Positions 1 to 64,000 of a stretch of DNA of 64,000 nucleotides are shown here, one piece after another. A model generated the notes under the pieces. It did no database searches. It was given only the letters and a program-made list of their open reading frames with translations, and had not been told where the DNA came from. Made by a program: the position numbers and the translations under genes. Source of the stretch: Flavobacterium sp. 140616W15 (GTDB lineage Bacteria; Bacteroidota; Bacteroidia; Flavobacteriales; Flavobacteriaceae); contig NZ_CP033068.1 in assembly GCF_003668995.1 (NCBI RefSeq), positions 620,001 through 684,000 of the forward strand, given 5' to 3'. How positions within the stretch are numbered: position 1 is the first letter of the stretch; every line of letters begins with the position of its first letter.

Positions 1-641
1 ACATTGTTTTTTTGTTCTGCTTTTGATATTATAAAATAAGGATTATCATCGAACTTACTATTTTTTAGTTGTTTTTCATCTAGCCCAACTGCATCTGTAA
101 TAATGATGATATCCTTTTTAAAGGCCGATTTACGGGCCTTAACTTTTGCCATTATGTTATCTAGTTCAAAAGGAGTGGCACTGTATTTTAGGCTCTGTAA
201 TGAGTTACGAACCGATTTTATATCGGTGTTCCAATAGTTTTCAGTGTTGGTAAGTAAAGAAAATGAAGCGTTCTCTGGAGTGTTTTCTAGTAATTCCTGA
301 ACAGCACGTTTTAGTAATTCACCTTTTTTTCCTTTTGCCTGCATACTAAATGAATTATCCAGAATAATATACATTTCGTTATTGGCATTTTTGCTGTCTT
401 TGGCAGTAAAAAATGGTTGAGCAAAAGCAAGAATCAGACAGGTAAGTAATAATAAGCGAGTAGCTAATAATAGCCATTTTTTTATTTTTGAACTTTTTCG
501 AGTTTGAATAGAGAGTTTTGCTAAAAGTCGAACATTAGTGAAATATGACTTTTTGAAACGTCGTAATTGAAATAAATGAACCAAAATTGGAACAATCAAT
601 AAGAACAGAAAGTATAAAATTTCGGGATGTTTAAAATGCAT
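1..641 (-). CDS. BatA-type membrane protein with von Willebrand domain (partial, runs off left edge)
   Basis: The open frame begins at an ATG at 641 and is still open at base 1, so about 213 N-terminal residues are present and the C-terminus lies outside the window. The start MHFKHPEILYFLFLLIVPIL gives a first membrane helix. A second one lies near residues 56-75 (KKWLLLATRLLLLTCLILAF). This two-helix layout is that of the BatA N-terminal domain. After it, a von Willebrand type A fold begins with a DNSFSM segment, which fits the metal-binding DxSxS motif. Proteins of this kind sit in the inner membrane of Bacteroidetes; their exact role is not settled (the aerotolerance label comes from Bacteroides). 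Transcribed away from the lactonase-family gene that follows. Confidence 0.8.
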   Translation of the reverse strand, partial: MHFKHPEILYFLFLLIVPILVHLFQLRRFKKSYFTNVRLLAKLSIQTRKSSKIKKWLLLATRLLLLTCLILAFAQPFFTAKDSKNANNEMYIILDNSFSMQAKGKKGELLKRAVQELLENTPENASFSLLTNTENYWNTDIKSVRNSLQSLKYSATPFELDNIMAKVKARKSAFKKDIIIITDAVGLDEKQLKNSKFDDNPYFIISKAEQKNN

Positions 642-824
642 TCTAAAGTTTAGTTTACTTCACTGATTTTATTTTCAATGAAGCTCATTGAATTTTTCGT
701 TTGTCAAAAATACAAATTTACAGGCAGTTTTAACTGAAGTTGTTATATTTTTTCGAACTGCTAAATAATTCCTAACGATTATAAGGATATTATGTATTTT
801 AGCATTTCAATAAAATTTTTACAA

Positions 825-1934
825 ATGAAAAAATCGTATGCCGTTTTGCTTTTAATTTTATTCTTTACAGGAATTCAGGCGCAAAACAAAGTTAATCTGT
901 TGGTAGGAACGTATACTAATAGTTGTGATAGCAAAGGAATTTATGTGTATGAATTCGATACCAATTCGGGCGAGTCCAAATTAAAAAATACTTCAGAAAG
1001 TACAGTAAGTCCAAGTTATTTATCTGTTTCTGCCGATAATAAATTTATTTATGCAGTTAATGAAAATGGTGCAGAAAGTACTGTAAGTGCATTTGGGTAT
1101 GAGCCAAAATCTGGTAAAGTTGCTTTTTTGAATAAACAAAAAGCGATGGGAGCAGATCCATGTTATTTAATTAATGATGGTGAAAATGTAATTACTGCCA
1201 ATTATTCAGGAGGAAATATTTCGGTATTCAAAAAGACTACTGAAGGCCTTTCGGAAGCAAAACAAGTGATTCAGCATACAGGAAAGGGAGTTAATACACA
1301 AAGACAAGAAGGAGCTCACGTGCATATGGTTTATTTTTCACCAGATAAAAAATATGTTTTGTCAAATGATTTAGGTCTTGATAAAGTTTTTATATACAAA
1401 TACAATCCAAAATCTAAAGATGAAGTTTTGATATTAAAAGGAAGTGTAGATGTAAAGGCAGGAAGTGGTCCAAGACATTTAACATTCAGTAAAGACGGAA
1501 AGTTTGTGTATTTAATCCAGGAATTAGATGCTACTCTAACTACTTTTAGCTATGACAAAAACGGAAATTTAAAATTAATTGCAGAGACAAGTATTCTTCC
1601 TAAAGATTTTAAAGGAGGAACAGGAGCAGCAGCTATAAAAATATCACCAGATGGCCAGTTTTTATATGTATCAGATCGTGTCGATGCTAATAATATCTCA
1701 GTTTTTAAAATTCTTAAAAGCGGTGGTTTAGAATTGCAAGAGCAAGTAAGTACGTTAGGAAAAGGACCAAGAGATTTTTCTATCGATCCTACAGGGAATT
1801 TCCTTTTAGTAGGGCATCAATACACAAATAATATTGTGGTTTTTAAAAGAGATAAAGTTACAGGTAAACTTACTGATACCGGAAAGAGAATTGAGTTGTG
1901 CGCGCCAGTATGTTTGGTGTTTACGAAAAATTAA
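825..1934 (+). CDS. Exported lactonase-family beta-propeller protein
   Basis: The 369-residue protein starts with a clear signal peptide (MKKSYAVLLLILFFTGIQAQ). It continues with the LLVGTYT opening and repeated propeller blades (SPSYLSVS, GAHVHMVYFSPD, GPRHLTFSKDG, GPRDFSIDP) typical of the 6-phosphogluconolactonase/carboxymuconate cyclase-like seven-bladed family. An in-frame ATG at 792 exists, but the ATG at 825 puts the signal peptide at the N-terminus. A TATTTTAG sequence at 796-803, resembling a -7 element, would then lie upstream of the start. Cytosolic relatives hydrolyse 6-phosphogluconolactone. Export here makes another lactone or sugar derivative possible, so the substrate is open. 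Confidence 0.85.
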   Translation: MKKSYAVLLLILFFTGIQAQNKVNLLVGTYTNSCDSKGIYVYEFDTNSGESKLKNTSESTVSPSYLSVSADNKFIYAVNENGAESTVSAFGYEPKSGKVAFLNKQKAMGADPCYLINDGENVITANYSGGNISVFKKTTEGLSEAKQVIQHTGKGVNTQRQEGAHVHMVYFSPDKKYVLSNDLGLDKVFIYKYNPKSKDEVLILKGSVDVKAGSGPRHLTFSKDGKFVYLIQELDATLTTFSYDKNGNLKLIAETSILPKDFKGGTGAAAIKISPDGQFLYVSDRVDANNISVFKILKSGGLELQEQVSTLGKGPRDFSIDPTGNFLLVGHQYTNNIVVFKRDKVTGKLTDTGKRIELCAPVCLVFTKN

Positions 1935-1937
1935 TTT

Positions 1938-2110
1938 AAAGGTTCAAAGGCTCAGAGTCACAAAGGTTTCTCTGTCTTGTACGTAAAATATAAAAGGCTC
2001 AAAGATGTAAAGTTTCAAGTTATTAACTTAATTCTACATCTTTGAGCCTTTTTGTTTTTTTTACTTAGAATCTCAGCAGCTTAGTAGCTAACCTTTGAGA
2101 CTTTGTAATT
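1938..2110. repeat. Intergenic tract of CAAAGGCTCAGAG-type words
   Basis: The gap holds a run of related words (AAAGGTTCAAAGGCTCAGAG, CACAAAGG, then TTAGAATCTCAGCAGCTTAG and CTTTGAGACTTTG). Similar tracts occur at 13110-13275, 38615-38665, 41690-41810 and 46160-46220 in this window. They look like copies of a dispersed non-coding repeat rather than coding sequence. Confidence 0.55.
1992..2052. terminator. Long hairpin between convergent genes, built from a dispersed repeat word
   Basis: An 18-base arm (AAAAGGCTCAAAGATGTA, 1992-2009) is perfectly complementary to 2035-2052 across a 25-base loop, and T-rich sequence follows on the plus side. It lies between the lactonase-family gene and the convergent helicase gene, so it probably stops transcription from the left and perhaps from both sides. 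The arms use the same CAAAG/CTCAAAG vocabulary as the surrounding repeat. Confidence 0.7.
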
Positions 2111-2126
2111 CTGAACCTAAAAAGAC

Positions 2127-3479
2127 TTATTTATTCTTATCTTTTCTTTTCTTATCTCTTGTTTTTAGCATGTTTCTGTTAACAGATCCGTGCGTTTTCT
2201 TTTTAGTTTTAGAAGGACCTCCCAAATTGACTTTTTTATTCTTTTTGGCTTTATCATGAAAAGCTCCATCTCCATCTAGCTTTTGTTTTTTCATCAAAAA
2301 CTTAATAGGCTGTCTGTCTTTCTCAGGTTCAATTAATTTTATCGAAACTTCTACTTCTTCAGGGAAATCAGCAATGTCAAGTTCTCTATTCATTAAGACT
2401 TCCACTTCTACTTTAAATTCTTCTTCACGAGGAGTAATAAAGCTTATTGCGGTACCAGTTGCATCGGCACGACCGGTTCTACCAATTCTGTGCATGTATA
2501 ATTCTGGAAACTCAGGAAGTTCAAAGTTGATAACGTGAGTAATATTGGAAATATCCAAACCTCTCGCCATAATATCGGTAGTTATAAGTCCACGTAGCGT
2601 TCCTTCTTGGAAAGCTGCCATTGTACTCAAACGGTAATTTTGTGATTTATTAGAGTGAATTACACCAAATTGTCCTTCAAAATCTTCTTCAATACGATCG
2701 TGAAGCATATCTGAAATCTTTTTGTTATTTACAAAAACCAAAACGCGACTCATGTCTTCGTTGTTTTGTAATAAGTGTTTCAGTAAGTTTACTTTGGTAT
2801 TAAAATTAGGAACATTATAGGTAATTTGCTCGATGTTTTCTAATGGTGTTCCAGATGCTGCAAGGGTAACTTCTTCTGGGAAATCAAAAAAGTCATTCAA
2901 AACGGCATCAACCTCATCGGTCATTGTTGCAGAGAATAAAATATTTTGACGTTTGGTTTTCATCATCGCCAAAAGCGCTGTTAATTGCGTACGAAAGCCT
3001 AAATTAAGCATTTCGTCAAACTCATCAATAACTAGTTTTTGAGTTTCATCAAAACGAACTACTGCATCTAATGCTAAATCCATTGTTCTTCCTGGTGTTC
3101 CCACCAAGATATCGATTCCTTCGTAAACGGCTTTCTTTTGTGTATTAATATTGACACCACCAAAAATACCCAATGTTTTAACCGACATGTATTTGGTTAA
3201 TTTCTCTACTTCTTCAACAACCTGAACAACTAATTCACGTGTTGGAACAAGGATTACAATTTTTGGAGTATTGGTTGGAGTAAATTTATATAGTTTTAAT
3301 AAAGGTAATAAATAGGCAAATGTTTTACCTGTACCGGTTTGTGCAATTCCCATCATATCACGACCGGACATAATTACAGAAAAAGATTTTTCTTGAATAG
3401 GAGTAGGTGTAACAAAGCCTAATTCATCAATTGCTTTTTGTACGGATTTAGGAAGATTAAATGTCTCGAAAGTGCTCAT
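2127..3479 (-). CDS. DEAD-box RNA helicase (with DEFD in motif II)
   Basis: All core helicase motifs are present in order: Q-motif region GFVTPTPIQ, motif I AQTGTGKT (about residues 46-53), Ia PTREL, Ib TPGR, motif II DEFD (152-155), III SAT, V TTDIMARGLDI and VI HRIGRTGR. A basic lysine-rich tail (from about residue 390) suits RNA binding. Enzymes of this family unwind short RNA duplexes in ribosome assembly or RNA decay using ATP. Motif II reads DEFD rather than DEAD. The start at 3479 (MSTFETF) is preferred to the in-frame ATG at 3485, because a TACCTTTG -7-like element at 3497-3504 on this strand leaves almost no leader for the upstream start. Confidence 0.9.
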   Translation of the reverse strand: MSTFETFNLPKSVQKAIDELGFVTPTPIQEKSFSVIMSGRDMMGIAQTGTGKTFAYLLPLLKLYKFTPTNTPKIVILVPTRELVVQVVEEVEKLTKYMSVKTLGIFGGVNINTQKKAVYEGIDILVGTPGRTMDLALDAVVRFDETQKLVIDEFDEMLNLGFRTQLTALLAMMKTKRQNILFSATMTDEVDAVLNDFFDFPEEVTLAASGTPLENIEQITYNVPNFNTKVNLLKHLLQNNEDMSRVLVFVNNKKISDMLHDRIEEDFEGQFGVIHSNKSQNYRLSTMAAFQEGTLRGLITTDIMARGLDISNITHVINFELPEFPELYMHRIGRTGRADATGTAISFITPREEEFKVEVEVLMNRELDIADFPEEVEVSIKLIEPEKDRQPIKFLMKKQKLDGDGAFHDKAKKNKKVNLGGPSKTKKKTHGSVNRNMLKTRDKKRKDKNK

Positions 3480-3485
3480 TTGCAT

Positions 3486-3923
3486 TAAATTTTGTGCAAA
3501 GGTACGTTAAAATAGCGGTTAGTTTACTAAATTCTTGGAATCATCTGATAATTTAAATGTATAACAAGTTAATATTCAGTGTTTAATATGTTGCTAAATA
3601 CTTAGTTCTAACAATTCTAAATCGTATTTTGTTAGGATTAAAGCATTCATTTTGCGAAGATTTAAATTGAATTCTTATTAGTAGTGCCAAAATAAAAAGC
3701 TTGTGATTAATAGAAAGATATCTATTTTAAAGTATTGCTTTTTCATATTTATTCAGCCTTAATTTTTAGTAATATTGATACTAATATAAGTACGAAATGT
3801 ATTAAAAAAATAAAAAGCACCTTTTGATGATTTATATTTTTTTTGAATATTTTTGGAAGAATGAAATCAGAAGGAATTTTAGGAATTTATCTATAATATC
3901 TTAAAAAAAAACAAAAGAAGATT
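3486..3923. other. 438-base intergenic region without a recognisable gene
   Basis: The region is strongly AT-rich, lies between two divergent genes, and must hold both promoters. Apart from the TACCTTTG element at 3497-3504 for the helicase, I see no reading frame with coding character, no RNA gene and no clear repeat. Confidence 0.5.
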
Positions 3924-5114
3924 ATGAGAAACTTATTGATATTGTTCTTATTTCTTTCAAATATTTGTTTTGCGCAAAAACTGAGTAATTATTTAGGGTT
4001 TGATTTAATAACTCATAATTCTTCTATAGTTAGTTTACAGGGGACTTGGGGAATAAGCCAATTGATAGTTAATCCTGATATAACAGAATATTCATTATCT
4101 CAGCAAACACTTGATAGATCTGATAATTATAGAAACTATATAACGTTAAATGCCAATCAAACCTTTGTGTGTGGTTATAGTGCTAAGTGCGGAAGTGGTT
4201 GTTTTACTAGAATTTTAGGTAAATATAAAATCATAGATGAAAACTACATTTGCTTTTATATTGATAAGATTACTGGTTACGGTGACTGCTTTGGAGACTC
4301 TGAGCCAAACAAAGATTTTGGTTTATATTACTATCATAAATTTGATGACGGTTTTCTTCTTTTAAAGAGCACAGGAAGTATTGAAAACGATAAACAAAAT
4401 ATAGAATATCGTAATTTAATTGTTGCTAATTATTCAGAAATTAGAAATTTTGACAATACTAGTCTCACTCATTTGATGAATAGATGCAAACAAACTGACT
4501 TAAAAGAAGATTCAGATATCATTGCTTTTTGTATGGCTGAAAACCAAATCAAAGATTATGAGCTATTATATTTGATGAAATCAGATCAATATAAGTCATC
4601 GTTTAAGGCTTTGTTAAAAGTCAACGGTGAATTTCGTTATGTAATATATGACGAAGGATCTAAGCAAGTTATTTTATATGATGATAGTCAAATTAAGAAT
4701 ATTGATAGGTTGATTAAAGAAATCAATGATATTAAAACATTAAAAAAGAAATGTTTTAAAGAACCATATGACCCAAAAACAATAACATCTGATAAAAATA
4801 CAATAACGATATATAAAAAGAAAAAAGAAATTTATAAAATTGTATATGTACAGTATAATCAAAATAGTGAAATTCCTTATACTAAAATTATTTACTTTCA
4901 AAATTCAAAACCAATATGTATTGAAAGTCTGAGAAATACAAATGACAAAGAAAATAAACAAATTCCTCAAATGGTAATTTATGTTTTGGATTGGGAAGAG
5001 AATAAGGTAGTGAACAAAATAGAAACTGAAACAAGATATATATCGACATCTATTTATAGAGAAAAAATAGTAATTAACCGTATAATGGAAGTAATTAATA
5101 AACAGGGCTTATAA
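3924..5114 (+). CDS. Exported protein of unknown function
   Basis: I do not recognise this 396-residue protein. It begins with a signal peptide ending in CFAQ (residues 1-18). Residues 35-150 look like a small beta-barrel-type domain: an LQGTWGISQLIVNP opening, then alternating beta segments and four clustered cysteines (VCGYSAKCGSGCF, then GYGDCFGD). The first part is reminiscent of lipocalin-like domains that start with a GTW motif, but that is only a resemblance. The stop codon at 5112-5114 directly abuts the ATG of the next gene (TAAATG), so the two are very likely co-transcribed. Base composition is even more AT-rich than that of the housekeeping neighbours. Confidence 0.6.
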   Translation: MRNLLILFLFLSNICFAQKLSNYLGFDLITHNSSIVSLQGTWGISQLIVNPDITEYSLSQQTLDRSDNYRNYITLNANQTFVCGYSAKCGSGCFTRILGKYKIIDENYICFYIDKITGYGDCFGDSEPNKDFGLYYYHKFDDGFLLLKSTGSIENDKQNIEYRNLIVANYSEIRNFDNTSLTHLMNRCKQTDLKEDSDIIAFCMAENQIKDYELLYLMKSDQYKSSFKALLKVNGEFRYVIYDEGSKQVILYDDSQIKNIDRLIKEINDIKTLKKKCFKEPYDPKTITSDKNTITIYKKKKEIYKIVYVQYNQNSEIPYTKIIYFQNSKPICIESLRNTNDKENKQIPQMVIYVLDWEENKVVNKIETETRYISTSIYREKIVINRIMEVINKQGL

Positions 5115-6558
5115 ATGAAACAAATCTTCTATCTATTATTTTTTTAGTTTCATTTTTTTGTTTTGGACAGAAAAATTATAAAGTTACCAAAGGTGAACTA
5201 CAATTAATTAGTAGAAATGCAGGCATCATAATAAAAAAAAGTAATAAATATTATGAGTTTAAGATTAATTATGATTTTGATAATAAAAATTTCAAACTGG
5301 AAATTGAAGCTAAATTGAATGAAATTTCAGAATCTGATTTTCAGGATATTAAAAATAAAAAAGATCTTGTTTTCAATAACGAAATAGATTCTTATAAATT
5401 AAAAAAATACGATAAATACAAATATATTTCAACTCACAATCAAGACGGCTCTAGTGAATTTTATAAATTCAACAAAGATCTTTATTTTCTTAATGGAGAG
5501 TTTTACCCATATTTAATTTTAGATTTTGGCAAAAATAAAAAAATAATATTATTAGAATCAAGAGGAGATTATATAATACCAACAGAATCAGGATTTAAAT
5601 TTTTATTAAATCATTATAGAGATGAATTCAATATGTATCAAGTAGTTCAATTAAAAACTCAAAAAGCGATTGATATCTATACTGGATATTTTTCTAATTT
5701 GAGTAAATATTATAAAGTTGATACTCTAAAAAACAAAAAAGTATTTTTAAAAATTTATATAATAAAAACATCTTAAAGACTTCTTTTGACTCGATTAATT
5801 TTAATCACCATTTTATAGTTGGCTATAGTGGGGAGAAAATCAAAATTTATAATTATAAATTTGACAGACTTACTCTTTCCAATGTCCAATCGATTAAATT
5901 AGAAAAAAAATTCCCTAATGCACAGATTATACAGCATAATACTTTAAAAAAAATTAACTTATTAGGGGAAGAATATAAACGAGGTGATGGACCTTTTAGC
6001 GTTAATCTATCATTTCAATTTCCGGATAACAAAGTTGAATTTAAAATATTTAAAGAAAATCAAAAATTTTACATTTCAGGAGATTTTAACGAGCTAAAAA
6101 CTCATGAATATAAACCTGTTAGTTTTGGAGGTTATTATAAATCAGAACTTTATCATACTTCTGAAATTGAAGATATTGAGTATCATGCTGAAGGTGATAT
6201 TTATATAACACTAAAAACAGAAAGTGGATACTTGAAAAAAAGACCATTTTTGATATGGTTAAAGTTAAAAAATGGAAAATATAGTTTAAATATTCTTGAT
6301 TACTTGTTAAATGAAAATCCTAGTGAAGAAGTTAAAAAGATTAATGATGAATTGCCTAAAAACTTAGATTCGATTGCAAGAATTAATCAAGATATATATA
6401 TAATCGAAAAAAATGGTTTTTATACCTACTTCCCAATTGTAAGAGAGATTAAGTATAAAAAAATAGAAAAATTTCAAGATAATTATGCCCGTTTTGAATT
6501 GCCAAATGGGCAAAAGGGATGGTTGGATTTAGATGGAAAAGAATATTTGGATAAATAG
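5115..6558 (+). pseudogene. Exported protein of unknown function, split by two single-base frameshifts
   Basis: ATG at 5115 begins a signal peptide (MKQIFYLLFF) that stops after ten codons at a T7 run (5139-5145). Adding one T continues the frame as LVSFFCFGQKNYKVTKGE and reads on to 5776. There, adding one A in or near the A5 run 5749-5753 continues it as NLYNKNILKTSFDS and stays open to the stop at 6556-6558. The repaired protein would be about 480 residues: one signal peptide, no internal stop. The pieces at 5315-5776 and 6232-6558 are therefore fragments of one gene, not two small genes. I recognise no family. Its C-terminus (GQKGWLDLDGKEYLDK) resembles the end of a WG-type or SH3-like repeat, but weakly. 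Either a decayed gene or two homopolymer undercalls in the assembly. Confidence 0.7.
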
Positions 6559-6641
6559 AAAAACGGATATAACATACTGGAAAAGATTGGGAATTTAGTT
6601 GGACTTATAATTAATCTATAGTAGTATAACTATTGACTAAA

Positions 6642-7088
6642 ATGGATTGGATAAAAAAAAACATGAAAAAATACATTTTTAAATTTTGGTTACTAAACTT
6701 TTTATTGACTGCTATATTATTCTTAATTTATTATGTATTGGCTTTTACACAATTAAAATCAAACAATGGGAATTTGTTTGAAATCATTTTAGATTTCTTA
6801 TTTACACTCTTTAATTTATATTACATATTAGCATATTCTATTGTAATGATTGTTTTTTCAACAGCCTTCTTTCTGAATTTACAAAAGACCATTCGTGCTA
6901 ATAATTTCTTATCAGCATTAACTTTTATAGCGATACCCTTAGTTGCTGTGATTTATATTCTAATTGATTTATATCCTTATAATTCTTTTGTTGTGGTCTG
7001 GTGGATTGGTTTTCCTTTGGCTTACTTACTATTTATAATATTTCAATTTTATATATTTAGAAAAAAAATCAATAAACATGAACTGTAG
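6642..7088 (+). CDS. Small integral membrane protein of unknown function
   Basis: The 148-residue product has four hydrophobic segments (about residues 15-37, 47-72, 85-105 and 110-135) and a basic C-terminal end (RKKINKHEL). An upstream in-frame TTG at 6633 could add three residues; the ATG at 6642 (MDWIKKNMKKY) is preferred. No motif suggests a function. It stands 83 bases after the broken gene and 23 bases before the regulator gene, all on the same strand. Confidence 0.55.
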   Translation: MDWIKKNMKKYIFKFWLLNFLLTAILFLIYYVLAFTQLKSNNGNLFEIILDFLFTLFNLYYILAYSIVMIVFSTAFFLNLQKTIRANNFLSALTFIAIPLVAVIYILIDLYPYNSFVVVWWIGFPLAYLLFIIFQFYIFRKKINKHEL

Positions 7089-7111
7089 TAATAACAAAAG
7101 AAAATAACTAA

Positions 7112-8251
7112 ATGGAAAAGATTAATTTATTAATAATTGTGATTGTAATCTCTCTGTTCATTTCATTATTTCTTGCATTTTTTCTGGTAATAGTTAAAAC
7201 AAAGAATAAGATAAGTAATTATCTTTTTGCTACTTTTTTATTATTAACAGCAATAGATACCAGTCAAACTTTATTTAACTTAATAGTTGATAAACCTTCA
7301 AATTTCGGAATGTTAAGAGGTTTATTTGCTTTCTTGCAAATTCCTGTTTTTTACCTATATGTATTGTCTGTTTGTTACTCGGATTTTAAGCTCAAACCTA
7401 AACACTTATTACATCTGCTTCCATTTGTAATAGCGAATGTAATTTTGATACCTCGTTTTTATGCAGTAGATGTTACTTCTAAAATTAATTTTATTAAAAA
7501 TTATCAAAATGTGGTTGAAATACAGTTCAATCATATTCTTATACATGTTCAGTTAGTTGTATATATCATTGCTGTTTTTATGGTATTAAGAAAAGCAAAA
7601 AAACTATACCTCGAAAATTGTGCAGGTACAAGTATTAGTTCTTATAATTGGTTGTTTCAGTTTACGGTTGTACTAACTATTTTGTATTCGGTTGCTCTTT
7701 TAAAAAATATCTTCAAGTTTTCGGATTATCCCTATATCTCTGAATGGATAAAAATTGGGCTCCTCGTATTTCAGTTATTTATTATTTGTTGGTATTTATT
7801 TAAAGCATTAAATAATCCTGGTTTATTTAGAAATATTGATTCAAGATTAAAACTGGTTTCTGAAATTGTTTTAGAAGAAAAAAAGAAGGAGCAACTAGTT
7901 GTAAGTGAAAAAGAATATAATGAAGATTTATTAAAATTACAGCAGTATATGGCTGAAAAAAAGCCATTTCTAGATCCTTCCTTAACAATTCAGGATGTAT
8001 CTAAAGGTATTGCAATTCCTGTTAGGGATCTTTCGCTTTTAATTAATCATAAGTTAGAGCAGCATTTTTACGATTTCATTAATACCTATCGTATAGAAAG
8101 TGCCATGGATATTTTAAAAGATGTTACAAAAAGTAAGGTAACAGTTCTTGAAATTCTTTATGATGTAGGTTTTAATTCAAAATCTTCTTTTAATACTGCT
8201 TTTAAAAAACATACAGGGTTTACTCCTACTGAGTATCGTAAAGCTTTGTAA
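7112..8251 (+). CDS. Membrane-bound AraC-family transcription regulator
   Basis: The N-terminal two thirds of this 379-residue protein hold about seven hydrophobic helices (the first at residues 5-28, then on to about 240). The C-terminal 100 residues form an AraC-type double helix-turn-helix. This part runs from DPSLTIQDVSKGIAIPVRDL to the signature ILEILYDVGFNSKSSFNTAF and GFTPTEYRKAL. Regulators of this plan are common in Flavobacteriia and probably sense a signal at the membrane while binding DNA from it. The next gene downstream on the same strand is a serine hydrolase. The inverted repeat between them (8295-8320) is a plausible binding site, so the hydrolase is the likely target. The ligand cannot be read from the sequence. 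Confidence 0.85.
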   Translation: MEKINLLIIVIVISLFISLFLAFFLVIVKTKNKISNYLFATFLLLTAIDTSQTLFNLIVDKPSNFGMLRGLFAFLQIPVFYLYVLSVCYSDFKLKPKHLLHLLPFVIANVILIPRFYAVDVTSKINFIKNYQNVVEIQFNHILIHVQLVVYIIAVFMVLRKAKKLYLENCAGTSISSYNWLFQFTVVLTILYSVALLKNIFKFSDYPYISEWIKIGLLVFQLFIICWYLFKALNNPGLFRNIDSRLKLVSEIVLEEKKKEQLVVSEKEYNEDLLKLQQYMAEKKPFLDPSLTIQDVSKGIAIPVRDLSLLINHKLEQHFYDFINTYRIESAMDILKDVTKSKVTVLEILYDVGFNSKSSFNTAFKKHTGFTPTEYRKAL

Positions 8252-8294
8252 TTTAGCGTTTTGTAATTACTCGTACTAGTTTTTTTAAACAAAT

Positions 8295-8320
8295 GCGTTC
8301 GAATATTTTTATTCGGTCGC
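8295..8320. promoter_or_regulatory. Inverted repeat upstream of the hydrolase gene, candidate AraC-type operator
   Basis: CGAATA-TTTT-TATTCG (8300-8315) is a perfect 6-base inverted repeat that extends outward imperfectly (GCG at 8295-8297 against CGC at 8318-8320; 9 of 11 arm bases pair). It is immediately followed by TAGGTTTG (8322-8329), a fit to the TANNTTTG -7 element. An operator at this point would overlap the -33 region. Binding by the adjacent regulator is inference. Confidence 0.45.
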
Positions 8321-8385
8321 GTAGGTTTGTCTTCTCCTGCATCTTTGTATCGAAATAAATTCTTAACCTTAAAAATTACGATACA

Positions 8386-9855
8386 ATGAAAAACATTATC
8401 TATTTATTACTTTTTATAGTAACAGTCGCAAGTGCTCAAACAAGCAAAAAAGCAGTATCAAAAGAAAGAGACTATAGCTTTCTTACAGACAGTTTAAATA
8501 TCGATAAACAACTAGAAAAAAATAAACTGGCAGGATTTAGTGTTGTTGTTTTCGAAAATTACAAGATAGTCTACTCAAATCAATTTGGTGTAAAATCAAT
8601 GGATTCAAAAGAGAGAATGGATCAAAACACCGCTTTTTCTACAGCTTCAATTTCAAAACCAATTACAGCGCTTCTTTGTTTTATGCTCGAAGAGAAAGGA
8701 TTGATTAATTTAGACGATCCTATAGATGGCTATCTAAAACGCTGGCATTTACCAAAAAGTAAGTTCACCGCAAACAACAGCCCAACCTGGAGACAATTTC
8801 TTAACCATACGGCTGGTACAACTCAAAGTGGATTCGCTGATCACTATGAAGGTGATACAATCCCAACAATAAAAGAAAGTCTTTTAGGAAAGATTCCGAG
8901 ATATGATAAAGAAATTGATTTCTTGTTTACCCCAGGAACAGGTTGGGCATATAGTGGTGGCGGTTATGTAATTGTTCAGATGGCACTAGAAGATACTTTT
9001 AATAAATCTATGGCAGAACTTGCAGCGACATATATTTTCTCTCCTCTTGGGTTAAAAAACACTACAATGATACAGCCTAATGAAAAAGGATTCCCTATAA
9101 ATGTAGCATTTGTTCACGATGAGAATGGGAAGGTTATTAGAACAGGTTTGCCAATCACACCGCAAGTTGGAGCATCAGGAATGTGGTCTACACCTACAGA
9201 TTTAGCTAAAATTGCTATCGAGATGCAAAATGCCTTACGTAATAAAAACAATAAAGTGATTTCACATAATGTTGCAAAAAAAGTAACTGAAGTAACCGCT
9301 TTAAAAGATGCTGTTGGCGGATGGAGTTATGGATGGCAAAAGTCCTTTGGTTATAATAACTATGATTGGTTTATATGTAATGGTTCAAATACAGGAGTGG
9401 GAGGTAGTGTTTTTGCTACTATGACAGATGGAAATGGTTTTGTATTTCTGACCAATGGCGAAAAACCGAATCGTTTTCCTGTGATGGGACAGACTCAAAG
9501 AAAGCTTCTGACCTTGATGGATTGGAATGGAAAAATGGTTAATGATGAAATCCAGGAAATGCCATCAGGCTTAAAACAAAAACTAATAGGAACTTATGAT
9601 GATTTCCTTTATGCGCAAGGAGTGAAAACTAAAATTGTAGAAAAGAATAACCGTCTGTATGTTGAATCTCCATTATTAGATCATTTTAAAGGGAAAAATG
9701 ATAATGAATTGGTATATCTTAAAAATGGATTATTTAAAATTGTAGATTATCCAAACTTGTTAAAATTTGATTTCAGCGATGGAAAATTAAGTTCTGTAAT
9801 TTTAACTAGAGATAAGATGAGCACAAAAGTTGAAGTGGTTGAGAAAGCAGAATAA
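8386..9855 (+). CDS. Exported serine hydrolase of the beta-lactamase/penicillin-binding fold
   Basis: A signal peptide (MKNIIYLLLFIVTVASAQ) is followed by the Beta-lactamase (PF00144) domain. The catalytic SxxK is SISK at residues 88-91, the YSG triad at 189-191 replaces YxN, and the third motif is probably NTG in GSNTGVGG near residue 340. C-terminal residues from about 390 form a separate beta domain often seen in such periplasmic hydrolases. Family members are class C beta-lactamases, DD-peptidases, esterases or peptide hydrolases. The YSG variant makes an esterase or peptidase more likely than a true beta-lactamase. It follows the membrane AraC regulator and is probably controlled by it. 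Confidence 0.85.
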   Translation: MKNIIYLLLFIVTVASAQTSKKAVSKERDYSFLTDSLNIDKQLEKNKLAGFSVVVFENYKIVYSNQFGVKSMDSKERMDQNTAFSTASISKPITALLCFMLEEKGLINLDDPIDGYLKRWHLPKSKFTANNSPTWRQFLNHTAGTTQSGFADHYEGDTIPTIKESLLGKIPRYDKEIDFLFTPGTGWAYSGGGYVIVQMALEDTFNKSMAELAATYIFSPLGLKNTTMIQPNEKGFPINVAFVHDENGKVIRTGLPITPQVGASGMWSTPTDLAKIAIEMQNALRNKNNKVISHNVAKKVTEVTALKDAVGGWSYGWQKSFGYNNYDWFICNGSNTGVGGSVFATMTDGNGFVFLTNGEKPNRFPVMGQTQRKLLTLMDWNGKMVNDEIQEMPSGLKQKLIGTYDDFLYAQGVKTKIVEKNNRLYVESPLLDHFKGKNDNELVYLKNGLFKIVDYPNLLKFDFSDGKLSSVILTRDKMSTKVEVVEKAE

Positions 9856-9870
9856 TTATCGTTAATAAAG

Positions 9871-9904
9871 AATCCCTTAAGTAATTGAATTTATTTAAGG
9901 GATT
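9871..9904. terminator. Convergent terminator hairpin
   Basis: AATCCCTTAA (9871-9880) pairs with TTAAGGGATT (9895-9904) and is flanked by A- and T-rich stretches. It lies between the 3' ends of the hydrolase gene and the TIGR02757 gene, so it may serve both strands. Confidence 0.6.
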
Positions 9905-9924
9905 ATTATTATATGATAAGTATA

Positions 9925-10689
9925 TTAAAATCCTTCGAATACGCCAAGTCCAAACAACGCAAAATCGTATTTTACGGGGTCTTTAGGATCCATTTCTCTA
10001 AGTTTTTTGTCTAATTCAGCCAAAGCTTTACCATCGTTTTGCTTTCGGGTCAGAATACCTAGTTTTCTAGCTACATTTCCGGAATGAACATCTAAAGGAC
10101 AGGATAAGGCTGCAGGAGAAATAGTTTTCCATATTCCTAAATCGACACCTTTGCTGTCTTGACGCACCATCCAACGGAGGTACATATTGATACGTTTTGC
10201 TGCCGAATTGTTTAATGGATCCGAAATATGCTTTTGGGTTCTTTGTAAATGATCTATTTCAAAGAATGCTTTTTTGAATTCGTGAATGCTTTTCTGTAAA
10301 CTATCCTCTTCTTGATTTTTGGAGAAGACAGCTTCAAGTCCGCCATGATTTTTATAAATGTGTTGCAATCCTTTTATAAAACTACCAAAGTCTTTTCCGT
10401 TGAAAGTACGGTGTACAAAATTTTCTAATCTTGCTATATCTTCATCGTCGTGATTCATGATAAAATCGTAGGGAGTGTTTCCCATTAATTCCATCATTTG
10501 ATGTGAGTTTTTAATAATCATTTTGCGATTTCCCCAAGCAATTGTAGCGCTAAGGAATCCGGCAATTTCGATATCTTCTTTTTGAGTAAATAAATGCGGA
10601 ATCTGTACGGGATCACTTTCAATAAAATCTTGGTTGTTATATTGAATGACTTTTTCGTCGAGGAATTCTTTGAGTTCGTTTTGGTTCAT
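9925..10689 (-). CDS. TIGR02757 family protein
   Basis: The 254-residue protein from MNQNELKEFLDEKV matches the conserved blocks of the TIGR02757 (DUF2400) family as I know them: DPVQIPHLF, EIAGFLSATIAWGNRKMI, MGNTPYDFI, HRTFNGKDF, NMYLRWMVRQD, PLDVHSGNVARKLGIL, and the ending DPVKYDFALFGLGVFEGF. The function is unknown. The helix-rich pattern with a cysteine-leucine-aspartate-valine-histidine block recalls HhH DNA glycosylases, but without evidence for activity. A longer frame reaches 10785, but its extra 32 residues are translated from a repeat element (10727-10806), so the start at 10689 is chosen. Lies downstream of the LolD-like gene on the same strand. Confidence 0.85.
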   Translation of the reverse strand: MNQNELKEFLDEKVIQYNNQDFIESDPVQIPHLFTQKEDIEIAGFLSATIAWGNRKMIIKNSHQMMELMGNTPYDFIMNHDDEDIARLENFVHRTFNGKDFGSFIKGLQHIYKNHGGLEAVFSKNQEEDSLQKSIHEFKKAFFEIDHLQRTQKHISDPLNNSAAKRINMYLRWMVRQDSKGVDLGIWKTISPAALSCPLDVHSGNVARKLGILTRKQNDGKALAELDKKLREMDPKDPVKYDFALFGLGVFEGF

Positions 10690-10726
10690 GATTGATGTGC
10701 AAGTAAGTTTTTGAAATACGTAAAGG

Positions 10727-10806
10727 CTAGCCCTGATAGAAACGGTATCCTTTTTTGTTTTTTCTTTAAAAACAAAAAGATACAAGTGGATAGCAGGAAG
10801 AGGCTT
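10727..10806 (-). repeat. Dispersed palindromic repeat, copy R1
   Basis: Read on the minus strand, the element runs TCCTGCTATCCACTTGTATC, a T-run with a TTTTTAAAGAAAAAA centre, AAAGGATACC, then TTCTATCAGGGCTAG. The centre is self-complementary and would fold into a hairpin. Copies with the same order of blocks are at 15108-15243, 24494-24575 and 36226-36308. It fills the space between two co-directional genes and starts at the stop codon of the upstream one. Confidence 0.7.
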
Positions 10807-11685
10807 CTAATTACTAATTAAGCCATCAACCATTACGAGTTTTCTGTCGGCCATATTGGCTAGTTCCTCGTTGTGAGTCACTATTACAAAGGTTTGCCCG
10901 AATTCATCACGAAGTTGAAAAAATAATTGGTGTAAATTTTCTGCCGAATGGGTATCTAGATTTCCAGAAGGTTCATCGGCAAAAATAACATCGGGTTTAT
11001 TGATTAAGGCTCTTGCAACGGCAACACGCTGTTGTTCTCCGCCTGAAAGTTCGCTAGGTTTATGATTTATTCTGTGTGATAAACCTAAATATTCTAAGAT
11101 TCTTTTAGCCTCATTTTCGGTTTCGCCTTTTGGTTTGTTTGCCATAAATGCGGGGATACAAACGTTTTCTAAAGCGGTAAATTCAGGTAATAGTTGGTGA
11201 AATTGAAAAATAAAACCAAGATTTAAATTTCGGAAATTGGATAATATCTTGTCTTGTTTGTTTTTCTTTTTAAAATAACGATTCATATAAATCGCTAGTA
11301 CAAAAAGAGGCAGTAATAAAGCTGCAATGATAATGTATCTAAAGGTATCGTCAAATATTGTAAGCTTGAAGAAAAATAAAAAAACAAGTAAGCATAAAGT
11401 ATAAATACAACCTATCCAGGAAACCCATTTGAAAATTTTTTCTTGTTTAGAATTGTCAGTTTCTACATCTTGTAATTTTAATACATTTTCTCCGTTTATA
11501 ATCAGAGACGAATCTGTATTTATTTCAGGTTTATCGAGTGTTCCTAAAATTTGCAAAAGGGTTGTTTTTCCTGCTCCAGAAGCACCAACGATAGAAACAA
11601 TTTCTCCTTTTTTAATATGCAAATCAACTCCTTTTAAAACCTCAAGTTGATCGTAGAATTTATGTATATTTTTTGCTTGTATCAT
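10807..11685 (-). CDS. LolD-like ABC transporter ATPase with an inserted membrane hairpin
   Basis: From [17 protein letters not shown] the protein has 292 residues. Walker A is GASGAGKT (34-41), the Q-loop glutamine lies in [20 protein letters not shown] (158-177), signature LSGGEQQ (213-219), Walker B VIFADEP (233-239), D-loop SGNLDT and switch histidine in IVTHN. The [12 protein letters not shown] block is that of LolD, the ATPase of the LolCDE lipoprotein exporter, normally about 230 residues. The extra length lies at about residues 75-146: a stretch with two hydrophobic helices ([20 protein letters not shown] and [18 protein letters not shown]) and basic flanks ([16 protein letters not shown]). 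Both ends would face the cytoplasm, so the fold could survive and the ATPase could be tethered in the membrane. No LolC/E-type permease gene is nearby. An in-frame start at 11712 is less likely than 11685. Confidence 0.85.
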
Positions 11686-11974
11686 TATGAAACTGTTTTT
11701 ACAAAGTAACAAAGATTCTACGGATATAAAAATGTGTTATAACAGAATTTTAGGAACATTTATTTGTAAAATCTAATTACATGAAATGATATTGTGAAAA
11801 GTGAATTGTAAAAAGTGAGATGTATAATAATGCTAACTCTGTATCGAGTAAAATTTTAGGAACGGAATTTGATTAATGGATATAGAATTAATGAGTTTAC
11901 TTAGAAAAATATATTAGTTACTAGTTTAAAATGAATTATATTTGATAGTAACTCAGCTTTTAATATGTATTAAA

Positions 11975-12289
11975 ATGGATGAAAAAACGCTTGTAAAAGA
12001 CGAGAAGATAAAGAAGCTTTTGTTAGGATTACTTTTTGATGGTATAGGAATGCTTTCCTTTACAATTCCTTTTTTAGGAGAGTTCTCCGATGTTGTTTGG
12101 GCTCCCTTGGCAGGTTTCTTAATGACCTATATGTACAAAGGGCGTGTAGGAAAAGTGGCTGGTATATTAACTTTTGTTGAAGAAATTATTCCGTTTACAG
12201 ATGTAATTCCGTCGTTTACCTTGACTTGGTTCTATACTTATTTTATTCAAAGGAAAGATAAGAATATAGATAAAGACCTTATTCTTTAA
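11975..12289 (+). CDS. Small membrane protein of unknown function
   Basis: 104 residues from MDEKTLVKDEK, with a hydrophobic region spanning about residues 15-55 (LLLGLLFDGIGMLSF, WAPLAGFLMTYMY) and a second near 62-92. An in-frame ATA/TTG-type extension to 11942 has no support. No catalytic motif is visible. Its last 11 bases overlap the end of the convergent DUF6787-like gene. Confidence 0.6.
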   Translation: MDEKTLVKDEKIKKLLLGLLFDGIGMLSFTIPFLGEFSDVVWAPLAGFLMTYMYKGRVGKVAGILTFVEEIIPFTDVIPSFTLTWFYTYFIQRKDKNIDKDLIL

Positions 12290-12581
12290 ATAGAAATCCC
12301 AATCCCATATTTTTGAGCATTTTTTTCTCAAAGTTCCAAAAGAAACGGAATTGACCAAAAATAGCTCCAATTGCGACAAGTAGTACCTGATAAATAGGGA
12401 AAATGATTATTAATCGAATAAGTGTGAACCAAAACCCGAAATCTTCTTTTGTGATTCCTAACCAAACGCAAAAGGGATGAGACAACCAAGCCGAAGTAGA
12501 ACCGGTTATAGCAAATACAATAAATATGATGGTGAGTTGAAAATTAGAAGTAATTCCCCAACGTTGTTTTAATTTATTCAT
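12279..12581 (-). CDS. DUF6787-like small membrane protein
   Basis: The 100-residue protein begins MNKLKQRWGITSNFQL, has two hydrophobic segments with the block IVFAITGSTSAWL, and continues with PIYQVLLVAIGAIFGQFRFF and a basic FEKKMLKNMG end. This matches the pattern I know as DUF6787, found in Flavobacteriia. The function is unknown. It is followed 32 bases upstream-side by the lipoprotein gene on the same strand, so a two-gene unit is possible. Confidence 0.7.
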   Translation of the reverse strand: MNKLKQRWGITSNFQLTIIFIVFAITGSTSAWLSHPFCVWLGITKEDFGFWFTLIRLIIIFPIYQVLLVAIGAIFGQFRFFWNFEKKMLKNMGLGFLFKE

Positions 12582-12613
12582 TTTTATTTATAATGATCAC
12601 AAATATAGCAACA

Positions 12614-13045
12614 TTATCTTGAAGGGACATAACCTGCTAGCTTTTGTTTGTAAGTATTTTGAAAATAGATCATGTAATTATAGATTAAGTAATTTACTTC
12701 GTATCCATAATTAATAGTTGGGTCATAATCGATTCTCATTTCATATAGATTGGGATTGTAACGTTGTGGTTGTAAAACTCTGCTATTCCATTCTTGTACA
12801 TATTGGCGGTTTTTATTTTCCAGATATGATTGTGAATAATAATTTCGAGGTAATGCCATTGTAGCTAACCAGGTGCTAAAACCACTGTCAATTATTATTA
12901 CTTCGTATTCTAATTCGTCATTTGCAATACGAACCGTATCATTTACAGAAGTAGCTGGTTTCTTAGAAATTGCAACGTTTGTCTTTTGAGTAGAGCATGC
13001 CGTAATAACAAACAAAATAAGAAATATGTAAATGCTGTTTTTCAT
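12614..13045 (-). CDS. DUF6146-like lipoprotein
   Basis: A type II signal peptide with lipobox ending ITAC (cysteine 17) is followed by a 125-residue mature part. This part contains ELEYEVIIIDSGFSTWLATMALPRNYYSQSYLENKN, RQYVQEWNSRV and NYGYEVNYLIYNYMIYFQNTYKQKL, shared by the DUF6146 family of flavobacterial lipoproteins as I know it. Function unknown. Probably anchored in the outer or inner membrane facing the periplasm. Confidence 0.75.
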   Translation of the reverse strand: MKNSIYIFLILFVITACSTQKTNVAISKKPATSVNDTVRIANDELEYEVIIIDSGFSTWLATMALPRNYYSQSYLENKNRQYVQEWNSRVLQPQRYNPNLYEMRIDYDPTINYGYEVNYLIYNYMIYFQNTYKQKLAGYVPSR

Positions 13046-13144
13046 GGCCTAAATGTTGAAATATAAAATTACAAAAAATCAGTGAAGGCTTTTTTATTTA
13101 ACAGTTTTTATGAGAGGGCACTGAGGTTTTTAGGAAGGTACTAA

Positions 13145-13164
13145 GTTCCGATAGCTATCGGAAC
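13145..13164. repeat. Perfect 20-base palindrome (core CCGATAGCTATCGG)
   Basis: GTT-CCGATAGCTATCGG-AAC reads the same on both strands, with no loop. It is G+C-rich compared with its surroundings. Palindromes of this sequence recur in Flavobacterium genomes to my knowledge, so it may be a mobile or protein-binding element, or part of a larger repeat unit. Confidence 0.6.
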
Positions 13165-13323
13165 AAAGGGACAGAGGTTTCTTGTAGAGGTGTATAATTT
13201 TTAGATCCAAAGGTTTTCTGTAGAGACGTACTACAATTCGTCTAAAATATTCAGAGACACAAAGTTTTTTGCAATAGGTGCATTTTTAATAAGGATAAAA
13301 AATTTCAAGAAATATATACATAC

Positions 13324-13360
13324 AAAAAAGCTGTTTGCATAAATGCAAACAGCTTTTTTT
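13324..13360 (-). terminator. Strong hairpin terminator
   Basis: AAAAAAGCTGTTTGCAT (13324-13340) pairs with ATGCAAACAGCTTTTTT (13343-13359). A-runs and T-runs on the outer sides let it work on either strand. It lies just beyond the stop codon of the DUF937-like gene read on the minus strand. Confidence 0.8.
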
Positions 13361-13410
13361 TTAAACTTATAACCTTAATTTCTCAGAACCTTAGGTTTTT
13401 TTGAAGAAAC

Positions 13411-13971
13411 CTATTTCCCGAATAATTTTCCTAGTAAACCTCCAATGCCACCACTTTTGTTCCCTAATTCCATAGCATCACTAATATCTACTTTTCCATC
13501 AGCATTCTGATCTAAGCCAAATTGCATTCCGTATTTATTAATAGTTTCCATTATTCCAGATGCCTGACCTCCATTTCCTGAAATAGCATTAATAATGTCT
13601 GATATTTGAAAACTACTATCGTTAGGATCTTTTGCTTTTCCTACAAGAGAACCTAAAATTTGAGGAATCATGCTACTTGCTACATTGCTTGACGCTTCTG
13701 TGCTTAATCCAAATTTTTCACCAAGATTTCCTGTTAGCTGTTGCGTTAGTTGTTGAACAACAGGATTTGAATTGTCAATAGGGGAGTTTCCTTGAAATAA
13801 TCCTGCAAGTTGTTCAACACCGCCTTCAGATGCTATTTTTTGTAACCCAGAAAGTATAGAACTACTTGTTTCATTCAGTACTGCTTCATTTTGTTCATTT
13901 GGTATAGCAGCATTGTTTACAACAGAGCTACCTCCGTACTGTTGTACTAATTGTGTTAATTGCTCAAACAT
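13411..13971 (-). CDS. DUF937-like protein with an EF-hand-like loop
   Basis: 186 residues, no signal peptide, low-complexity and rich in Gly, Gln, Asn and Ser. The N-terminus (MFEQLTQLVQQYGGSSVVNN) and the repeated motifs ending in QILGSLVGKA resemble the DUF937/YidB family. Residues 153-166 (DQNADGKVDISDAM) fit the calcium-binding loop DxNxDGxxxxxD of EF-hands or dockerins. A C-terminal GGIGGLLGKLFGK tail is typical of DUF937 proteins. Function unknown. It is separated from serA by a terminator, so it is probably transcribed on its own. Confidence 0.7.
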   Translation of the reverse strand: MFEQLTQLVQQYGGSSVVNNAAIPNEQNEAVLNETSSSILSGLQKIASEGGVEQLAGLFQGNSPIDNSNPVVQQLTQQLTGNLGEKFGLSTEASSNVASSMIPQILGSLVGKAKDPNDSSFQISDIINAISGNGGQASGIMETINKYGMQFGLDQNADGKVDISDAMELGNKSGGIGGLLGKLFGK

Positions 13972-14015
13972 GAATTTTAGGATTTAGATTAGAACTCAAA
14001 TTTAATAAAAAAAAT

Positions 14016-14051
14016 AAAGGGATTTATTAAACGATGTTAATAAATCCCTTT
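14016..14051 (-). terminator. Terminator of the serC-serA unit
   Basis: AAAGGGATTTATTAA and TTAATAAATCCCTTT form a 15-base stem with a 6-base loop. On the minus strand it is followed by a T-rich run (ATTTTTTTTATT). It lies 22 bases after the serA stop codon. Confidence 0.8.
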
Positions 14052-14073
14052 TAAGTGATTTAATTATAATTGA

Positions 14074-15024
14074 TTAGCTTAACAAAGTAATGATTTGTTG
14101 CGCTAATTCTGTACCAATTCTGTCTTGTGCTTCTCCAGTTGCAGCACCAATATGTGGAGTCAATGAGATTTTTGTATGCATTAAAATAGCCATTTCTGGT
14201 TTTGGTTCGCTTTCAAAAACATCTAATCCTGCAAAAGATACTTTTCCGCTATCTAATGCTTTTACCAAAGCAACTTCATCGATAACACCACCACGAGCAC
14301 AGTTAACAATACCAACACCATCTTTCATGATAGCTAATTCTTTCTCTCCGATGATGTAACCATCTTGAGCAGGAACGTGTAAAGTAATGAAATCAGCTTC
14401 TTTAAATAAAGATTCTAATGATTGTGAAACAATAGTTGTAGTTATTGATTGACCGTCAAAGAATTCAACTTTAACATCTACTTTAGGGATAAAGCTATCT
14501 GCAGCGATAACTTTCATTCCTAATCCTAATGCCATTTTTGCTGTAGCTTGACCAATACGGCCAATACCAACAATACCAAGAGTTTTACCTCTTAATTCAG
14601 TACCGTTAGCGTATGCTTTTTTCAAACCGTCAAAGTTTGTATCACCTTCAAGAGGCATATTTCTGTTTGAATCGTGTAAAAAACGAACTCCATTAAATAA
14701 GTGTCCAAAAACTAATTCAGCCACAGATTCAGATGATGAAGCTGGAGTGTTAATTACATGAATTCCTTTGCTTTTTGCATAGTCAACATCAATATTGTCC
14801 ATACCAACACCACCGCGACCAATTATTTTTAATCCTGGGCAAGCATCGATAATATCTTTACGTACTTTGGTTGCGCTACGCACCAAAACAACATCTACAT
14901 TGTTTTCGTTTACAAAATTAGCAACTTGTTCTTGTGCTACTTTTGTAGTTATAACTTCAAATCCACCTTTTTCTAAAGCAAGAATTCCACTTTTAGAAAT
15001 TCCGTCATTTGCTAATACTTTCAT
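14074..15024 (-). CDS. serA: D-3-phosphoglycerate dehydrogenase
   Basis: A 316-residue D-2-hydroxyacid dehydrogenase without the C-terminal ACT domain of long SerA forms. The NAD-binding GxGxxG is GIGRIG (153-158). The catalytic triad is arginine in NCARGG (244), glutamate in FESEP (272-273 region) and histidine in LTPHIGAATGEAQ (291). Substrate-side block GRGGVGMDNID is present. The first step of serine synthesis (3-phosphoglycerate to 3-phosphohydroxypyruvate) is the likely reaction, because serC lies directly upstream on the same strand. The pair is separated by 262 bases containing a repeat element. Confidence 0.9.
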   Translation of the reverse strand: MKVLANDGISKSGILALEKGGFEVITTKVAQEQVANFVNENNVDVVLVRSATKVRKDIIDACPGLKIIGRGGVGMDNIDVDYAKSKGIHVINTPASSSESVAELVFGHLFNGVRFLHDSNRNMPLEGDTNFDGLKKAYANGTELRGKTLGIVGIGRIGQATAKMALGLGMKVIAADSFIPKVDVKVEFFDGQSITTTIVSQSLESLFKEADFITLHVPAQDGYIIGEKELAIMKDGVGIVNCARGGVIDEVALVKALDSGKVSFAGLDVFESEPKPEMAILMHTKISLTPHIGAATGEAQDRIGTELAQQIITLLS

Positions 15025-15107
15025 TGTGTGTTTATTTTTTTTATTGATTAATCGTTTAACTTTTTAATCGATGAACCAATCTATTATGATTTTTTCTTTT
15101 TTGTTTA

Positions 15108-15243
15108 GTAGCCAATCCCGCTATTCGTTCCAAACGAAGTTCACTGAACTCCGATTAAAATAAATGTTTTAGTGAAGTAATCTTTTTTGTTTTTAAAGAA
15201 AAAATAAAAAAGGATTTTTACTTCTATCAGGCTAGGGTTTCCA
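15108..15243 (+). repeat. Dispersed palindromic repeat, copy R2, between serC and serA
   Basis: Blocks in order: GCCAATCCCGCTATTCGTTC, then after an insertion the hairpin core TCTTTTTTGTTTTTAAAGAAAAAATAAAAAAGG, then ACTTCTATCAGGCTAGGG. Same order as R1, R3 and R4. It lies on the strand opposite to the serC-serA unit. With it, the gap between these two genes holds no gene of its own. Confidence 0.65.
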
Positions 15244-15286
15244 GATTCAATAGGAATTTCGATTAAACAATTAACCGAATAACCTA

Positions 15287-16356
15287 TTAAATTTTAGACT
15301 CTAAAGCTTTCATTACATCTACTAATACCTGAACGCTTTCTATTGGCATTGCATTATAAATAGATGCTCTGTACCCACCAACTGAACGGTGACCTGGTAA
15401 ACCAGAAATATTAGCTTCTTTCCACATGGCATCAAATGTAGCTGTATGGTCTGGATTGTTTAATAAGAAAGTGACGTTCATTTTAGAACGATCTTCAACT
15501 GCTGCTGCACCTTTAAATAAGGGGTTTCTATCAATTTCTGCGTAAAGTAAAGCAGCTTTTGCATCGTTTAGTTTTTCAACTGCTACAACACCACCTTTTT
15601 CTTTAATCCATTGTAATGTTAATAATGAAACGTACACTGCAAAAACAGGAGGAGTATTATACATACTTTCTGCTTTGATATGTTTTGTATAATCTAGCAT
15701 ACTAGGAATTGTTCTTCCGTTTTTACCAAGAATTTCTTCTTTAATAACCACTAGAGTAGTTCCTGCAGGTCCCATATTTTTTGAGCTCCAGCATAAATTA
15801 AATCAAATTTAGAATAATCTAAATTACGAGAAAAGATATCAGAACTCATGTCACAAACTACTGGTACATTTGTTACTGGGAAATCTTTCATCTGAGTTCC
15901 AAAAATGGTGTTGTTACTTGTACAGTGAAAATAATCTGCATCGGCAGGTATTTCGTAACCTTTTGGAATATTGTTGTAATTTTCTTCTTTAGATGAAGCT
16001 ACAGTAATAGTTTCTCCAAAAAGTTTTGCTTCTTTTATAGCTGCTGCCGCCCAAGTTCCTGAATCTAAATAGGCTGCTTTACCGTTTTCTCTCATTAAAT
16101 TATAAGGAGCCATTAAGAATGCTGTGCTTGCACCACCTTGTAGAAATAAGGCTTGATACCCTTTTCCTTGAAGTCCTAATAATTCTAAAGCAAGGGAACG
16201 AGCTTCTTCCATAACAGCAACGAAATCTTTACTTCGGTGTGAAATTTCTAAAATAGATAGTCCTGAATCATTAAAATTTAAAATAGCTTTTGATGCTTTC
16301 TCAAAAACTTCTTGAGGTAAGATACTTGGTCCTGCGCTGTAGTTGTGTTTTTTCAT
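15287..16356 (-). pseudogene. serC: Phosphoserine aminotransferase, interrupted by a one-base frameshift
   Basis: The first part (from [17 protein letters not shown], start at 16356) reads to AGAQK and then runs out of frame to a stop. The second part continues at [16 protein letters not shown]. Adding one A to the A6 run (T run at 15777-15782 on the plus strand) gives AGAQKNMGPAG, the SerC sequence around the pyridoxal-phosphate lysine (K in AGAQKN). The repaired enzyme is about 356 residues, the usual length, with all blocks present ([40 protein letters not shown]). It converts 3-phosphohydroxypyruvate to phosphoserine and also serves vitamin B6 synthesis. Because serA is intact next door and the rest is perfectly conserved, a sequence error or very recent loss is more likely than decay. 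Confidence 0.85.
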
Positions 16357-16452
16357 GGTGTAGTTAAGTTCCAATATTTTTTAGAAACGCAAATTTCGGG
16401 AATAGGAGTCAAAAAATCGTTAAATTATTCGCAATAATTCTAAGATTTTAAC

Positions 16453-17511
16453 TTATGTTATTAACAAAAACGATATAGTATCTACGTTGTCTGCATAATC
16501 CCGGAGCTCAGGAGTCTGTGTTTTTCCAAATGGAATACTTTTTTCTATTAAATTATTACTTACGATGCATTGAATTTGCTCGTTTTCAGCTTGTAAACGT
16601 TGTTTTAAATCCTCTATATTTTCGTAATTTTCATAAAAAACACTCGAAATAGGAGAGGCATGGCTTGTGTCTTCTTTTAGAGTAAGAAAGCCATTGTCTA
16701 GTAATTTGAAGTTGCTCATCAGGAAAACGGCCTTGTTGTAGTCGTAATTGTTAGCATATTTTTCATAATGTATAACATCCTGATATTCAAAAATTGCTTC
16801 AAAAAAAGCATCAAATTTATAGCCTTCAGGAACAAAAAGCTTAGAAACATTTCGGCATCCTAAACCAAAATATCTGAAGATATCTTCGCCTAAGGCAATA
16901 AGTTGTTCTTTGGATTCTTTTCCGTTTAGTACAGCAATAGAGTTTCTGCTTTTTCGTATAATTGAAGGTTTGTCTTTAAAATAGTATTCAAAATAACGTG
17001 CTGTATTATTGCTACCTGTAGCAATTACAGCATCAAAATTTTCTAATTTCCCATCTACGAAAGTAATATTATTAGCAAAATCTGGATTAATCGCAATAAG
17101 GTATTTAGCTATAAAAGGGAGTAAATGCTGATCATTTGAAGAGGTTTTTATAAGTACGCTATGTCCTGTAATTAAAACACATAAAAAATCATGAAACCCA
17201 ACTAATGGAATGTTTCCTGCTAATATTAGAGCTATATTCTTAGGGTCTTTAATGTTTATATCATATGCAGAAAGCCAAGTATTTATGTTTTCTTCTGTCA
17301 ATGCTTGAGCCCAAGATTGAATAGCAAAATAAACTTGTTCAGGCGTGTACCAGCCATTATGTGATTGAGATAGTTCAATCAGCTTTATGAAATCATCAAA
17401 AAACAAGTCATTACTTAGAACATTATTGTCTTTTTTACAATCATTTTCAGAAAATTGACTTAAAAACTTGCCGAGTTCTATAAAAGATTGTTTTTTTTCG
17501 TTTTGTAACAT
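16453..17511 (-). CDS. LuxC-like acyl-CoA reductase
   Basis: A 352-residue protein with the LuxC/acyl-CoA reductase (PF05893) pattern: ALILAGNIPLVGFHDFLCVLITGHSVLIKTSS (residues about 92-123), AVIATGSNNTARYFEYYF, RKSRNSIAVLNG, and the catalytic-cysteine region FRYFGLGCRNVSKLFVPEGY. Such enzymes reduce fatty acyl-CoA to aldehyde with NADPH. Here it stands opposite a divergent ferredoxin gene, an arrangement I know from other Flavobacteriia. The physiological product is unknown. Confidence 0.8.
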   Translation of the reverse strand: MLQNEKKQSFIELGKFLSQFSENDCKKDNNVLSNDLFFDDFIKLIELSQSHNGWYTPEQVYFAIQSWAQALTEENINTWLSAYDINIKDPKNIALILAGNIPLVGFHDFLCVLITGHSVLIKTSSNDQHLLPFIAKYLIAINPDFANNITFVDGKLENFDAVIATGSNNTARYFEYYFKDKPSIIRKSRNSIAVLNGKESKEQLIALGEDIFRYFGLGCRNVSKLFVPEGYKFDAFFEAIFEYQDVIHYEKYANNYDYNKAVFLMSNFKLLDNGFLTLKEDTSHASPISSVFYENYENIEDLKQRLQAENEQIQCIVSNNLIEKSIPFGKTQTPELRDYADNVDTISFLLIT

Positions 17512-17518
17512 AAGTAAT

Positions 17519-17549
17519 TTGTATATGAATAGTTTTGATTGTAATTTTG
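17519..17549 (+). promoter_or_regulatory. Bacteroidetes-type promoter for the ferredoxin gene
   Basis: TTG at 17519-17521 is separated by 20 bases from TAATTTTG at 17542-17549, matching the TTG-N(17-23)-TANNTTTG consensus. Transcription would start near 17556, leaving a leader of about 85 bases before the ATG at 17642. Confidence 0.65.
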
Positions 17550-17641
17550 CACAAAAATAAGCTATATAAGTTATAAGACAAAGCAGAATAAAATCTTATT
17601 ATTTCTAAACTTGTAACTTTTAACTCGTAACCAAAAATAAA

Positions 17642-17992
17642 ATGGCAATAATTATAACCGACGAATGTATCAATTGTGGTGCTTGTGAACCAGAGTGCCC
17701 AAATACAGCAATCTATGAAGGTGCTGATGATTGGAGATACAAAGATGGAACAAAACTATCTGGAAAGATAATTTTACCAGACGGAACTGAAGTTGATGCA
17801 GAAGATGCTCAAACTCCAATTTCGGATGAAGTTTACTATATCGTTCCTGGGAAATGTACCGAATGTAAAGGGTTTCATGATGAACCTCAATGTGCTGCAG
17901 TATGTCCGGTTGATTGTTGTGTACCTGATGATAATCACGTAGAAGATGAAGAAACCTTGTTGAATAGACAAGCGTTTTTACATGGTGAATAA
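17642..17992 (+). CDS. 2[4Fe-4S] ferredoxin
   Basis: The 116-residue protein starts with the first cluster motif [12 protein letters not shown] (CxxCxxCxxxCP, residues 9-20) and carries the second as [22 protein letters not shown], with a longer spacing. Between them lies an acidic insert (residues 23-70). This is the bacterial-type ferredoxin often found in Bacteroidetes beside a LuxC-like reductase. It transfers low-potential electrons in the cytoplasm; the partner enzyme is not identified. Terminator hairpin at 18021-18052 ends the transcript. Confidence 0.9.
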
Positions 17993-18020
17993 AATAGCTC
18001 ATTTCCAGAGTTTTAAGAAT

Positions 18021-18052
18021 AATCCTGAGCATCAAGCTCAGGATTTTTTTGT
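18021..18052 (+). terminator. Terminator hairpin AATCCTGAGC/GCTCAGGATT
   Basis: A 10-base stem (18021-18030 and 18036-18045) with a 5-base loop is followed by TTTTTTTG. It terminates the ferredoxin gene. The same stem word returns at 19333-19366. Confidence 0.85.
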
Positions 18053-18149
18053 TTAAATATTTTTTTAATCATATCGTTTTTGAATACTTTTTTTTGCTAA
18101 TTTGGTAATGTTTTTTTTACATTTCATTTAGTGACTTTATCAAGGGCCT

Positions 18150-19313
18150 ATGAATAGATTACTATTTTTACTTTTTATGTTGTTTAGCATGAGTGTTTTA
18201 GCTCAAAGTAAGGAATATTCGATTGTTGTTAAAGATATAGATACACAACTTCCTATAGATGATGCAACAGTAGTTGTACTTAAAACCAAACAAATTTTAT
18301 TGAGTAATCAAGATGGAAAAGTAACTTTTATGTTAACTGGTGGTTCTAATTTTCAAGTTTCAGAAGCAAATCATGAGCCATTAATTGTTCGGTGGGCGGC
18401 ATTAAAAGAAAATGAATTTGTAATTTATCTGAAAAATAAAAAGAATAAATTAGATGAAATTGTTTTATCTAAAGAAGCACCAGATAAAATACTGCACAAA
18501 ATTGTTTCTAATTCGATTAAGAAGTTAGCGGTATCCTGTCGGCTGAAAGTGTATGTAAGAGAATTTTTTATGCTCGATAATAAATACTCTTATTATAATG
18601 ATGGACTTGTAAATTTTCAGTTTTCGGTAAATCAAAAAGAACCAACAACAACATTACTAGTAGAACAAAATAGATCTTATGGCTTGATAGATACCGATGT
18701 AAGTGCTGATTTAAAGGGATATAATTTGAATAATATTATGGAGAATTATTATAATTTGAATTATTTGGATCCAATTCTAGATTCAAAACTAAAGAAAGAA
18801 TATTATTTTATCATAAAAGGGCATCCTAGTAATAAAGATTATTATGTAATGTTTGCAAAACCAATAAAGATATCTAAAAAAGTAATGGATAGTTTTGAAA
18901 TTGTTTATGATCCTGAGAAAAGATTAATAATCGAATTTATGATTGTCACTACTCCAGAAACTGCAGCTAAAATTGAAGATAAAACAAATGTGGGAGCTAA
19001 GAATATTACGAGATCACTTGTAAAAGTGAATTACAGAGTAGATGGTTTAGATTACTACTTATTGAGTTCAAACGAGGAAATTGCTTATGACCTTGTATTA
19101 AAAGATAAAATAAAAAATATTCAGGTTCGTAATAGTTTTGTAACAACAAACTTCAATAAACAAAAGTTTACTTATAATGAGAGTGATGTTTTTAAAGAGA
19201 AAACACTTTTCAATAAAAAGAATAAAATATTGACTAATTACTGGGATACTTCAGGATTCAGAGCCACTGATGAAGAAAAAATATTGATAGGTGCATTAGA
19301 TTATAAGATGTAG
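18150..19313 (+). CDS. Exported protein with an N-terminal carboxypeptidase-regulatory-like domain
   Basis: 387 residues with a signal peptide (MNRLLFLLFMLFSMSVLAQ). Residues 22-95 resemble the beta-sandwich found at the start of many Bacteroidetes outer-membrane proteins (KDIDTQLPIDDATVVVLKT, LLSNQDGKVTFML, FQVSEANHEPLIV, then KNKLDEIVLSKEAPDKILHKIV). The remaining 290 residues are unassigned; no plug or barrel is seen. Likely periplasmic or outer-membrane associated. It stands alone, with similar terminator hairpins on both sides, and faces the convergent TonB-dependent receptor gene. Confidence 0.7.
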   Translation: MNRLLFLLFMLFSMSVLAQSKEYSIVVKDIDTQLPIDDATVVVLKTKQILLSNQDGKVTFMLTGGSNFQVSEANHEPLIVRWAALKENEFVIYLKNKKNKLDEIVLSKEAPDKILHKIVSNSIKKLAVSCRLKVYVREFFMLDNKYSYYNDGLVNFQFSVNQKEPTTTLLVEQNRSYGLIDTDVSADLKGYNLNNIMENYYNLNYLDPILDSKLKKEYYFIIKGHPSNKDYYVMFAKPIKISKKVMDSFEIVYDPEKRLIIEFMIVTTPETAAKIEDKTNVGAKNITRSLVKVNYRVDGLDYYLLSSNEEIAYDLVLKDKIKNIQVRNSFVTTNFNKQKFTYNESDVFKEKTLFNKKNKILTNYWDTSGFRATDEEKILIGALDYKM

Positions 19314-19332
19314 TTTTTAAAAATAGTAACAA

Positions 19333-19366
19333 AAAAAAATCCTGAGATATGCTCAGGATTTTTTTG
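19333..19366. terminator. Convergent terminator hairpin
   Basis: An A-run and CCTGAG (to 19346) pair with CTCAGG and a T-run (from 19352) across ATATG. With A and T runs on both sides it can stop both the exported-protein gene on the plus strand and the receptor gene on the minus strand. The stem is nearly that of 18021-18052. Confidence 0.85.
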
Positions 19367-19384
19367 TTATATTTAGTTTTCAGA

Positions 19385-22051
19385 TTAAAAAGTAAATCCA
19401 AGTCTAGCGTAGTAATATGCTCCGCTGAAGCCCATTTGTACAGCATCCCAATATCCACCAGCTTCAGTATTTCCTTTTTCATCTTGTTTAGTTGGGTAAA
19501 CATTAAATAAATTGTTGCTTCCAAGACTTAGTTTTAATGATTTGGTTAGTTGGTATCCAAGTGTTAAATCGGTTACTATTCTGGCATGATAAACATCTTC
19601 TTCATCTCCGTAGTCAACTAAAACGACTTTGCTGAAATGTGTAAAGGCTAAACCAGCATCAAATTTTTGTCTGGCATAGTTTAAGTTTAAACCAAATTTA
19701 TTCTTAGGTGCTGAAGCTAATAAAAATGCTCTTTCACGTCTTCCAAAAAAAGTATCTTCGGGTAGGCTACCATTTTTTACATTGTCAATCTTCATGTTAT
19801 TGATGTTACCTACAAGCGTAGCGCTAAATAATGATCCTCCAAATTTTTTCTTCCATGCAAGAACTAAATCTAATCCAGTTGTCTTAGTGTCTACGCCGTT
19901 TACAAAAAATTGAGCTTCGGCAACACCAATATTCAATGGAGCAGCATCAAAGTAGCCAGTAAGTACAATACGGTTTTTAACTTTTATAAAATAACCATCA
20001 ACTGTAGCTGTAAAATCACCAAAATTAGCAGTAAATCCTAATGAAGCGTTTACAGCTTTTTCTTCGTTTAATTTTTGAATGCCAAATGCTTTGGTTACGG
20101 GACTGTTGTTTGGAGCAAGTAATACTTCGGTAGCACCGCTGGCATTAAAATTTGTAAAATGTAAATTATAGTAAATTTGTGCCAATGATGGAGCGCGGAA
20201 TCCTGTGCTTACAGATCCTCTAAAGTTTATGTTTTTGCTTGCTTTTAAACGCATCGCTAATTTACCATTTAGAGTACTTCCGAAATCACTGTAATTTTCA
20301 AAACGAACTGCTCCGCTTATTAAAAAAGCATCAGTGATATCTAATTCGGCATCAGTGTATAAAGAGAGGTTAGTGCGGCCTTTGTCAACAGTATTTAATG
20401 GGCTATATCCTGGAAAGCCTTGTGATCCTCCTGGTCTTGATATGGTAGGGCTAGAGGTTGGATCTGAAGGGTCATAATCGGGATTAGGGATGGTTGGAGC
20501 ACTTTGAGTTGTAGGATCAGTAATAGGTCTTCCGTTTGTGTCGTAAGTTGTATAAGAACCTTCATCACCTGCAAAAATAGTGAATCTCTCTGTGCGATAT
20601 TCTGCTCCAAAAGCAATGTTTAATCCGCTAAGTATAGAGTCGTAATTTTTAGAAAAATCAAAATTAGTGGTGTTTTGTGTTAAGGTATGTCCGCCAGCAT
20701 CAAATTCAGTTGGAGAAGCCGCTTCAAGCGAAGCATTAATTGTTCCTTTTATATAGTAATGAAAAAGATTTTTTCCGTAGGTATTACTAATGTCAATTTT
20801 CCATCCACTTGCAGTTTCGGTTCTAAATCCTGCAGCTAATGAGTTGTCGATAATATTAGAAGTAATTCTCGGAGTATATCCTCCAGGGTAAATAGATTCT
20901 ACAACTCTTTCTCCATCATTTCTAGTAAAAGCGTAAGCATCAGTATCTCTGTAGTTTCTTCCTCCGAAGGCATAGAATTCAGTTTTATCAGATACAGGAA
21001 CTGCTATATTTGCGAAGAGGTTAAAACTTTGTATTTCGGCATCACCAAAACCTTTTCTGAAATCGTATGCAGGACGAAGTGTTTTGTTTTTATTAATGTA
21101 TTCAGTAGTAAAATTAGCAAAACCTCCTTTTTCTCCTATTGCAACGCCATAATTGGCTGCAACCTTTACAGATCCACCATCAAAAGCCTGGTTTTTTCCA
21201 TATGAATTTCCATTTCCATTTTGATCTAATCTATAGTTTTTAGTATTTGGGGTACCAGGAAGAAAATCTCCTTTAGCTTTAGTATTAAAAACTCCGTAAG
21301 TAACCGAACCGTTTAGTTCGTTAATATTGTCGTTTAATACGATGTTAATGACTCCTGCAATGGCATCGGAACCATATTGAGCAGCCGCACCATCTCTTAA
21401 AATTTCAATTCTTTTTATGGCCGAAGCTGGAATCGCATTTAAATCAGTTCCAGTGTTTCCACGCCCACGAGTTCCAAATAGATTGACAAGTGATGATTGA
21501 TGTCTTCTTTTTCCATTTATCAAAACCAATGTCTGATCAGGGCCTAATCCTCTTAATGAAGCGGGATCAACATGATCGGCGCCATCAGATCCGGATTGTT
21601 TGTTGGCGTTAAATGATGGTGCGATATATTGTAGTAATTGATTGATTTCTAGTTTTCCACTTTGTGTGGTAACATCTTTTATATTGATGATATCAATTGG
21701 TACTGCCGAATTAACGACAGTTCTTTTAGTATTTCTAGAGCCAACAATCACAACATCTTTTAGTGTTTGTCCGCCATTCTCGTTCATAATGATGTCAATA
21801 ATACCACTAGTAGCATTTTTTTCGGTATTTGTGTATCCAACATAGCTAAAAACTAACACAGCACCATCTTTTACTTTTATAATATAACCACCTTGCATAT
21901 CGGTAGATACCCCATTTGTAGTCCCTTTTTCTACAATGTTAACTCCAGAGAGCACCGCTCCCGTATTGTCTTTTACGACACCACTGATTTCTTTTTGAGC
22001 AAAAAGAAATGTTATATTTAGTAGAAATACTAATACTGTAAATTTTTTCAT
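19385..22051 (-). CDS. TonB-dependent outer-membrane receptor
   Basis: 888 residues: signal peptide (MKKFTVLVFLLNITFLFAQ), carboxypeptidase-regulatory-like domain (about 20-105, KEISGVVKDNTGAVLSGVNI), plug domain (about 108-240, KDVVIVGSRNTKRTVVNSAVP; LRGLGPDQTLVLINGKRRH; RIEILRDGAAAQYGSDAIAGVINIVL) and a beta-barrel that ends in the outer-membrane insertion signal YYARLGFTF. Substrate unknown: no SusD-like partner or substrate enzyme lies next to it, so it is probably not a polysaccharide-utilisation SusC. Energy comes from TonB-ExbBD elsewhere in the genome. Full length for the family. Confidence 0.9.
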   Translation of the reverse strand: MKKFTVLVFLLNITFLFAQKEISGVVKDNTGAVLSGVNIVEKGTTNGVSTDMQGGYIIKVKDGAVLVFSYVGYTNTEKNATSGIIDIIMNENGGQTLKDVVIVGSRNTKRTVVNSAVPIDIINIKDVTTQSGKLEINQLLQYIAPSFNANKQSGSDGADHVDPASLRGLGPDQTLVLINGKRRHQSSLVNLFGTRGRGNTGTDLNAIPASAIKRIEILRDGAAAQYGSDAIAGVINIVLNDNINELNGSVTYGVFNTKAKGDFLPGTPNTKNYRLDQNGNGNSYGKNQAFDGGSVKVAANYGVAIGEKGGFANFTTEYINKNKTLRPAYDFRKGFGDAEIQSFNLFANIAVPVSDKTEFYAFGGRNYRDTDAYAFTRNDGERVVESIYPGGYTPRITSNIIDNSLAAGFRTETASGWKIDISNTYGKNLFHYYIKGTINASLEAASPTEFDAGGHTLTQNTTNFDFSKNYDSILSGLNIAFGAEYRTERFTIFAGDEGSYTTYDTNGRPITDPTTQSAPTIPNPDYDPSDPTSSPTISRPGGSQGFPGYSPLNTVDKGRTNLSLYTDAELDITDAFLISGAVRFENYSDFGSTLNGKLAMRLKASKNINFRGSVSTGFRAPSLAQIYYNLHFTNFNASGATEVLLAPNNSPVTKAFGIQKLNEEKAVNASLGFTANFGDFTATVDGYFIKVKNRIVLTGYFDAAPLNIGVAEAQFFVNGVDTKTTGLDLVLAWKKKFGGSLFSATLVGNINNMKIDNVKNGSLPEDTFFGRRERAFLLASAPKNKFGLNLNYARQKFDAGLAFTHFSKVVLVDYGDEEDVYHARIVTDLTLGYQLTKSLKLSLGSNNLFNVYPTKQDEKGNTEAGGYWDAVQMGFSGAYYYARLGFTF

Positions 22052-22178
22052 AATTAATTGAGTTTGGTTTTGTTGTTTGGTTAGATGTTTAGTTAAAAGT
22101 AGTGTTTTTTAACAAAACTTTAATAAAATGTTTAAAATTTTTCATGAGATTGCTTAAAAGTGTATTAATACACAGTTT

Positions 22179-22212
22179 TTGTTCGACAACGAAGTTTTAA
22201 ATCTTATATTTG
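22179..22212 (+). promoter_or_regulatory. Bacteroidetes-type promoter for ychF
   Basis: TTG (22179-22181) and TATATTTG (22205-22212) lie 23 bases apart, at the upper end of the known spacing. The start of transcription near 22219 leaves a leader of about 68 bases. Confidence 0.6.
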
Positions 22213-22286
22213 CAAACTTTTAAAAGTGAGAACATAAATTTCAGTAGAATTGAATAGCTGAAAATAAAAATAAATAGAAACTACAT

Positions 22287-23381
22287 ATGAAAGCAGGAAT
22301 TGTAGGATTGCCAAATGTTGGAAAATCAACATTATTTAATTGTTTATCAAATGCAAAGGCACAAAGTGCAAACTTTCCTTTTTGTACAATTGAGCCAAAT
22401 ATTGGTGTTGTAAACGTACCAGATCCAAGAATTGAAAAATTAGAAGAATTGGTAAAACCGGAACGTGTTCAAATGGCAACTGTAGATATCGTAGATATTG
22501 CAGGTTTGGTAAAAGGGGCTAGTAAAGGTGAAGGATTAGGAAATCAATTTTTAGGAAACATCAGAGAGTGTAACGCGATTATTCACGTTTTACGTTGTTT
22601 TGATAATGATAATATTGTTCACGTAGATGGGAATGTAAATCCAATTCGTGACAAAGAAACAATTGATATTGAGTTGCAATTAAAAGATTTAGAAACTGTT
22701 GAAAAACGTTTAGAAAAAGTAAATCGTGCAGCTAAAACAGGAAATAAAGAAGCGCAAACTGAAAAAGCACTTTTAGATAGAATTAGAGAGGCATTATTGC
22801 AAGCTAAATCGGCTCGTACTATTGTACCTCAAAGTAATGATGAAGAGGTTTTAATGGAGTCATTTCAGTTGATTACAGCAAAGCCAGTATTGTATGTTTG
22901 TAATGTTGACGAAAGTGCAGCAGTAAACGGTAACAAATATGTTGATCAGGTTCGTGAGTTAGTAAAAGACGAAGATGCTGAGGTTATTATCCTTTCAGTA
23001 GGAGCAGAAGCAGACATTACAGAATTAGAAAGCTACGAAGAGCGTCAGGTTTTTCTAGAAGATATGGGTTTAAAAGAGCCAGGAGCATCGGTTTTAATTC
23101 GTGCTGCTTATAAGTTGTTGAAACAACAAACGTATTTCACAGCAGGAGTAAAAGAAGTTCGTGCTTGGACAATCAATATCGGAGCTACTGCGCCACAAGC
23201 TGCAGGAGTTATTCATACCGATTTCGAAAAAGGATTTATCCGTGCCGAAGTAATTTCATACGAAGATTTCGTTCATTACGGTTCAGAGGCTAAAGCTAAA
23301 GAAGCTGGAAAATTTAAAGTAGAAGGAAAAGAATATATCGTAAAAGATGGAGATGTAATGCACTTCCGTTTTAACGTATAA
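22287..23381 (+). CDS. ychF: Redox-regulated ATPase YchF (Obg-like)
   Basis: The 364-residue protein carries the P-loop GLPNVGKST (7-15), DIVDIAGLVKGASKGEGLGNQFL (G3 region), the NVDE motif in place of the guanine-specific NKxD, a coiled region around residues 125-165, and a C-terminal TGS domain ending KDGDVMHFRFNV. YchF proteins bind ATP rather than GTP and interact with ribosomes; they are nearly universal. Length and blocks are those of the usual family. A hairpin terminator follows. Confidence 0.95.
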   Translation: MKAGIVGLPNVGKSTLFNCLSNAKAQSANFPFCTIEPNIGVVNVPDPRIEKLEELVKPERVQMATVDIVDIAGLVKGASKGEGLGNQFLGNIRECNAIIHVLRCFDNDNIVHVDGNVNPIRDKETIDIELQLKDLETVEKRLEKVNRAAKTGNKEAQTEKALLDRIREALLQAKSARTIVPQSNDEEVLMESFQLITAKPVLYVCNVDESAAVNGNKYVDQVRELVKDEDAEVIILSVGAEADITELESYEERQVFLEDMGLKEPGASVLIRAAYKLLKQQTYFTAGVKEVRAWTINIGATAPQAAGVIHTDFEKGFIRAEVISYEDFVHYGSEAKAKEAGKFKVEGKEYIVKDGDVMHFRFNV

Positions 23382-23421
23382 TTTTCTTTAGAAGATAGAA
23401 TAAAGAATAAAGAGAATAGAC

Positions 23422-23456
23422 AAAACTGCTGAAGAAATTCAGCAGTTTTTTTTATG
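23422..23456 (+). terminator. Terminator of ychF
   Basis: AAAACTGCTGAA (23422-23433) and TTCAGCAGTTTT (23438-23449) form a 12-base stem with a GAAA loop, followed by Ts. Confidence 0.9.
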
Positions 23457-23565
23457 CTTAAAATCAATCTGCTTTATCTGTAAAATCTGCGTGAAATATT
23501 TTATGTATTTGTTTGGGGCTATAATATTTGGCTTGAATTTTGGTAAATTAAGATGAAAAGAGTTT

Positions 23566-24234
23566 ATGAGAAAAACTATTCTAATTTTAGGAATACTAAT
23601 TACGATATTATCTTGTAAAAAAGCGGATGCACCTGCTGATGCTTTTGCTTTGTATTTTGAGGCTCCTCAGCCAGTTAATGATTCTGAATTAGATAGATTT
23701 CCTACTAAGTTTAAAGGGGTGTACATGGATAAAGATTCTACATTCTTAAGGATTGATGAAAATGCAATTAGGTTTGAGAATTATAATAAATTTAAAATCC
23801 ATAAAAAGGAATTAGATTCTTTAATAGGGGAATATGATATTGTAGATGGAAGGTTAATAGCAAAAGATACAAAACAGAAATATGATATGATTTCAAAGGG
23901 CGATTCGATAGAATTGGTCGAAAAATATGTAGACACACTATTTAGATTTTCATATTATAATAAGGCAAAACGAATCGATGGTAAATTGGTTTTAAGCAAG
24001 CGTGATTCTATTTTTTGGACTGTAAGGATTTTATCAATAGAGAATAACGTATTAAGAATTAATAATGTTCTTTTAATGGATGATTTGAAAAAATTAGATT
24101 CCATTACCGCTATCAAATCACGAATGCTTGATTCTACTTCTTTTGTTGTTAAACCAACCCGCAGAGAATTCAAAAGCTTATTAAAATTAAAGAATTTCGG
24201 ATATGAGCAACAATTCAAAAAAGTTTCAGAATAG
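23566..24234 (+). CDS. Lipoprotein of unknown function
   Basis: 222 residues with a lipoprotein signal (ILITILSCKKADAP; cysteine 17). The mature part has no family I recognise. It contains beta-rich, charged segments (RFPTKFKGVYMDKDSTFLRIDENAIRFEN; KDTKQKYDMISKGDSIELVEKYVDTLFRFS) suggesting a small beta-barrel or sandwich. Stands alone after ychF, followed by tandem hairpin repeats. Confidence 0.7.
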   Translation: MRKTILILGILITILSCKKADAPADAFALYFEAPQPVNDSELDRFPTKFKGVYMDKDSTFLRIDENAIRFENYNKFKIHKKELDSLIGEYDIVDGRLIAKDTKQKYDMISKGDSIELVEKYVDTLFRFSYYNKAKRIDGKLVLSKRDSIFWTVRILSIENNVLRINNVLLMDDLKKLDSITAIKSRMLDSTSFVVKPTRREFKSLLKLKNFGYEQQFKKVSE

Positions 24235-24249
24235 CTTTTTTTTGTTTTT

Positions 24250-24309
24250 ACCATTAAGGAATTAAGAAAGATTAAGTTTAGTCTTAATGAAGCTTAATGT
24301 CTTAATGGT
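24250..24309. repeat. 60-base hairpin repeat, copy 1
   Basis: The unit opens with ACCATTAAG and closes with CTTAATGGT, with inner inverted blocks (ATTAAGTTTAGTCTTAAT, and GCTTAATG). It folds as a nested hairpin. A second copy follows at 24352-24411. The T-rich sequence before it and its position just after the lipoprotein gene mean it may also act as terminator. Confidence 0.75.
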
Positions 24310-24351
24310 TCAGAGTTTTATTTTCTACAAATTATTCAGTAGCTTTTTTTT

Positions 24352-24411
24352 ACCATTAAGAAATCAATAAAGATTAAGTTTAGTCTTAATGAAGCTTAAT
24401 GTCTTAATGGT
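24352..24411. repeat. 60-base hairpin repeat, copy 2
   Basis: Identical to copy 1 over about 45 bases (from AAAGATTAAG to CTTAATGGTT), with differences only in the left arm (AAGAAATCAATAAAG instead of AAGGAATTAAGAAAG). The 42-base spacer between copies includes a T-rich stretch shared with the flank of copy 1. Confidence 0.75.
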
Positions 24412-24493
24412 TTAAATTTTTATTTTCAGAACCTATTTCCAGCTTTTCGTTTCAAGATTTTTTGGTAAAACCATTTTTTTGTAATACTATAAA

Positions 24494-24575
24494 AAGAGCT
24501 TCCGCTGGTCGCTTTTTTACAGTAGCAAAAAAGTGGTTTTCCTCTCAAAATGCTTTCCACTGCAATCTGGGGTAG
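24494..24575 (+). repeat. Dispersed palindromic repeat, copy R4 (diverged)
   Basis: GAGCTTCCGCTGGTCGCTTTTTTACAGTAGCAAAAAAG is followed by TTTTCCTCTC and CCACTGCAATCTGGGGTAG. It shares the CCGCT start, the T/A-run core and the terminal CAATC-GGG-TA block with R1-R3, but is the most diverged. It forms the rest of the 433-base gap (24235-24667) that has no gene. Confidence 0.5.
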
Positions 24576-24667
24576 TTATGGTTAAAGTATAACATTTACA
24601 GTAAATATAAGAATATCTTTGTTTTTTTAATTGCTTATATTTGAGAGAAATAATTAATTAAAGTATT

Positions 24668-25579
24668 GTGAATAATCAAAATATATTATCCAAATCATGG
24701 TATCTGTTAAAAACTACATTTCTAGAGTTTAACGATGATAATGCGATAAAGCTAAGTGCAGCATTGGCCTATTATACCATTTTTGCATTACCCCCTTTAT
24801 TAATTATAATTATTACTATTTGTGGTGTTTTCTTTGGAGAAGATGCTGTTGCAGGTGAGCTTTATGGTCAAATAAACGGATTAGTGGGTGATAGTGCGGC
24901 GATACAAATTCAGGAAACAATAAAAAATGTACAGCTTTCGGGGAGCAATGTTTTTGCAACTGTTTTTGGAGTCGGGATGTTATTAATTGGGGCTTCAGGA
25001 GTTTTTGCCGAAATACAGAGTTCTATAAATTTTATTTGGGGATTGCGTGCCAAACCAAACAAAGGGCTTAAGAAATTTATACAAAACCGATTAATGTCAT
25101 TTTCTATGATCGTTTCAGTTGGGTTTTTAATGCTTGTGAGTCTTTTTGTGAGTACTATTTTGGATTTAATGAGCGCACGCTTAAAGTTATATTTTCCTGA
25201 GAGTACCGTTTATTTGTTTAATGCAATTAATCTAATCATTATCTTGATTAGTATCACCTTGCTTTTTGCAATTATATTTAAAGCATTACCCGATGGAATA
25301 ATAAAATGGAAAGATGCTTTTATTGGCGCATCCTGCACAGCAGTATTATTTATGATAGGAAAATTTGCAATAGGTTTTTATTTAGGAAGCTCTACGACAG
25401 CATCGGTTTATGGAGCGGCGGGTTCTGTAATAATAATTCTGGTTTGGGTCTATTATTCGGCAATTATTCTGTATTTTGGAGCTGAATTTACAAAGGTATA
25501 TGCTAAATCATATGGAGGTAATATTTATCCCAATGAATACTCAGTAGAGATAAAAAAAGAAATCTTAGAAATAGAGTAA
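24668..25579 (+). CDS. YihY/BrkB-family membrane protein
   Basis: 303 residues starting at GTG 24668, with six hydrophobic helices. Family blocks: DNAIKLSAALAYYTIFALPPLLIIIITICG, GASGVFAEIQSSINFIWGL, and PDGIIKWKDAFIGASCTAVLFMIGKFAIGFYLGSS, ending at ILYFGAEFTKVYAKSYG. The YihY/virulence factor BrkB family has unknown transport function; the label ribonuclease BN is a known misnomer. Seventeen bases separate it from the FMN reductase gene, suggesting co-transcription. Confidence 0.85.
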   Translation: MNNQNILSKSWYLLKTTFLEFNDDNAIKLSAALAYYTIFALPPLLIIIITICGVFFGEDAVAGELYGQINGLVGDSAAIQIQETIKNVQLSGSNVFATVFGVGMLLIGASGVFAEIQSSINFIWGLRAKPNKGLKKFIQNRLMSFSMIVSVGFLMLVSLFVSTILDLMSARLKLYFPESTVYLFNAINLIIILISITLLFAIIFKALPDGIIKWKDAFIGASCTAVLFMIGKFAIGFYLGSSTTASVYGAAGSVIIILVWVYYSAIILYFGAEFTKVYAKSYGGNIYPNEYSVEIKKEILEIE

Positions 25580-25595
25580 CTAAAAATATAAAACA

Positions 25596-26120
25596 ATGAA
25601 AGTCATAGCTTTTGGAGGAAGTAATAGTGAGCATTCCATCAATAAAAAACTGGCAACATATGCTGCAAATCAATTTAGTAATGCCAGCGTAGAAGTGTTG
25701 GATTTAAATGATTTTGCAATGCCGTTATTTAGTGTTGATGTTGAAAAAGAGATAGGGCAGCACCCAGTAGCAAAAGCTTTTCTTGGAAAATTGGCGGAGG
25801 CAGATGTTTTGGTAGTTTCTATGGCAGAAAACAACGGAAATTATTCAGTTGCTTTCAAGAATGTTTTCGATTGGTGTTCGCGTATCGAGAAAGATGTTTT
25901 TCAGCATAAGCCAATGTTGTTATTAGCTACATCGCCAGGAGCGAGAGGAGGAGCTTCAGTTTTAGAAATTGCAACAAAATTATTTCCGCGTTATGGTACC
26001 GAGATAAAAGCAAGTTTTTCATTGCCGAGTTTTAATGCTAATTTTGATTTAGAGGAAAATAAAATATCAAATACAGAGTTAGATAAAGAATTAAAAGACA
26101 TTATTAAGTCTAGTTTTTAA
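25596..26120 (+). CDS. NADPH-dependent FMN reductase-family protein
   Basis: 174 residues with a flavodoxin-like fold: MKVIAFGGSNSEHSINKKL (FMN phosphate site GGSNSxxSxN), DLNDFAMPLFS, ADVLVVSMAENNGNYSVAFKNVFDWCSRIE and LLLATSPGARGGASVL. Members reduce FMN, quinones or azo compounds with NAD(P)H. Its true substrate here is unknown. Followed after 3 bases by the transglutaminase-like gene. Confidence 0.85.
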   Translation: MKVIAFGGSNSEHSINKKLATYAANQFSNASVEVLDLNDFAMPLFSVDVEKEIGQHPVAKAFLGKLAEADVLVVSMAENNGNYSVAFKNVFDWCSRIEKDVFQHKPMLLLATSPGARGGASVLEIATKLFPRYGTEIKASFSLPSFNANFDLEENKISNTELDKELKDIIKSSF

Positions 26121-26123
26121 TCG

Positions 26124-27101
26124 ATGACAATAAAAAAGATTGCCTTTATATTATTTATACTTAATTCTGTTTTTTTGGATGCAACGTATTCACAAAAATA
26201 CAATGCAATTGATGCTATAGTGCTGAAATATCCGAAACATTTTAGTTCTACAGAAGATCTAGCGATGAGAATTCAAAAAGATTTTACTTCAGAATTTGAT
26301 AAGGCAAGAGCTATTTATAGTTGGATTGCTTTAAATATTAAATATGATTATAAAGTTTATCTAAATCCACAGAAACCAGTACAATTTAGCTATAGAAATG
26401 AAGCTGAAAAGCAAAAACAAATAGAGTTAATAAAAGCAAAAACGTGGCAAAAAGCATTTGATTCTCAAAAAGCAGTTTGCGAAGGGTTTACGCTTTTATA
26501 CCAACGTTTAGCTTCTTTGGTAGGTTTGGAATCTCAAGTAATTCGAGGTGACTCTAAGCGATTATTGACAGATATTGGTCGAAAAAAACTGTTGTCTAAT
26601 CATGCTTGGAATATTGTTCAGGTTGACGGAAAATGGATTTTGGTCGACGTAACTTGGGGACAAGGATATTATGACAGTAATAAAAATAAAATGGTAAATT
26701 ATTTTAACTCCACTTACTTTGATACGAATCCCAAATATTTTTTCGCGAAGCATTTTCCAGATTCAGGGATGTATTTGGGAAGTAAATTAAATCAAGAAAA
26801 ATTTTTAAATGGGCCTTTGATTTATGATAAATCTATTGAAGAAAATCTCGAAATTTTAAAACCTGATTCAGGAATAATTAAAGCTAATGATGGTGATAAA
26901 ATAACTTTTAAAATACATAACATTTCAAAATCTGATACATTTTATTATTTAAAAAAAGGGCAACCAAGCAAAGTAGAAAATTCAAAAGAAGTAGGAGGAA
27001 GTTTAGAATTTCAGATTACTTATGATAAAAAAATGGGTTCGTTTATTACTTTTTTTCTCTATCAGAATAGTGTCGCTTCTTTTAAAATAATTTCAAAGTA
27101 G
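26124..27101 (+). CDS. Exported transglutaminase-like protein
   Basis: 325 residues with a signal-like N-terminus (MTIKKIAFILFILNSVFLDATYSQ). The transglutaminase-like core is at residues about 55-190, with catalytic cysteine in AVCEGFTLLYQRLA, histidine in SNHAWNIVQVDGKW and aspartate in LVDVTWGQGYYD. The C-terminal third forms a separate beta domain. Such proteins may act as cysteine proteases or amidases in the periplasm. Last gene of a three-gene run beginning at 24668. Confidence 0.85.
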   Translation: MTIKKIAFILFILNSVFLDATYSQKYNAIDAIVLKYPKHFSSTEDLAMRIQKDFTSEFDKARAIYSWIALNIKYDYKVYLNPQKPVQFSYRNEAEKQKQIELIKAKTWQKAFDSQKAVCEGFTLLYQRLASLVGLESQVIRGDSKRLLTDIGRKKLLSNHAWNIVQVDGKWILVDVTWGQGYYDSNKNKMVNYFNSTYFDTNPKYFFAKHFPDSGMYLGSKLNQEKFLNGPLIYDKSIEENLEILKPDSGIIKANDGDKITFKIHNISKSDTFYYLKKGQPSKVENSKEVGGSLEFQITYDKKMGSFITFFLYQNSVASFKIISK

Positions 27102-27200
27102 AGATAATTTGAGGATGAGTGTTTAGGTGATTTTATTTTTTTGTTGAATTGCCGTATCTTAGCAATCAAAGTTTTTTAAAATTAATAAAGCAATTTGTAT

Positions 27201-28379
27201 ATGGGAACAATCTTCCTGAAATCAATATTAGATAACGATTTCTATAAATTTACGATGCAGCACGCTGTAATTAAGTTATTTCCTAAAGCAAAAGTCCGCT
27301 ATAAATTTATAAATAGAGGGAAACATGTTTTTCCTCCAGGGTTTGCTGTTTTATTGCGTCATTCAGTTGAAGCAATGGTAAAGTTGCAGTTGACTCAAGA
27401 AGAAAAAATATATTTAAAGAAACATTGTCCGTATTTAGATCCAACCTATTTAGATTTTTTACAAGGCTATACTTTTGATGCTTCAGAGGTTGAAATTGAA
27501 CAAGTTGGTTCTGATTTGAATATTACAATCGAAGGGTTCTGGTATCGTACTATTTTATGGGAAGTTCCATTGATGGCTTTAATTTCGGAGCTTTTTTATG
27601 CATCTCAGAATTTAGATAGGATAGATGATAAAGCGGTTCAGGATATTACCAAGAGTAAGATAGAAAATTACAATGCATTGGGAGCTTCAGTTTTGGAGTT
27701 TGGTACAAGACGACGTCATTCATACAAAGTACATACCTTGGTCAATGAGACACTAGCGACTTTTGGTAATGAAAGTTTTCTTGGTACAAGCAATGTACAT
27801 TTGGCAATGCTTAATGGTAAGCGACCTTTGGGTACGCATGCGCATGAATGGTTTATGTTTCATGCCGCGCAATACGGGTTTAAAGTGGCTAATATAGTTG
27901 GTTTAGAGAATTGGACACAGGTGTATGGAGGAGATTTAGGGATTGCTTTAACGGATACTTATACAACTGATGTGTTTTTTGAGCAATTTGATAAAAAATA
28001 CTCAAAACTTTTTGATGGAGTTCGTCATGATAGTGGAGATCCAATTGAATTTGCCAAAAAAACAATCGCACATTATATCAAGTTAGGAATAGATCCGAAG
28101 TCAAAAATAATAGTCTTTTCAGATTCATTAAACTTAGAAAAAGTAAAAGTTATATCCGATTTTTGTAAAGACAAAATAAAAATGTCATTTGGAATTGGTA
28201 CAAATTTTACTAACGATGTAGGTTTGCCAGCAATGAACATGGTTATTAAATTAACTGAGACAAAGCCAGATTTTACCCATTGGGAAGGGGTGGTTAAACT
28301 TTCGGATGAAAAAAATAAAAATACGGGAACTCCCGAAATGATTGCATTGGCAAAACAAGTTTTAGGGATCAAGTCTTAG
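27201..28379 (+). CDS. pncB: Nicotinate phosphoribosyltransferase
   Basis: 392 residues from the ATG at 27201 (MGTIFLKSILDNDFYKFTMQHAV). Family blocks include NDFYKFTMQ, EFGTRRRHSYKVH, GTSNVHLA, GTHAHEW, DTYTTDVFF and GVRHDSGDPIEF, with the phosphate-binding IIVFSDSLN. It makes nicotinate mononucleotide in NAD salvage. An in-frame TTG at 27195 would add two residues and is not needed. A TATCTTAG (27155-27162) resembling the -7 element lies upstream. Full usual length. Confidence 0.95.
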   Translation: MGTIFLKSILDNDFYKFTMQHAVIKLFPKAKVRYKFINRGKHVFPPGFAVLLRHSVEAMVKLQLTQEEKIYLKKHCPYLDPTYLDFLQGYTFDASEVEIEQVGSDLNITIEGFWYRTILWEVPLMALISELFYASQNLDRIDDKAVQDITKSKIENYNALGASVLEFGTRRRHSYKVHTLVNETLATFGNESFLGTSNVHLAMLNGKRPLGTHAHEWFMFHAAQYGFKVANIVGLENWTQVYGGDLGIALTDTYTTDVFFEQFDKKYSKLFDGVRHDSGDPIEFAKKTIAHYIKLGIDPKSKIIVFSDSLNLEKVKVISDFCKDKIKMSFGIGTNFTNDVGLPAMNMVIKLTETKPDFTHWEGVVKLSDEKNKNTGTPEMIALAKQVLGIKS

Positions 28380-28650
28380 AGTTTATTTGAATTTATTCAA
28401 AAATTAGGTTTGTTTTTCTTTTAAGATTTATCTTGTTTGTAGAAGAATAATTTATAAAATCTGAATACTTAAACTATTAATAGGCTCTTAAATTTTTGCT
28501 TAAAAAGCATTTTTTTTATGATTTTAATGAGTTTCTCTTTTTGATTTAAATAAATGGGTTTAAAAGACGCTTTTATTGATAACTTTCAAAAGATTGACTT
28601 TCATTTTTTAAGGAGATATAGTACATTAGCAAAAAATCCAAAACTCATTT

Positions 28651-30522
28651 ATGCTAGAGCAAAATCAATATAACGAAGATAATATTCGATCACTCGACTG
28701 GAAAGAACATATTCGTATGCGTCCCGGAATGTATATCGGAAAATTGGGAGATGGATCATCACCCGATGATGGTATTTATATTCTGTTAAAAGAGGTTTTA
28801 GACAACTGTATCGATGAATTCGTTATGGGTGCAGGAAAAACTATTGAAGTAACTATCAGAGATAAAACCGTATCGGTTCGTGATTATGGCCGTGGAATTC
28901 CTCTAGGAAAAGTAGTTGATGTAGTTTCAAAAATGAATACAGGAGGAAAATATGACTCCAAAGCTTTCCAAAAATCAGTAGGATTAAATGGAGTAGGAAC
29001 CAAGGCAGTAAATGCACTTTCTAATTATTTTCGTGTAGAATCTGTACGTGACGACAAACAAAAAGCAGCCGAATTTTCAGCAGGAAATCTGGTTCATGAA
29101 GAAGATGTAATTGATACAACAAAACGAAAAGGAACAAAAGTAACTTTTATTCCAGATGAAGCCATTTTTAAAAATTATAAATTCAGATTAGAATATGTAA
29201 TAAAAATGGTTAAAAACTATTGTTACCTAAACAATGGTTTGACAATCATTTTCAATGGCGAAAAATATTATTCAGAAAATGGTCTTAGAGACTTATTAGA
29301 AGAAACAATTAATGCTGAAGATTTAGAATATCCAATTATTCATTTAAAAGATACGGATATTGAGATTGCTCTAACGCATAGTAAAACACAATATAGTGAG
29401 GAATATCACTCTTTTGTGAATGGTCAGAACACAACGCAAGGAGGAACGCACTTAGCAGCTTACAGAGAAGCAATTGTAAAAACGATACGAGAGTTTTACA
29501 ACAAAAGTTTTGAAGCATCAGATGTGCGTAAATCGATTGTGAGTGCGATTAGCATCAAGGTTATGGAGCCTGTATTTGAATCTCAGACCAAAACCAAATT
29601 AGGTTCGATGGATATGGGATCTGATGATGGAACGCCACCAGTATCAGTTCGTACCTTTGTAAATGATTTTGTAAAGAATAAATTAGATAATTATTTACAT
29701 AAAAATCCAACAACTGCAGAAGCCTTATTGCGTAAAATTCTACAAGCAGAAAGAGAACGTAAAGAATTATCTGGAATCCGAAAATTGGCAACAGATCGTG
29801 CTAAAAAAGCCAATCTGCATAATAAAAAATTAAGAGATTGCCGTGCGCATCTTCCAGATACAAAGAATCCTAGAAACTTAGAAAGCACCCTTTTTATTAC
29901 CGAGGGAGATTCGGCTTCGGGATCTATTACCAAATCCCGTGATGTAAACACACAAGCGGTTTTTAGTTTGCGTGGTAAGCCTTTGAACTCATACGGAATG
30001 ACCAAGAAAATTGTGTATGAAAACGAAGAATTTAATTTACTGCAAGCAGCTTTAGATATTGAAGACGGATTAGAAAAACTGCGATATAATAATATAGTAA
30101 TCGCAACCGATGCCGATGTCGATGGTATGCACATTCGTTTGTTGTTGATTACTTTTTTCTTGCAATTTTTTCCAGAATTAATAAAAGAAGGCCATTTATA
30201 TATCTTACAGACACCGCTTTTTAGAGTTCGAAACAAGAAAGAAACGATTTATTGCTACTCTGAAGACGAACGAAAAGCTGCTATCGAAAAATTAAAGCCA
30301 AAGCCAGAAATCACGCGATTTAAAGGTTTGGGGGAGATTTCGCCAGATGAGTTTAAGAATTTCATTGGAGAAACAATTCGACTTGATCCTATTATGATGG
30401 ATAAAAATACATCGATAGAACAATTACTATCTTTCTATATGGGGAAAAACACACCAGACAGACAAGAGTTTATTATTAAAAACTTGAAGGTTGAGTTGGA
30501 TGCGATAGAAGAGGAAGTATAG
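28651..30522 (+). CDS. parE: Topoisomerase IV subunit B
   Basis: 623 residues, the short GyrB-like form. GHKL ATPase: [32 protein letters not shown]; transducer: [25 protein letters not shown] (about residue 417), RGKPLNSYG and [12 protein letters not shown] (about 486). Together with ParC it decatenates chromosomes. The assignment as ParE rather than GyrB follows from the adjoining 907-residue A subunit and the short length. The next gene (nuclease) starts 19 bases later on the same strand. Confidence 0.9.
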
Positions 30523-30541
30523 AGACTAAAATAAAAATATA

Positions 30542-31645
30542 TTGTCAACCGATCTTCAAAATAAAGTCATATTTCAACAAGTAGTCGAGTTATTGCAAAG
30601 TGCCCGACAACAGGTTTTACGTACCGTAAATTCAACGATGGTTTGTACGTATTTTGAAATTGGAAGAATGATTGTTGAAGAAGAGCAAAATGGAAAAGAA
30701 AGAGCACAATACGGGAAACAATTATTAAAAGGGCTTTCTGAACAATTGACAAAAGAGTTTGGAAAAGGCTTTTCTTTAGTTAATTTGGAGAACATGAGAA
30801 AGTTTTATTTAGCTTACTCAATTTCAGAATCAGTGTCTCAGATTTCACAAATTCAAAAAACCCAGTCACTGACTGGGGAATTCAAATCTCAAAAAACGCA
30901 GTCAGTAGTTACGCAATTTAATAAATTAGATTATCAGGTATTATCTTCATTTTTTAAATTGACATGGACACACTACATTTTCTTAATGCGAATTGATGAT
31001 GAAAATGAAAGACAGTTTTATGAAATAGAATCAGAGAAACACAATTGGAGTGTTCGAGAATTAAAACGACAGTATGATTCTGCGCTTTACACCAGATTAT
31101 CTTTAAGTCGCGATAAAGAAGGTGTTTTAAAGCTGTCTGAAAAAGGACAGATTATTGAAAAACCTAAAGACATTATTAAAGATCCATATATACTTGAATT
31201 TTTAGGATTGCCTGAATTGCATCAATATTCAGAATTGCAACTAGAAGAAGAAATTATTAATAAACTAGAACATTTTTTACTAGAGTTGGGACATGGATTC
31301 ACCTTCGTCGCAAGACAAAAAAGAATTACATTTGATGATAAACATTTCCGAATAGATTTAGTTTTTTATAATAGAATTTTAAAATGTTCTGTACTTATTG
31401 ATTTAAAAATAGGGGAATTAAGACATCAAGATTTAGGTCAGATGCAAATGTATGTTAACTATTATGATAGAGAAATGCGTTTGGAAGATGAAAATAAAAC
31501 GATTGGAATTATACTTTGCCAAAACAAAAGTGAGGCAGTAGTAAGATATACTTTACCAGAGAATAATGAGCAAATTTTTGCCAGTAAATATAAAACAGTG
31601 TTACCAAGTGTTGAGGTTTTAAAAGAACTCATCAAAAGCAAATAG
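30542..31645 (+). CDS. DUF1016/YhcG-type PDDEXK nuclease between the topoisomerase genes
   Basis: 367 residues from TTG at 30542. N-terminal helical DUF1016_N: QQVVELLQSARQQVLRTVNSTMV, YFEIGRMIVEEEQNGKERAQYGKQLLKGLS, NLENMRKFY. PDDEXK_9 nuclease part (about 215-360): RIDLVFYNRILKCSVLIDLKIGELRHQDLGQMQMYVNYYDR, giving D272, then D287-x-K289 (aspartate replaces the usual glutamate) and a Q-x-x-x-Y helix. Family members are stand-alone nucleases of unclear role; similar proteins occur in mobile islands, and some are linked to phage or plasmid biology. It sits in one unit with parE and parC (gaps 19 and 30 bases), which is unusual. No methylase or toxin-antitoxin partner is present. Confidence 0.85.
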   Translation: MSTDLQNKVIFQQVVELLQSARQQVLRTVNSTMVCTYFEIGRMIVEEEQNGKERAQYGKQLLKGLSEQLTKEFGKGFSLVNLENMRKFYLAYSISESVSQISQIQKTQSLTGEFKSQKTQSVVTQFNKLDYQVLSSFFKLTWTHYIFLMRIDDENERQFYEIESEKHNWSVRELKRQYDSALYTRLSLSRDKEGVLKLSEKGQIIEKPKDIIKDPYILEFLGLPELHQYSELQLEEEIINKLEHFLLELGHGFTFVARQKRITFDDKHFRIDLVFYNRILKCSVLIDLKIGELRHQDLGQMQMYVNYYDREMRLEDENKTIGIILCQNKSEAVVRYTLPENNEQIFASKYKTVLPSVEVLKELIKSK

Positions 31646-31675
31646 CATTAAATTTATAATTTCGAATATAATTAA

Positions 31676-34399
31676 ATGAAAGACGAAGAAGACGATAACA
31701 TAATTCCAGATAACGAAGAAAATAACTCGGAGGATACTAATTCTTATGATGACAATCAAGAAGAAGATGAATCTGATGAAATTATCGAAGTAGATGCTAA
31801 ATCTTTTGAAGGAGGGCATTTTTACGATAATAATGATGAGAGTGGTGATACCATTACCAAAGTTACCGGAATGTATAAAGACTGGTTCTTGGATTATGCC
31901 TCGTACGTAATTCTGGAACGTGCTGTTCCTGCTATCGAAGACGGATTTAAGCCTGTACAGCGTCGTATTATGCATTCTCTTAAAGAGTTGGATGATGGTC
32001 GTTATAATAAAGTTGCCAATGTAGTGGGGCACACCATGCAGTATCATCCACACGGAGATGCGAGTATTGGTGATGCAATGGTACAAATTGGTCAAAAAGA
32101 TTTATTGATAGATTGTCAAGGAAACTGGGGTAATATCTTAACAGGAGATGGAGCTGCAGCTTCACGTTATATTGAGGCACGTTTATCTAAATTTGCTTTA
32201 GAGGTTTTATACTCACCAAAAATTACCGATTGGGGTGTTTCATATGATGGTCGTCGTGCAGAACCAAATAATCTTCCAGTAAAATTTCCTTTGCTTTTGG
32301 CACAAGGAGCCGAAGGTATTGCAGTAGGACTTTCGACTAAAGTATTGCCACATAACTTTAATGAATTAATCGATGCTTCGATAAAAATTCTTAAAGGAAA
32401 ACCGTTTACATTGTATCCTGATTTTATGACTCAGGGTATTGCTGATATTTCTAATTATAATGATGGATTGCGTGGCGGACGTGTACGTGTACGTGCCAAA
32501 ATTGCACAATTAGACAAGAATACACTTGTAATTACACAAATTCCGTTTTCGACCAATACGACTACTTTAATTGATAGTATTTTGAAAGCCAATGAAAAAG
32601 GCAAAATCAAAATCAAGAAAATTGAAGATAATACTGCGGCCGATGTAGAAATTTTGATTCACCTTTTTCCAGGAGTTTCACCAGATAAAACAATTGATGC
32701 ATTGTTTGCATTTACAGCTTGCGAAACCTCTGTCGCACCTTTAGGTTGCGTTATTGAAGATAATAAGCCGTTGTTTATTGGAGTTTCTGCAATGTTGAAG
32801 ATTTCAACAAACAGAACAGTTGATTTGCTCCGACAAGAATTAGAAATTCAATTAGAGGAATTAAAAAATAAATGGCATTTCTCTACTTTAGAGAAAATCT
32901 TCATTCGTGAGGAAATGTACATTGATTTCAAATTATATTCTGATAGAGAAACGTTATATAAATATTTATATGACCGATTTGAACCTTTCAAAAAATCATT
33001 TGTCAGAGATATCAACGATGATGATTTACAGCGTTTGACTCAAATTCCGATGATTCGTATTACCCGTTTTGATTCTGATAAAGCCGATGATTTTATCGCT
33101 AAGTTAGAAGATGAAATGAAGGAAGTAGAATACAATCTGGAAAATTTAACAGATTTTGCGATTGCTTATTTTGCTAAATTAAAGGAGAAATATGGAAAGG
33201 GACGTGAGCGTCAGACTGAACTTCGTGTTTTTGACAATGTTGAGGCTACAAAAGTAGTTTTACGTAATACAAAACTGTATGTAAATCGCGAAGAAGGTTT
33301 CGTAGGAACCAGCTTGAAAAAAGACGAATATTTAACGGATTGTTCGGATATAGATGATGTAATTGTGTTTTTACGAGATGGTAAAATGATAATTACAAAA
33401 GTTGATTCTAAGACCTTTGTAGGTAAAGATATCATTCACGTTGCGATTTTCGATAAAAGCGATAAGCGTACGATTTATAATATGATGTATCGTGATGGAA
33501 AGTCAGGGCCTTCATACATAAAACGTTTTAACGTTTCGGGGGTAACGCGTGACAAAGCGTATGATTTAACCAATGAAACTGCAGGTTCACAAGTCGTTTA
33601 TTTTTCACATAACCCAAATGGAGAGGCTGAGGTAATTACTATTTTGTTGCGTCAGGTTGGAAGTATCAAGAAACTGAAATTCGATATTGATTTTGCTGCT
33701 TTAGCTATAAAAGGCCGTGGATCAAAAGGGAATTTAGTGACGAAATATCCAATTAAGAAAATCGAACTTAAAGAAAAAGGGATTTCGACTTTATTGCCAA
33801 GAAAAGTTTGGTTTGATGATACAGTAAAACGTCTGAATGTAGATGCTCGTGGAGAATTGTTAGGAGAATTTAAGCCAAGTGATAAGATATTAATTATTAG
33901 TCAGACAGGTAAATTGAAAGTTATTATTCCAGAATTATCAACTCATTTTGATGAAGATATGATTGTTTTGGAAAAATGGAAGCCTAAAAAGCCTATTTCG
34001 GCAATTTATTTTGATGGAGAAAAAGAACGTTACTTTTTGAAACGTTTTCTAGTTGAAACTGAAAATAAAGAAGAAAGCTTTATTACAGATCACCCAAATT
34101 CTCAATTAGAAATTGTTTCTACAGATTACCGTCCAGTGGCACAATTGGTTTTTACTAAAGTGAAAGGAGTTCAAAAAGAGGACTTACATATCGATGTAGA
34201 GGATTTTATTGCTGTAAAAGGATTTAAAGCATTAGGAAATCAGCTAACAGCCGATAAGTTAAAACAAGTTAATTTATTAGATCCGCTACCGTTTGAAGAA
34301 CCAGTAGAAGAAATTCCAGCAAAACCAGAACTATCCGAAGAAGATTCGGTTGGAACAGAACTTGATGATGATGGACAAATTGGATTGGTTTTAGAATAA
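31676..34399 (+). CDS. parC: Topoisomerase IV subunit A
   Basis: 907 residues with an extremely acidic N-terminal extension (about residues 1-55). The breakage-reunion domain starts at YKDWFLDYASYVILERAVPAIEDGFKPVQRR. The catalytic tyrosine is in ASRYIEARLSKFA (residue 165). Blocks KVANVVGHTMQYHPHGDASIGDAMV (quinolone-resistance region) and the C-terminal beta-propeller repeats (GRGSKGNLVTKYPIKKIELK) are present. The tail (SEEDSVGTELDDDGQIGLVLE) is again acidic. It forms the A2B2 enzyme with ParE. A terminator hairpin follows at 34491-34523. Confidence 0.9.
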   Translation: MKDEEDDNIIPDNEENNSEDTNSYDDNQEEDESDEIIEVDAKSFEGGHFYDNNDESGDTITKVTGMYKDWFLDYASYVILERAVPAIEDGFKPVQRRIMHSLKELDDGRYNKVANVVGHTMQYHPHGDASIGDAMVQIGQKDLLIDCQGNWGNILTGDGAAASRYIEARLSKFALEVLYSPKITDWGVSYDGRRAEPNNLPVKFPLLLAQGAEGIAVGLSTKVLPHNFNELIDASIKILKGKPFTLYPDFMTQGIADISNYNDGLRGGRVRVRAKIAQLDKNTLVITQIPFSTNTTTLIDSILKANEKGKIKIKKIEDNTAADVEILIHLFPGVSPDKTIDALFAFTACETSVAPLGCVIEDNKPLFIGVSAMLKISTNRTVDLLRQELEIQLEELKNKWHFSTLEKIFIREEMYIDFKLYSDRETLYKYLYDRFEPFKKSFVRDINDDDLQRLTQIPMIRITRFDSDKADDFIAKLEDEMKEVEYNLENLTDFAIAYFAKLKEKYGKGRERQTELRVFDNVEATKVVLRNTKLYVNREEGFVGTSLKKDEYLTDCSDIDDVIVFLRDGKMIITKVDSKTFVGKDIIHVAIFDKSDKRTIYNMMYRDGKSGPSYIKRFNVSGVTRDKAYDLTNETAGSQVVYFSHNPNGEAEVITILLRQVGSIKKLKFDIDFAALAIKGRGSKGNLVTKYPIKKIELKEKGISTLLPRKVWFDDTVKRLNVDARGELLGEFKPSDKILIISQTGKLKVIIPELSTHFDEDMIVLEKWKPKKPISAIYFDGEKERYFLKRFLVETENKEESFITDHPNSQLEIVSTDYRPVAQLVFTKVKGVQKEDLHIDVEDFIAVKGFKALGNQLTADKLKQVNLLDPLPFEEPVEEIPAKPELSEEDSVGTELDDDGQIGLVLE

Positions 34400-34490
34400 T
34401 TACAAAATAGTTTCAAAATCCGTAAGTTTTTTAAAATTAAATTTTGAGATTTATATTTCCAATATAAGTATAAATAAAACTAGAAAAAGA

Positions 34491-34523
34491 GACTATTTCA
34501 CGAGCGTGAAATAGTCCTTTTTT
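34491..34523 (+). terminator. Terminator of the topoisomerase unit
   Basis: GACTATTTCACG (34491-34502) pairs with CGTGAAATAGTC (34505-34516), followed by CTTTTTT. Preceded by AAAAAGA so it may function both ways. Confidence 0.8.
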
Positions 34524-34616
34524 ATTATAATAATTTAGTGCTCTTTTTTAAGATTGTATTATAATTAAGAATATTTATGGGTTAGTAAAATAGAATAATT
34601 AAACTTATTTAATCAA

Positions 34617-34910
34617 ATGATAAATCTAAAAAAGTGGTTTAATATATTGTTTTATTGTTATTTAGTCTTAAGTGTATTAATGATTTTTAGTTGTTTAAAT
34701 GGTTACTTAAGTTTTGGAAACGGATTAGGTGATCTTTATTATTTGGTTTTTAGTGCTGTTGTTTTCTTCATTACATTGATTGTTTATTTTTATGGAAAAT
34801 CAATGCAAAACAGGACTAATTCGAATATGATTTTTGGAATAGTTCTTATTATAATCACTATGATAATTTTAATATTAAAATTGACTGTTTTAAGAGGGGC
34901 AGAAAATTAG
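34617..34910 (+). CDS. Small three-helix membrane protein of unknown function
   Basis: 97 residues: MINLKKWFNILFYCYLVLSVLMIF (helix 1, about 8-26), GDLYYLVFSAVVFFITLIVYF (helix 2, 40-61) and MIFGIVLIIITMIILILKL (helix 3, 71-90). No family recognised. Single gene between two terminators. Confidence 0.55.
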   Translation: MINLKKWFNILFYCYLVLSVLMIFSCLNGYLSFGNGLGDLYYLVFSAVVFFITLIVYFYGKSMQNRTNSNMIFGIVLIIITMIILILKLTVLRGAEN

Positions 34911-34963
34911 TTGTATTTATTATAGATAATTTTTTACACTTTTAAAAGTCTTTTTTAAAACTA

Positions 34964-34994
34964 AAAAAGCGCTAAGATTATCTTAGCGCTTTTT
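34964..34994. terminator. Convergent terminator hairpin
   Basis: AAAAAGCGCTAAGA (34964-34977) and TCTTAGCGCTTTTT (34981-34994) form a 14-base stem with a TTA loop; A- and T-runs allow both directions (small membrane protein gene, plus; terC-like gene, minus). Confidence 0.9.
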
Positions 34995-35012
34995 GATTAT
35001 AAAAATCTGATG

Positions 35013-35789
35013 TTATGATTTTGATCGTTTTCTCATTTTCATATTAATAAACTCTACAGCCAATGAGAATGATATGGCAAAATACAAGTATCCTTTTGGT
35101 ACTGCGCCAATATGTTCTCCAACTAGAGATGCATTAGATAGGTGCATACTTTCGGTGATTAGCATAAATCCAATTAAGATTAAAAAGGCTAATCCTAAAA
35201 TTTGTATAGAAGGGTTTGCATTTACAAAATTTCCAACAGGAACAGCAAACAACATCATTACCATTACCGAAATAATAACGGCTGTAATCATAATCGTTAA
35301 AGCACCTGTAACACCATTTGTCATTCCTACAGCAGTCAGGATAGAATCTACAGAAAATATTAAATCGATTAGTAAAATTTGTACAATTACATTCGAAAAA
35401 GACTTTTTGGCAACACCTTTAAGTGTTTGTTCTTCTTCGCCTTTATGATCTACTTTTTCACTTATTTCTTTGGTGCTTTTATAGATCAAGAATAATCCAC
35501 CACCTAATAAAATCAAAGCTTGTCCAGTAAAATCGGCATTTAACCAACCCCAATTAATGCTAAAAACAGTTGCTTTCATTGCTATTAAGTAAGAGATACC
35601 CATTAATAGAGCAATACGCATGAACATGGCCAAAAACAAACCAATTCGAGTCGCTTTTTTACGCTCTTCGGGTGGTAGTTTGCCTGTTACTATCGATATA
35701 AAAATGATATTGTCAATTCCTAAAATAATTTCAAGAAAAGTCAGTGTCAATAAGGCAATCCATGCATCTGGATTTAAAAATACTTCCAT
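35013..35789 (-). CDS. TerC-family integral membrane protein
   Basis: 258 residues, about seven helices. Family blocks: TFLEIILGIDNIIFISIV (with the acidic IDN pair), GWLNADFTGQALILLGGGLFLIYKSTKE, and VQILLIDLIFSVDSILTAVGM. TerC/Alx proteins are linked to tellurite resistance and metal (manganese) efflux during protein secretion. The substrate cannot be stated from the sequence. Transcribed with the downstream-side genes of the minus-strand run only if the gap of 38 bases to the lipoprotein gene is read through. Confidence 0.85.
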   Translation of the reverse strand: MEVFLNPDAWIALLTLTFLEIILGIDNIIFISIVTGKLPPEERKKATRIGLFLAMFMRIALLMGISYLIAMKATVFSINWGWLNADFTGQALILLGGGLFLIYKSTKEISEKVDHKGEEEQTLKGVAKKSFSNVIVQILLIDLIFSVDSILTAVGMTNGVTGALTIMITAVIISVMVMMLFAVPVGNFVNANPSIQILGLAFLILIGFMLITESMHLSNASLVGEHIGAVPKGYLYFAISFSLAVEFINMKMRKRSKS

Positions 35790-35827
35790 TTAAAAAAGGT
35801 GTTAATTAAGGGTAATTGGGATAAAAA

Positions 35828-36199
35828 TTAATCTATTCGAACAACGGTTCCACGTTGTTTTTGGTTAGAACCAACCATTCCGAACTCAAAAGTATACGAA
35901 TCTTTGGTAGTGCTTAAAATTTTCATTCCGATAGCTTTCTCTTCGGCTTTATTTTTTGGATGTTTCTTTTGTAGAACATATTCGCAATCGCTTACCCAAC
36001 GAATAGTTGCAGTATCGGTTTTGCCTTCAAAAGTTTCGATTTCAATATCATCTTTTCGTTCAAAAAGAGTTGTTTTCTTTACTCCATCAACTTCAAATTC
36101 AAACTTGAATTTTCCAGTTTTAAAATCCTTGCAATTGTGTTCGGCATTGTAACAAGAAGCAACAATAAGTAATAAAGGGAGTAATAGTAATTTTTTCAT
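35828..36199 (-). CDS. Small lipoprotein of unknown function
   Basis: 123 residues, lipobox VASC (cysteine 16). Mature sequence AEHNCKDFKTGKFKFEFEVDGVKKTTLFERKDD then IETFEGKTDTATIRWVSDCEYVLQKKHP, ending SNQKQRGTVVRID. Related flavobacterial proteins are sometimes mislabelled DNA topoisomerase IV to my knowledge; nothing in this sequence supports that label. Two conserved cysteines (residues 22 and 71) could form a disulfide. Confidence 0.7.
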   Translation of the reverse strand: MKKLLLLPLLLIVASCYNAEHNCKDFKTGKFKFEFEVDGVKKTTLFERKDDIEIETFEGKTDTATIRWVSDCEYVLQKKHPKNKAEEKAIGMKILSTTKDSYTFEFGMVGSNQKQRGTVVRID

Positions 36200-36225
36200 G
36201 ATAAATGATTTATTTAATTTTTTTG

Positions 36226-36308
36226 GAGCTTTTTCCTGCTTTTCACTACAATCTTTTTATTTTTTAAAGAAAAAAATAAAAAGGATTTTCACTTCAATCA
36301 GGGCTACT
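36226..36308 (+). repeat. Dispersed palindromic repeat, copy R3
   Basis: GAGCTTTTTCCTGCTTTTCACTACAATC, core TTTTTATTTTTTAAAGAAAAAAATAAAAAGG, and TTTCACTTCAATCAGGGCTA. Same block order as R1, R2 and R4. It lies on the strand opposite to the flanking minus-strand genes, as R2 and R4 do relative to R1. Confidence 0.65.
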
Positions 36309-36338
36309 CAGAACAGACACAAAGAAATAGAGTATGTT

Positions 36339-36914
36339 TTATTTTAATTTCTTAAGTTCTTCGTCTGTAAAGTTCTTAATTTCTTTTTCTTGTGCAAATT
36401 TTATTGCATTGTAGTTATTCGATTCTTTTTTCGGAATTGATAGGCTTTGCCAGCTACTGTTTTTTAATTGTTTGGCATAAAATACAATTTGCCCCACATG
36501 ATAAGGATAATGTGCTAATTGTCTGTTGATGGCTTCAATAACAGTATGCCCTTCGTTTCTAATATATATAATGTCTGAGAGTTGGTTGGGCTGTAAGCTG
36601 TTTAAAGCATCAAAAAGGCATTTCCAGCCTTTCTCCCAAGTAACCATTACTTCATCCTTTGATTGTATGTCATTTTCAAATTCGTCATCCCGATTACGCC
36701 ATTCTTTTTCACCATCTGTTGTAAGGAAATCGGTCCAACGCGAAAGCATGTTACCTGAGAGGTGTTTTACTATAGTAGCAATACTATTTGTATCTTCATT
36801 TACGGTAACAAAAAGCTGTTCGGGTTCGAGTTGTGCGATTGCTTTTTCACCTAGGGTTTTATAATATAAAAACTGTTTTTTTATACTTTCTAAATACGAT
36901 TCGGATGCATTCAT
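36339..36914 (-). CDS. DUF1572/DinB-superfamily protein
   Basis: 191 residues of helical DinB-like fold. Metal-site histidines are likely in IVKHLSGN (first) and in RQLAHYPYHVGQIVFYAKQL (second and third). Matches the DUF1572 family with the opening SYLESIKKQFLYYKTLGEKAI. Many relatives are uncharacterised; some are metal-dependent thiol transferases or bacillithiol enzymes. Function unknown. Two bases separate its ATG side from the stop of the upstream pentapeptide gene, so co-transcribed. Confidence 0.8.
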   Translation of the reverse strand: MNASESYLESIKKQFLYYKTLGEKAIAQLEPEQLFVTVNEDTNSIATIVKHLSGNMLSRWTDFLTTDGEKEWRNRDDEFENDIQSKDEVMVTWEKGWKCLFDALNSLQPNQLSDIIYIRNEGHTVIEAINRQLAHYPYHVGQIVFYAKQLKNSSWQSLSIPKKESNNYNAIKFAQEKEIKNFTDEELKKLK

Positions 36915-36916
36915 AA

Positions 36917-37489
36917 TTATACAATTTTAATGTCATATTTATCCAAAAGTCCCAAAACACCTTCGGTTGAGAATTGTGCTTTTTTCATGGGATTAAATTC
37001 TGGGTCAATTTTAAAATTATAAGCAGTTTTAAAATTAACACTAGCCAATTGTGTTTCGTTAAAAATGGCTCCTTCCAGATTACAATTGTCAAAAACAGAA
37101 CTTGTTAAGTTGGTACCAATAAAAGTAGTTTCTTTCATCGAACAATTTATAAATTTTGTTTTTGGCATTTTTTTATTCGAAAATGAAGCGTAGTCTAAAG
37201 CAGATTCTTCAAAATATACCTGAAATAGAAAATCTTCACATTCATTAAATGCAATTCCGAGGAGTTTGCAGTTCTTAAAGGTTACATTTTTTAAACTTGT
37301 TCCTTTTAAACTAGTCATCGATAAATTACAATCGATAAATTCACAATCTAAAAAAGTATTGTAGGCAAAATTACTGTTTGAGAAATCACAGTTTCTAAAT
37401 ACACAATCTTCAAATTCGCGATTGTTTATTTTCTTATCAATATAGACAACCTTATCGAATGTTTTTTGAATATGAATTAAGCTATCCAT
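36917..37489 (-). CDS. Pentapeptide-repeat protein
   Basis: 190 residues dominated by pentapeptide repeats of the A(D/N)LxX pattern with cysteine and phenylalanine cores (FEDCVFRNCDFSNSNFAYNTF; CEFIDCNLSMTSLKGTSLKNV; CNLEGAIFNETQLASVNF). The tail, FNPMKKAQFSTEGVLGLLDKYDI, is that of a family common in Bacteroidetes. Quinolone-resistance Qnr proteins share the fold and bind topoisomerases. Topoisomerase IV genes are 2.5 kb away in this window, but no other link supports such a role. Confidence 0.85.
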   Translation of the reverse strand: MDSLIHIQKTFDKVVYIDKKINNREFEDCVFRNCDFSNSNFAYNTFLDCEFIDCNLSMTSLKGTSLKNVTFKNCKLLGIAFNECEDFLFQVYFEESALDYASFSNKKMPKTKFINCSMKETTFIGTNLTSSVFDNCNLEGAIFNETQLASVNFKTAYNFKIDPEFNPMKKAQFSTEGVLGLLDKYDIKIV

Positions 37490-37523
37490 TGTAGTCTTTT
37501 AGTGTTTATTTGAATTAAAGAAA

Positions 37524-37745
37524 TTAGTCATTAAATAGACCTCGCATAATTGTTTTTAAACCATAAAAGATTAAATACATTCCGGCTAAACAGGCAATGA
37601 TACCAATAGCAAGAACCAAGTAATGCCAAACGTTTTGCTTGTTCATAAACGCATTGTATATTACCGATGGACCAATAAATAATAGGGGTAAAGACCCAGA
37701 TAAATATTTAATTCCTTTTCCTATTAACTCTTTGTTTGTTCCCAT
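37524..37745 (-). CDS. DUF6095-like two-helix membrane protein
   Basis: 73 residues: MGTNKELIGKGIKYLSGSLPLLFIGPSVIYNAF and WHYLVLAIGIIACLAGMYLIFYGLKTIM. The two-helix plan and its place next to murQ agree with DUF6095 as I know it. Function unknown. Starts 46 bases after murQ on the same strand. Confidence 0.75.
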   Translation of the reverse strand: MGTNKELIGKGIKYLSGSLPLLFIGPSVIYNAFMNKQNVWHYLVLAIGIIACLAGMYLIFYGLKTIMRGLFND

Positions 37746-37791
37746 ATTTTTTTAATTTTCAGTTTCATGTTTTATAAAATACATGTCACTT

Positions 37792-38604
37792 TTATATATT
37801 ATGATTCTCTATTGCTTTTCGTACACTTCCATAAGTATGCAATAGTTCAGCTGCTTGTTCGTATGAGACGGGAATTTCGCTCATAATCATTTTTACACCA
37901 CGGTCAACTAATTTGCTGTTGCTTAATTGCATATCAACCATTTTGTTCCCTTTTACTTTTCCGAGTTGAATCATAGCCGTTGTCGAAATCATATTAAGAA
38001 CCAATTTTTGTGCGGTTCCAGCTTTCATTCTGGAGCTTCCAGTAATGAATTCAGGTCCTACAACCACTTCTATTGGGAATTGTGCTGTTTGCGAAAGTGG
38101 ACTTTCGGCATTGCATGTTATGCATCCCGTAATAATATTATTTTCATTGCAACGCTCTAATCCTCCAATCACGTAAGGAGTAGTTCCTGAGGCTGCAATA
38201 CCTATTACAACATCATTTTCGGTAATGTTATGTGCTTGTAGGTCGATCCATGCTTGTTTTGGATTATCTTCGGCATTTTCTACAGCTTGGCGAATAGCTT
38301 TGTCTCCACCTGCAATGATTCCGTTTACTAAATCGAATGGAACACCAAACGTAGGAGGACATTCTGAAGCATCTACAATTGCTAAACGACCAGATGTTCC
38401 TGCTCCTATATAAAATAATCGTCCGCCAAGTTTTAGTTTGGTTACGATTTGAGCTACTAAAGCTTCTATTTGTGGAATTGCTTTTTCTACTGCAAAGGGA
38501 ACTGTTTTATCTTCCTGATTAATGTTAGTCAGTAAGTCATGTACAGACATTTTTTCCAGATGTTCGTATTTTGAGGACTGCTCTGTTATTTTTGTAAATG
38601 TCAT
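37792..38604 (-). CDS. murQ: N-acetylmuramic acid 6-phosphate etherase
   Basis: 270 residues with a SIS fold. Family blocks: FTKITEQSSKYEHLEKMSVHDLLTNINQEDKTVP, GGRLFYIGAGTSGRLAIVDASECPPTFG, IAGGDKAIRQAVENAEDNP, and GSSRMKAGTAQKLVLNMISTTAMI. It cleaves the lactyl ether of MurNAc-6-phosphate, giving GlcNAc-6-phosphate for cell-wall recycling. Slightly shorter than the roughly 300 residues of E. coli MurQ. Lies in a minus-strand run with the DUF6095, pentapeptide and DinB genes. Confidence 0.95.
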   Translation of the reverse strand: MTFTKITEQSSKYEHLEKMSVHDLLTNINQEDKTVPFAVEKAIPQIEALVAQIVTKLKLGGRLFYIGAGTSGRLAIVDASECPPTFGVPFDLVNGIIAGGDKAIRQAVENAEDNPKQAWIDLQAHNITENDVVIGIAASGTTPYVIGGLERCNENNIITGCITCNAESPLSQTAQFPIEVVVGPEFITGSSRMKAGTAQKLVLNMISTTAMIQLGKVKGNKMVDMQLSNSKLVDRGVKMIMSEIPVSYEQAAELLHTYGSVRKAIENHNI

Positions 38605-38614
38605 TTTGTTTTTT

Positions 38615-38665
38615 GAGTTTCTAAGTTACAAAGCATCAAAGTTACAAAGTTTTTCCTACTAAGTG
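38615..38665. repeat. CTAAGTTACAAAG repeat words
   Basis: AAGTTACAAAGCATCAAAGTTACAAAG shows two copies of a CAAAGTTACAAAG word next to the murQ start. Same vocabulary as the tract at 1938-2110. Confidence 0.5.
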
Positions 38666-38764
38666 TTAAACAATTCATATGAAATAGAGCGAATTAGTTA
38701 AAAAAATAGAAATAAAAAAACTGAATATTTATTGTTTGAAAAATGAGTTTTTTTAATTTTTAAG

Positions 38765-38852
38765 TCGCGTGAGGGATTGAGGAGGCATCCTTTTTTGTGA
38801 GGAACGAAAAAAAAAGATATAGCCAAAAGCCCGACCCAGAGGGGCACGCCCA
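38765..38852 (-). repeat. Dispersed repeat, family B (copy R5)
   Basis: On the minus strand: GGGCGTGCCCCTCTGGGTCGG, GCTTTTGGCTATATC, a T-run, CGTTCCTCACAAAAAAGGAT, then CCTCAATCCCTCACGCGAC. It is clearly richer in G+C than its surroundings and similar elements are common in Bacteroidetes to my knowledge. A 61-codon open frame across it (38698-38883) is an accident of the repeat. It lies between the co-directional ZIP transporter and murQ genes. Confidence 0.65.
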
Positions 38853-38854
38853 TA

Positions 38855-39523
38855 TTATATAAAATAGGCGAGTGCAATCCCAAAAATAATCATTGAAATT
38901 TTGGCGATATTAAATTTGTGTCCTTCGCTGCTTTCAAAAATTATTGTTGATGAAATATGGAATAATATTCCGATCACAACTGCTGTAATTTCGGTGTAGT
39001 AATCATTTAAAAATGGTAAATACACAGATGCGATTGTTCCTAGTGGTGTCATGATTGCAAATGTTATCATAAATGCAAAAATGGCTTTTTTGTTAAGATG
39101 TGCATTAATAAAAAAGGTCGTAAGTATGATTGCAATTGGTAGGTGATGTATAGCAATACCAATGGCAATATCATGGTGGTGACTTACAGGGAATCCTTCA
39201 AGGAAAGCGTGTATGCATAAACTAATAAAGAGTAACCACGGAATTTGTGACATTTTGGCGTGACCATGAACATGTCCGTGCTCGGCTCCTTTAGAGAAAA
39301 ATTCAAGTATGATTTGGAATAAAATCCCCAGCATTATAAATAATCCAATATTATGGTTGTGTGATTCGTATACTTCTGGCAGTAAATGCATCACTGTAAG
39401 CGATAGCAGAAATGATCCGCTAAATGCCAATAATAGTTTAAGATTGGTCTTGTCTTTTGGTTTTAGCACCAACGCAACCATATATCCTAATAATACAGAA
39501 AGTAAGGGTAATAGATAATTCAT
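38855..39523 (-). CDS. ZIP-family metal transporter
   Basis: 222 residues, seven or eight helices. A histidine-rich cytoplasmic loop (GAEHGHVHGHAK, around residue 81) precedes the metal-binding helices LCIHAFLEGFPVSHHHD and IGIAIHHLPIAIILTTF, the ZIP signature. It imports divalent metal such as zinc. Which metal cannot be stated. Single gene, with a repeat at its 3' end. Confidence 0.9.
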   Translation of the reverse strand: MNYLLPLLSVLLGYMVALVLKPKDKTNLKLLLAFSGSFLLSLTVMHLLPEVYESHNHNIGLFIMLGILFQIILEFFSKGAEHGHVHGHAKMSQIPWLLFISLCIHAFLEGFPVSHHHDIAIGIAIHHLPIAIILTTFFINAHLNKKAIFAFMITFAIMTPLGTIASVYLPFLNDYYTEITAVVIGILFHISSTIIFESSEGHKFNIAKISMIIFGIALAYFI

Positions 39524-39587
39524 TTAGTTTAATCGTTTTTTAGTTTCCTCCTTTTATTATTTATCAAGTAAATAAAGGATGTTTCAA

Positions 39588-40352
39588 TTACTTAAAAATC
39601 ATGATTAATCGTTCGCTTTCGGTTTTATGAAACTTCTTTAATTTATAATCCCCAAATAAATCTAAAAGAAAAATACCTGCTTGTTCCATTAGATCTTCAA
39701 AATCTTTTAAAGTTAAGGCTTTTACTTTTTCGGTAAAATGAAATTTCTTGCCTTGGTCTTCAAAATCTATTTCTTTAAAAATATGTCCGTCTTCTATATA
39801 TCTTTTGATGTGAAAATCGATGCCATCGACCGTTTTTATTTCTTCAGGAACGAGTGTTTCTATTACTTGTGTTACATTCATAAAATCGATTACAGCAAAA
39901 CCATATTCACTTAAACTGGCTTTTATCGCTTTTAGTGTAGTGAGATTATCTTCGTCATTTTCAAAATAACCAAAGCTGGTAAATAAATTAAATATAGCAT
40001 CGAATTTTTCATCAAAAGGCTCGCGCATGTCATGCACTTTAAAATGCAAAGTTTCATTGCTGTTTTTGCTCGCTTCGGCGATACTATTTTCGGATAAGTC
40101 TGCTCCAAGAACATTAAATCCTAATTGGTTTAAATAGATAGAATGACGGCCTTTTCCACATGCCAAATCAAGTACTTTGGCTTTTTCTGGAAGATTAAGA
40201 TAGTGCGTAAGATTATCCATGAAGATTTGCGCTTCTCTATAATTTCTGTCTTTGTATAATATATGATAATATGGTGTATCAAACCAAGAAGTGAACCAGT
40301 TTTCGGATGGTTGATTTGGATTTGTTACAGATGGGTGATGTGCTTCAGACAT
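39588..40352 (-). CDS. SAM-dependent methyltransferase
   Basis: 254 residues; methyltransferase motif I is VLDLACGKGRHSIYL (residues 58-72), motif II LGADLSENSI and motif IV-like DAIFNLFTSFGYF. N-terminal ENWFTSWFDTPYYHILYKDRNYREAQ is characteristic of a family of class I methyltransferases in Flavobacteriia. The substrate is unknown. Sixty-four bases from the ZIP gene; the two may share a transcript. Confidence 0.85.
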   Translation of the reverse strand: MSEAHHPSVTNPNQPSENWFTSWFDTPYYHILYKDRNYREAQIFMDNLTHYLNLPEKAKVLDLACGKGRHSIYLNQLGFNVLGADLSENSIAEASKNSNETLHFKVHDMREPFDEKFDAIFNLFTSFGYFENDEDNLTTLKAIKASLSEYGFAVIDFMNVTQVIETLVPEEIKTVDGIDFHIKRYIEDGHIFKEIDFEDQGKKFHFTEKVKALTLKDFEDLMEQAGIFLLDLFGDYKLKKFHKTESERLIMIFK

Positions 40353-40515
40353 TTATTCTTTTTCAATTAATTCAAGTCCCGCAAATTTAGTGTATTTTTG
40401 CTGAAAAATAACTTTTTCGCAAGCGATACACATATAATGTCGCTATGTAGATTTGAAATTTTTTATTACAGATTGATTTTTGTTTAAATAAGTCTGTTTT
40501 AATTTAAATATAAAG

Positions 40516-41679
40516 ATGGAAAATAATTTTAAAATGGTGGCCAAAACCTTTTTTGGCTTTGAAGAAATTTTAGCAAAAGAATTGCAATTGCTAGGAGCAC
40601 AAGATGTTGAGCAAGGGGTGAGAATGGTGAGTTTTAAAGGGGACAAGGGGTTTATGTACAAAGCCAACTTATCGTTGCGTACAGCATTGAAAGTGTTAAA
40701 ACCAATTTACTTTTTTAGGGCTAATAATGAACAAGGTCTATATAAAGGTATTTCGGGTGTAAATTGGTCTAAGCTTATAAATGCCAATCAGACTTTTGTG
40801 ATTGATGCAACAGTGCATTCAGAATATTTTAATCACTCTGAGTTCGTTTCTCAAAAATGTAAAGATGCTATTGTGGATCAGTTTAGAGAACGTACAGGAC
40901 AACGTCCTAGTATTGACAAAGCACACCCAGACTTAAGAATAAATGTGCATATTGATAAGGACCAAGTTTCTGTTGCTTTAGATACTTCTGGTAATTCATT
41001 GCATCAACGTGGATATAGAACAGCTACAAATATCGCTCCTATAAATGAAGTATTAGCTGCAGGAGTATTGTTATTATCAGGTTGGGAAGGTCAAGGTCAT
41101 TTTCTTGATCCTATGTGTGGTTCTGGAACCTTTCTTGCTGAAGCTGCTATGATTGCTTGTAATATTCCAGCGAATATAAACAGAAAAGAGTTCGCTTTTG
41201 AAAAATGGAACGATTGGGATAATGATTTATTCGATCAGATTGTAAGTAGTTTGATGAAAAAAACGAAAGAGTTTCATTATACTATAAAAGGGTTTGATAA
41301 AGCGCCAAGTGCAGTAAGCAAAGCTAAAGACAATATTAGAAATGCAAACCTAGAAGATTATATCACTATCGAAGAAAATAACTTTTTTGATACTGAGAAA
41401 ACTACTCAAGGAACTTTGCACATGGTATTTAATCCTCCGTATGATGAGCGTCTGGATATTCACATGGAAGAGTTCTATAAAAATATTGGTGACACATTAA
41501 AGAAAAACTATCCTGGAACGAATGCTTGGTTTATTACGGCTAATCTTGAAGCTTTGAAGTTTGTAGGACTTAAACCGTCTAGAAAAATTAAACTTTTTAA
41601 CGCAAGTTTAGAAGCTAGATTAGTGAAGTACGAAATGTACGAAGGAAGTAAGAGAACGAAGTTTCAGGTTTCTGAATAA
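40516..41679 (+). CDS. THUMP-domain rRNA methyltransferase (RlmL-like N6-guanine type)
   Basis: 387 residues: N-terminal ferredoxin-like and THUMP domains (about 1-155, FFGFEEILAKELQLLGA, YRTATNIAPINEVLAAGVLLLSGWEG), then a class I methyltransferase domain with FLDPMCGSGTFLAEAAMIACNIPANINRKEFAFEKWNDWD (motif I) and the catalytic NPPYDERL (motif IV). This is the family of E. coli RlmL/RlmK N-terminal part and of YpsC, which methylates guanine of 23S rRNA. The gene symbol is not assigned because the target base is uncertain. Confidence 0.85.
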   Translation: MENNFKMVAKTFFGFEEILAKELQLLGAQDVEQGVRMVSFKGDKGFMYKANLSLRTALKVLKPIYFFRANNEQGLYKGISGVNWSKLINANQTFVIDATVHSEYFNHSEFVSQKCKDAIVDQFRERTGQRPSIDKAHPDLRINVHIDKDQVSVALDTSGNSLHQRGYRTATNIAPINEVLAAGVLLLSGWEGQGHFLDPMCGSGTFLAEAAMIACNIPANINRKEFAFEKWNDWDNDLFDQIVSSLMKKTKEFHYTIKGFDKAPSAVSKAKDNIRNANLEDYITIEENNFFDTEKTTQGTLHMVFNPPYDERLDIHMEEFYKNIGDTLKKNYPGTNAWFITANLEALKFVGLKPSRKIKLFNASLEARLVKYEMYEGSKRTKFQVSE

Positions 41680-41689
41680 GGTCCTAAAA

Positions 41690-41810
41690 CGTTAAGTTTC
41701 TAAGTTTTTTGCTTAGTAACCTTTTAAAAATAATTTTTTGGTTCGAGAATTCAAGTTCTAAAGGTAAAACCTTGGAATCTTAGTCTCTCAGAACCTTAGC
41801 AACTCTAAAA
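41690..41810. repeat. Tract of CTTAG/CAGAACC repeat words
   Basis: GTTAAGTTTCTAAG, GCTTAGTAACC, GGAATCTTAGTCTCTCAG, CTTAGCAACTC: words resembling those at 2070-2110 and 13380-13395. Fills the space before the small membrane protein gene. Confidence 0.5.
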
Positions 41811-41814
41811 GAAA

Positions 41815-42051
41815 ATGACAAAATTACAAGTAAGAGCATTTTTATATCAGCTAGGCTGTTTTGCTATACTATTTATATTAGCGAGATTTTTGGTTGAAAA
41901 ATATACAGAATTAACTGGTTTTTGGGTTCCGATGACTGCATTTGTTGTGGGAACACTTTTATCTCCAAAATTTCAGGCAGCTAAAACAAAGGATGGAGAG
42001 AAACTTTTTATGAAATGGATTTTCATGAAAGGTATTAAAGAAATAGGATAG
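41815..42051 (+). CDS. Small membrane protein of unknown function
   Basis: 78 residues: helix 1 about 8-24 (YQLGCFAILFILARF), helix 2 about 35-50 (WVPMTAFVVGTLLSP), basic C-terminus. Preceded by an A-rich ribosome site (AAAAGAAA). No family assigned. It follows the RNA methyltransferase on the same strand, separated by a repeat tract. Confidence 0.6.
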   Translation: MTKLQVRAFLYQLGCFAILFILARFLVEKYTELTGFWVPMTAFVVGTLLSPKFQAAKTKDGEKLFMKWIFMKGIKEIG

Positions 42052-42065
42052 TCCTAGCTTATATT

Positions 42066-42105
42066 TTACAATTTGGTTATTGTTATATAAATAACCAAAT
42101 TGTAA
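42066..42105. terminator. Convergent terminator hairpin
   Basis: TTACAATTTGGTTATT (42066-42081) pairs perfectly with AATAACCAAATTGTAA (42090-42105) across an 8-base loop. T-rich on the right, so it serves at least the plus-strand gene. Confidence 0.8.
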
Positions 42106-42110
42106 TTATA

Positions 42111-42922
42111 TTATTTTTTCGTTTCTGTTCCTGGAATTACAACTTTCTTTTTGTAAATAGGAATGAAATAAGAAACGGTATAGTTAAAACCAATTCCGAA
42201 ATTACCATTATAAGTTCGGTTAAACCCTGGAATATAAAGATTGTCGAAGTTGTCTGGTTTTTTATTTGAAACTAATGTTTTTAACTGCACACTGAAGCCT
42301 ACGAATATATTATTAAAAACTTTGGCTTTTACTCCTGCATTTACTTCTAACCAGCTAGCAGATAAACCACTAAATTTTTCACCAGAAGCAGTAGGAGGAA
42401 GTTCTCCCCAGTACGGATCTGAATTGTATATTTTGTAATTATTTAGTTCTTGGCTAAATGTACTAAAACCATAGCGGAGTCCAACTGATATGATGTTTTC
42501 CATATCAAGCCAGTTTTCATACATATTGTAATCAAATCCTACTTTTAGATAGCTACCTTTTGCTGTCGAGTTTAGTCTATCGTCATCTGTAGTTTTGTTT
42601 TCAGTCCCAATTTCGGCGGCTAGATAGTATTTTTTGTTAATCGATAATCTCCTGTGAATTCGACTCCTTTATAATCAGAATCATAGAGTCCACGAGTTAG
42701 TTTATATAAATCAACTCCAAAACGAACTCCATAACGATCTGTTTTTGCAGGTATGCTATCTTGTTTTACTTCTGTGGCGACTTTTTTGGGAGCTGTTTTT
42801 TCAGCTTTTACCTCTGTTTTATTTGTTATTGCAGTTTTGTTTGTAGTTGTTTCTTGAGCTTGAACCGTAAACAAAGACAACATTAGGCAAAAACTAAAAA
42901 TATATTTTGATGTGTGTTTCAT
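42111..42922 (-). pseudogene. DUF6048-like exported protein, interrupted by a one-base frameshift
   Basis: The N-terminal part starts at 42922 (MKHTSKYIFSFCLMLSLFTVQAQ signal peptide) and has an Ala/Lys/Thr-rich stretch, then the block DRYGVRFGVDLYKLTRGLYDSDYKGVEFTGDYRLTKNT followed by a stop. Adding one A to the A6 run (T run 42630-42635 on the plus strand) continues it as KKYYLAAEIGTENKTTDDDRLNSTAKGSYLKVGFDYNMYENW and reads on to GIGFNYTVSYFIPIY at 42111. The joined 270-residue protein resembles the DUF6048 family of flavobacterial beta-barrel-like outer-membrane proteins. Its 5' end overlaps the DUF6452 gene by 29 bases, a conserved neighbour. Probably intact in the cell. Confidence 0.8.
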
Positions 42923-43433
42923 TTTCAAATTCAATGTTAGGTTCTTCTACAAAAACATTTTGTATCCAAAACCCTTCTGGATTATTAGAATCGGTTAGGA
43001 TAAATGGATTATTTCTATTTAAAGTAAATATGGTTTTATAGCCACATGCCCTTGAAACAAAAATGTTCTGACGCGTATAATTAAATTGTATTACATCCTC
43101 GTTTACAAAATCTAGATTCGTACTATTAGCGTTTAATATAAAACGAAAAGAGGTAATATCTTCATTCGTTTTAAGCGGAATAGAAATGGTATTTGCACTA
43201 GTGAGGTACTTATCTGACTCAACAACTGCATTCTCATTAAAGATAATACCTTGGGTCATTTTTTCCCCAATTACCTTTAGGTTTGTTACATTTTTAGGGG
43301 TCGAATTAGTACGATCTAAAAATGAAATCACCAATCGAGGTGTAGTTGGGGTATTGGGATCACAAATATCATCCTTTTCACAGCTTGAAAAAGTGAAGGC
43401 AATTACGATTATTGTAAAAAGTATTTTTTTCAT
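42894..43433 (-). CDS. DUF6452-like lipoprotein
   Basis: 179 residues; lipobox TFSSC (cysteine 18) followed by EKDDICDPNTPTTPRLVISFLDRTNSTPKNVTNLKV and RACGYKTIFTLNR. Matches the DUF6452 family as I know it, which lies beside DUF6048 and the rRNA methyltransferase RlmD in related genomes. Function unknown. The 44-base gap after the rlmD-like gene suggests a common transcript. Confidence 0.8.
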   Translation of the reverse strand: MKKILFTIIVIAFTFSSCEKDDICDPNTPTTPRLVISFLDRTNSTPKNVTNLKVIGEKMTQGIIFNENAVVESDKYLTSANTISIPLKTNEDITSFRFILNANSTNLDFVNEDVIQFNYTRQNIFVSRACGYKTIFTLNRNNPFILTDSNNPEGFWIQNVFVEEPNIEFENETHIKIYF

Positions 43434-43477
43434 TTATTATTTGTGATTTATTTGTCACACTTTTTTATTCAATAAAA

Positions 43478-44890
43478 CTAGCGTAGTTCCAAAAGTACAA
43501 CATTTTCTACGTGATGTGTTTGTGGGAACATATCTACTGGACGTACACGTGTTACTTTGTATTTTTCATCCATTAAAGCTAAATCACGAGCCTGTGTAGC
43601 CGAGTTACAACTTACGTAAACTACTTTTTGAGGTGCAATTTTCATAATTTGTTCAATTACGTCTTTGTGCATCCCATCACGAGGCGGATCGGTTATAATA
43701 ACATCTGGTTTACCATGGGTAGCAATAAAACTTTCGTTGAATACAACTTTCATGTCTCCAACAAAAAACTCACAATTGGTAATGTTATTGCGTTCGGCAT
43801 TTGCTTTTGCATCTATAATTGCCTCAGGAACACTTTCTACACCAATTACTTTTTTTGCTTTTTTAGAAACAAATTGTGCAATTGTTCCAGTTCCTGTGTA
43901 AAGATCATAAACAGTTTCATGACCAGAAAGTCCTGCAAAATCTCTAGTTATTTTGTATAGTTCATATGCTTGATCAGAATTGGTTTGGTAGAATGATTTT
44001 GCATTTATGCTAAACTTTAAACCTTCCATTTCTTCCAAAATGTAATCTCTGCCTTTATATAGCTTTACATCTTGATCGTAGATTGTATCGTTTGCTTTTC
44101 CGTTTACAACATATTGTAGTGATGTTATTTGTGGAAATTTCTCGTATAGATGATCCAAAAGTAATTCTCTGTTGGCTTTGTCTTCTTCAAAGAATTGAAT
44201 CAATACCATGATTTCTCCAGTTGAAGCAGTACGAATCATAAATGTTCTTAATAAACCAGAATGTTCTCTTGGATTAAAGAAGGCTAGGTTATGTTCGTTA
44301 GCAAAAGCTCTGATTTCGTTTCTAATTGCATTTGAAGGGTCTTCTTGCAGATGACATTTAGTGATGTCTAGAATTTTATCCCACATTTTTGGAATGTGAA
44401 AACCTAATGCATTACGATTTCCTAAATCTTCAGTACTTTCTATTTCTTTTTCAGTTAACCAACGGCTATTTGAAAATGAAAATTCCATTTTGTTTCTGTA
44501 GAAAAATTGTTTTTCTGAACCTAAAATAGCTTCAAATTCAGGAAGTTCTATTTTACCAATACGTTGTAAATGGTTTTTAACTTCATTTTGTTTGTAATAC
44601 AACTGTTGGCTGTATTTCATGTTTTGCCATTTGCATCCTCCACAAACACCAAAATGATCACAAATTGGTTCTATGCGATGTTCTGATAATTCATGAAATT
44701 TAACTGCTTTTCCTTCATAATACGCTTTGCGTTTCTTGAAAGTTTGCACATCTACCACATCTCCCGGGACTACGTTCGGGATAAATATTACTTTTCCGTC
44801 GGGAGCTTTTGCTACCGATACGCCTTTTGCTCCAGCATCAAGGACTTGTATTTGATGAAAGACAACTTTGTCTGTATTTTTTCTTCCCAT
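43478..44890 (-). CDS. rlmD: 23S rRNA (uracil-5)-methyltransferase, RlmD type
   Basis: 470 residues. N-terminal TRAM domain; iron-sulfur ligands in CDHFGVCGGCKWQNM and later C in ITKCHL; methyltransferase motif VYDLYTGTGTIAQFVSKKAKKVIGVE; catalytic motif IIITDPPRDGMHKDV and the nucleophilic cysteine in VVYVSCNSATQARDLAL. These are the TrmA/RlmD family features. RlmD methylates U1939 of 23S rRNA in E. coli; the exact site here is assumed, not shown. Heads the unit with DUF6452 and DUF6048. Confidence 0.85.
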   Translation of the reverse strand: MGRKNTDKVVFHQIQVLDAGAKGVSVAKAPDGKVIFIPNVVPGDVVDVQTFKKRKAYYEGKAVKFHELSEHRIEPICDHFGVCGGCKWQNMKYSQQLYYKQNEVKNHLQRIGKIELPEFEAILGSEKQFFYRNKMEFSFSNSRWLTEKEIESTEDLGNRNALGFHIPKMWDKILDITKCHLQEDPSNAIRNEIRAFANEHNLAFFNPREHSGLLRTFMIRTASTGEIMVLIQFFEEDKANRELLLDHLYEKFPQITSLQYVVNGKANDTIYDQDVKLYKGRDYILEEMEGLKFSINAKSFYQTNSDQAYELYKITRDFAGLSGHETVYDLYTGTGTIAQFVSKKAKKVIGVESVPEAIIDAKANAERNNITNCEFFVGDMKVVFNESFIATHGKPDVIITDPPRDGMHKDVIEQIMKIAPQKVVYVSCNSATQARDLALMDEKYKVTRVRPVDMFPQTHHVENVVLLELR

Positions 44891-45047
44891 AGCGCAAAAA
44901 TAAGGGTTTGTAAACTTTTATAAATTTAAATTTGAAAATATTTTATCAAATTCTTTTATTTAACATTTCTTTTGTGTTTAAAAGTTAACTTTGTTTTAAT
45001 CTAGAATCCCAAATTCTACGGCTTAATCAGGAACTTATGCTATTTTT

Positions 45048-46124
45048 ATGAAGTTGTATCACGTATTGTCAAATGTTAGTTTTTTGAAGAAAAGCTATGC
45101 GTTTAAATTTCTATTTGTCGCTTTTATAGGTATTCATATTCCGTTAATCGGGATTTTATTTTTTGTGCTTTACAGTAATCATTCAATTTCGGCTAATTCT
45201 ATTTTGATTTTTTCTTTAGTGATGACTTTATTTGCTACTGCAGTTACGTTGTTGATTATTAATCAATTAATAAGGCCGATTGTTGTAGCATCAAAAGCCT
45301 TGAATGAGTATAGGATGAATCGCAAGGTGTCTATTTTGCCTTCTCAATACGAGGATGAAGCGGGGTTGTTAATGCGTAATATTCAGGAGTCTATCGAAGA
45401 GTCGGAGAGTTTTATCAACGAAAAACAAGATTTGATTTATATGATTTCTCATGATTTACGAAATTTTGCTGGAAACCCTCAAGGATTAGCAAAGTTAATT
45501 ATAGAGGAAAATCCATCAGATTCGGTTAAGAACATGGCAGAATTAATTTGTGAATCAACAGATTTACAGTTTCGATATATAGAAAATTTCATTAAATTAT
45601 TAAAACAACAAGATGAAATTGCTAAATCGAGTTCGGTAGATAAATTAATTCAGATAGCTCTAATTCTTCCTGCTGTAAAGGAACAAGTATCTCAGCTTTT
45701 AGTTCATAAAAATATTAAACTAGTTTCTGATATCACTGTTGATGAAGCTGTGCTTAAAATTGACGCTGAATTGTTAATTCAGGTTTTAGTTAACTTGATT
45801 AGTAATGCAATTAAATTTTCTTATACAGGAAGTGAAATCTCATTATGTATTTTTAAAGAAGAGGAAAGGATCGTTTTTATTGTTTCCGATAATGGAATTG
45901 GATTTGATCAAACTCAAATTGAAGAAATGTTTAAAAAATTTACTAAAATGGGTAAATTAGGAACTGCCAATGAAACCTCTACAGGTATTGGATTGTATTT
46001 GTGTAAAAAGATAATTGATAAAAACGGAGGGAAATTGAGCGCAATAAGTCTTGGTAGAAATAGAGGAGCTACTTTTACTATCGTTTTTGAAAAAGAGACA
46101 ATTTTTAACGCAGCTTCTTTTTAA
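45048..46124 (+). CDS. Orphan sensor histidine kinase
   Basis: 358 residues: two membrane helices (about 18-42 and 48-73), a HAMP-like linker (INQLIRPIVVASKALNEYRMNR), H-box ISHDLRNFAG (about residue 134), N-box NLISNAIKFS, G1 DNGIGFD and G2 TGIGLYLCKK. No response-regulator gene is adjacent. No periplasmic sensor domain is present: the loop between helices is very short, so the signal may be sensed within the membrane. A TAACTTTG element (44986-44993) fits a -7 box. Confidence 0.9.
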   Translation: MKLYHVLSNVSFLKKSYAFKFLFVAFIGIHIPLIGILFFVLYSNHSISANSILIFSLVMTLFATAVTLLIINQLIRPIVVASKALNEYRMNRKVSILPSQYEDEAGLLMRNIQESIEESESFINEKQDLIYMISHDLRNFAGNPQGLAKLIIEENPSDSVKNMAELICESTDLQFRYIENFIKLLKQQDEIAKSSSVDKLIQIALILPAVKEQVSQLLVHKNIKLVSDITVDEAVLKIDAELLIQVLVNLISNAIKFSYTGSEISLCIFKEEERIVFIVSDNGIGFDQTQIEEMFKKFTKMGKLGTANETSTGIGLYLCKKIIDKNGGKLSAISLGRNRGATFTIVFEKETIFNAASF

Positions 46125-46166
46125 TAGATATGTTTCTTTTTGTATGAGGTAAAGGAAATAAAATTT

Positions 46167-46218
46167 AAAGTTGCAAAGGATTTTAATACGCTACGTTTTT
46201 AAAAGCCTTTGCAACTTT
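46167..46218. terminator. Convergent terminator from CAAAG repeat words
   Basis: AAAGTTGCAAAGG (46167-46179) pairs with CCTTTGCAACTTT (46206-46218) across a 26-base loop; T-run follows. It lies between the kinase gene (plus) and cysM (minus) and uses the same words as the repeat at 1938-2110. Confidence 0.7.
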
Positions 46219-46224
46219 GTTTTT

Positions 46225-47112
46225 TTAATCAAATAAATCAGAAGATAAATATCGGTCTCCTCGATCACAAATTATAGCTACAATTACGCCAGATTCTAGT
46301 TGATTCGCAATTTTTAAAGCTACAGCTACTGAGCCTCCGCTACTCATTCCTGCAAAAATGCCTTCTTCTAAGGCTAATCGTTTGGTCATTTCGCGTGCTT
46401 CTTGTTCGCTTATATCAATAACTGTATCTACTTTTTTTGCATCAAATATTTTTGGTAAATATTCTTTAGGCCATTTTCTGATTCCAGGAATTTGTGAACC
46501 ATCGCTAGGTTGCGCTCCTATTATTTGAATAGTATTGTTTTTTTCTTTAAGATAAGTCGATGTACCAATAATAGTTCCTGTGGTTCCCATTGCAGAAACA
46601 AAATGAGTTATTTGTCCATCAGTATCTTTCCATATTTCAGGACCGGTAGTTTTGTAATGTGCTTTCCAATTGTCTTCGTTTGCAAATTGATTAAGCATGA
46701 TGTAACCACCTTCGGCAACTTTTCTTTCTGCATAATCTCTTGAGCCAATTATTCCTTCGCTAGCAGGTGTCAAAATAACGGTAGCGCCATAGGCACGCAT
46801 GGTTTGTACACGTTCTTTTGTAGAGTCTTCAGGAAGTATTAATTCGATGTTGATGCCCATTAATTGTGCAATCATAGCTAAAGCGATTCCTGTATTACCA
46901 CTTGTAGGCTCAATAAGCTTATCGCCTTTTTTGATATCGCCTCTTTCTAGAGCTGAAAAAATCATATTGTATGCCGCTCTATCTTTTACGCTACCACCAG
47001 GATTGTTTCCTTCAAGTTTTAATAAAAGTTTTACGTTTTTGTTCTTTACTAAGTTCACTGTTTCCATCAAAGGAGTGTTTCCTATCAGGTTTACTAATGT
47101 ATGAGTGTTCAT
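46225..47112 (-). CDS. cysM: Cysteine synthase (CysM-like)
   Basis: 295 residues; pyridoxal-phosphate lysine in NPGGSVKDRAAYN (K43), phosphate loop PTSGNTGIA (about 68-76), GTTGTIIG, and C-terminal SSGGSVAVAL. Catalyses O-acetylserine plus sulfide to cysteine. Assigned to the CysM side by the short length and the KDRAAY block, but CysK cannot be ruled out. The gap to the upstream cysE gene is one base, so both are translated from one transcript. With cysE upstream the two enzymes of cysteine synthesis from serine are paired. Confidence 0.9.
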   Translation of the reverse strand: MNTHTLVNLIGNTPLMETVNLVKNKNVKLLLKLEGNNPGGSVKDRAAYNMIFSALERGDIKKGDKLIEPTSGNTGIALAMIAQLMGINIELILPEDSTKERVQTMRAYGATVILTPASEGIIGSRDYAERKVAEGGYIMLNQFANEDNWKAHYKTTGPEIWKDTDGQITHFVSAMGTTGTIIGTSTYLKEKNNTIQIIGAQPSDGSQIPGIRKWPKEYLPKIFDAKKVDTVIDISEQEAREMTKRLALEEGIFAGMSSGGSVAVALKIANQLESGVIVAIICDRGDRYLSSDLFD

Positions 47113-47113
47113 G

Positions 47114-47893
47114 TTATTTCTTTTCTTTTACTTTAACTTCGGTTGTGGTAGTATTGGTAACAATCGATTTTTCTGGAATTGATTTAGTGATCCATGCATT
47201 TCCTCCAATAATACTGTCTTTGCCAATTGTAGTTTCGCCTCCTAAAATTGTAGCATTGGCATAGATGCAAACATTCTCTTCAACTGTAGGATGTCTTTTT
47301 GCATTTTTCATTTCTTTGGTAATGCTTAAAGCGCCTAATGTTACTCCTTGATATATTTTTACATGTTTTTTTATAACAGTAGTTTCTCCAATTACAATTC
47401 CTGTTGCGTGATCTATAAAAAATGGAGAAGCAATAGTTGCTCCTGCATGAATATCAGTTCCTGTAATACGATGCGCATATTCACTCATTAATCTTGAGAA
47501 GAGCAATAGGTCCAATTTGTATAATTCATGGCTTAATCGGTATATGGAGATAGCGTAAAAGCCAGGATAAGCTAGGTATACTTCTTCTAGGCTATTTGAT
47601 GCTGGGTCGTTTTCTAAAATATAGGTAGCATCTTGAATTAATTTTTCTAAAACAATTGGTAATTTTTCTAGAAATTGCTCCCAAATTGATTCACATGATT
47701 TTTCTGACTTTTTACAGGCGATTATAGCTATTTCTTTAAAACATTTTTCGAGTTCATTGATACTTTTATCTAATGGAGCATTAGAATCGAATAAAGTGTA
47801 AAAGAGCTTTTCTGTAAAATCTTCTGTTTTGGTTTTGATTCCATAGTTAATAGAAGAGTGGCTCTTTAAAGCATTTATGTTCTGAATAATCAT
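47114..47893 (-). CDS. cysE: Serine O-acetyltransferase
   Basis: 259 residues from ATG 47893 (MIIQNINALKSHS). A helical N-terminal region is followed by a left-handed beta-helix with hexapeptide repeats: TDIHAGATIASPFFIDHATGIVIGETTVIKKHVKIYQGVTLGALS and CIYANATILGGETTIGKDSIIGGNAWITKSIP. The catalytic histidine pair is in DIHAG and DHATG. Product: O-acetylserine for cysM. An in-frame GTG at 47905 would add four residues; the ATG is favoured. The C-terminus (TNTTTTEVKVKEKK) is unlike the end of well-known CysE, which binds CysK. Confidence 0.9.
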   Translation of the reverse strand: MIIQNINALKSHSSINYGIKTKTEDFTEKLFYTLFDSNAPLDKSINELEKCFKEIAIIACKKSEKSCESIWEQFLEKLPIVLEKLIQDATYILENDPASNSLEEVYLAYPGFYAISIYRLSHELYKLDLLLFSRLMSEYAHRITGTDIHAGATIASPFFIDHATGIVIGETTVIKKHVKIYQGVTLGALSITKEMKNAKRHPTVEENVCIYANATILGGETTIGKDSIIGGNAWITKSIPEKSIVTNTTTTEVKVKEKK

Positions 47894-48095
47894 ATTTTTT
47901 GTCACAATTATTAAATTGAATTGTTAGTTTGAAATGCTAAAAGTAATGTGTTTTTTGTAAATAGAAGTAGTAATTAGTTAAAGAAATTTAATCATTAACA
48001 TTCTGTTTGCAATAATTAAAAATAATTAATCAGCTTGAAAGTATCTAGTATAAAATGATTTAAAAGAGTAAATTAGCTTGTATAAATGTATCAAA

Positions 48096-48797
48096 ATGAA
48101 AACAAACGGAATGTTTAAAAGTGCTCTTTCTCATATTTATTATCCAGAAAGTGAAAAAGTTTCAGGAAAGGCTATTCAAAGTCCTATTTTGGCATTAATT
48201 ATTGCCGATCATCCTTCATTTACAAGAGAAGGATATATTTCTGTAAAGGAATTAAATGTGTTTCGTGAAAAATACATTTCAAATTATTTATCCGCAGAGT
48301 TAGGAGTGCTTTCTAATCTTGAAAAAAATGTAATGGGATCTCTAGCGGATCAGAAATTATTAGTAAGTGCTGTTGAAGATGAAGTAGAGGTTAGAAGCTT
48401 TGGTCAAAAAGTAGCTGATAAAGTAGCTGATTTCGGTGGAAGCTGGACTTTTATAATACTATTTATCGTTTTTATAATACTTTGGATTTCTATCAATATT
48501 TACATTTTGGTAAATAAAGGTTTTGATCCCTATCCGTTTATTTTACTTAATTTGATTTTGTCATGTGTTGCAGCTTTGCAAGCTCCAGTAATTATGATGA
48601 GTCAAAATCGTCAGGAAGAAAAAGATAGAGATAGAGCAAAAAAAGATTATATGATTAATCTAAAATCAGAATTAGAAATAAGAATGATGCATGAAAAGTT
48701 AGATCATTTAATTATGCATCAGCAACAAGAATTAATCGAAATTCAGAAAGTTCAAATCGAAATGATAAATGATATTTTGAGTCGGATTAAGAAATAG
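48096..48797 (+). CDS. DUF1003 membrane protein
   Basis: 233 residues from ATG 48096 (MKTNGMFKSALSHIYYPES). DUF1003 pattern: KVADKVADFGGSWTFIILFIVFIILWISINIYIL, FDPYPFILLNLILSCVAALQAPVIMMSQNRQEEKDR, followed by a long coiled-coil helix (KSELEIRMMHEKLDHLIMHQQQELIEIQ). Two membrane helices, function unknown (members were linked to cyclic-nucleotide or acid stress only loosely). An in-frame TTG at 48078 is an alternative start. Confidence 0.85.
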   Translation: MKTNGMFKSALSHIYYPESEKVSGKAIQSPILALIIADHPSFTREGYISVKELNVFREKYISNYLSAELGVLSNLEKNVMGSLADQKLLVSAVEDEVEVRSFGQKVADKVADFGGSWTFIILFIVFIILWISINIYILVNKGFDPYPFILLNLILSCVAALQAPVIMMSQNRQEEKDRDRAKKDYMINLKSELEIRMMHEKLDHLIMHQQQELIEIQKVQIEMINDILSRIKK

Positions 48798-48817
48798 ATT
48801 TTTTGATTTATGGAGCA

Positions 48818-49099
48818 TTAGTAATAGTGTTTGTATGCATAGCTCAATACCATAATTAGACTATTAAGGATACCGAAAAACCAAAGTGTTTTTTTGTAAT
48901 TCCGGCTTTTATCAAAAAAATATAAAGCAACAATTCCTAAAAATAAAAGGGTAGTATATAGCGCTGGATACATTTCAAAAGCAGCTTTAAAATCACCTTG
49001 AAAAAGTAAGAATAAAGCACGTTGAAATCCACATCCTAAACACTCTATTCCGAAGAGGGTTTTACTTAGGCAAGGCAGCATATATTTTTCTAGGTTCAA
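48818..49099 (-). CDS. DUF2752 small membrane protein
   Basis: 93 residues. The signature CPGCGxxRA-like block of DUF2752 is GIECLGCGFQRALFLLFQGDFKAAF; helices at about 45-65 and 70-90. Function unknown. Convergent with the DUF1003 gene and with no neighbour on its own strand. Confidence 0.8.
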   Translation of the reverse strand: MNLEKYMLPCLSKTLFGIECLGCGFQRALFLLFQGDFKAAFEMYPALYTTLLFLGIVALYFFDKSRNYKKTLWFFGILNSLIMVLSYAYKHYY

Positions 49100-49205
49100 G
49101 AGATTTGTCTTTTTACAATTTTACGAAAAATAGTTCAATCTGTTTCAAGAATAATTAAATGCTATTTTAAAGTTGATTACTTTTGAAATCTGATAATTTA
49201 TAAAA

Positions 49206-49391
49206 ATGAAAAAGTTAAGAATCCCGATAATGATAATTGCAATTTTGATTGCATTATATGAGCAGTCATCTACTGATAAAAATGTATACATTACAATTGT
49301 AGCGATTGTAATTTTTATGATAGGGATGATGCAGTTGAGTGCAAAAACGCCAAGTAAAAATCAAGATAAAGAGGAGCAAGATGTTGAATAA
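49206..49391 (+). CDS. Very small membrane protein upstream of smr
   Basis: 61 residues, two hydrophobic helices (MKKLRIPIMIIAILIALYEQ and NVYITIVAIVIFMIGMMQLS), then KTPSKNQDKEEQDVE. Stop codon overlaps the start of the smr-like gene (ATG 49381), indicating coupled translation. No family. Confidence 0.55.
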   Translation: MKKLRIPIMIIAILIALYEQSSTDKNVYITIVAIVIFMIGMMQLSAKTPSKNQDKEEQDVE

Positions 49392-49932
49392 AGGAGATAA
49401 GGTTTCGGTTCTGGATGAAGCTATAAATGGAGTAGTGTTATCGGTTAAAAATAACGAGGTAACTATAGAAACAGAAGATGGGTTTGTGATGACATTTTTT
49501 GTCAATGAATTAATTAAAATGCATGATTCCAGTAATTTAATGAATTCTATTAAAAGAATTAATTTAAGTGAGGTTTCAAAAGAGAAAGAAGAACCAAAAG
49601 CAAGGAGTTTTGTAAAAGAACGCAAGGATAAACGTGAAATTCCAGCACCAGAATTTGATTTGCATATCGAGAAATTAGTACCAAATAAACGCGGGATGTC
49701 TAATTATGATATTTTGACTTTACAGACAGAAACTGCAAAGCGACATATCGAATTTGCGATTAGAAATCGCATTCCTAAAATTGTTTTTATTCATGGTGTT
49801 GGTGAAGGAATTTTGAAAGCTGAGCTTGATTTTTTATTGGGGCGTTATGATGGAATTGATTTTCAAGATGCCAATTATCAAAAATATGGTTTAGGCGCAA
49901 CCGAGGTTTATTTTAAACAAAATACCAAATAA
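49381..49932 (+). CDS. Smr-domain protein
   Basis: 183 residues from ATG 49381 (MLNKGDKVSVLDEAING). The N-terminal half is a small beta domain (VVLSVKNNEVTIETEDGFVMTFFVNELIKM). The C-terminal Smr domain (about 100-180) contains PEFDLHIEKLVP, LTLQTETAKRHIEFAIRNRIPKIVFIHGVGEGILKAELDFLL and YGLGATEVYF, as in the MutS2 C-terminal nuclease. Members nick branched DNA or RNA. A longer frame to 49339 overlaps the upstream gene and is not used. Confidence 0.85.
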   Translation: MLNKGDKVSVLDEAINGVVLSVKNNEVTIETEDGFVMTFFVNELIKMHDSSNLMNSIKRINLSEVSKEKEEPKARSFVKERKDKREIPAPEFDLHIEKLVPNKRGMSNYDILTLQTETAKRHIEFAIRNRIPKIVFIHGVGEGILKAELDFLLGRYDGIDFQDANYQKYGLGATEVYFKQNTK

Positions 49933-49973
49933 AACAGGTTTTATGCTGTGAAATAAATTAGAGCTAAGCATAA

Positions 49974-50037
49974 AAAAAACGTCTATTTTTAAAAGAGAAT
50001 TTCATTGAGAAACTCATTTTAAAAATAGACGTTTTTT
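49974..50037. terminator. Long terminator hairpin
   Basis: A 21-base stem (AACGTCTATTTTTAAAA core) brackets an inner hairpin (GAGAATTTC/GAAACTC). The A/T runs at both ends allow use by the convergent genes. Confidence 0.8.
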
Positions 50038-50118
50038 GTAAGTTTTTTTTTTGAGAGAGTGTCAAAAAAAACTCAAAAAGAAATGTTTAATTATTCTTTT
50101 TGAGTGTTGATATTTGTT

Positions 50119-51105
50119 TTAATCTTTCTTAGTTATTATGGTTCCTAGGACAAAACTCTTTCCTAATTTGAAATCATTTTTATCTTTTTTTAATGTCGTA
50201 TTTCTAAGCGTTATTGTGTGTGAAAAGTTATTTGCATTGGTTGTTGTTGTAACTTCTATAATTCCACTGTCATCATCAATTTTTCCATTTACACCTGCCC
50301 AAATTTGAGTAATCGAGGGGTTAGCTGGAGGAATGGTTTTACAGAAATAATCAGCATCTACAGGAGCACCAGAAAATACGCGATAAAATAATTTATTTGT
50401 TATATCGTTAATCAAACCTGTTCTTGGCTCATTTGGTGGTGTGACTTTGTTTACTATTAAAGAAGGGTCTATGTTGTCAATAGTAAGTGATGCTTTATCA
50501 TTGAAATTATATATCTGTTTTGTAACAGAACATTGATTTGCGTTTGATGGATTAAAAGTTAGCGGCAAGGCATCTATTGTGGTTGTAAAATCTCCAAATG
50601 GGAATTTTTTTTCTGTTTGAGGACCACCAGGTTTGTTGAATGTAATATCTTTAAAAACGATACTATAGGTATATCCTTTTATTCTAGAACTATTGTTATC
50701 TAGGTCTGTATCTTTTTTTACTATTGTTGCTACTTGTATTATTCCGGATGTTGCTACCCATTCTTCAATTACATTAGGGGTTGCTGGTGGAATAACGTCG
50801 CAAATATTGTTTGTACTAACTTTACCGTTATAGGCACGATAAATAACTCGGTATAATTTAGTGTCGATACTGTATTTAAGGGTGTCACCATCAGTAGTAG
50901 GCTCGCCTGCAAAAACAGTTTTAGGTACATAAAGTAATAATGATTCCGTGTCTTTTAGTTTAAAAATAAGACTGCTTGTGGATTTTTCATCAGGGCAGTT
51001 TGATGGCTGTATGTTTTCAAAATCAATTTTTTCTACAGAAATATTTCCATCGTCACAACCGTTTAGAAGAAAGGCAAATAATGCTATGCTTACAATTTTT
51101 TTCAT
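50119..51105 (-). CDS. Lipoprotein with two tandem homologous domains
   Basis: 328 residues; lipobox LLNGC (cysteine 17). The mature part contains two related units of about 150 residues. Unit 1 (about 37-175) has KLYRVIYRAYNGKVSTNNICDVIPPATPNVIEEWVATSGIIQVAT; unit 2 (about 190-320) has KLFYRVFSGAPVDADYFCKTIPPANPSITQIWAGVNGKIDDDSGIIEVTT. Each carries one cysteine before IPPA and one in the N-terminal NCPDE or QCSVT segment, probably a disulfide. No catalytic motif or known family; beta-rich. Surface-exposed or periplasmic. Confidence 0.75.
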   Translation of the reverse strand: MKKIVSIALFAFLLNGCDDGNISVEKIDFENIQPSNCPDEKSTSSLIFKLKDTESLLLYVPKTVFAGEPTTDGDTLKYSIDTKLYRVIYRAYNGKVSTNNICDVIPPATPNVIEEWVATSGIIQVATIVKKDTDLDNNSSRIKGYTYSIVFKDITFNKPGGPQTEKKFPFGDFTTTIDALPLTFNPSNANQCSVTKQIYNFNDKASLTIDNIDPSLIVNKVTPPNEPRTGLINDITNKLFYRVFSGAPVDADYFCKTIPPANPSITQIWAGVNGKIDDDSGIIEVTTTTNANNFSHTITLRNTTLKKDKNDFKLGKSFVLGTIITKKD

Positions 51106-51178
51106 TACGTTTTTATTTGGAGCAAAAATAGTGAAAAAAATGATAATTGATATTTAAGAATAGACAATTGATATTTCT

Positions 51179-51186
51179 TAACTTTG
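51179..51186 (+). promoter_or_regulatory. -7 element (TAACTTTG) very close to the cysteine desulfurase start
   Basis: TAACTTTG ends only five bases before the ATG at 51192. If the transcript begins about six bases downstream, the leader is nearly absent, so this gene may be leaderless. No TTG at -33 with proper spacing was found. Confidence 0.4.
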
Positions 51187-51191
51187 CCACA

Positions 51192-52322
51192 ATGAAAAAA
51201 GTATATCTCGATAACGCCTCTACAACTGCCATACGACCAGAAGTCATTCAGGAGATGACCAAAGTAATGATTGAAGATTATGGTAATGCATCCTCTCCAC
51301 ATAGTTTTGGACGAAATGCCAAGACAATTTTAGAACTTTCAAGAAAAAGTATAGCTAAGCAATTAAATTGCTCGGCACAAGAAATTATTTTTACTTCTGG
51401 TGGTACCGAAGCTAATAATTGGATACTTCGTTCGGCTGTAAAAGACTTGAAAATCGAGCGAATAATAACTACTAAAATTGAGCATCATGCTATTTTGCAT
51501 ACCGCTTTGGTGTTAGAATCGGAATATAATATTACAATTGATTATGTAAATATTAACTCTGATGGATCGATTGACTTAACTCATTTGTCAAATTTGTTAT
51601 CAGAAGAGAAGAAGACTATTGTAAGTTTGATGCATGTTAATAATGAAATAGGGGTTGTTTTAGATTTAAACAGAGTTAGTGTCATATGTAAGCAATATGA
51701 TGTGTTGTTTCATTCGGATACGGTACAATCTGTGGGTAAAACAAAAATAGATTTACAAAGTTGTCCTTTGGATTTTATTGTTGCAAGTGCGCATAAGTTT
51801 CATGGCCCAAAAGGAATTGGTTTTGCTTTTGTTCGAAAAAACTCAGGATTGCAACCATTGCTTTTTGGCGGTGAGCAAGAAAAAGGATTGCGTGCAGGAA
51901 CTGAAGCGGTACATCAAATTGCAGGTATGGCAAAAGCTTTGACGCTTTCGTATGAAAATTTAGATAGCGAAAAAGAATATATTACAGGATTAAAAATGTA
52001 TTTGGTTAATCAGCTAGAAATTGAATTTCCAGACTTCAGAGTTAATGGAAATAAAGATGATTTCTATACAATTCTGAATGTAATATTACCCTTTTCCTCA
52101 GATAAAACGGCAATGTTACTATTTAGTTTAGATATGAAGGGAATAGCAGTTTCTAGAGGAAGCGCTTGTCAATCAGGAAGTGTACGCCCATCACATGTAT
52201 TAAAAGAAATGCTATCGGAAGCTGATTTGAAACTTCCGAATTTGCGAATTTCTTTAAGTCATTACAATACCAAAGAGGACATTGATTGGTTAATTGAAAG
52301 CTTGAAGCTAATTGATAATTAA
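51192..52322 (+). CDS. Cysteine desulfurase (IscS/NifS family)
   Basis: 376 residues from MKKVYLDNASTTAI. Pyridoxal-phosphate lysine in ASAHKFHGPKG (K202); catalytic cysteine in SRGSACQSGSVRPSHVL (C326). Aminotransferase class V fold; N-terminal TSGGTEANNW block. It supplies sulfur from cysteine for iron-sulfur clusters or tRNA thiolation. The IscU scaffold is not nearby. The short catalytic loop supports IscS/NifS type I rather than SufS. A frame starting at 51147 is longer but lacks any sequence support. Confidence 0.9.
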   Translation: MKKVYLDNASTTAIRPEVIQEMTKVMIEDYGNASSPHSFGRNAKTILELSRKSIAKQLNCSAQEIIFTSGGTEANNWILRSAVKDLKIERIITTKIEHHAILHTALVLESEYNITIDYVNINSDGSIDLTHLSNLLSEEKKTIVSLMHVNNEIGVVLDLNRVSVICKQYDVLFHSDTVQSVGKTKIDLQSCPLDFIVASAHKFHGPKGIGFAFVRKNSGLQPLLFGGEQEKGLRAGTEAVHQIAGMAKALTLSYENLDSEKEYITGLKMYLVNQLEIEFPDFRVNGNKDDFYTILNVILPFSSDKTAMLLFSLDMKGIAVSRGSACQSGSVRPSHVLKEMLSEADLKLPNLRISLSHYNTKEDIDWLIESLKLIDN

Positions 52323-52340
52323 CAACTGTTAATTATCAAT
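52311..52340. terminator. Convergent terminator overlapping the stop codon
   Basis: ATTGATAATTAA (52311-52322) pairs with TTAATTATCAAT (52329-52340) across a six-base loop. Ts of the right side and As of the left side are few, so it may be weak. Confidence 0.5.
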
Positions 52341-52351
52341 TAGTTCTAAAA

Positions 52352-52912
52352 TTATTTGCGAATTATTTTTACTTGTGAGTCACTTGTTAATTTAATAATT
52401 GTAGATGGTTTTCCTGCTATTCTATCGCGATGTAAATTTACTACGTAATCCACTCCTTTAATAATTTCTGGATTAATATCCTTAAAAGCAATTGGAGTTG
52501 GTTGTCCAGAAATATTAGCTGAAGTAGAAACTAAAGGCTTTTTCATTCGCTCTAAAAGTTTAAAACAAAAAGGCTCTTTTACTATTCTAATTGCTAAAGA
52601 GTTATCTGATGCAATGATATTTGGTGCCACATTTCGAGGTTTATCTAAAATAATAGTTGTCGGTTTTTCGGATAAATCTAAAATTTGCCAAGCTACCTCA
52701 GGGATATCCTTGAATACATTATACATCATTTTTTCACCATTCATTAGGCAAATCATACTTTGTGTTTCGGCTCTTTGCTTCAGTTTATATATTTTTGCAA
52801 CAGCTTCTGGGTTTGTTGCATCGCAACCTATTCCCCAAACAGTATCAGTTGGGTAAAGAATGATTCCTCCTTCTTTAATGACTTCGTATGCGTTGTGTAT
52901 TTCTTCGTTCAT
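52352..52912 (-). CDS. L-threonylcarbamoyladenylate synthase (Sua5/YrdC/TsaC)
   Basis: 186 residues with the YrdC fold: GGIILYPTDTVWGIGCDATNPEAVAKIYKLKQR (ATP/threonine region), PTTIILDKPRNVAPNII, SLAIRIVKEPFCFKLLERMKKPLVSTSANISGQPTP. It makes the intermediate for t6A in tRNAs that decode ANN codons. Lacks the Sua5 C-terminal domain, so TsaC-type by length. Single gene between convergent and divergent neighbours. Confidence 0.9.
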   Translation of the reverse strand: MNEEIHNAYEVIKEGGIILYPTDTVWGIGCDATNPEAVAKIYKLKQRAETQSMICLMNGEKMMYNVFKDIPEVAWQILDLSEKPTTIILDKPRNVAPNIIASDNSLAIRIVKEPFCFKLLERMKKPLVSTSANISGQPTPIAFKDINPEIIKGVDYVVNLHRDRIAGKPSTIIKLTSDSQVKIIRK

Positions 52913-53092
52913 TTTTTATTTGTTTAATCTTCTTGAAAAATAATTAGTATATAATATTTTCGAAATACAAATGTATTTAATTAATAGAATTAAATAGATC
53001 TAGTTTAAAAATATTCAGTTAGATTGAGTCTGTTCTTTGGAATAAATATCACTTTACTTTGTGTATATTTGAACTCTAATTTCAAATTTTAA

Positions 53093-54114
53093 ATGAAAAT
53101 AACCAATTCAAAAATTTTAGTTTCTGTCGTTATACCAGTTTATAATTCAGAGAGATTCATTTCTGAAGCTATCGAAAGTGTTTTAAATCAAAGTTTAAAG
53201 GAAATTGAACTAATCCTTGTCGATGACGGTTCTACCGATAAATCATTGATGATTTGTGAGCAATTTTCACAAATGAACGAAAGAGTAAGATTGTTAGAGC
53301 AGAAAAACTCGGGAGTTTCAAATGCTAGAAACAATGGTTTGAAGTTGGCTAATGGGGAGTATATTTTTTTTATGGATTCTGACGATACAATTGATTCAGA
53401 ATTCCTTAGTACTTCTTATGAATTAGCTAAAAAGCAAGATTTAGATATTGTCGTAATTGGAGAAGATTGCTGTAAGCGTTTGCCAAACGTTTATGCGCTG
53501 CCTACAATGGCACAATTACTCAAGCATGATTTTTTATTAAAGCATTCTGATATAAGATTTCCAGAGAATATACAACCCTGTGAAGATGGATTGTTTTCGC
53601 ATCAATTACTTGCTTTAACCACAAGAGTTGCGGGAAATCCTAGTGGGCAATATCATTATAGACATCATGAAAATCAAAATCATAAATCTATTAATAATGC
53701 TGTAGGTAAGGTACTGGTACAAATTCCAAGATGGTTTGAAATTCTAGACGATTTTTATAAAAAAATAATTTATATAATTCTCATTCTTTGCATTTAGCAC
53801 TTTTTATGGAACATGAACCATTTCAATTGAGATATCTTTCTATGCCATTGGATGCAGATCAAAAAAAATATTTACATAAGTTGATAAAGGAATTTACACA
53901 AAAAAATGTTTTACCTTTTTTGAAAGAGGAAGATAAGAGGAAATTAAATGCTTATTTTTTATTTTTTATAAATTCCCCTAGTCATGTTGATTTTGAGAAT
54001 TATTATAAAAGATTAAAATTAAAATGTAAAGTAAAATTGTTTTTTGTTAAGGTTATACCGATTTCAAAAGTTAGAAAAAGAATGCGAAAAGAGATAAGGT
54101 CAAAAATTTATTAA
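53093..54114 (+). pseudogene. Family 2 glycosyltransferase, interrupted by a one-base frameshift
   Basis: The first part has the GT2 start VSVVIPVYNSERFISEAIESVLNQS, then LILVDDGSTDKS and the DxD motif MDSDDTIDSEFL, and runs to HHENQNHKSI. At an A7 run (53759-53765) the frame ends with IILILCI. Adding one A continues as YKKNNLYNSHSLHLALFMEHEPFQLRYLS and reads to the stop at 54112-54114. Product about 340 residues, a usual length. The second part (53788-54114) has no start logic of its own. It heads the plus-strand run 53093-57815; the next gene begins at the base after its stop. Confidence 0.85.
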
Positions 54115-55356
54115 ATGAAAATATTATTAGTTCAACACCATGGTTTTTTAAACGGATCTGGAGGAACAGAAAAAATATGTTGCTATTTAGCTAATAATTT
54201 AGTAAATAATAATTTTGAAGTAGAAATAGCTACAAATCAAAATAGTCATGGAAATCCATTTTTTTCTTTGGATGAAAAAATAAAAATAACTAATATTTTT
54301 GATGATCAAGTTATTCAAAAAAGTACATTAGAATTACATAACTACAAAGGAAAAAAACTTTTTTTGTGGGTTTATTATAAGATTCTAAAAAAGTACAGCA
54401 AGATCTACAATAAAATTTTGTTGAAAAAATGGGGTGGTATTGATGAATTAAATAAATTCAACCTATCTAATCGATCACAGGCTTGGGGAAAATATGTGAT
54501 AGCATCTAAACCTGATTTAATTATTACAATGAGCATTAGTTCGTTGTTGGAAATTTCGTATAAAAATGATTACGATATCCCAATTATTAATTCTGTAAAC
54601 GGACGACCAGATTATGATTATTCAGATCTGTTATGGTATCGTTCTGAGAACGAGATGCAGTTACTTAAAGATTCGTATAAAAGCTTAAGTGGTATTCAGG
54701 TTTTATTTGAAAGTTATAAGGAATATTTGCCAGATACATTCAAAGGGAAGGCTTTTACTATAACAAATCCAGTTTTTCAAATTGATGATTCAGAAATAGT
54801 AAATCATAATAATGTTAAAGAAAGATTTAAAATAGTAAACATAGCCACATTAGCTACAAATTGTAAGCAACAAGATGTTGCTATTTTGGTGTTTTCTCGT
54901 TTGGCAAATAAATATTTAAACTGGGATTTACATTTTTGGGGAGTAGGTAGTGATTTAGAAATGTTACAAAATCTGGTGAGACAGTTAAATATTGAAGATA
55001 GAGTGTTTTTTAATGGGTTTACAAGTAATCCTATTGATAAGCTGAAAGAATCGGATCTATTTATCTTTCCTAGTAAGTATGAAGGATTTGGACTTGCTCT
55101 GGTCGAAGCTATGACTGTAGGGCTTCCTTGCATAGGTTTTGAAACTTGTTCGGGTGTAAATGAATTAATAGAACATAATACGAATGGTTTTTTGGTTAAA
55201 AATGAAGAAGAAATGAAAGACGCCTTGGTTACTTTAATGACGAATTCAGACTTGAGAAAAAAAATGGGAGCAAATGCACATGAAATGGCAAAAAAACATA
55301 ACGAAAAAGATGTTTTAGATGAATGGATTAGCCAAATAAATCAGTTTTTAGTATAA
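54115..55356 (+). CDS. Family 4 glycosyltransferase
   Basis: 413 residues. N-terminal LVQHHGFLNGSGGTEKICCYLA gives the acceptor side; C-terminal GT-B domain: IVNIATLATNCKQQDVAILVFSRLA, WDLHFWGVGSDLEMLQNL, and the nucleotide-sugar motif KYEGFGLALVEAMTVGLPCIGF with the E-x7-E pair. ATG directly follows the previous stop (TAAATG). Sugar and acceptor unknown; part of the surface-glycan cluster. Confidence 0.85.
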   Translation: MKILLVQHHGFLNGSGGTEKICCYLANNLVNNNFEVEIATNQNSHGNPFFSLDEKIKITNIFDDQVIQKSTLELHNYKGKKLFLWVYYKILKKYSKIYNKILLKKWGGIDELNKFNLSNRSQAWGKYVIASKPDLIITMSISSLLEISYKNDYDIPIINSVNGRPDYDYSDLLWYRSENEMQLLKDSYKSLSGIQVLFESYKEYLPDTFKGKAFTITNPVFQIDDSEIVNHNNVKERFKIVNIATLATNCKQQDVAILVFSRLANKYLNWDLHFWGVGSDLEMLQNLVRQLNIEDRVFFNGFTSNPIDKLKESDLFIFPSKYEGFGLALVEAMTVGLPCIGFETCSGVNELIEHNTNGFLVKNEEEMKDALVTLMTNSDLRKKMGANAHEMAKKHNEKDVLDEWISQINQFLV

Positions 55357-55387
55357 TAAATAGCACTCCAAAATTAAATTTTAAATT

Positions 55388-56551
55388 ATGCGTATTTTAT
55401 ATTTCTATCCTGAAAACCCATTGATGTTTACTCAAGGAAATAATGCTAGAGCTTTATCTTTGTTGCGATATTTTAAAAGTCGTAATATTAAAGTAGATTT
55501 TGTGGGAGAAGAATCTGATGATTTTAAAGAAGATTCTATTCTGGAAATGAAATCTAAAGGTTTAATTGCAGAAGGTTTTCTTTTAAAAAGAGGAAATAGA
55601 AAAAGTAAAAGGATTAAATATCTTTTGACATATTCTTTGCCAAGAAAGATGAATAGATTTGTCAAAGATTTTGATCGGACTAAATTCGAACATAAAGAAC
55701 AATTTGCTGAAATAATTGAATCAAGAAATTATGACTATAAAATTATTTCCTATGCTTATTGGGCATCACTTTTAGATAATACAAAAAAAGGAGATAATGA
55801 AAAATGGATTATTGACACTCATGATTTTTTGACTTCTCAATTTCAAACTAATAAAAAATTTAGTTTAAGTGATTATTTTCAGACAGAAATTTCTGTGCTT
55901 AAAAAATTTGATAGAGTTTGGGTAATTTCTAATGAAGAAAAGTATGTTTTTTCACAGTTTTTAGATAATCAACTAGATTTAATAACTCATAGTTTGCCAA
56001 ATAATGCACAAGACAGGCATGTTAATGCTAAAAACATAGATGTTGTATATGTTGCTAGTGAAAATGAGCATAATGTAAAATCTGCTAGATGGTTTTTTGA
56101 AAATGTGTATCCCAATATAAAAAGGGATATAAAAATTACCGTTATAGGAAAAATAGCCAAATATATACCAGAGTTTGAAAATGTAGAGAAAATAAAATTT
56201 ATTGAAGATTTAGACGGAGTCTACAAAAAAGCCAAAATTGCTATTTGCCCAATGTTGTCAGGAACTGGTTTAAAAATAAAAGTTGTAGAGTCATTATCGT
56301 ATGGATTACCAGTTGTCTGTAATGAAAGAGGAATAGATGGTTTGCTAAATAAAACAAATAATGGTTGTTTAGTAACTAATTGTCCATTAGAATTTGCAAA
56401 TTATATTAATAAACTCTTGCAAGAAGAAGAGTTTTATGAGGCAAAAAGTTTAGAGGCATCAAAATTTTTTATAGAAAATTTTGATATAAATAGCACACAC
56501 AAAGTATTAGATGATATTTTTTTTGCTGATAAGAAGAGTCATTCACTCTAG
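55388..56551 (+). CDS. Glycosyltransferase (GT4-like)
   Basis: 387 residues: N-terminal ILYFYPENPLMFTQGNNARALSLLRYFKSRN, middle IIDTHDFLTSQFQ, and C-terminal AKIAICPMLSGTGLKIKVVESLSYGLPVVCNERGIDGLL. This is the GT-B type with a GTGLKIKVVE block in place of the classical EGFG pattern. The closest look-alike in the window is the next gene, which has RYGAGIKGKIGQSLEYGLPLV. Function is likely sugar transfer in glycan assembly. Confidence 0.8.
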   Translation: MRILYFYPENPLMFTQGNNARALSLLRYFKSRNIKVDFVGEESDDFKEDSILEMKSKGLIAEGFLLKRGNRKSKRIKYLLTYSLPRKMNRFVKDFDRTKFEHKEQFAEIIESRNYDYKIISYAYWASLLDNTKKGDNEKWIIDTHDFLTSQFQTNKKFSLSDYFQTEISVLKKFDRVWVISNEEKYVFSQFLDNQLDLITHSLPNNAQDRHVNAKNIDVVYVASENEHNVKSARWFFENVYPNIKRDIKITVIGKIAKYIPEFENVEKIKFIEDLDGVYKKAKIAICPMLSGTGLKIKVVESLSYGLPVVCNERGIDGLLNKTNNGCLVTNCPLEFANYINKLLQEEEFYEAKSLEASKFFIENFDINSTHKVLDDIFFADKKSHSL

Positions 56552-56600
56552 ATTATTATTACTAAAACATTCATTTTTTTTTAAACTAACTACAAATTAA

Positions 56601-57815
56601 ATGTATAAATCGATCAAATTATATTTCAGATTAAAAAAATTAGCTCAAAAACTAAAAAAAAACAAAGTTAGAATTGACTTTTTAAGTGAATTAAAATATA
56701 ACTCTTATGTTTTAATTGTTGATACTAAAATACCAGAATTTAATAAAGATTCAGGATCCAGAAGACTAACAGAGATAATTAAGATGCTTTTGCATAATAA
56801 TGTAGGTGTTTTTTTATTAGCCGATTTTAAAGAATATAAATATCAATCAGAATATATAGAAATATTTAAAGAAATGGGAGTTGTTGTTTATGAACCAACT
56901 ATCGATAGGTTTAATAAATTAATAACAAAAGAAGGATTTCTGAAAGAGGTTTTACCAAAAGTAGATTTTGTATGGTTGCATAGACCAGAAATTTTTAATA
57001 AATATTACCCACTCGTTAAAAAATACAAAACAGAGGCAAAAATATTTTTTGACATGGTTGATTTCCATTATTTAAGATTTAAAAGAGAGTTTGAATTAAA
57101 GGGCGATCCAAAAATGATGGAGATTGCGAACAAATACTTAGAACTTGAATTAGATAATTGTGAAAAGGCAGATAGGATTATTGTTATTTCAGAATCTGAA
57201 AAGGAAAGTTTAAAGGAGTATTATCAAAATAATGATAAAGCAATAGCAATAGGAAATATCCACCAGTACATAAATAATGTTACTCCTGTATGTTTTGAAA
57301 ACAGAAAAGAACTACTTTTTATAGGAGGCTTTGATCATACACCAAATGTTGATGCAGTTAATTATTTGTATGAAGAGATTATGCCTTTATTATGGAAAGT
57401 ATTACCAGAGATTTCAATAACAATTATTGGCAGTAATCCACCAGCATCTATAATGGAGTTAAATTCAGAAAAATTTAAAATTGTAGGCTATGTTAAAGAT
57501 GTATCTCCATATTTTTTAAACTCACGGATTTTTGTAGCGCCATTGCGTTATGGAGCTGGGATAAAAGGAAAGATTGGACAGAGCTTAGAATATGGCTTGC
57601 CATTAGTAACAACAAATATTGGAGCTGAGGGATTTAATTTTGGTGAAAGTGAGAATATAATTATTGGTAATACAAGTCAGGAAATAGTAGATAATATAAT
57701 TAGAATGTACCAAAATGAAGAAATCTGGAATGAAATTAGTTTAGCTTCACAAAAGGTTATAGAACCATTCTCAGTAGATACAATTAGAGCAAGAGTATTG
57801 AGTTTAATTCAATAA
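56601..57815 (+). CDS. Glycosyltransferase (GT4-like)
   Basis: 404 residues. N-terminal YVLIVDTKIPEFNKDSGSRRLTEIIKML, the WLHRPEIFNKYYP segment, then a GT-B C-terminal: LLFIGGFDHTPNVDAVNYLYEEIMPLLW, ISITIIGSNPPASIMEL, and FVAPLRYGAGIKGKIGQSLEYGLPLVTTNIGAEGF. The SGSRR and IGGFDHTPN blocks mark a known glycan-related glycosyltransferase type. Paralogous in layout to the preceding gene. Last gene of the plus run. Confidence 0.8.
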   Translation: MYKSIKLYFRLKKLAQKLKKNKVRIDFLSELKYNSYVLIVDTKIPEFNKDSGSRRLTEIIKMLLHNNVGVFLLADFKEYKYQSEYIEIFKEMGVVVYEPTIDRFNKLITKEGFLKEVLPKVDFVWLHRPEIFNKYYPLVKKYKTEAKIFFDMVDFHYLRFKREFELKGDPKMMEIANKYLELELDNCEKADRIIVISESEKESLKEYYQNNDKAIAIGNIHQYINNVTPVCFENRKELLFIGGFDHTPNVDAVNYLYEEIMPLLWKVLPEISITIIGSNPPASIMELNSEKFKIVGYVKDVSPYFLNSRIFVAPLRYGAGIKGKIGQSLEYGLPLVTTNIGAEGFNFGESENIIIGNTSQEIVDNIIRMYQNEEIWNEISLASQKVIEPFSVDTIRARVLSLIQ

Positions 57816-57837
57816 TTATATCATGAAGCTATTTTTC

Positions 57838-58794
57838 TTACAGTTGAAAGACTGTTTTTACCCAATTTTCAATAGTATATTTATGAAATGTTTCTGGGCT
57901 TAAAGGTTGATATGGTGTTGTGAGAAAATCTTCGGGTATATTTATATTCGAATCATTTTCGTCGAGAATTAAAATGTTATTTGGATTATAGAAATCATAT
58001 TCACTAATTGATTTATTTGTAGTGATAATCTTTTTTTGCATTGCCAAAGCTTCAAATATTCGGAAACTTAGTCCATTATGATCTTTTCGTATTAGATCCA
58101 AGAATATTTTTGAGTTTTCAAAGTCAGCTTTTAGGTCTTCTGGAAAAATAAGTCCTTTAGAGTAAATAATGTTTTGATTTATGTTTTCAGGCGGTTTTTT
58201 ACCTACAAGCATAAATTTAAACGGAATAGAATGAGATGAAAGATAGTTAGCCAGATTGTTTAAAAATGTAAAACGTTCATCAATAGAAATTACAATAAAA
58301 ATATTTTCGTTTGCATTTTCAAGTGTAATTGCTCTCTTTTCCATGTAAATGTAATTGGAGATGAATGTTAATTGATGTTTTTTAACATCGATTAAATCGA
58401 ATGAAAATATTTCGTCGAAAACTCCATCTACTATATTATCTATAGGAAATCGTCTGCAACTATCATAAATATATGCAAGATATTTATGGGTAAGTTTTTT
58501 AAGCTCTAAATGAGTTTCTCTACTTATTTTATCTGGACGTATAAACAAAATAGCATCGTGATGCCCAAATTCTTTGACTTGTTCAACTAAATAATTTTCT
58601 AATGCAGTGGTTTTTTTATTTTTATTAAAAAAAGTTTTATTGATAGAATTTTGAATTTTATCAAAAATGGAAGTGTATTTATATTTAAATTTAGAAGCAT
58701 CGATGTGATTAGCATCGATGTTTCTTCTTTTTAATTCATCTATAATGTTGTGGTCATAGTAAGTGGAATCATAACTAATTAAACAAATTTTCAT
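57838..58794 (-). CDS. CgeB/RfaS-like glycosyltransferase
   Basis: 318 residues from MKICLISYDSTYYDHNIIDEL (start 58794; a longer frame to 58839 overlaps the upstream gene and is less likely). Domain pattern: short N-terminal Rossmann part with NIDANHIDASKFKYKYTSIFDKI, YIYDSCRRFPI, and a C-terminal block NGLSFRIFEALAMQKKIITTNKSISEYDFYNPNNILIL, resembling CgeB/Glyco_trans_1_2 or lipopolysaccharide core RfaS. The third gene of the minus run (59781-60761) is its close paralogue: NGLTFRVFESIGLRKKLITTN, YDFYNPNNILV. Confidence 0.75.
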   Translation of the reverse strand: MKICLISYDSTYYDHNIIDELKRRNIDANHIDASKFKYKYTSIFDKIQNSINKTFFNKNKKTTALENYLVEQVKEFGHHDAILFIRPDKISRETHLELKKLTHKYLAYIYDSCRRFPIDNIVDGVFDEIFSFDLIDVKKHQLTFISNYIYMEKRAITLENANENIFIVISIDERFTFLNNLANYLSSHSIPFKFMLVGKKPPENINQNIIYSKGLIFPEDLKADFENSKIFLDLIRKDHNGLSFRIFEALAMQKKIITTNKSISEYDFYNPNNILILDENDSNINIPEDFLTTPYQPLSPETFHKYTIENWVKTVFQL

Positions 58795-58804
58795 AATAAT
58801 ATCC

Positions 58805-59776
58805 TTATAGTTTATTAAAAAGTTTGTTTGTGTTCTCAATCATACTATTTTTTTCATTCATTACAAATGTTCTGAAGTCTAAAAACTCAGCAAAAACTTC
58901 ATCATAATTATTCATTGTATGATTAATTAGTTCTGTTACTTTTTCAGGTTGCATTTCATCTGCATGTAGTTTATATTTTTCGGGTATTCCTAGATCTTCT
59001 TTAAAAGCTGATGTACCATCACGTCCAGTTAACAAACAAACCCCCGAAATAAGTGACTCTCTAGGGATTTTATCTCTTCCTGGGAAGTAACCAAAGTCAA
59101 CATGGAGTTTAGTTTTTCGTAAAGTATCTCTCATTTCTTCCCTTGTCATACCAGATAAAGGTATCCATTTGTATTGAGGAAGAAGTGCCATGTATTTTTC
59201 AATCTTATCTAATCCTTTTTTTGGATTATAGGTTATTATGTTTTCTTTTGGGAAATTACCAATATCGGGTAAATTATCAAAGAAAAGTTCTGTAACATAA
59301 TCGCACAAATAAGCAATATCATTTTTATGATCTTTGGTCAATAAAAACTCTTTTGTTCTTTGAGATTGATACCAGTGAGTGACAGTTTTATTGGGTTCAA
59401 ATCTATATTCAGTATGTTTATAAGGAACAAGTAGTTTTCTTATCCAGTTTTTTTTCTTTTCCCTACTATTCATTAAGACTTCATAAAAATCAAGACTCAA
59501 CCACCATACTTTTTTCTCAGCCAAAGGATATTTAGCTATTAAGTTAGTCATTGATTCTGGGATTATCATCACATTTTCAATACTATCTTTTACCTTCATT
59601 ACATAAGGAACATTGTAGTTTTTGTAAAAAGGATGAATAGGATCTTTTTTGTATTTTGAATATAACATTTTAGCATTATAGCCTAGAGAATTTAAGATAT
59701 AACCTAATTGATGTAATGCTTCTGGACCTCCAGTAGCTTTGCTAGGAGGGCAGATTATATATATGTTTTGTTGCAT
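58805..59776 (-). CDS. Glycan-biosynthesis protein, probably a glycosyltransferase
   Basis: 323 residues from MQQNIYIICPPSKATGGPEALHQLGYIL (start 59776). The PPxxATGGPEALHQLGY opening is a known conserved block in bacterial glycan clusters. Later blocks: VWWLSLDFYEVL, AYLCDYV, DIGNFPKENIITYNPKKGLDKIEKYM, VHVDFGYFPGRDKIPRESLISG. Probable GT-B type. It lies between the two paralogous CgeB-like genes: 10 bases to one, 4 bases to the other, so translationally coupled. Confidence 0.7.
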   Translation of the reverse strand: MQQNIYIICPPSKATGGPEALHQLGYILNSLGYNAKMLYSKYKKDPIHPFYKNYNVPYVMKVKDSIENVMIIPESMTNLIAKYPLAEKKVWWLSLDFYEVLMNSREKKKNWIRKLLVPYKHTEYRFEPNKTVTHWYQSQRTKEFLLTKDHKNDIAYLCDYVTELFFDNLPDIGNFPKENIITYNPKKGLDKIEKYMALLPQYKWIPLSGMTREEMRDTLRKTKLHVDFGYFPGRDKIPRESLISGVCLLTGRDGTSAFKEDLGIPEKYKLHADEMQPEKVTELINHTMNNYDEVFAEFLDFRTFVMNEKNSMIENTNKLFNKL

Positions 59777-59780
59777 TTTT

Positions 59781-60761
59781 TTAGTTAAATTTTGTTTTAG
59801 AATTATAAACAACATTCTCAATCCAGCCTTCTAAAGTATATTTTCTGAAGATTTTATCTGGAATATTTTCGTATTCTGTTTCAAAAAAAGAAGGTGGGAT
59901 ATTTGGTTTTTTCTCATCAATTACGAGAATGTTATTAGGGTTGTAAAAATCATAATTTATTATATCGGAGTTAGTTGTAATAAGTTTTTTGCGTAACCCT
60001 ATACTTTCAAACACTCTAAAAGTTAATCCGTTTTGTCCTTTTCTATTAACATCAAGTAAAACTTGTGATTTGTTTATATATTGTTCGACTTCTGATAATG
60101 AAATATACTCATTTATATATTCAATAGTTTTCGTCTTTTTCTTATTTTTTTTGTGATAAACAAATATTTTATAATTGATATTGTTTAATTCTAAATTATT
60201 TGCTATTTTCGAAAGAATTGGTAATCTTCCATCTTTTGAAATAATATTAAAAACCTGATATGTGATATCTACATTATTATTATTATTATTATTATCAGAT
60301 GAAGAGTTGTAAATCCAATTGGTTGCAAAATTTAAATTATATTTTTTACAATCTTCTTTTTCAAAGGAAAAAACTTCATCAAAATGAGGTATTACTTGTA
60401 TTATTTTAGGACAGCGTTTTGTATTATCATTAAAATATGCAATTGTTTTTTTTCCATATTTTTTTAATTTTTTAACACTTTCTACATCAATAAAGTCACC
60501 TTTTATAACTAATATTACATCTTGGAGTTCTCCAATTTCCTCAAGATTTTTAATTATTTTTTTTCCAAAATGCATTGTTTTTAGATTTTTTCTAAAAAAT
60601 GATTTTAATATAAAATTATATATTTTATGAAAAGGATTAGGGTACTTATATTGAATTTTATTAAAATCAATGTGATGTACGTCGTGCCCATCTTGTTTTA
60701 ATGTAATTGCAATATGTTCGTTGAATCCCCAATTATCAAGGCTTATTAATGTAATACGCAT
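59781..60761 (-). CDS. CgeB/RfaS-like glycosyltransferase with an asparagine tract
   Basis: 326 residues, paralogous to the gene at 57838-58794 (same opening: IDFNKIQYKYPNPFHKIYNFILKS; IAYFNDNTKRCPKII; NGLTFRVFESIGLRKK). An asparagine run (SSDNNNNNNNVD, around residue 160) is encoded by seven ATT repeats on the plus strand (60273-60293) and lies between the N- and C-terminal domains. First gene of the three-gene minus run. Role presumed in outer-core or O-glycan assembly. Confidence 0.75.
   Translation of the reverse strand: MRITLISLDNWGFNEHIAITLKQDGHDVHHIDFNKIQYKYPNPFHKIYNFILKSFFRKNLKTMHFGKKIIKNLEEIGELQDVILVIKGDFIDVESVKKLKKYGKKTIAYFNDNTKRCPKIIQVIPHFDEVFSFEKEDCKKYNLNFATNWIYNSSSDNNNNNNNVDITYQVFNIISKDGRLPILSKIANNLELNNINYKIFVYHKKNKKKTKTIEYINEYISLSEVEQYINKSQVLLDVNRKGQNGLTFRVFESIGLRKKLITTNSDIINYDFYNPNNILVIDEKKPNIPPSFFETEYENIPDKIFRKYTLEGWIENVVYNSKTKFN
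60273..60293. repeat. Trinucleotide repeat (ATT)7 inside a coding region
   Basis: Seven consecutive ATT units code in-frame for asparagines. Changes in copy number would lengthen or shorten the linker without breaking the frame. Confidence 0.85.
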
Positions 60762-61337
60762 GATTTTTTTTTGTTTTGCTGTTGCAAATTTAGTTAAAAT
60801 TTCACTTACTAAATTTATATAATTACTGTGTTTAATTAATAGAATTATAATATAATATTGAAGGTGGTTTTAAAATATAGGATATCAGGTTTTTAAAAAT
60901 ATTATAATAAAAGGGGAGGATTTGTAAAAATATGATAATTTTTAATTTTTTAAAAAAATAAAGCGCAACTAATTTGAAAAATAAAATTGATCACAAAGAA
61001 AACAAATGGTGCATTTTACTGTACTTTTTTTTCTGTATTAAAAAAGTTTAAAATAGAAGTAATTTTGTAAAGACTTAAAAGTTTTTATATATTAATCCTT
61101 AAATTAAAAATTTGGTGAGAGGCTATGTTTTTTAATTAACATTGGACTTGTTTTTTGTACTAATGTAAAATCAATTATAATAAAAATAATTTATTTGATG
61201 AGAATATAAGTTTTTATTAATTATAAGGTTATTTTTGTGTTTTGATTAATGTAGAGGAATAAGAAATTAAATATTTGATGTAATTACAAAATAAACTTAT
61301 TTTATAATTAGAATAGACTTAAGATTAAATTAATAAA
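60762..61337. other. 576-base AT-rich intergenic region without a gene
   Basis: It separates the divergent glycan genes at 60761 and 61338 and must contain their promoters. I see no reading frame, no RNA structure and no strong promoter, though several imperfect TTTG-ending boxes are present (for example near 61080-61160). Base composition is extremely AT-rich. Confidence 0.5.
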
Positions 61338-62119
61338 ATGAAAAATACTGTAAAAATAATTATTCCGATCTATAAAGAGCATTTTGGGGAGCTAGAGGAA
61401 AAATCTTTTTTACAGTGTGTCAAAGTGCTTAAAAACTATGATATTGTTTTAGTTCAGCCTGAAGGACTGGATAATTCTTATATTACGAACGAATTTAATC
61501 AAATTAAAGCAATAAGCTTTCCTAAAAGGTATTTTGAAAATATTGATGGTTATAATGAGTTATTGTTGTCGTCTCTTTTTTATGAAGCTTTTTTAGATAG
61601 TGAATATATATTGATTTATCAGTTGGATGCTTTTGTCTATAAAGATGCTTTAGAAGAATGGTGTCAAAAAGGGTATGATTATATAGGAGCTCCATGGATT
61701 GCCACACCAGAAAGTACTATATTGTTAAAATATTATAATAAAATAGTTAGAAAATTTAGATCAAAAAGAAAAAAGACCGAGAACAAATTTTCTTTAAAGT
61801 TGGTAATGGAGGCTTTTCATTACGAAAAACAGCATCCCATTACTTAATCAGCAAGACAAAACAAGACTTTATTTTTGATTTTCTAAATTCTGCAGATAAA
61901 GAGATTTATGCAATCGAAGATGTCTTTTGGTCAATAAAGGCACCTGAATTTGATGAGAATTTTAAGATACCTAATTATAAAGAAGCTTTGTATTTTGCAA
62001 TAGACCGAAAACCTAAAATAGCATTTAAGTTAATTAATAATCAGCTACCATTTGGTTGTCATGGAATTAATAAACCGAAAGTAATTAATTTTTGGAAACC
62101 AATATTAAATAAATACTAA
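61338..62119 (+). pseudogene. DUF5672-like glycosyltransferase, interrupted by a one-base frameshift
   Basis: The first part (MKNTVKIIIPIYKEHFGELEEKSFLQCVKVL; PEGLDNSYI; SILYQLDAFVYKD-type block LIYQLDAFVYKDALEEWCQKGYDYIGAPW) matches DUF5672. Near 61788-61791 the frame leaves the family and stops at 61847. Reading the other frame gives FKVGNGGFSLRKTASHY, ISKTKQDFIFDFLNSADKEIYAIEDVFWS, and ends LPFGCHGINKPKVINFWKPILNKY at 62119. One extra T in the T4 run (61788-61791) joins them. The VGNGGFSLRK block is a family hallmark and proves the second frame is real. Product about 260 residues. Confidence 0.85.
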
Positions 62120-62140
62120 ACATAAAATTTCATAAGATTA

Positions 62141-62914
62141 ATGACTATCAAATATAAATTTTTTAATACACAAGAAGATACAAAAGAAATTCTTTTATAT
62201 ATATATAATTTCAATTCTTCCGATGGTATTGTTTTTGGAAATGGTCAACGTAATGTTATTAAATTATTTGATATAAAGGCTAAGACGATTAATATTAAAT
62301 CCTTTAAAATTCCAAATTTATTTAATAAAATAGCTTATAAATATTTTAGAAAATCAAAAGCAAGACGTTCTTTTGAATACGCTACAATTTTATTAGAAAG
62401 AGAAATTGGAACTCCGCAACCAATCGCTTTTTTAGAGAACTATAATTGGCTTGGTTTAAGAGATAGTTACTACGTTAGTGAACATTTAGTAACTGAGTTA
62501 ACTTATAGAGAACTTATTGAGGTTGATAATTATCCTGATTTCGAAAATATATTAAGGCAATTTACCCGTTTTACTTTTAAACTACATGAAAAGGGAATTG
62601 AATTTTTAGACCATTCTCCTGGGAATACATTAATTAAAAAAAGAGGTAATAATGAATATGATTTTTTCTTAGTTGATTTAAATAGAATGAATTTTCATAC
62701 TGAAATGAGTTTTGAACAACGTATGAATAATTTTAGAAGACTTACCCCTCTTAAAGAGATGATTGCAATTATGAGTAATGAGTATGCAAAATTATATTCA
62801 GCTAAGACTGAGACTCAAATTTTTGAAAAAATGTGGAAAGATACCGTTAAATTTCAAGAAGAATTTGCGAAAAAGCAAAGGTTAAAAAAGAGATTAAAGT
62901 TTTGGAAATCTTAA
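62141..62914 (+). CDS. Lipopolysaccharide kinase-like protein (Kdo/InaA family)
   Basis: 257 residues with a protein-kinase-like fold of the lipopolysaccharide kinase (WaaP/KdkA/InaA) group: VIKLFD near the nucleotide loop, KARRSFEYATILLEREIGTPQPIAFLE (lysine/glutamate side), EKGIEFLDHSPGNTLI (catalytic aspartate-like loop) and FFLVDLNRMNF (metal-binding DLN, the DFG equivalent). It probably phosphorylates a core sugar. Follows the broken glycosyltransferase at 22 bases. Confidence 0.8.
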   Translation: MTIKYKFFNTQEDTKEILLYIYNFNSSDGIVFGNGQRNVIKLFDIKAKTINIKSFKIPNLFNKIAYKYFRKSKARRSFEYATILLEREIGTPQPIAFLENYNWLGLRDSYYVSEHLVTELTYRELIEVDNYPDFENILRQFTRFTFKLHEKGIEFLDHSPGNTLIKKRGNNEYDFFLVDLNRMNFHTEMSFEQRMNNFRRLTPLKEMIAIMSNEYAKLYSAKTETQIFEKMWKDTVKFQEEFAKKQRLKKRLKFWKS

Positions 62915-62922
62915 AAAAAAAA

Positions 62923-62957
62923 AAACATTATTTTAAATAATGTTTTTTTTTTTTTTT
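62923..62957. terminator. Convergent terminator hairpin
   Basis: An A-run with ACATTATTT pairs with AAATAATGT and a long T-run. Stops the kinase-like gene and probably the right-edge gene on the minus strand. Confidence 0.75.
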
Positions 62958-62987
62958 GTTGATACCCTTCCAGGCTTTACTTGTCTT

Positions 62988-64000
62988 TTAAAGATTCTTA
63001 GTTATAAAGAACTCAATCTGATCTTTGAATAATTCAGGATTAAATTGTTCGTAAAGTTGAGCGAAATTATTTTTAATCTCCTTGTGTGGTAAACTTAAAT
63101 CAATTAATTCGGGTTTAAAATCATTTAAATGTACCGAAATATTGCGTAATCCATCTTCAAAGGTTGCCCAGTCGTTTTTCTTAACATATGGTGAAAAGAT
63201 TGTAAAAGAGGGTTTGTTCAATGCTTTTGCCATATTAATTGCTCCGCCATCGTTTCCTATGATTATATCACACTGATTCATTATGCCTATAAAGGATCGT
63301 AAATTACTGCCTAATAAATCAAAATGGATTTTTTCTTGGGTACTTTTTGAGCATAAATTGAATACTTTTTGAGCGTCTTCAATTTGATTTGGAAAATAAT
63401 TAAAAAGAATAGTTAGGTTTTTGTTCTCTGCAACATATTCTACTACTTTAGCCATGTATTCTAGAGGGTAAGTTTTAGATTTTTCACTTCCCAAAAGACT
63501 TATCATTACGATTTTCTGGTCTTTTTTTACTTTATGTTTGTCTAAAAGAGCAATTGCCTCATCGTTTTCGTCATTACTTACATATAATTTTGGAAAAGGA
63601 TCTATTGAATCAGCGTCCAAATTTAAAGGATTTAATAGCAAAAGTCTGTTATCTATAGCTAGTCCATATTTAGTTTCAGTAGTGTCCTCAAAACGCTTCA
63701 TGTTATGATTGTAAAACAAAGACGAATACCATTTGTAGTATGATATTTTATAATCAGCACCAGAAAAAATGGTTATTAAATTAGTTTCTAATTTACCATA
63801 AACATCAATTAATATATCATACTTATTAGATCTCATTTTGAAAATAAAATTAAATAATGATAGATATGATTTTCTTGTTTTATTTTCTAATACAATTACC
63901 GAGTCAATATTCGGATTACCTATTAAAACATCTGTGCAATTAGAATAACACATATAGTCTATAGTAGAATTGGGATATTTTTTTTAAGATTATTACAAAG
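62988..64000 (-). CDS. Family 9 glycosyltransferase (heptosyltransferase-like), N-terminus outside the window and probably frameshifted
   Basis: The open frame from 63953 (MCYSNCTDVLIGNPNIDSVIVLE) contains VMISLLGSEKSKTYPLEYMAKVVEYVAE (nucleotide-sugar loop), and the acceptor-side motif MNQCDIIIGNDGGAINMAKALNKPSFTIFSPY typical of GT9. The frame upstream of 63953 continues to STIDY but meets a TAA just before 63985. Adding one A to the A8 run (T run 63978-63985) would read NNLKKKYPNSTIDYMCY, a normal GT9 N-terminal half. The gene therefore extends past the right edge; the annotated start at 63953 is not real. Confidence 0.8.

Follow-up and report, generated by a model that had tools for sequence, protein, structure and literature searches.

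A LolD-like ABC ATPase of Flavobacterium sp. 140616W15 carries an in-frame insert of 72 residues that contains two hydrophobic helices, leaves all ATPase motifs intact and is predicted to form a membrane hairpin. The gene (10807..11685, minus strand) lies in a stretch of 64,000 nucleotides (contig NZ_CP033068.1, positions 620,001 to 684,000), called the window here, and its frame is open throughout, encoding 292 aa plus stop. It is on balance probable that the hairpin serves as a membrane anchor and as a brace beside LolC/LolE in a lipoprotein-release transporter.

By its sequence the protein is a LolD-like ATPase. TIGR02211 (LolD) is the top curated family (E 1.5e-74, 250.2 bits, with the match split into two stretches), the top non-LolD family reaches 184.9 bits, and the 11 top PDB sequence matches are all LolD chains of 218-241 residues each. 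The NCBIfam LolD equivalog cut-off of 307.75 bits is not reached; since two insert-less Flavobacterium orthologs likewise stay below it (270.7 and 267.1 bits), divergence of the lineage would seem to account for most of the gap, and the name LolD-like is used here. In a search of its own genome the second-best ATPase match scored 125 bits versus 647.8, and the gene is the sole close LolD-like gene there. Binding to LolC/E and lipoprotein release would be its putative function. We take GASGAGKTT (residues 34-42, 11560..11586) to be Walker A and name accordingly the Q-loop glutamine Q161 (11203..11205), the ABC signature LSGGEQ (residues 213-218, 11032..11049), Walker B VIFADE (residues 233-238, 10972..10989) and the H-loop histidine H271 (10873..10875), all on the minus strand. 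Walker A, the Q-loop glutamine, the signature, the aspartate and glutamate of Walker B and the H-loop histidine are invariant in an alignment of 32 insert proteins (the window protein and 31 of the 45 homologs described below), as they are in a 59-row alignment including 16 NBDs of 30-43% identity. The protein resembles the LolD subunit of E. coli LolCDE and of Aquifex (2pcj) in its NBD fold and ATPase motifs, in the arginine of the side helix (R152, equivalent to R85) and in having two LolC/E-like permeases in the genome; it differs by the 72 extra residues with their two hydrophobic helices and by a gene that does not adjoin lolC/E. Solved LolD proteins are soluble, comprise about 220-240 residues and have no membrane helices; at 292 residues the protein departs from them in size, and its hydrophobic helices suggest that it does so in solubility as well.

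The extent of the insert was derived from insert-less genes, of which 23 were obtained from 26 related loci (the other three loci are without the motif word used by the script). They encode 216-231 aa, and the commonest length, 220 aa (6/23), is 72 shorter than 292, placing the insert at residues ~73-144 (11254..11469, edges ambiguous by a residue or two). The original prediction of some 70 inserted residues with two hydrophobic helices and undisturbed motifs at 11240-11470, which corresponds to residues ~72-149, is thereby borne out in content and position. On the minus strand, a conserved N-terminal flank or stalk (residues 72-86, 11428..11472) is followed by hydrophobic helix 1 (residues 87-106, 11368..11427), a short inter-helix turn predicted to be periplasmic (residues 107-113, 11347..11367), hydrophobic helix 2 (residues 114-134, 11284..11346), in which proline 126 is found in at least 90% of rows, and a basic C-terminal flank or stalk (residues 135-147, 11245..11283; net charge of residues 133-147 about +5).

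The best 19-residue Kyte-Doolittle mean of helices 1 and 2 exceeds 1.6 in all 35 distinct genes, compared with 1.33 outside the insert. Residue insertion energies were summed as well. Helix 1 gave a mean of -1.75 (range -3.67 to 2.75) and helix 2 a mean of +0.83 (range -1.96 to 2.38), while the best other window in these ATPases lies at +6.2. For the four best windows of each of the two permeases described below, values from +1.4 to -3.9 were obtained, and all but one of the eight lie at or below -1.2; compared with these seven, helix 2 is weaker, and it is marginal on that scale. The mean net charge across 34 genes is +5.1 for the C-terminal flank, -0.2 for the turn and -0.4 for the N-terminal flank. 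According to the positive-inside rule, basic flanks lie on the cytoplasmic side, and the charges of flanks and turn thus predict that both ends of the hairpin are cytoplasmic. Of the basic flanks that had been claimed, the C-terminal one is strongly basic and the N-terminal one is not net basic; the idea of a membrane hairpin of two helices whose ends both lie in the cytoplasm nonetheless gains support from hydrophobicity, charge, selection and a confidently predicted fold, membrane insertion itself being a prediction. The third-position GC of the insert (0.269) equals that of the rest of the gene (0.271) closely, and its lower total GC (0.282 versus 0.357) is as expected from hydrophobic codons.

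In AlphaFold2, a first run with 32 similar rows gave a mean pLDDT of 53.5 for the NBD, whereas helices 68-106 and 113-152 of the insert were confidently predicted even then. A second alignment of 59 rows included 42 of the 45 homologs, three short fragments being omitted, and 16 of 26 distant NBDs that had passed a similarity test among the 13 and at least 120 stretches of two pattern scans; LolD relatives in viral contigs were not encountered in two scans. The model (mean pLDDT 87.7) displays the usual LolD fold plus two helices, 75-106 and 113-155, and is less certain at residues 71-80 (block mean 60), where the hairpin exits the NBD. Helix 113-155 is predicted to run unbroken from the hairpin through the side helix of LolD (residues 145-155, 11221..11253, minus strand). 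In fold comparisons, 216 residues superimposed at 1.0 Å on 2pcj, the best match and a LolD according to the PDB sequence table, and 217 at 1.4 Å on 9rlc_D; among the 50 matches listed, with 206-217 of 292 residues aligned, none covers the insert.

Residues 149-155 of the side helix align with residues 82-88 of E. coli LolD, residues 145-148 are assigned by extension, and the insert sits between the residues aligned to 78 and 82. LolCDE structures are described in PMC8333309 and PMC11671585. In E. coli LolCDE, which is essential, the side helix touches the coupling helices and R85 is a contact residue; the passages on viability describe an impairment for Y93, T302 and T307, residues of the Q-loop and the coupling helices, but for no residue of the side helix (PMC11671585). 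The counterpart of R85, R152, is kept in the window protein. Within the same helix, position 150 (11236-11238) switches charge with the presence of the insert: 42 of 52 genes without it have K there, and 33 of 35 genes with it have D, N or E. When only the 32 insert-less genes nearest to the insert group are compared, the groups are separated by frequency at positions 180 and 186, too.

The insert is restricted to one branch of Flavobacterium. When the insert region alone was searched against about 5.8 billion proteins, 45 of 111 candidates matched at E<=0.01; all 45 have an ABC domain, 39 are 292 aa long, and the organism names given are without exception Flavobacterium or '[Flexibacter] sp. 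ATCC 35103'. Eleven named genomes are among the carriers (F. frigidimaris, F. bizetiae, F. piscis, F. azizsancarii, F. aquidurense, F. plurextorum, F. oncorhynchi, F. hercynium, F. pectinovorum, F. sp. SLB02 and F. sp. YO12). A profile of the insert matched 47 of 398 sampled Flavobacterium genomes, once apiece and in open frames of 292-352 codons. With an insert-less LolD query, 382 of these 398 genomes gave a single match at E<=1e-80; the 382 include all 47 insert genomes, which leaves 335 without a match to the insert profile. In samples of the family (2/397 genomes, 1/237 genera) and of the phylum (7/395 genomes, 1/170 genera) every match was to Flavobacterium and none to another genus. A search for the insert in relatives, as had been proposed, thus found it confined to one genus in these samples. 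Insert-less Flavobacterium proteins such as that of locus L023 (221 aa) are orthologs by similarity from which the hairpin is absent; over residues ~144-292 the identity to insert-less genomes of the genus is 82-91% in 20 of 21 and 72% in G016. Within the short stretches compared, a neighbor gene is common to insert (26/35) and insert-less (36/52) loci. Insert genomes are large (47/47 at least 4.0 Mb, the two smallest being incomplete), but since insert-less Flavobacterium genomes reach 6.7 Mb, no lifestyle link is evident.

The insert probably has a single origin in one Flavobacterium lineage, judging from gene trees. A tree of 87 genes built without the insert columns requires two changes, with one change in 10% of 200 bootstrap trees; a tree of 80 rows, from which seven long-branch insert-less rows had been dropped, requires one, on a weak branch (35/89). 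Loss of the insert is nowhere clear, although one of the two trees would allow one. A donor was sought among proteins of about 51-163 aa, where 4133 candidates yielded three profile matches, two with an ABC domain and one an unannotated piece of 110 aa, and no donor. In the genome itself the next match to the insert profile (E 0.008) lies within a frame of 1477 aa, and plasmids gave no match. At both insert edges the same residue pairs, QD, QN or KD, are found (seven insert and five insert-less genes), a possible trace of a short target duplication, although the pairs are too short to carry weight.

Selection was analyzed in 34 genes of equal length, using 18 of 561 pairs at dS<0.7, which are not independent, and 95 pairs at dS<1.0. 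The insert is under purifying selection, strongest in the flanks and the turn: dN/dS at dS<0.7 (in brackets at dS<1.0) was 0.07 (0.11) for the N-terminal flank, 0.15 (0.16) for helix 1, 0.05 (0.13) for the turn, 0.27 (0.29) for helix 2 and 0.05 (0.08) for the C-terminal flank, compared with 0.03 (0.04) for the NBD and 0.07 (0.06) for NBD residues 1-71. Up to 31 of the 48 helix residues are replaced relative to the window protein, and both helices nevertheless stay above the hydrophobicity threshold in 33 of 33 genes, versus 1595 of 6600 simulations of random change. The helices therefore drift in letters and keep their hydrophobic character. This heavy replacement, together with the lack of an insert-profile match in 335 of the 382 genomes, would also fit a hairpin that was inserted once at a permissive loop, enters the membrane and adds nothing, with selection only averting harm. 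We consider such a tolerated element unlikely, albeit to be taken seriously. The flanks are about as tight as NBD residues 1-71 at dS<0.7 (0.05-0.07 versus 0.07), less so at dS<1.0 (0.08-0.11 versus 0.06), the length is fixed at exactly 292 aa in 34 of 35 distinct genes, no clear loss is seen, although one of the two trees would allow one, and position 150 differs between the groups. Tight flanks and fixed length speak against a merely tolerated hairpin, without proving a role.

The genome encodes two full-length permeases of the lolCE family (C1:4134353-4135528 and C1:4552561-4553781), which score 172 and 165 bits, both below the family cut-off of 362.45, and have LolF and then LolE as their nearest solved relatives. 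Their genes are unlinked to the lolD-like gene and to one another, unlike the lol genes of E. coli, which form an operon. The permeases were compared between 15 insert genomes (of 47) and the 15 insert-less genomes (of 335) that scored best with the insert-less LolD query. All 30 genomes gave a single match for each permease at E<=1e-80, covering its whole length; none of the gapless columns, 406 in one permease and 412 in the other, has disjoint residues in the two groups; and the coupling-helix stretch varies alike in both groups (12 rows per permease). No specific new permease contact is visible from this comparison, as would also be expected of a hairpin that adds nothing. Since the permeases are full-length and have no separating column, nothing suggests that the hairpin replaces a lost permease contact; it seems to add to that contact instead. 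The suggestion that it might replace one is not supported by these comparisons, nor by the kept arginine or by the model, in which hairpin and contact helix are connected.

Conserved flanks alongside permeases that have no separating column could be explained if the hairpin docked another inner-membrane protein, e.g. a Flavobacterium-specific factor of lipoprotein sorting or quality control, rather than bracing LolC/E. This seems quite improbable to us, because the drifting hydrophobic faces argue against a tight helix-helix partner and no lifestyle link accompanies the insert. Slightly less credit still is given to the idea that the ATPase serves a different permease, such as a MacB-like or FtsX-type exporter, with the hairpin as a part of that system. 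The ATPase gene is not linked to those of the LolC/E-like permeases, its product scores below the curated LolD cut-off and the genome has 12 FtsX-domain matches; LolD, however, is by far its best-matching family, the second-best ATPase match in the genome is distant, and four further ATPase matches have FtsX-domain matches within about 2 kb on the same strand, which are likely their own partners.

According to the favored reading of the hairpin as anchor and brace, the LolD-like ATPase would work with the two separately encoded LolC/LolE-like permeases as a lipoprotein-releasing ABC transporter. The 72-residue hairpin of helices would have been acquired where the side helix makes its first turn, the side helix being the one that packs against the coupling helices of the permeases. 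The insert would cross the inner membrane twice, N-in and C-in, with helix 2 continuing straight into the side helix. Each LolD of the dimer would be tethered in the inner membrane beside LolC or LolE, and the coupling interface would be braced, since the side helix would form the end of a membrane helix. Otherwise, the ATP cycle, the push on the coupling helices and the permease contacts would be as in E. coli LolCDE. Counting against this reading are the weakness of helix 2 and the positive energies that single genes reach for both helices, the permeases without a column that follows the insert, the less certain model at residues 71-80, the viability results for residues outside the side helix, and the score below the LolD cut-off. 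A bolder and rather doubtful idea is that LolD has become an NBD/transmembrane hybrid, in which a pair of hairpins brings four further membrane helices into LolCDE and helix 113-155 carries NBD closure into the bilayer beside the coupling helices, as a second mechanical path or as a lateral wall of the lipoprotein site. To our knowledge, such a second mechanical path is not known in other ABC transporters.

Helical inserts in ABC-fold ATPases include the ABC-F arm, the Rad50/SMC coiled coil and the regulatory insertion of CFTR, which likewise add an element to an ABC NBD and keep its motifs. As far as we know these are soluble, sit at other positions and none is a membrane hairpin. The original prediction knew of no described ABC ATPase with such an insert; in agreement, a narrow search of the open-access literature did not turn up a comparable membrane hairpin inside an ABC NBD, fused to the helix that contacts the coupling helices, which in this scope appears to be new. 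The term 'LolD' does not occur in the main text of PMC11885536 or of PMC13103446. A LolD-like protein that occurs naturally, is under selection and has a membrane hairpin fused to its coupling-contact helix would break the rule of permease-only membrane contact. ABC ATPase subunits are generally described as reaching the membrane only via their permease. Insert and insert-less orthologs, with permeases lacking a group-specific column, further constitute a natural experiment on what limits LolD recruitment and power transmission.

A sequencing or gene-calling artefact can be dismissed with near certainty, even though other genes of the window look split between frames, since the same insert occurs in frame in 35 distinct genes, 34 of equal length, and contains no frameshift, with dN/dS of its parts at 0.05-0.27.

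Two such genes were seen elsewhere in the window. On the minus strand, 15287-15775 and 15751-16374 appear as one gene in two overlapping frames, as if frame-changed, maybe by an assembly error or in a broken gene, which presumably encodes a phosphoserine aminotransferase. On the plus strand, the overlapping open reading frames 53093-53797 and 53788-54114 lie in different frames and look like one gene split in two, which we take to be a family-2 glycosyltransferase.
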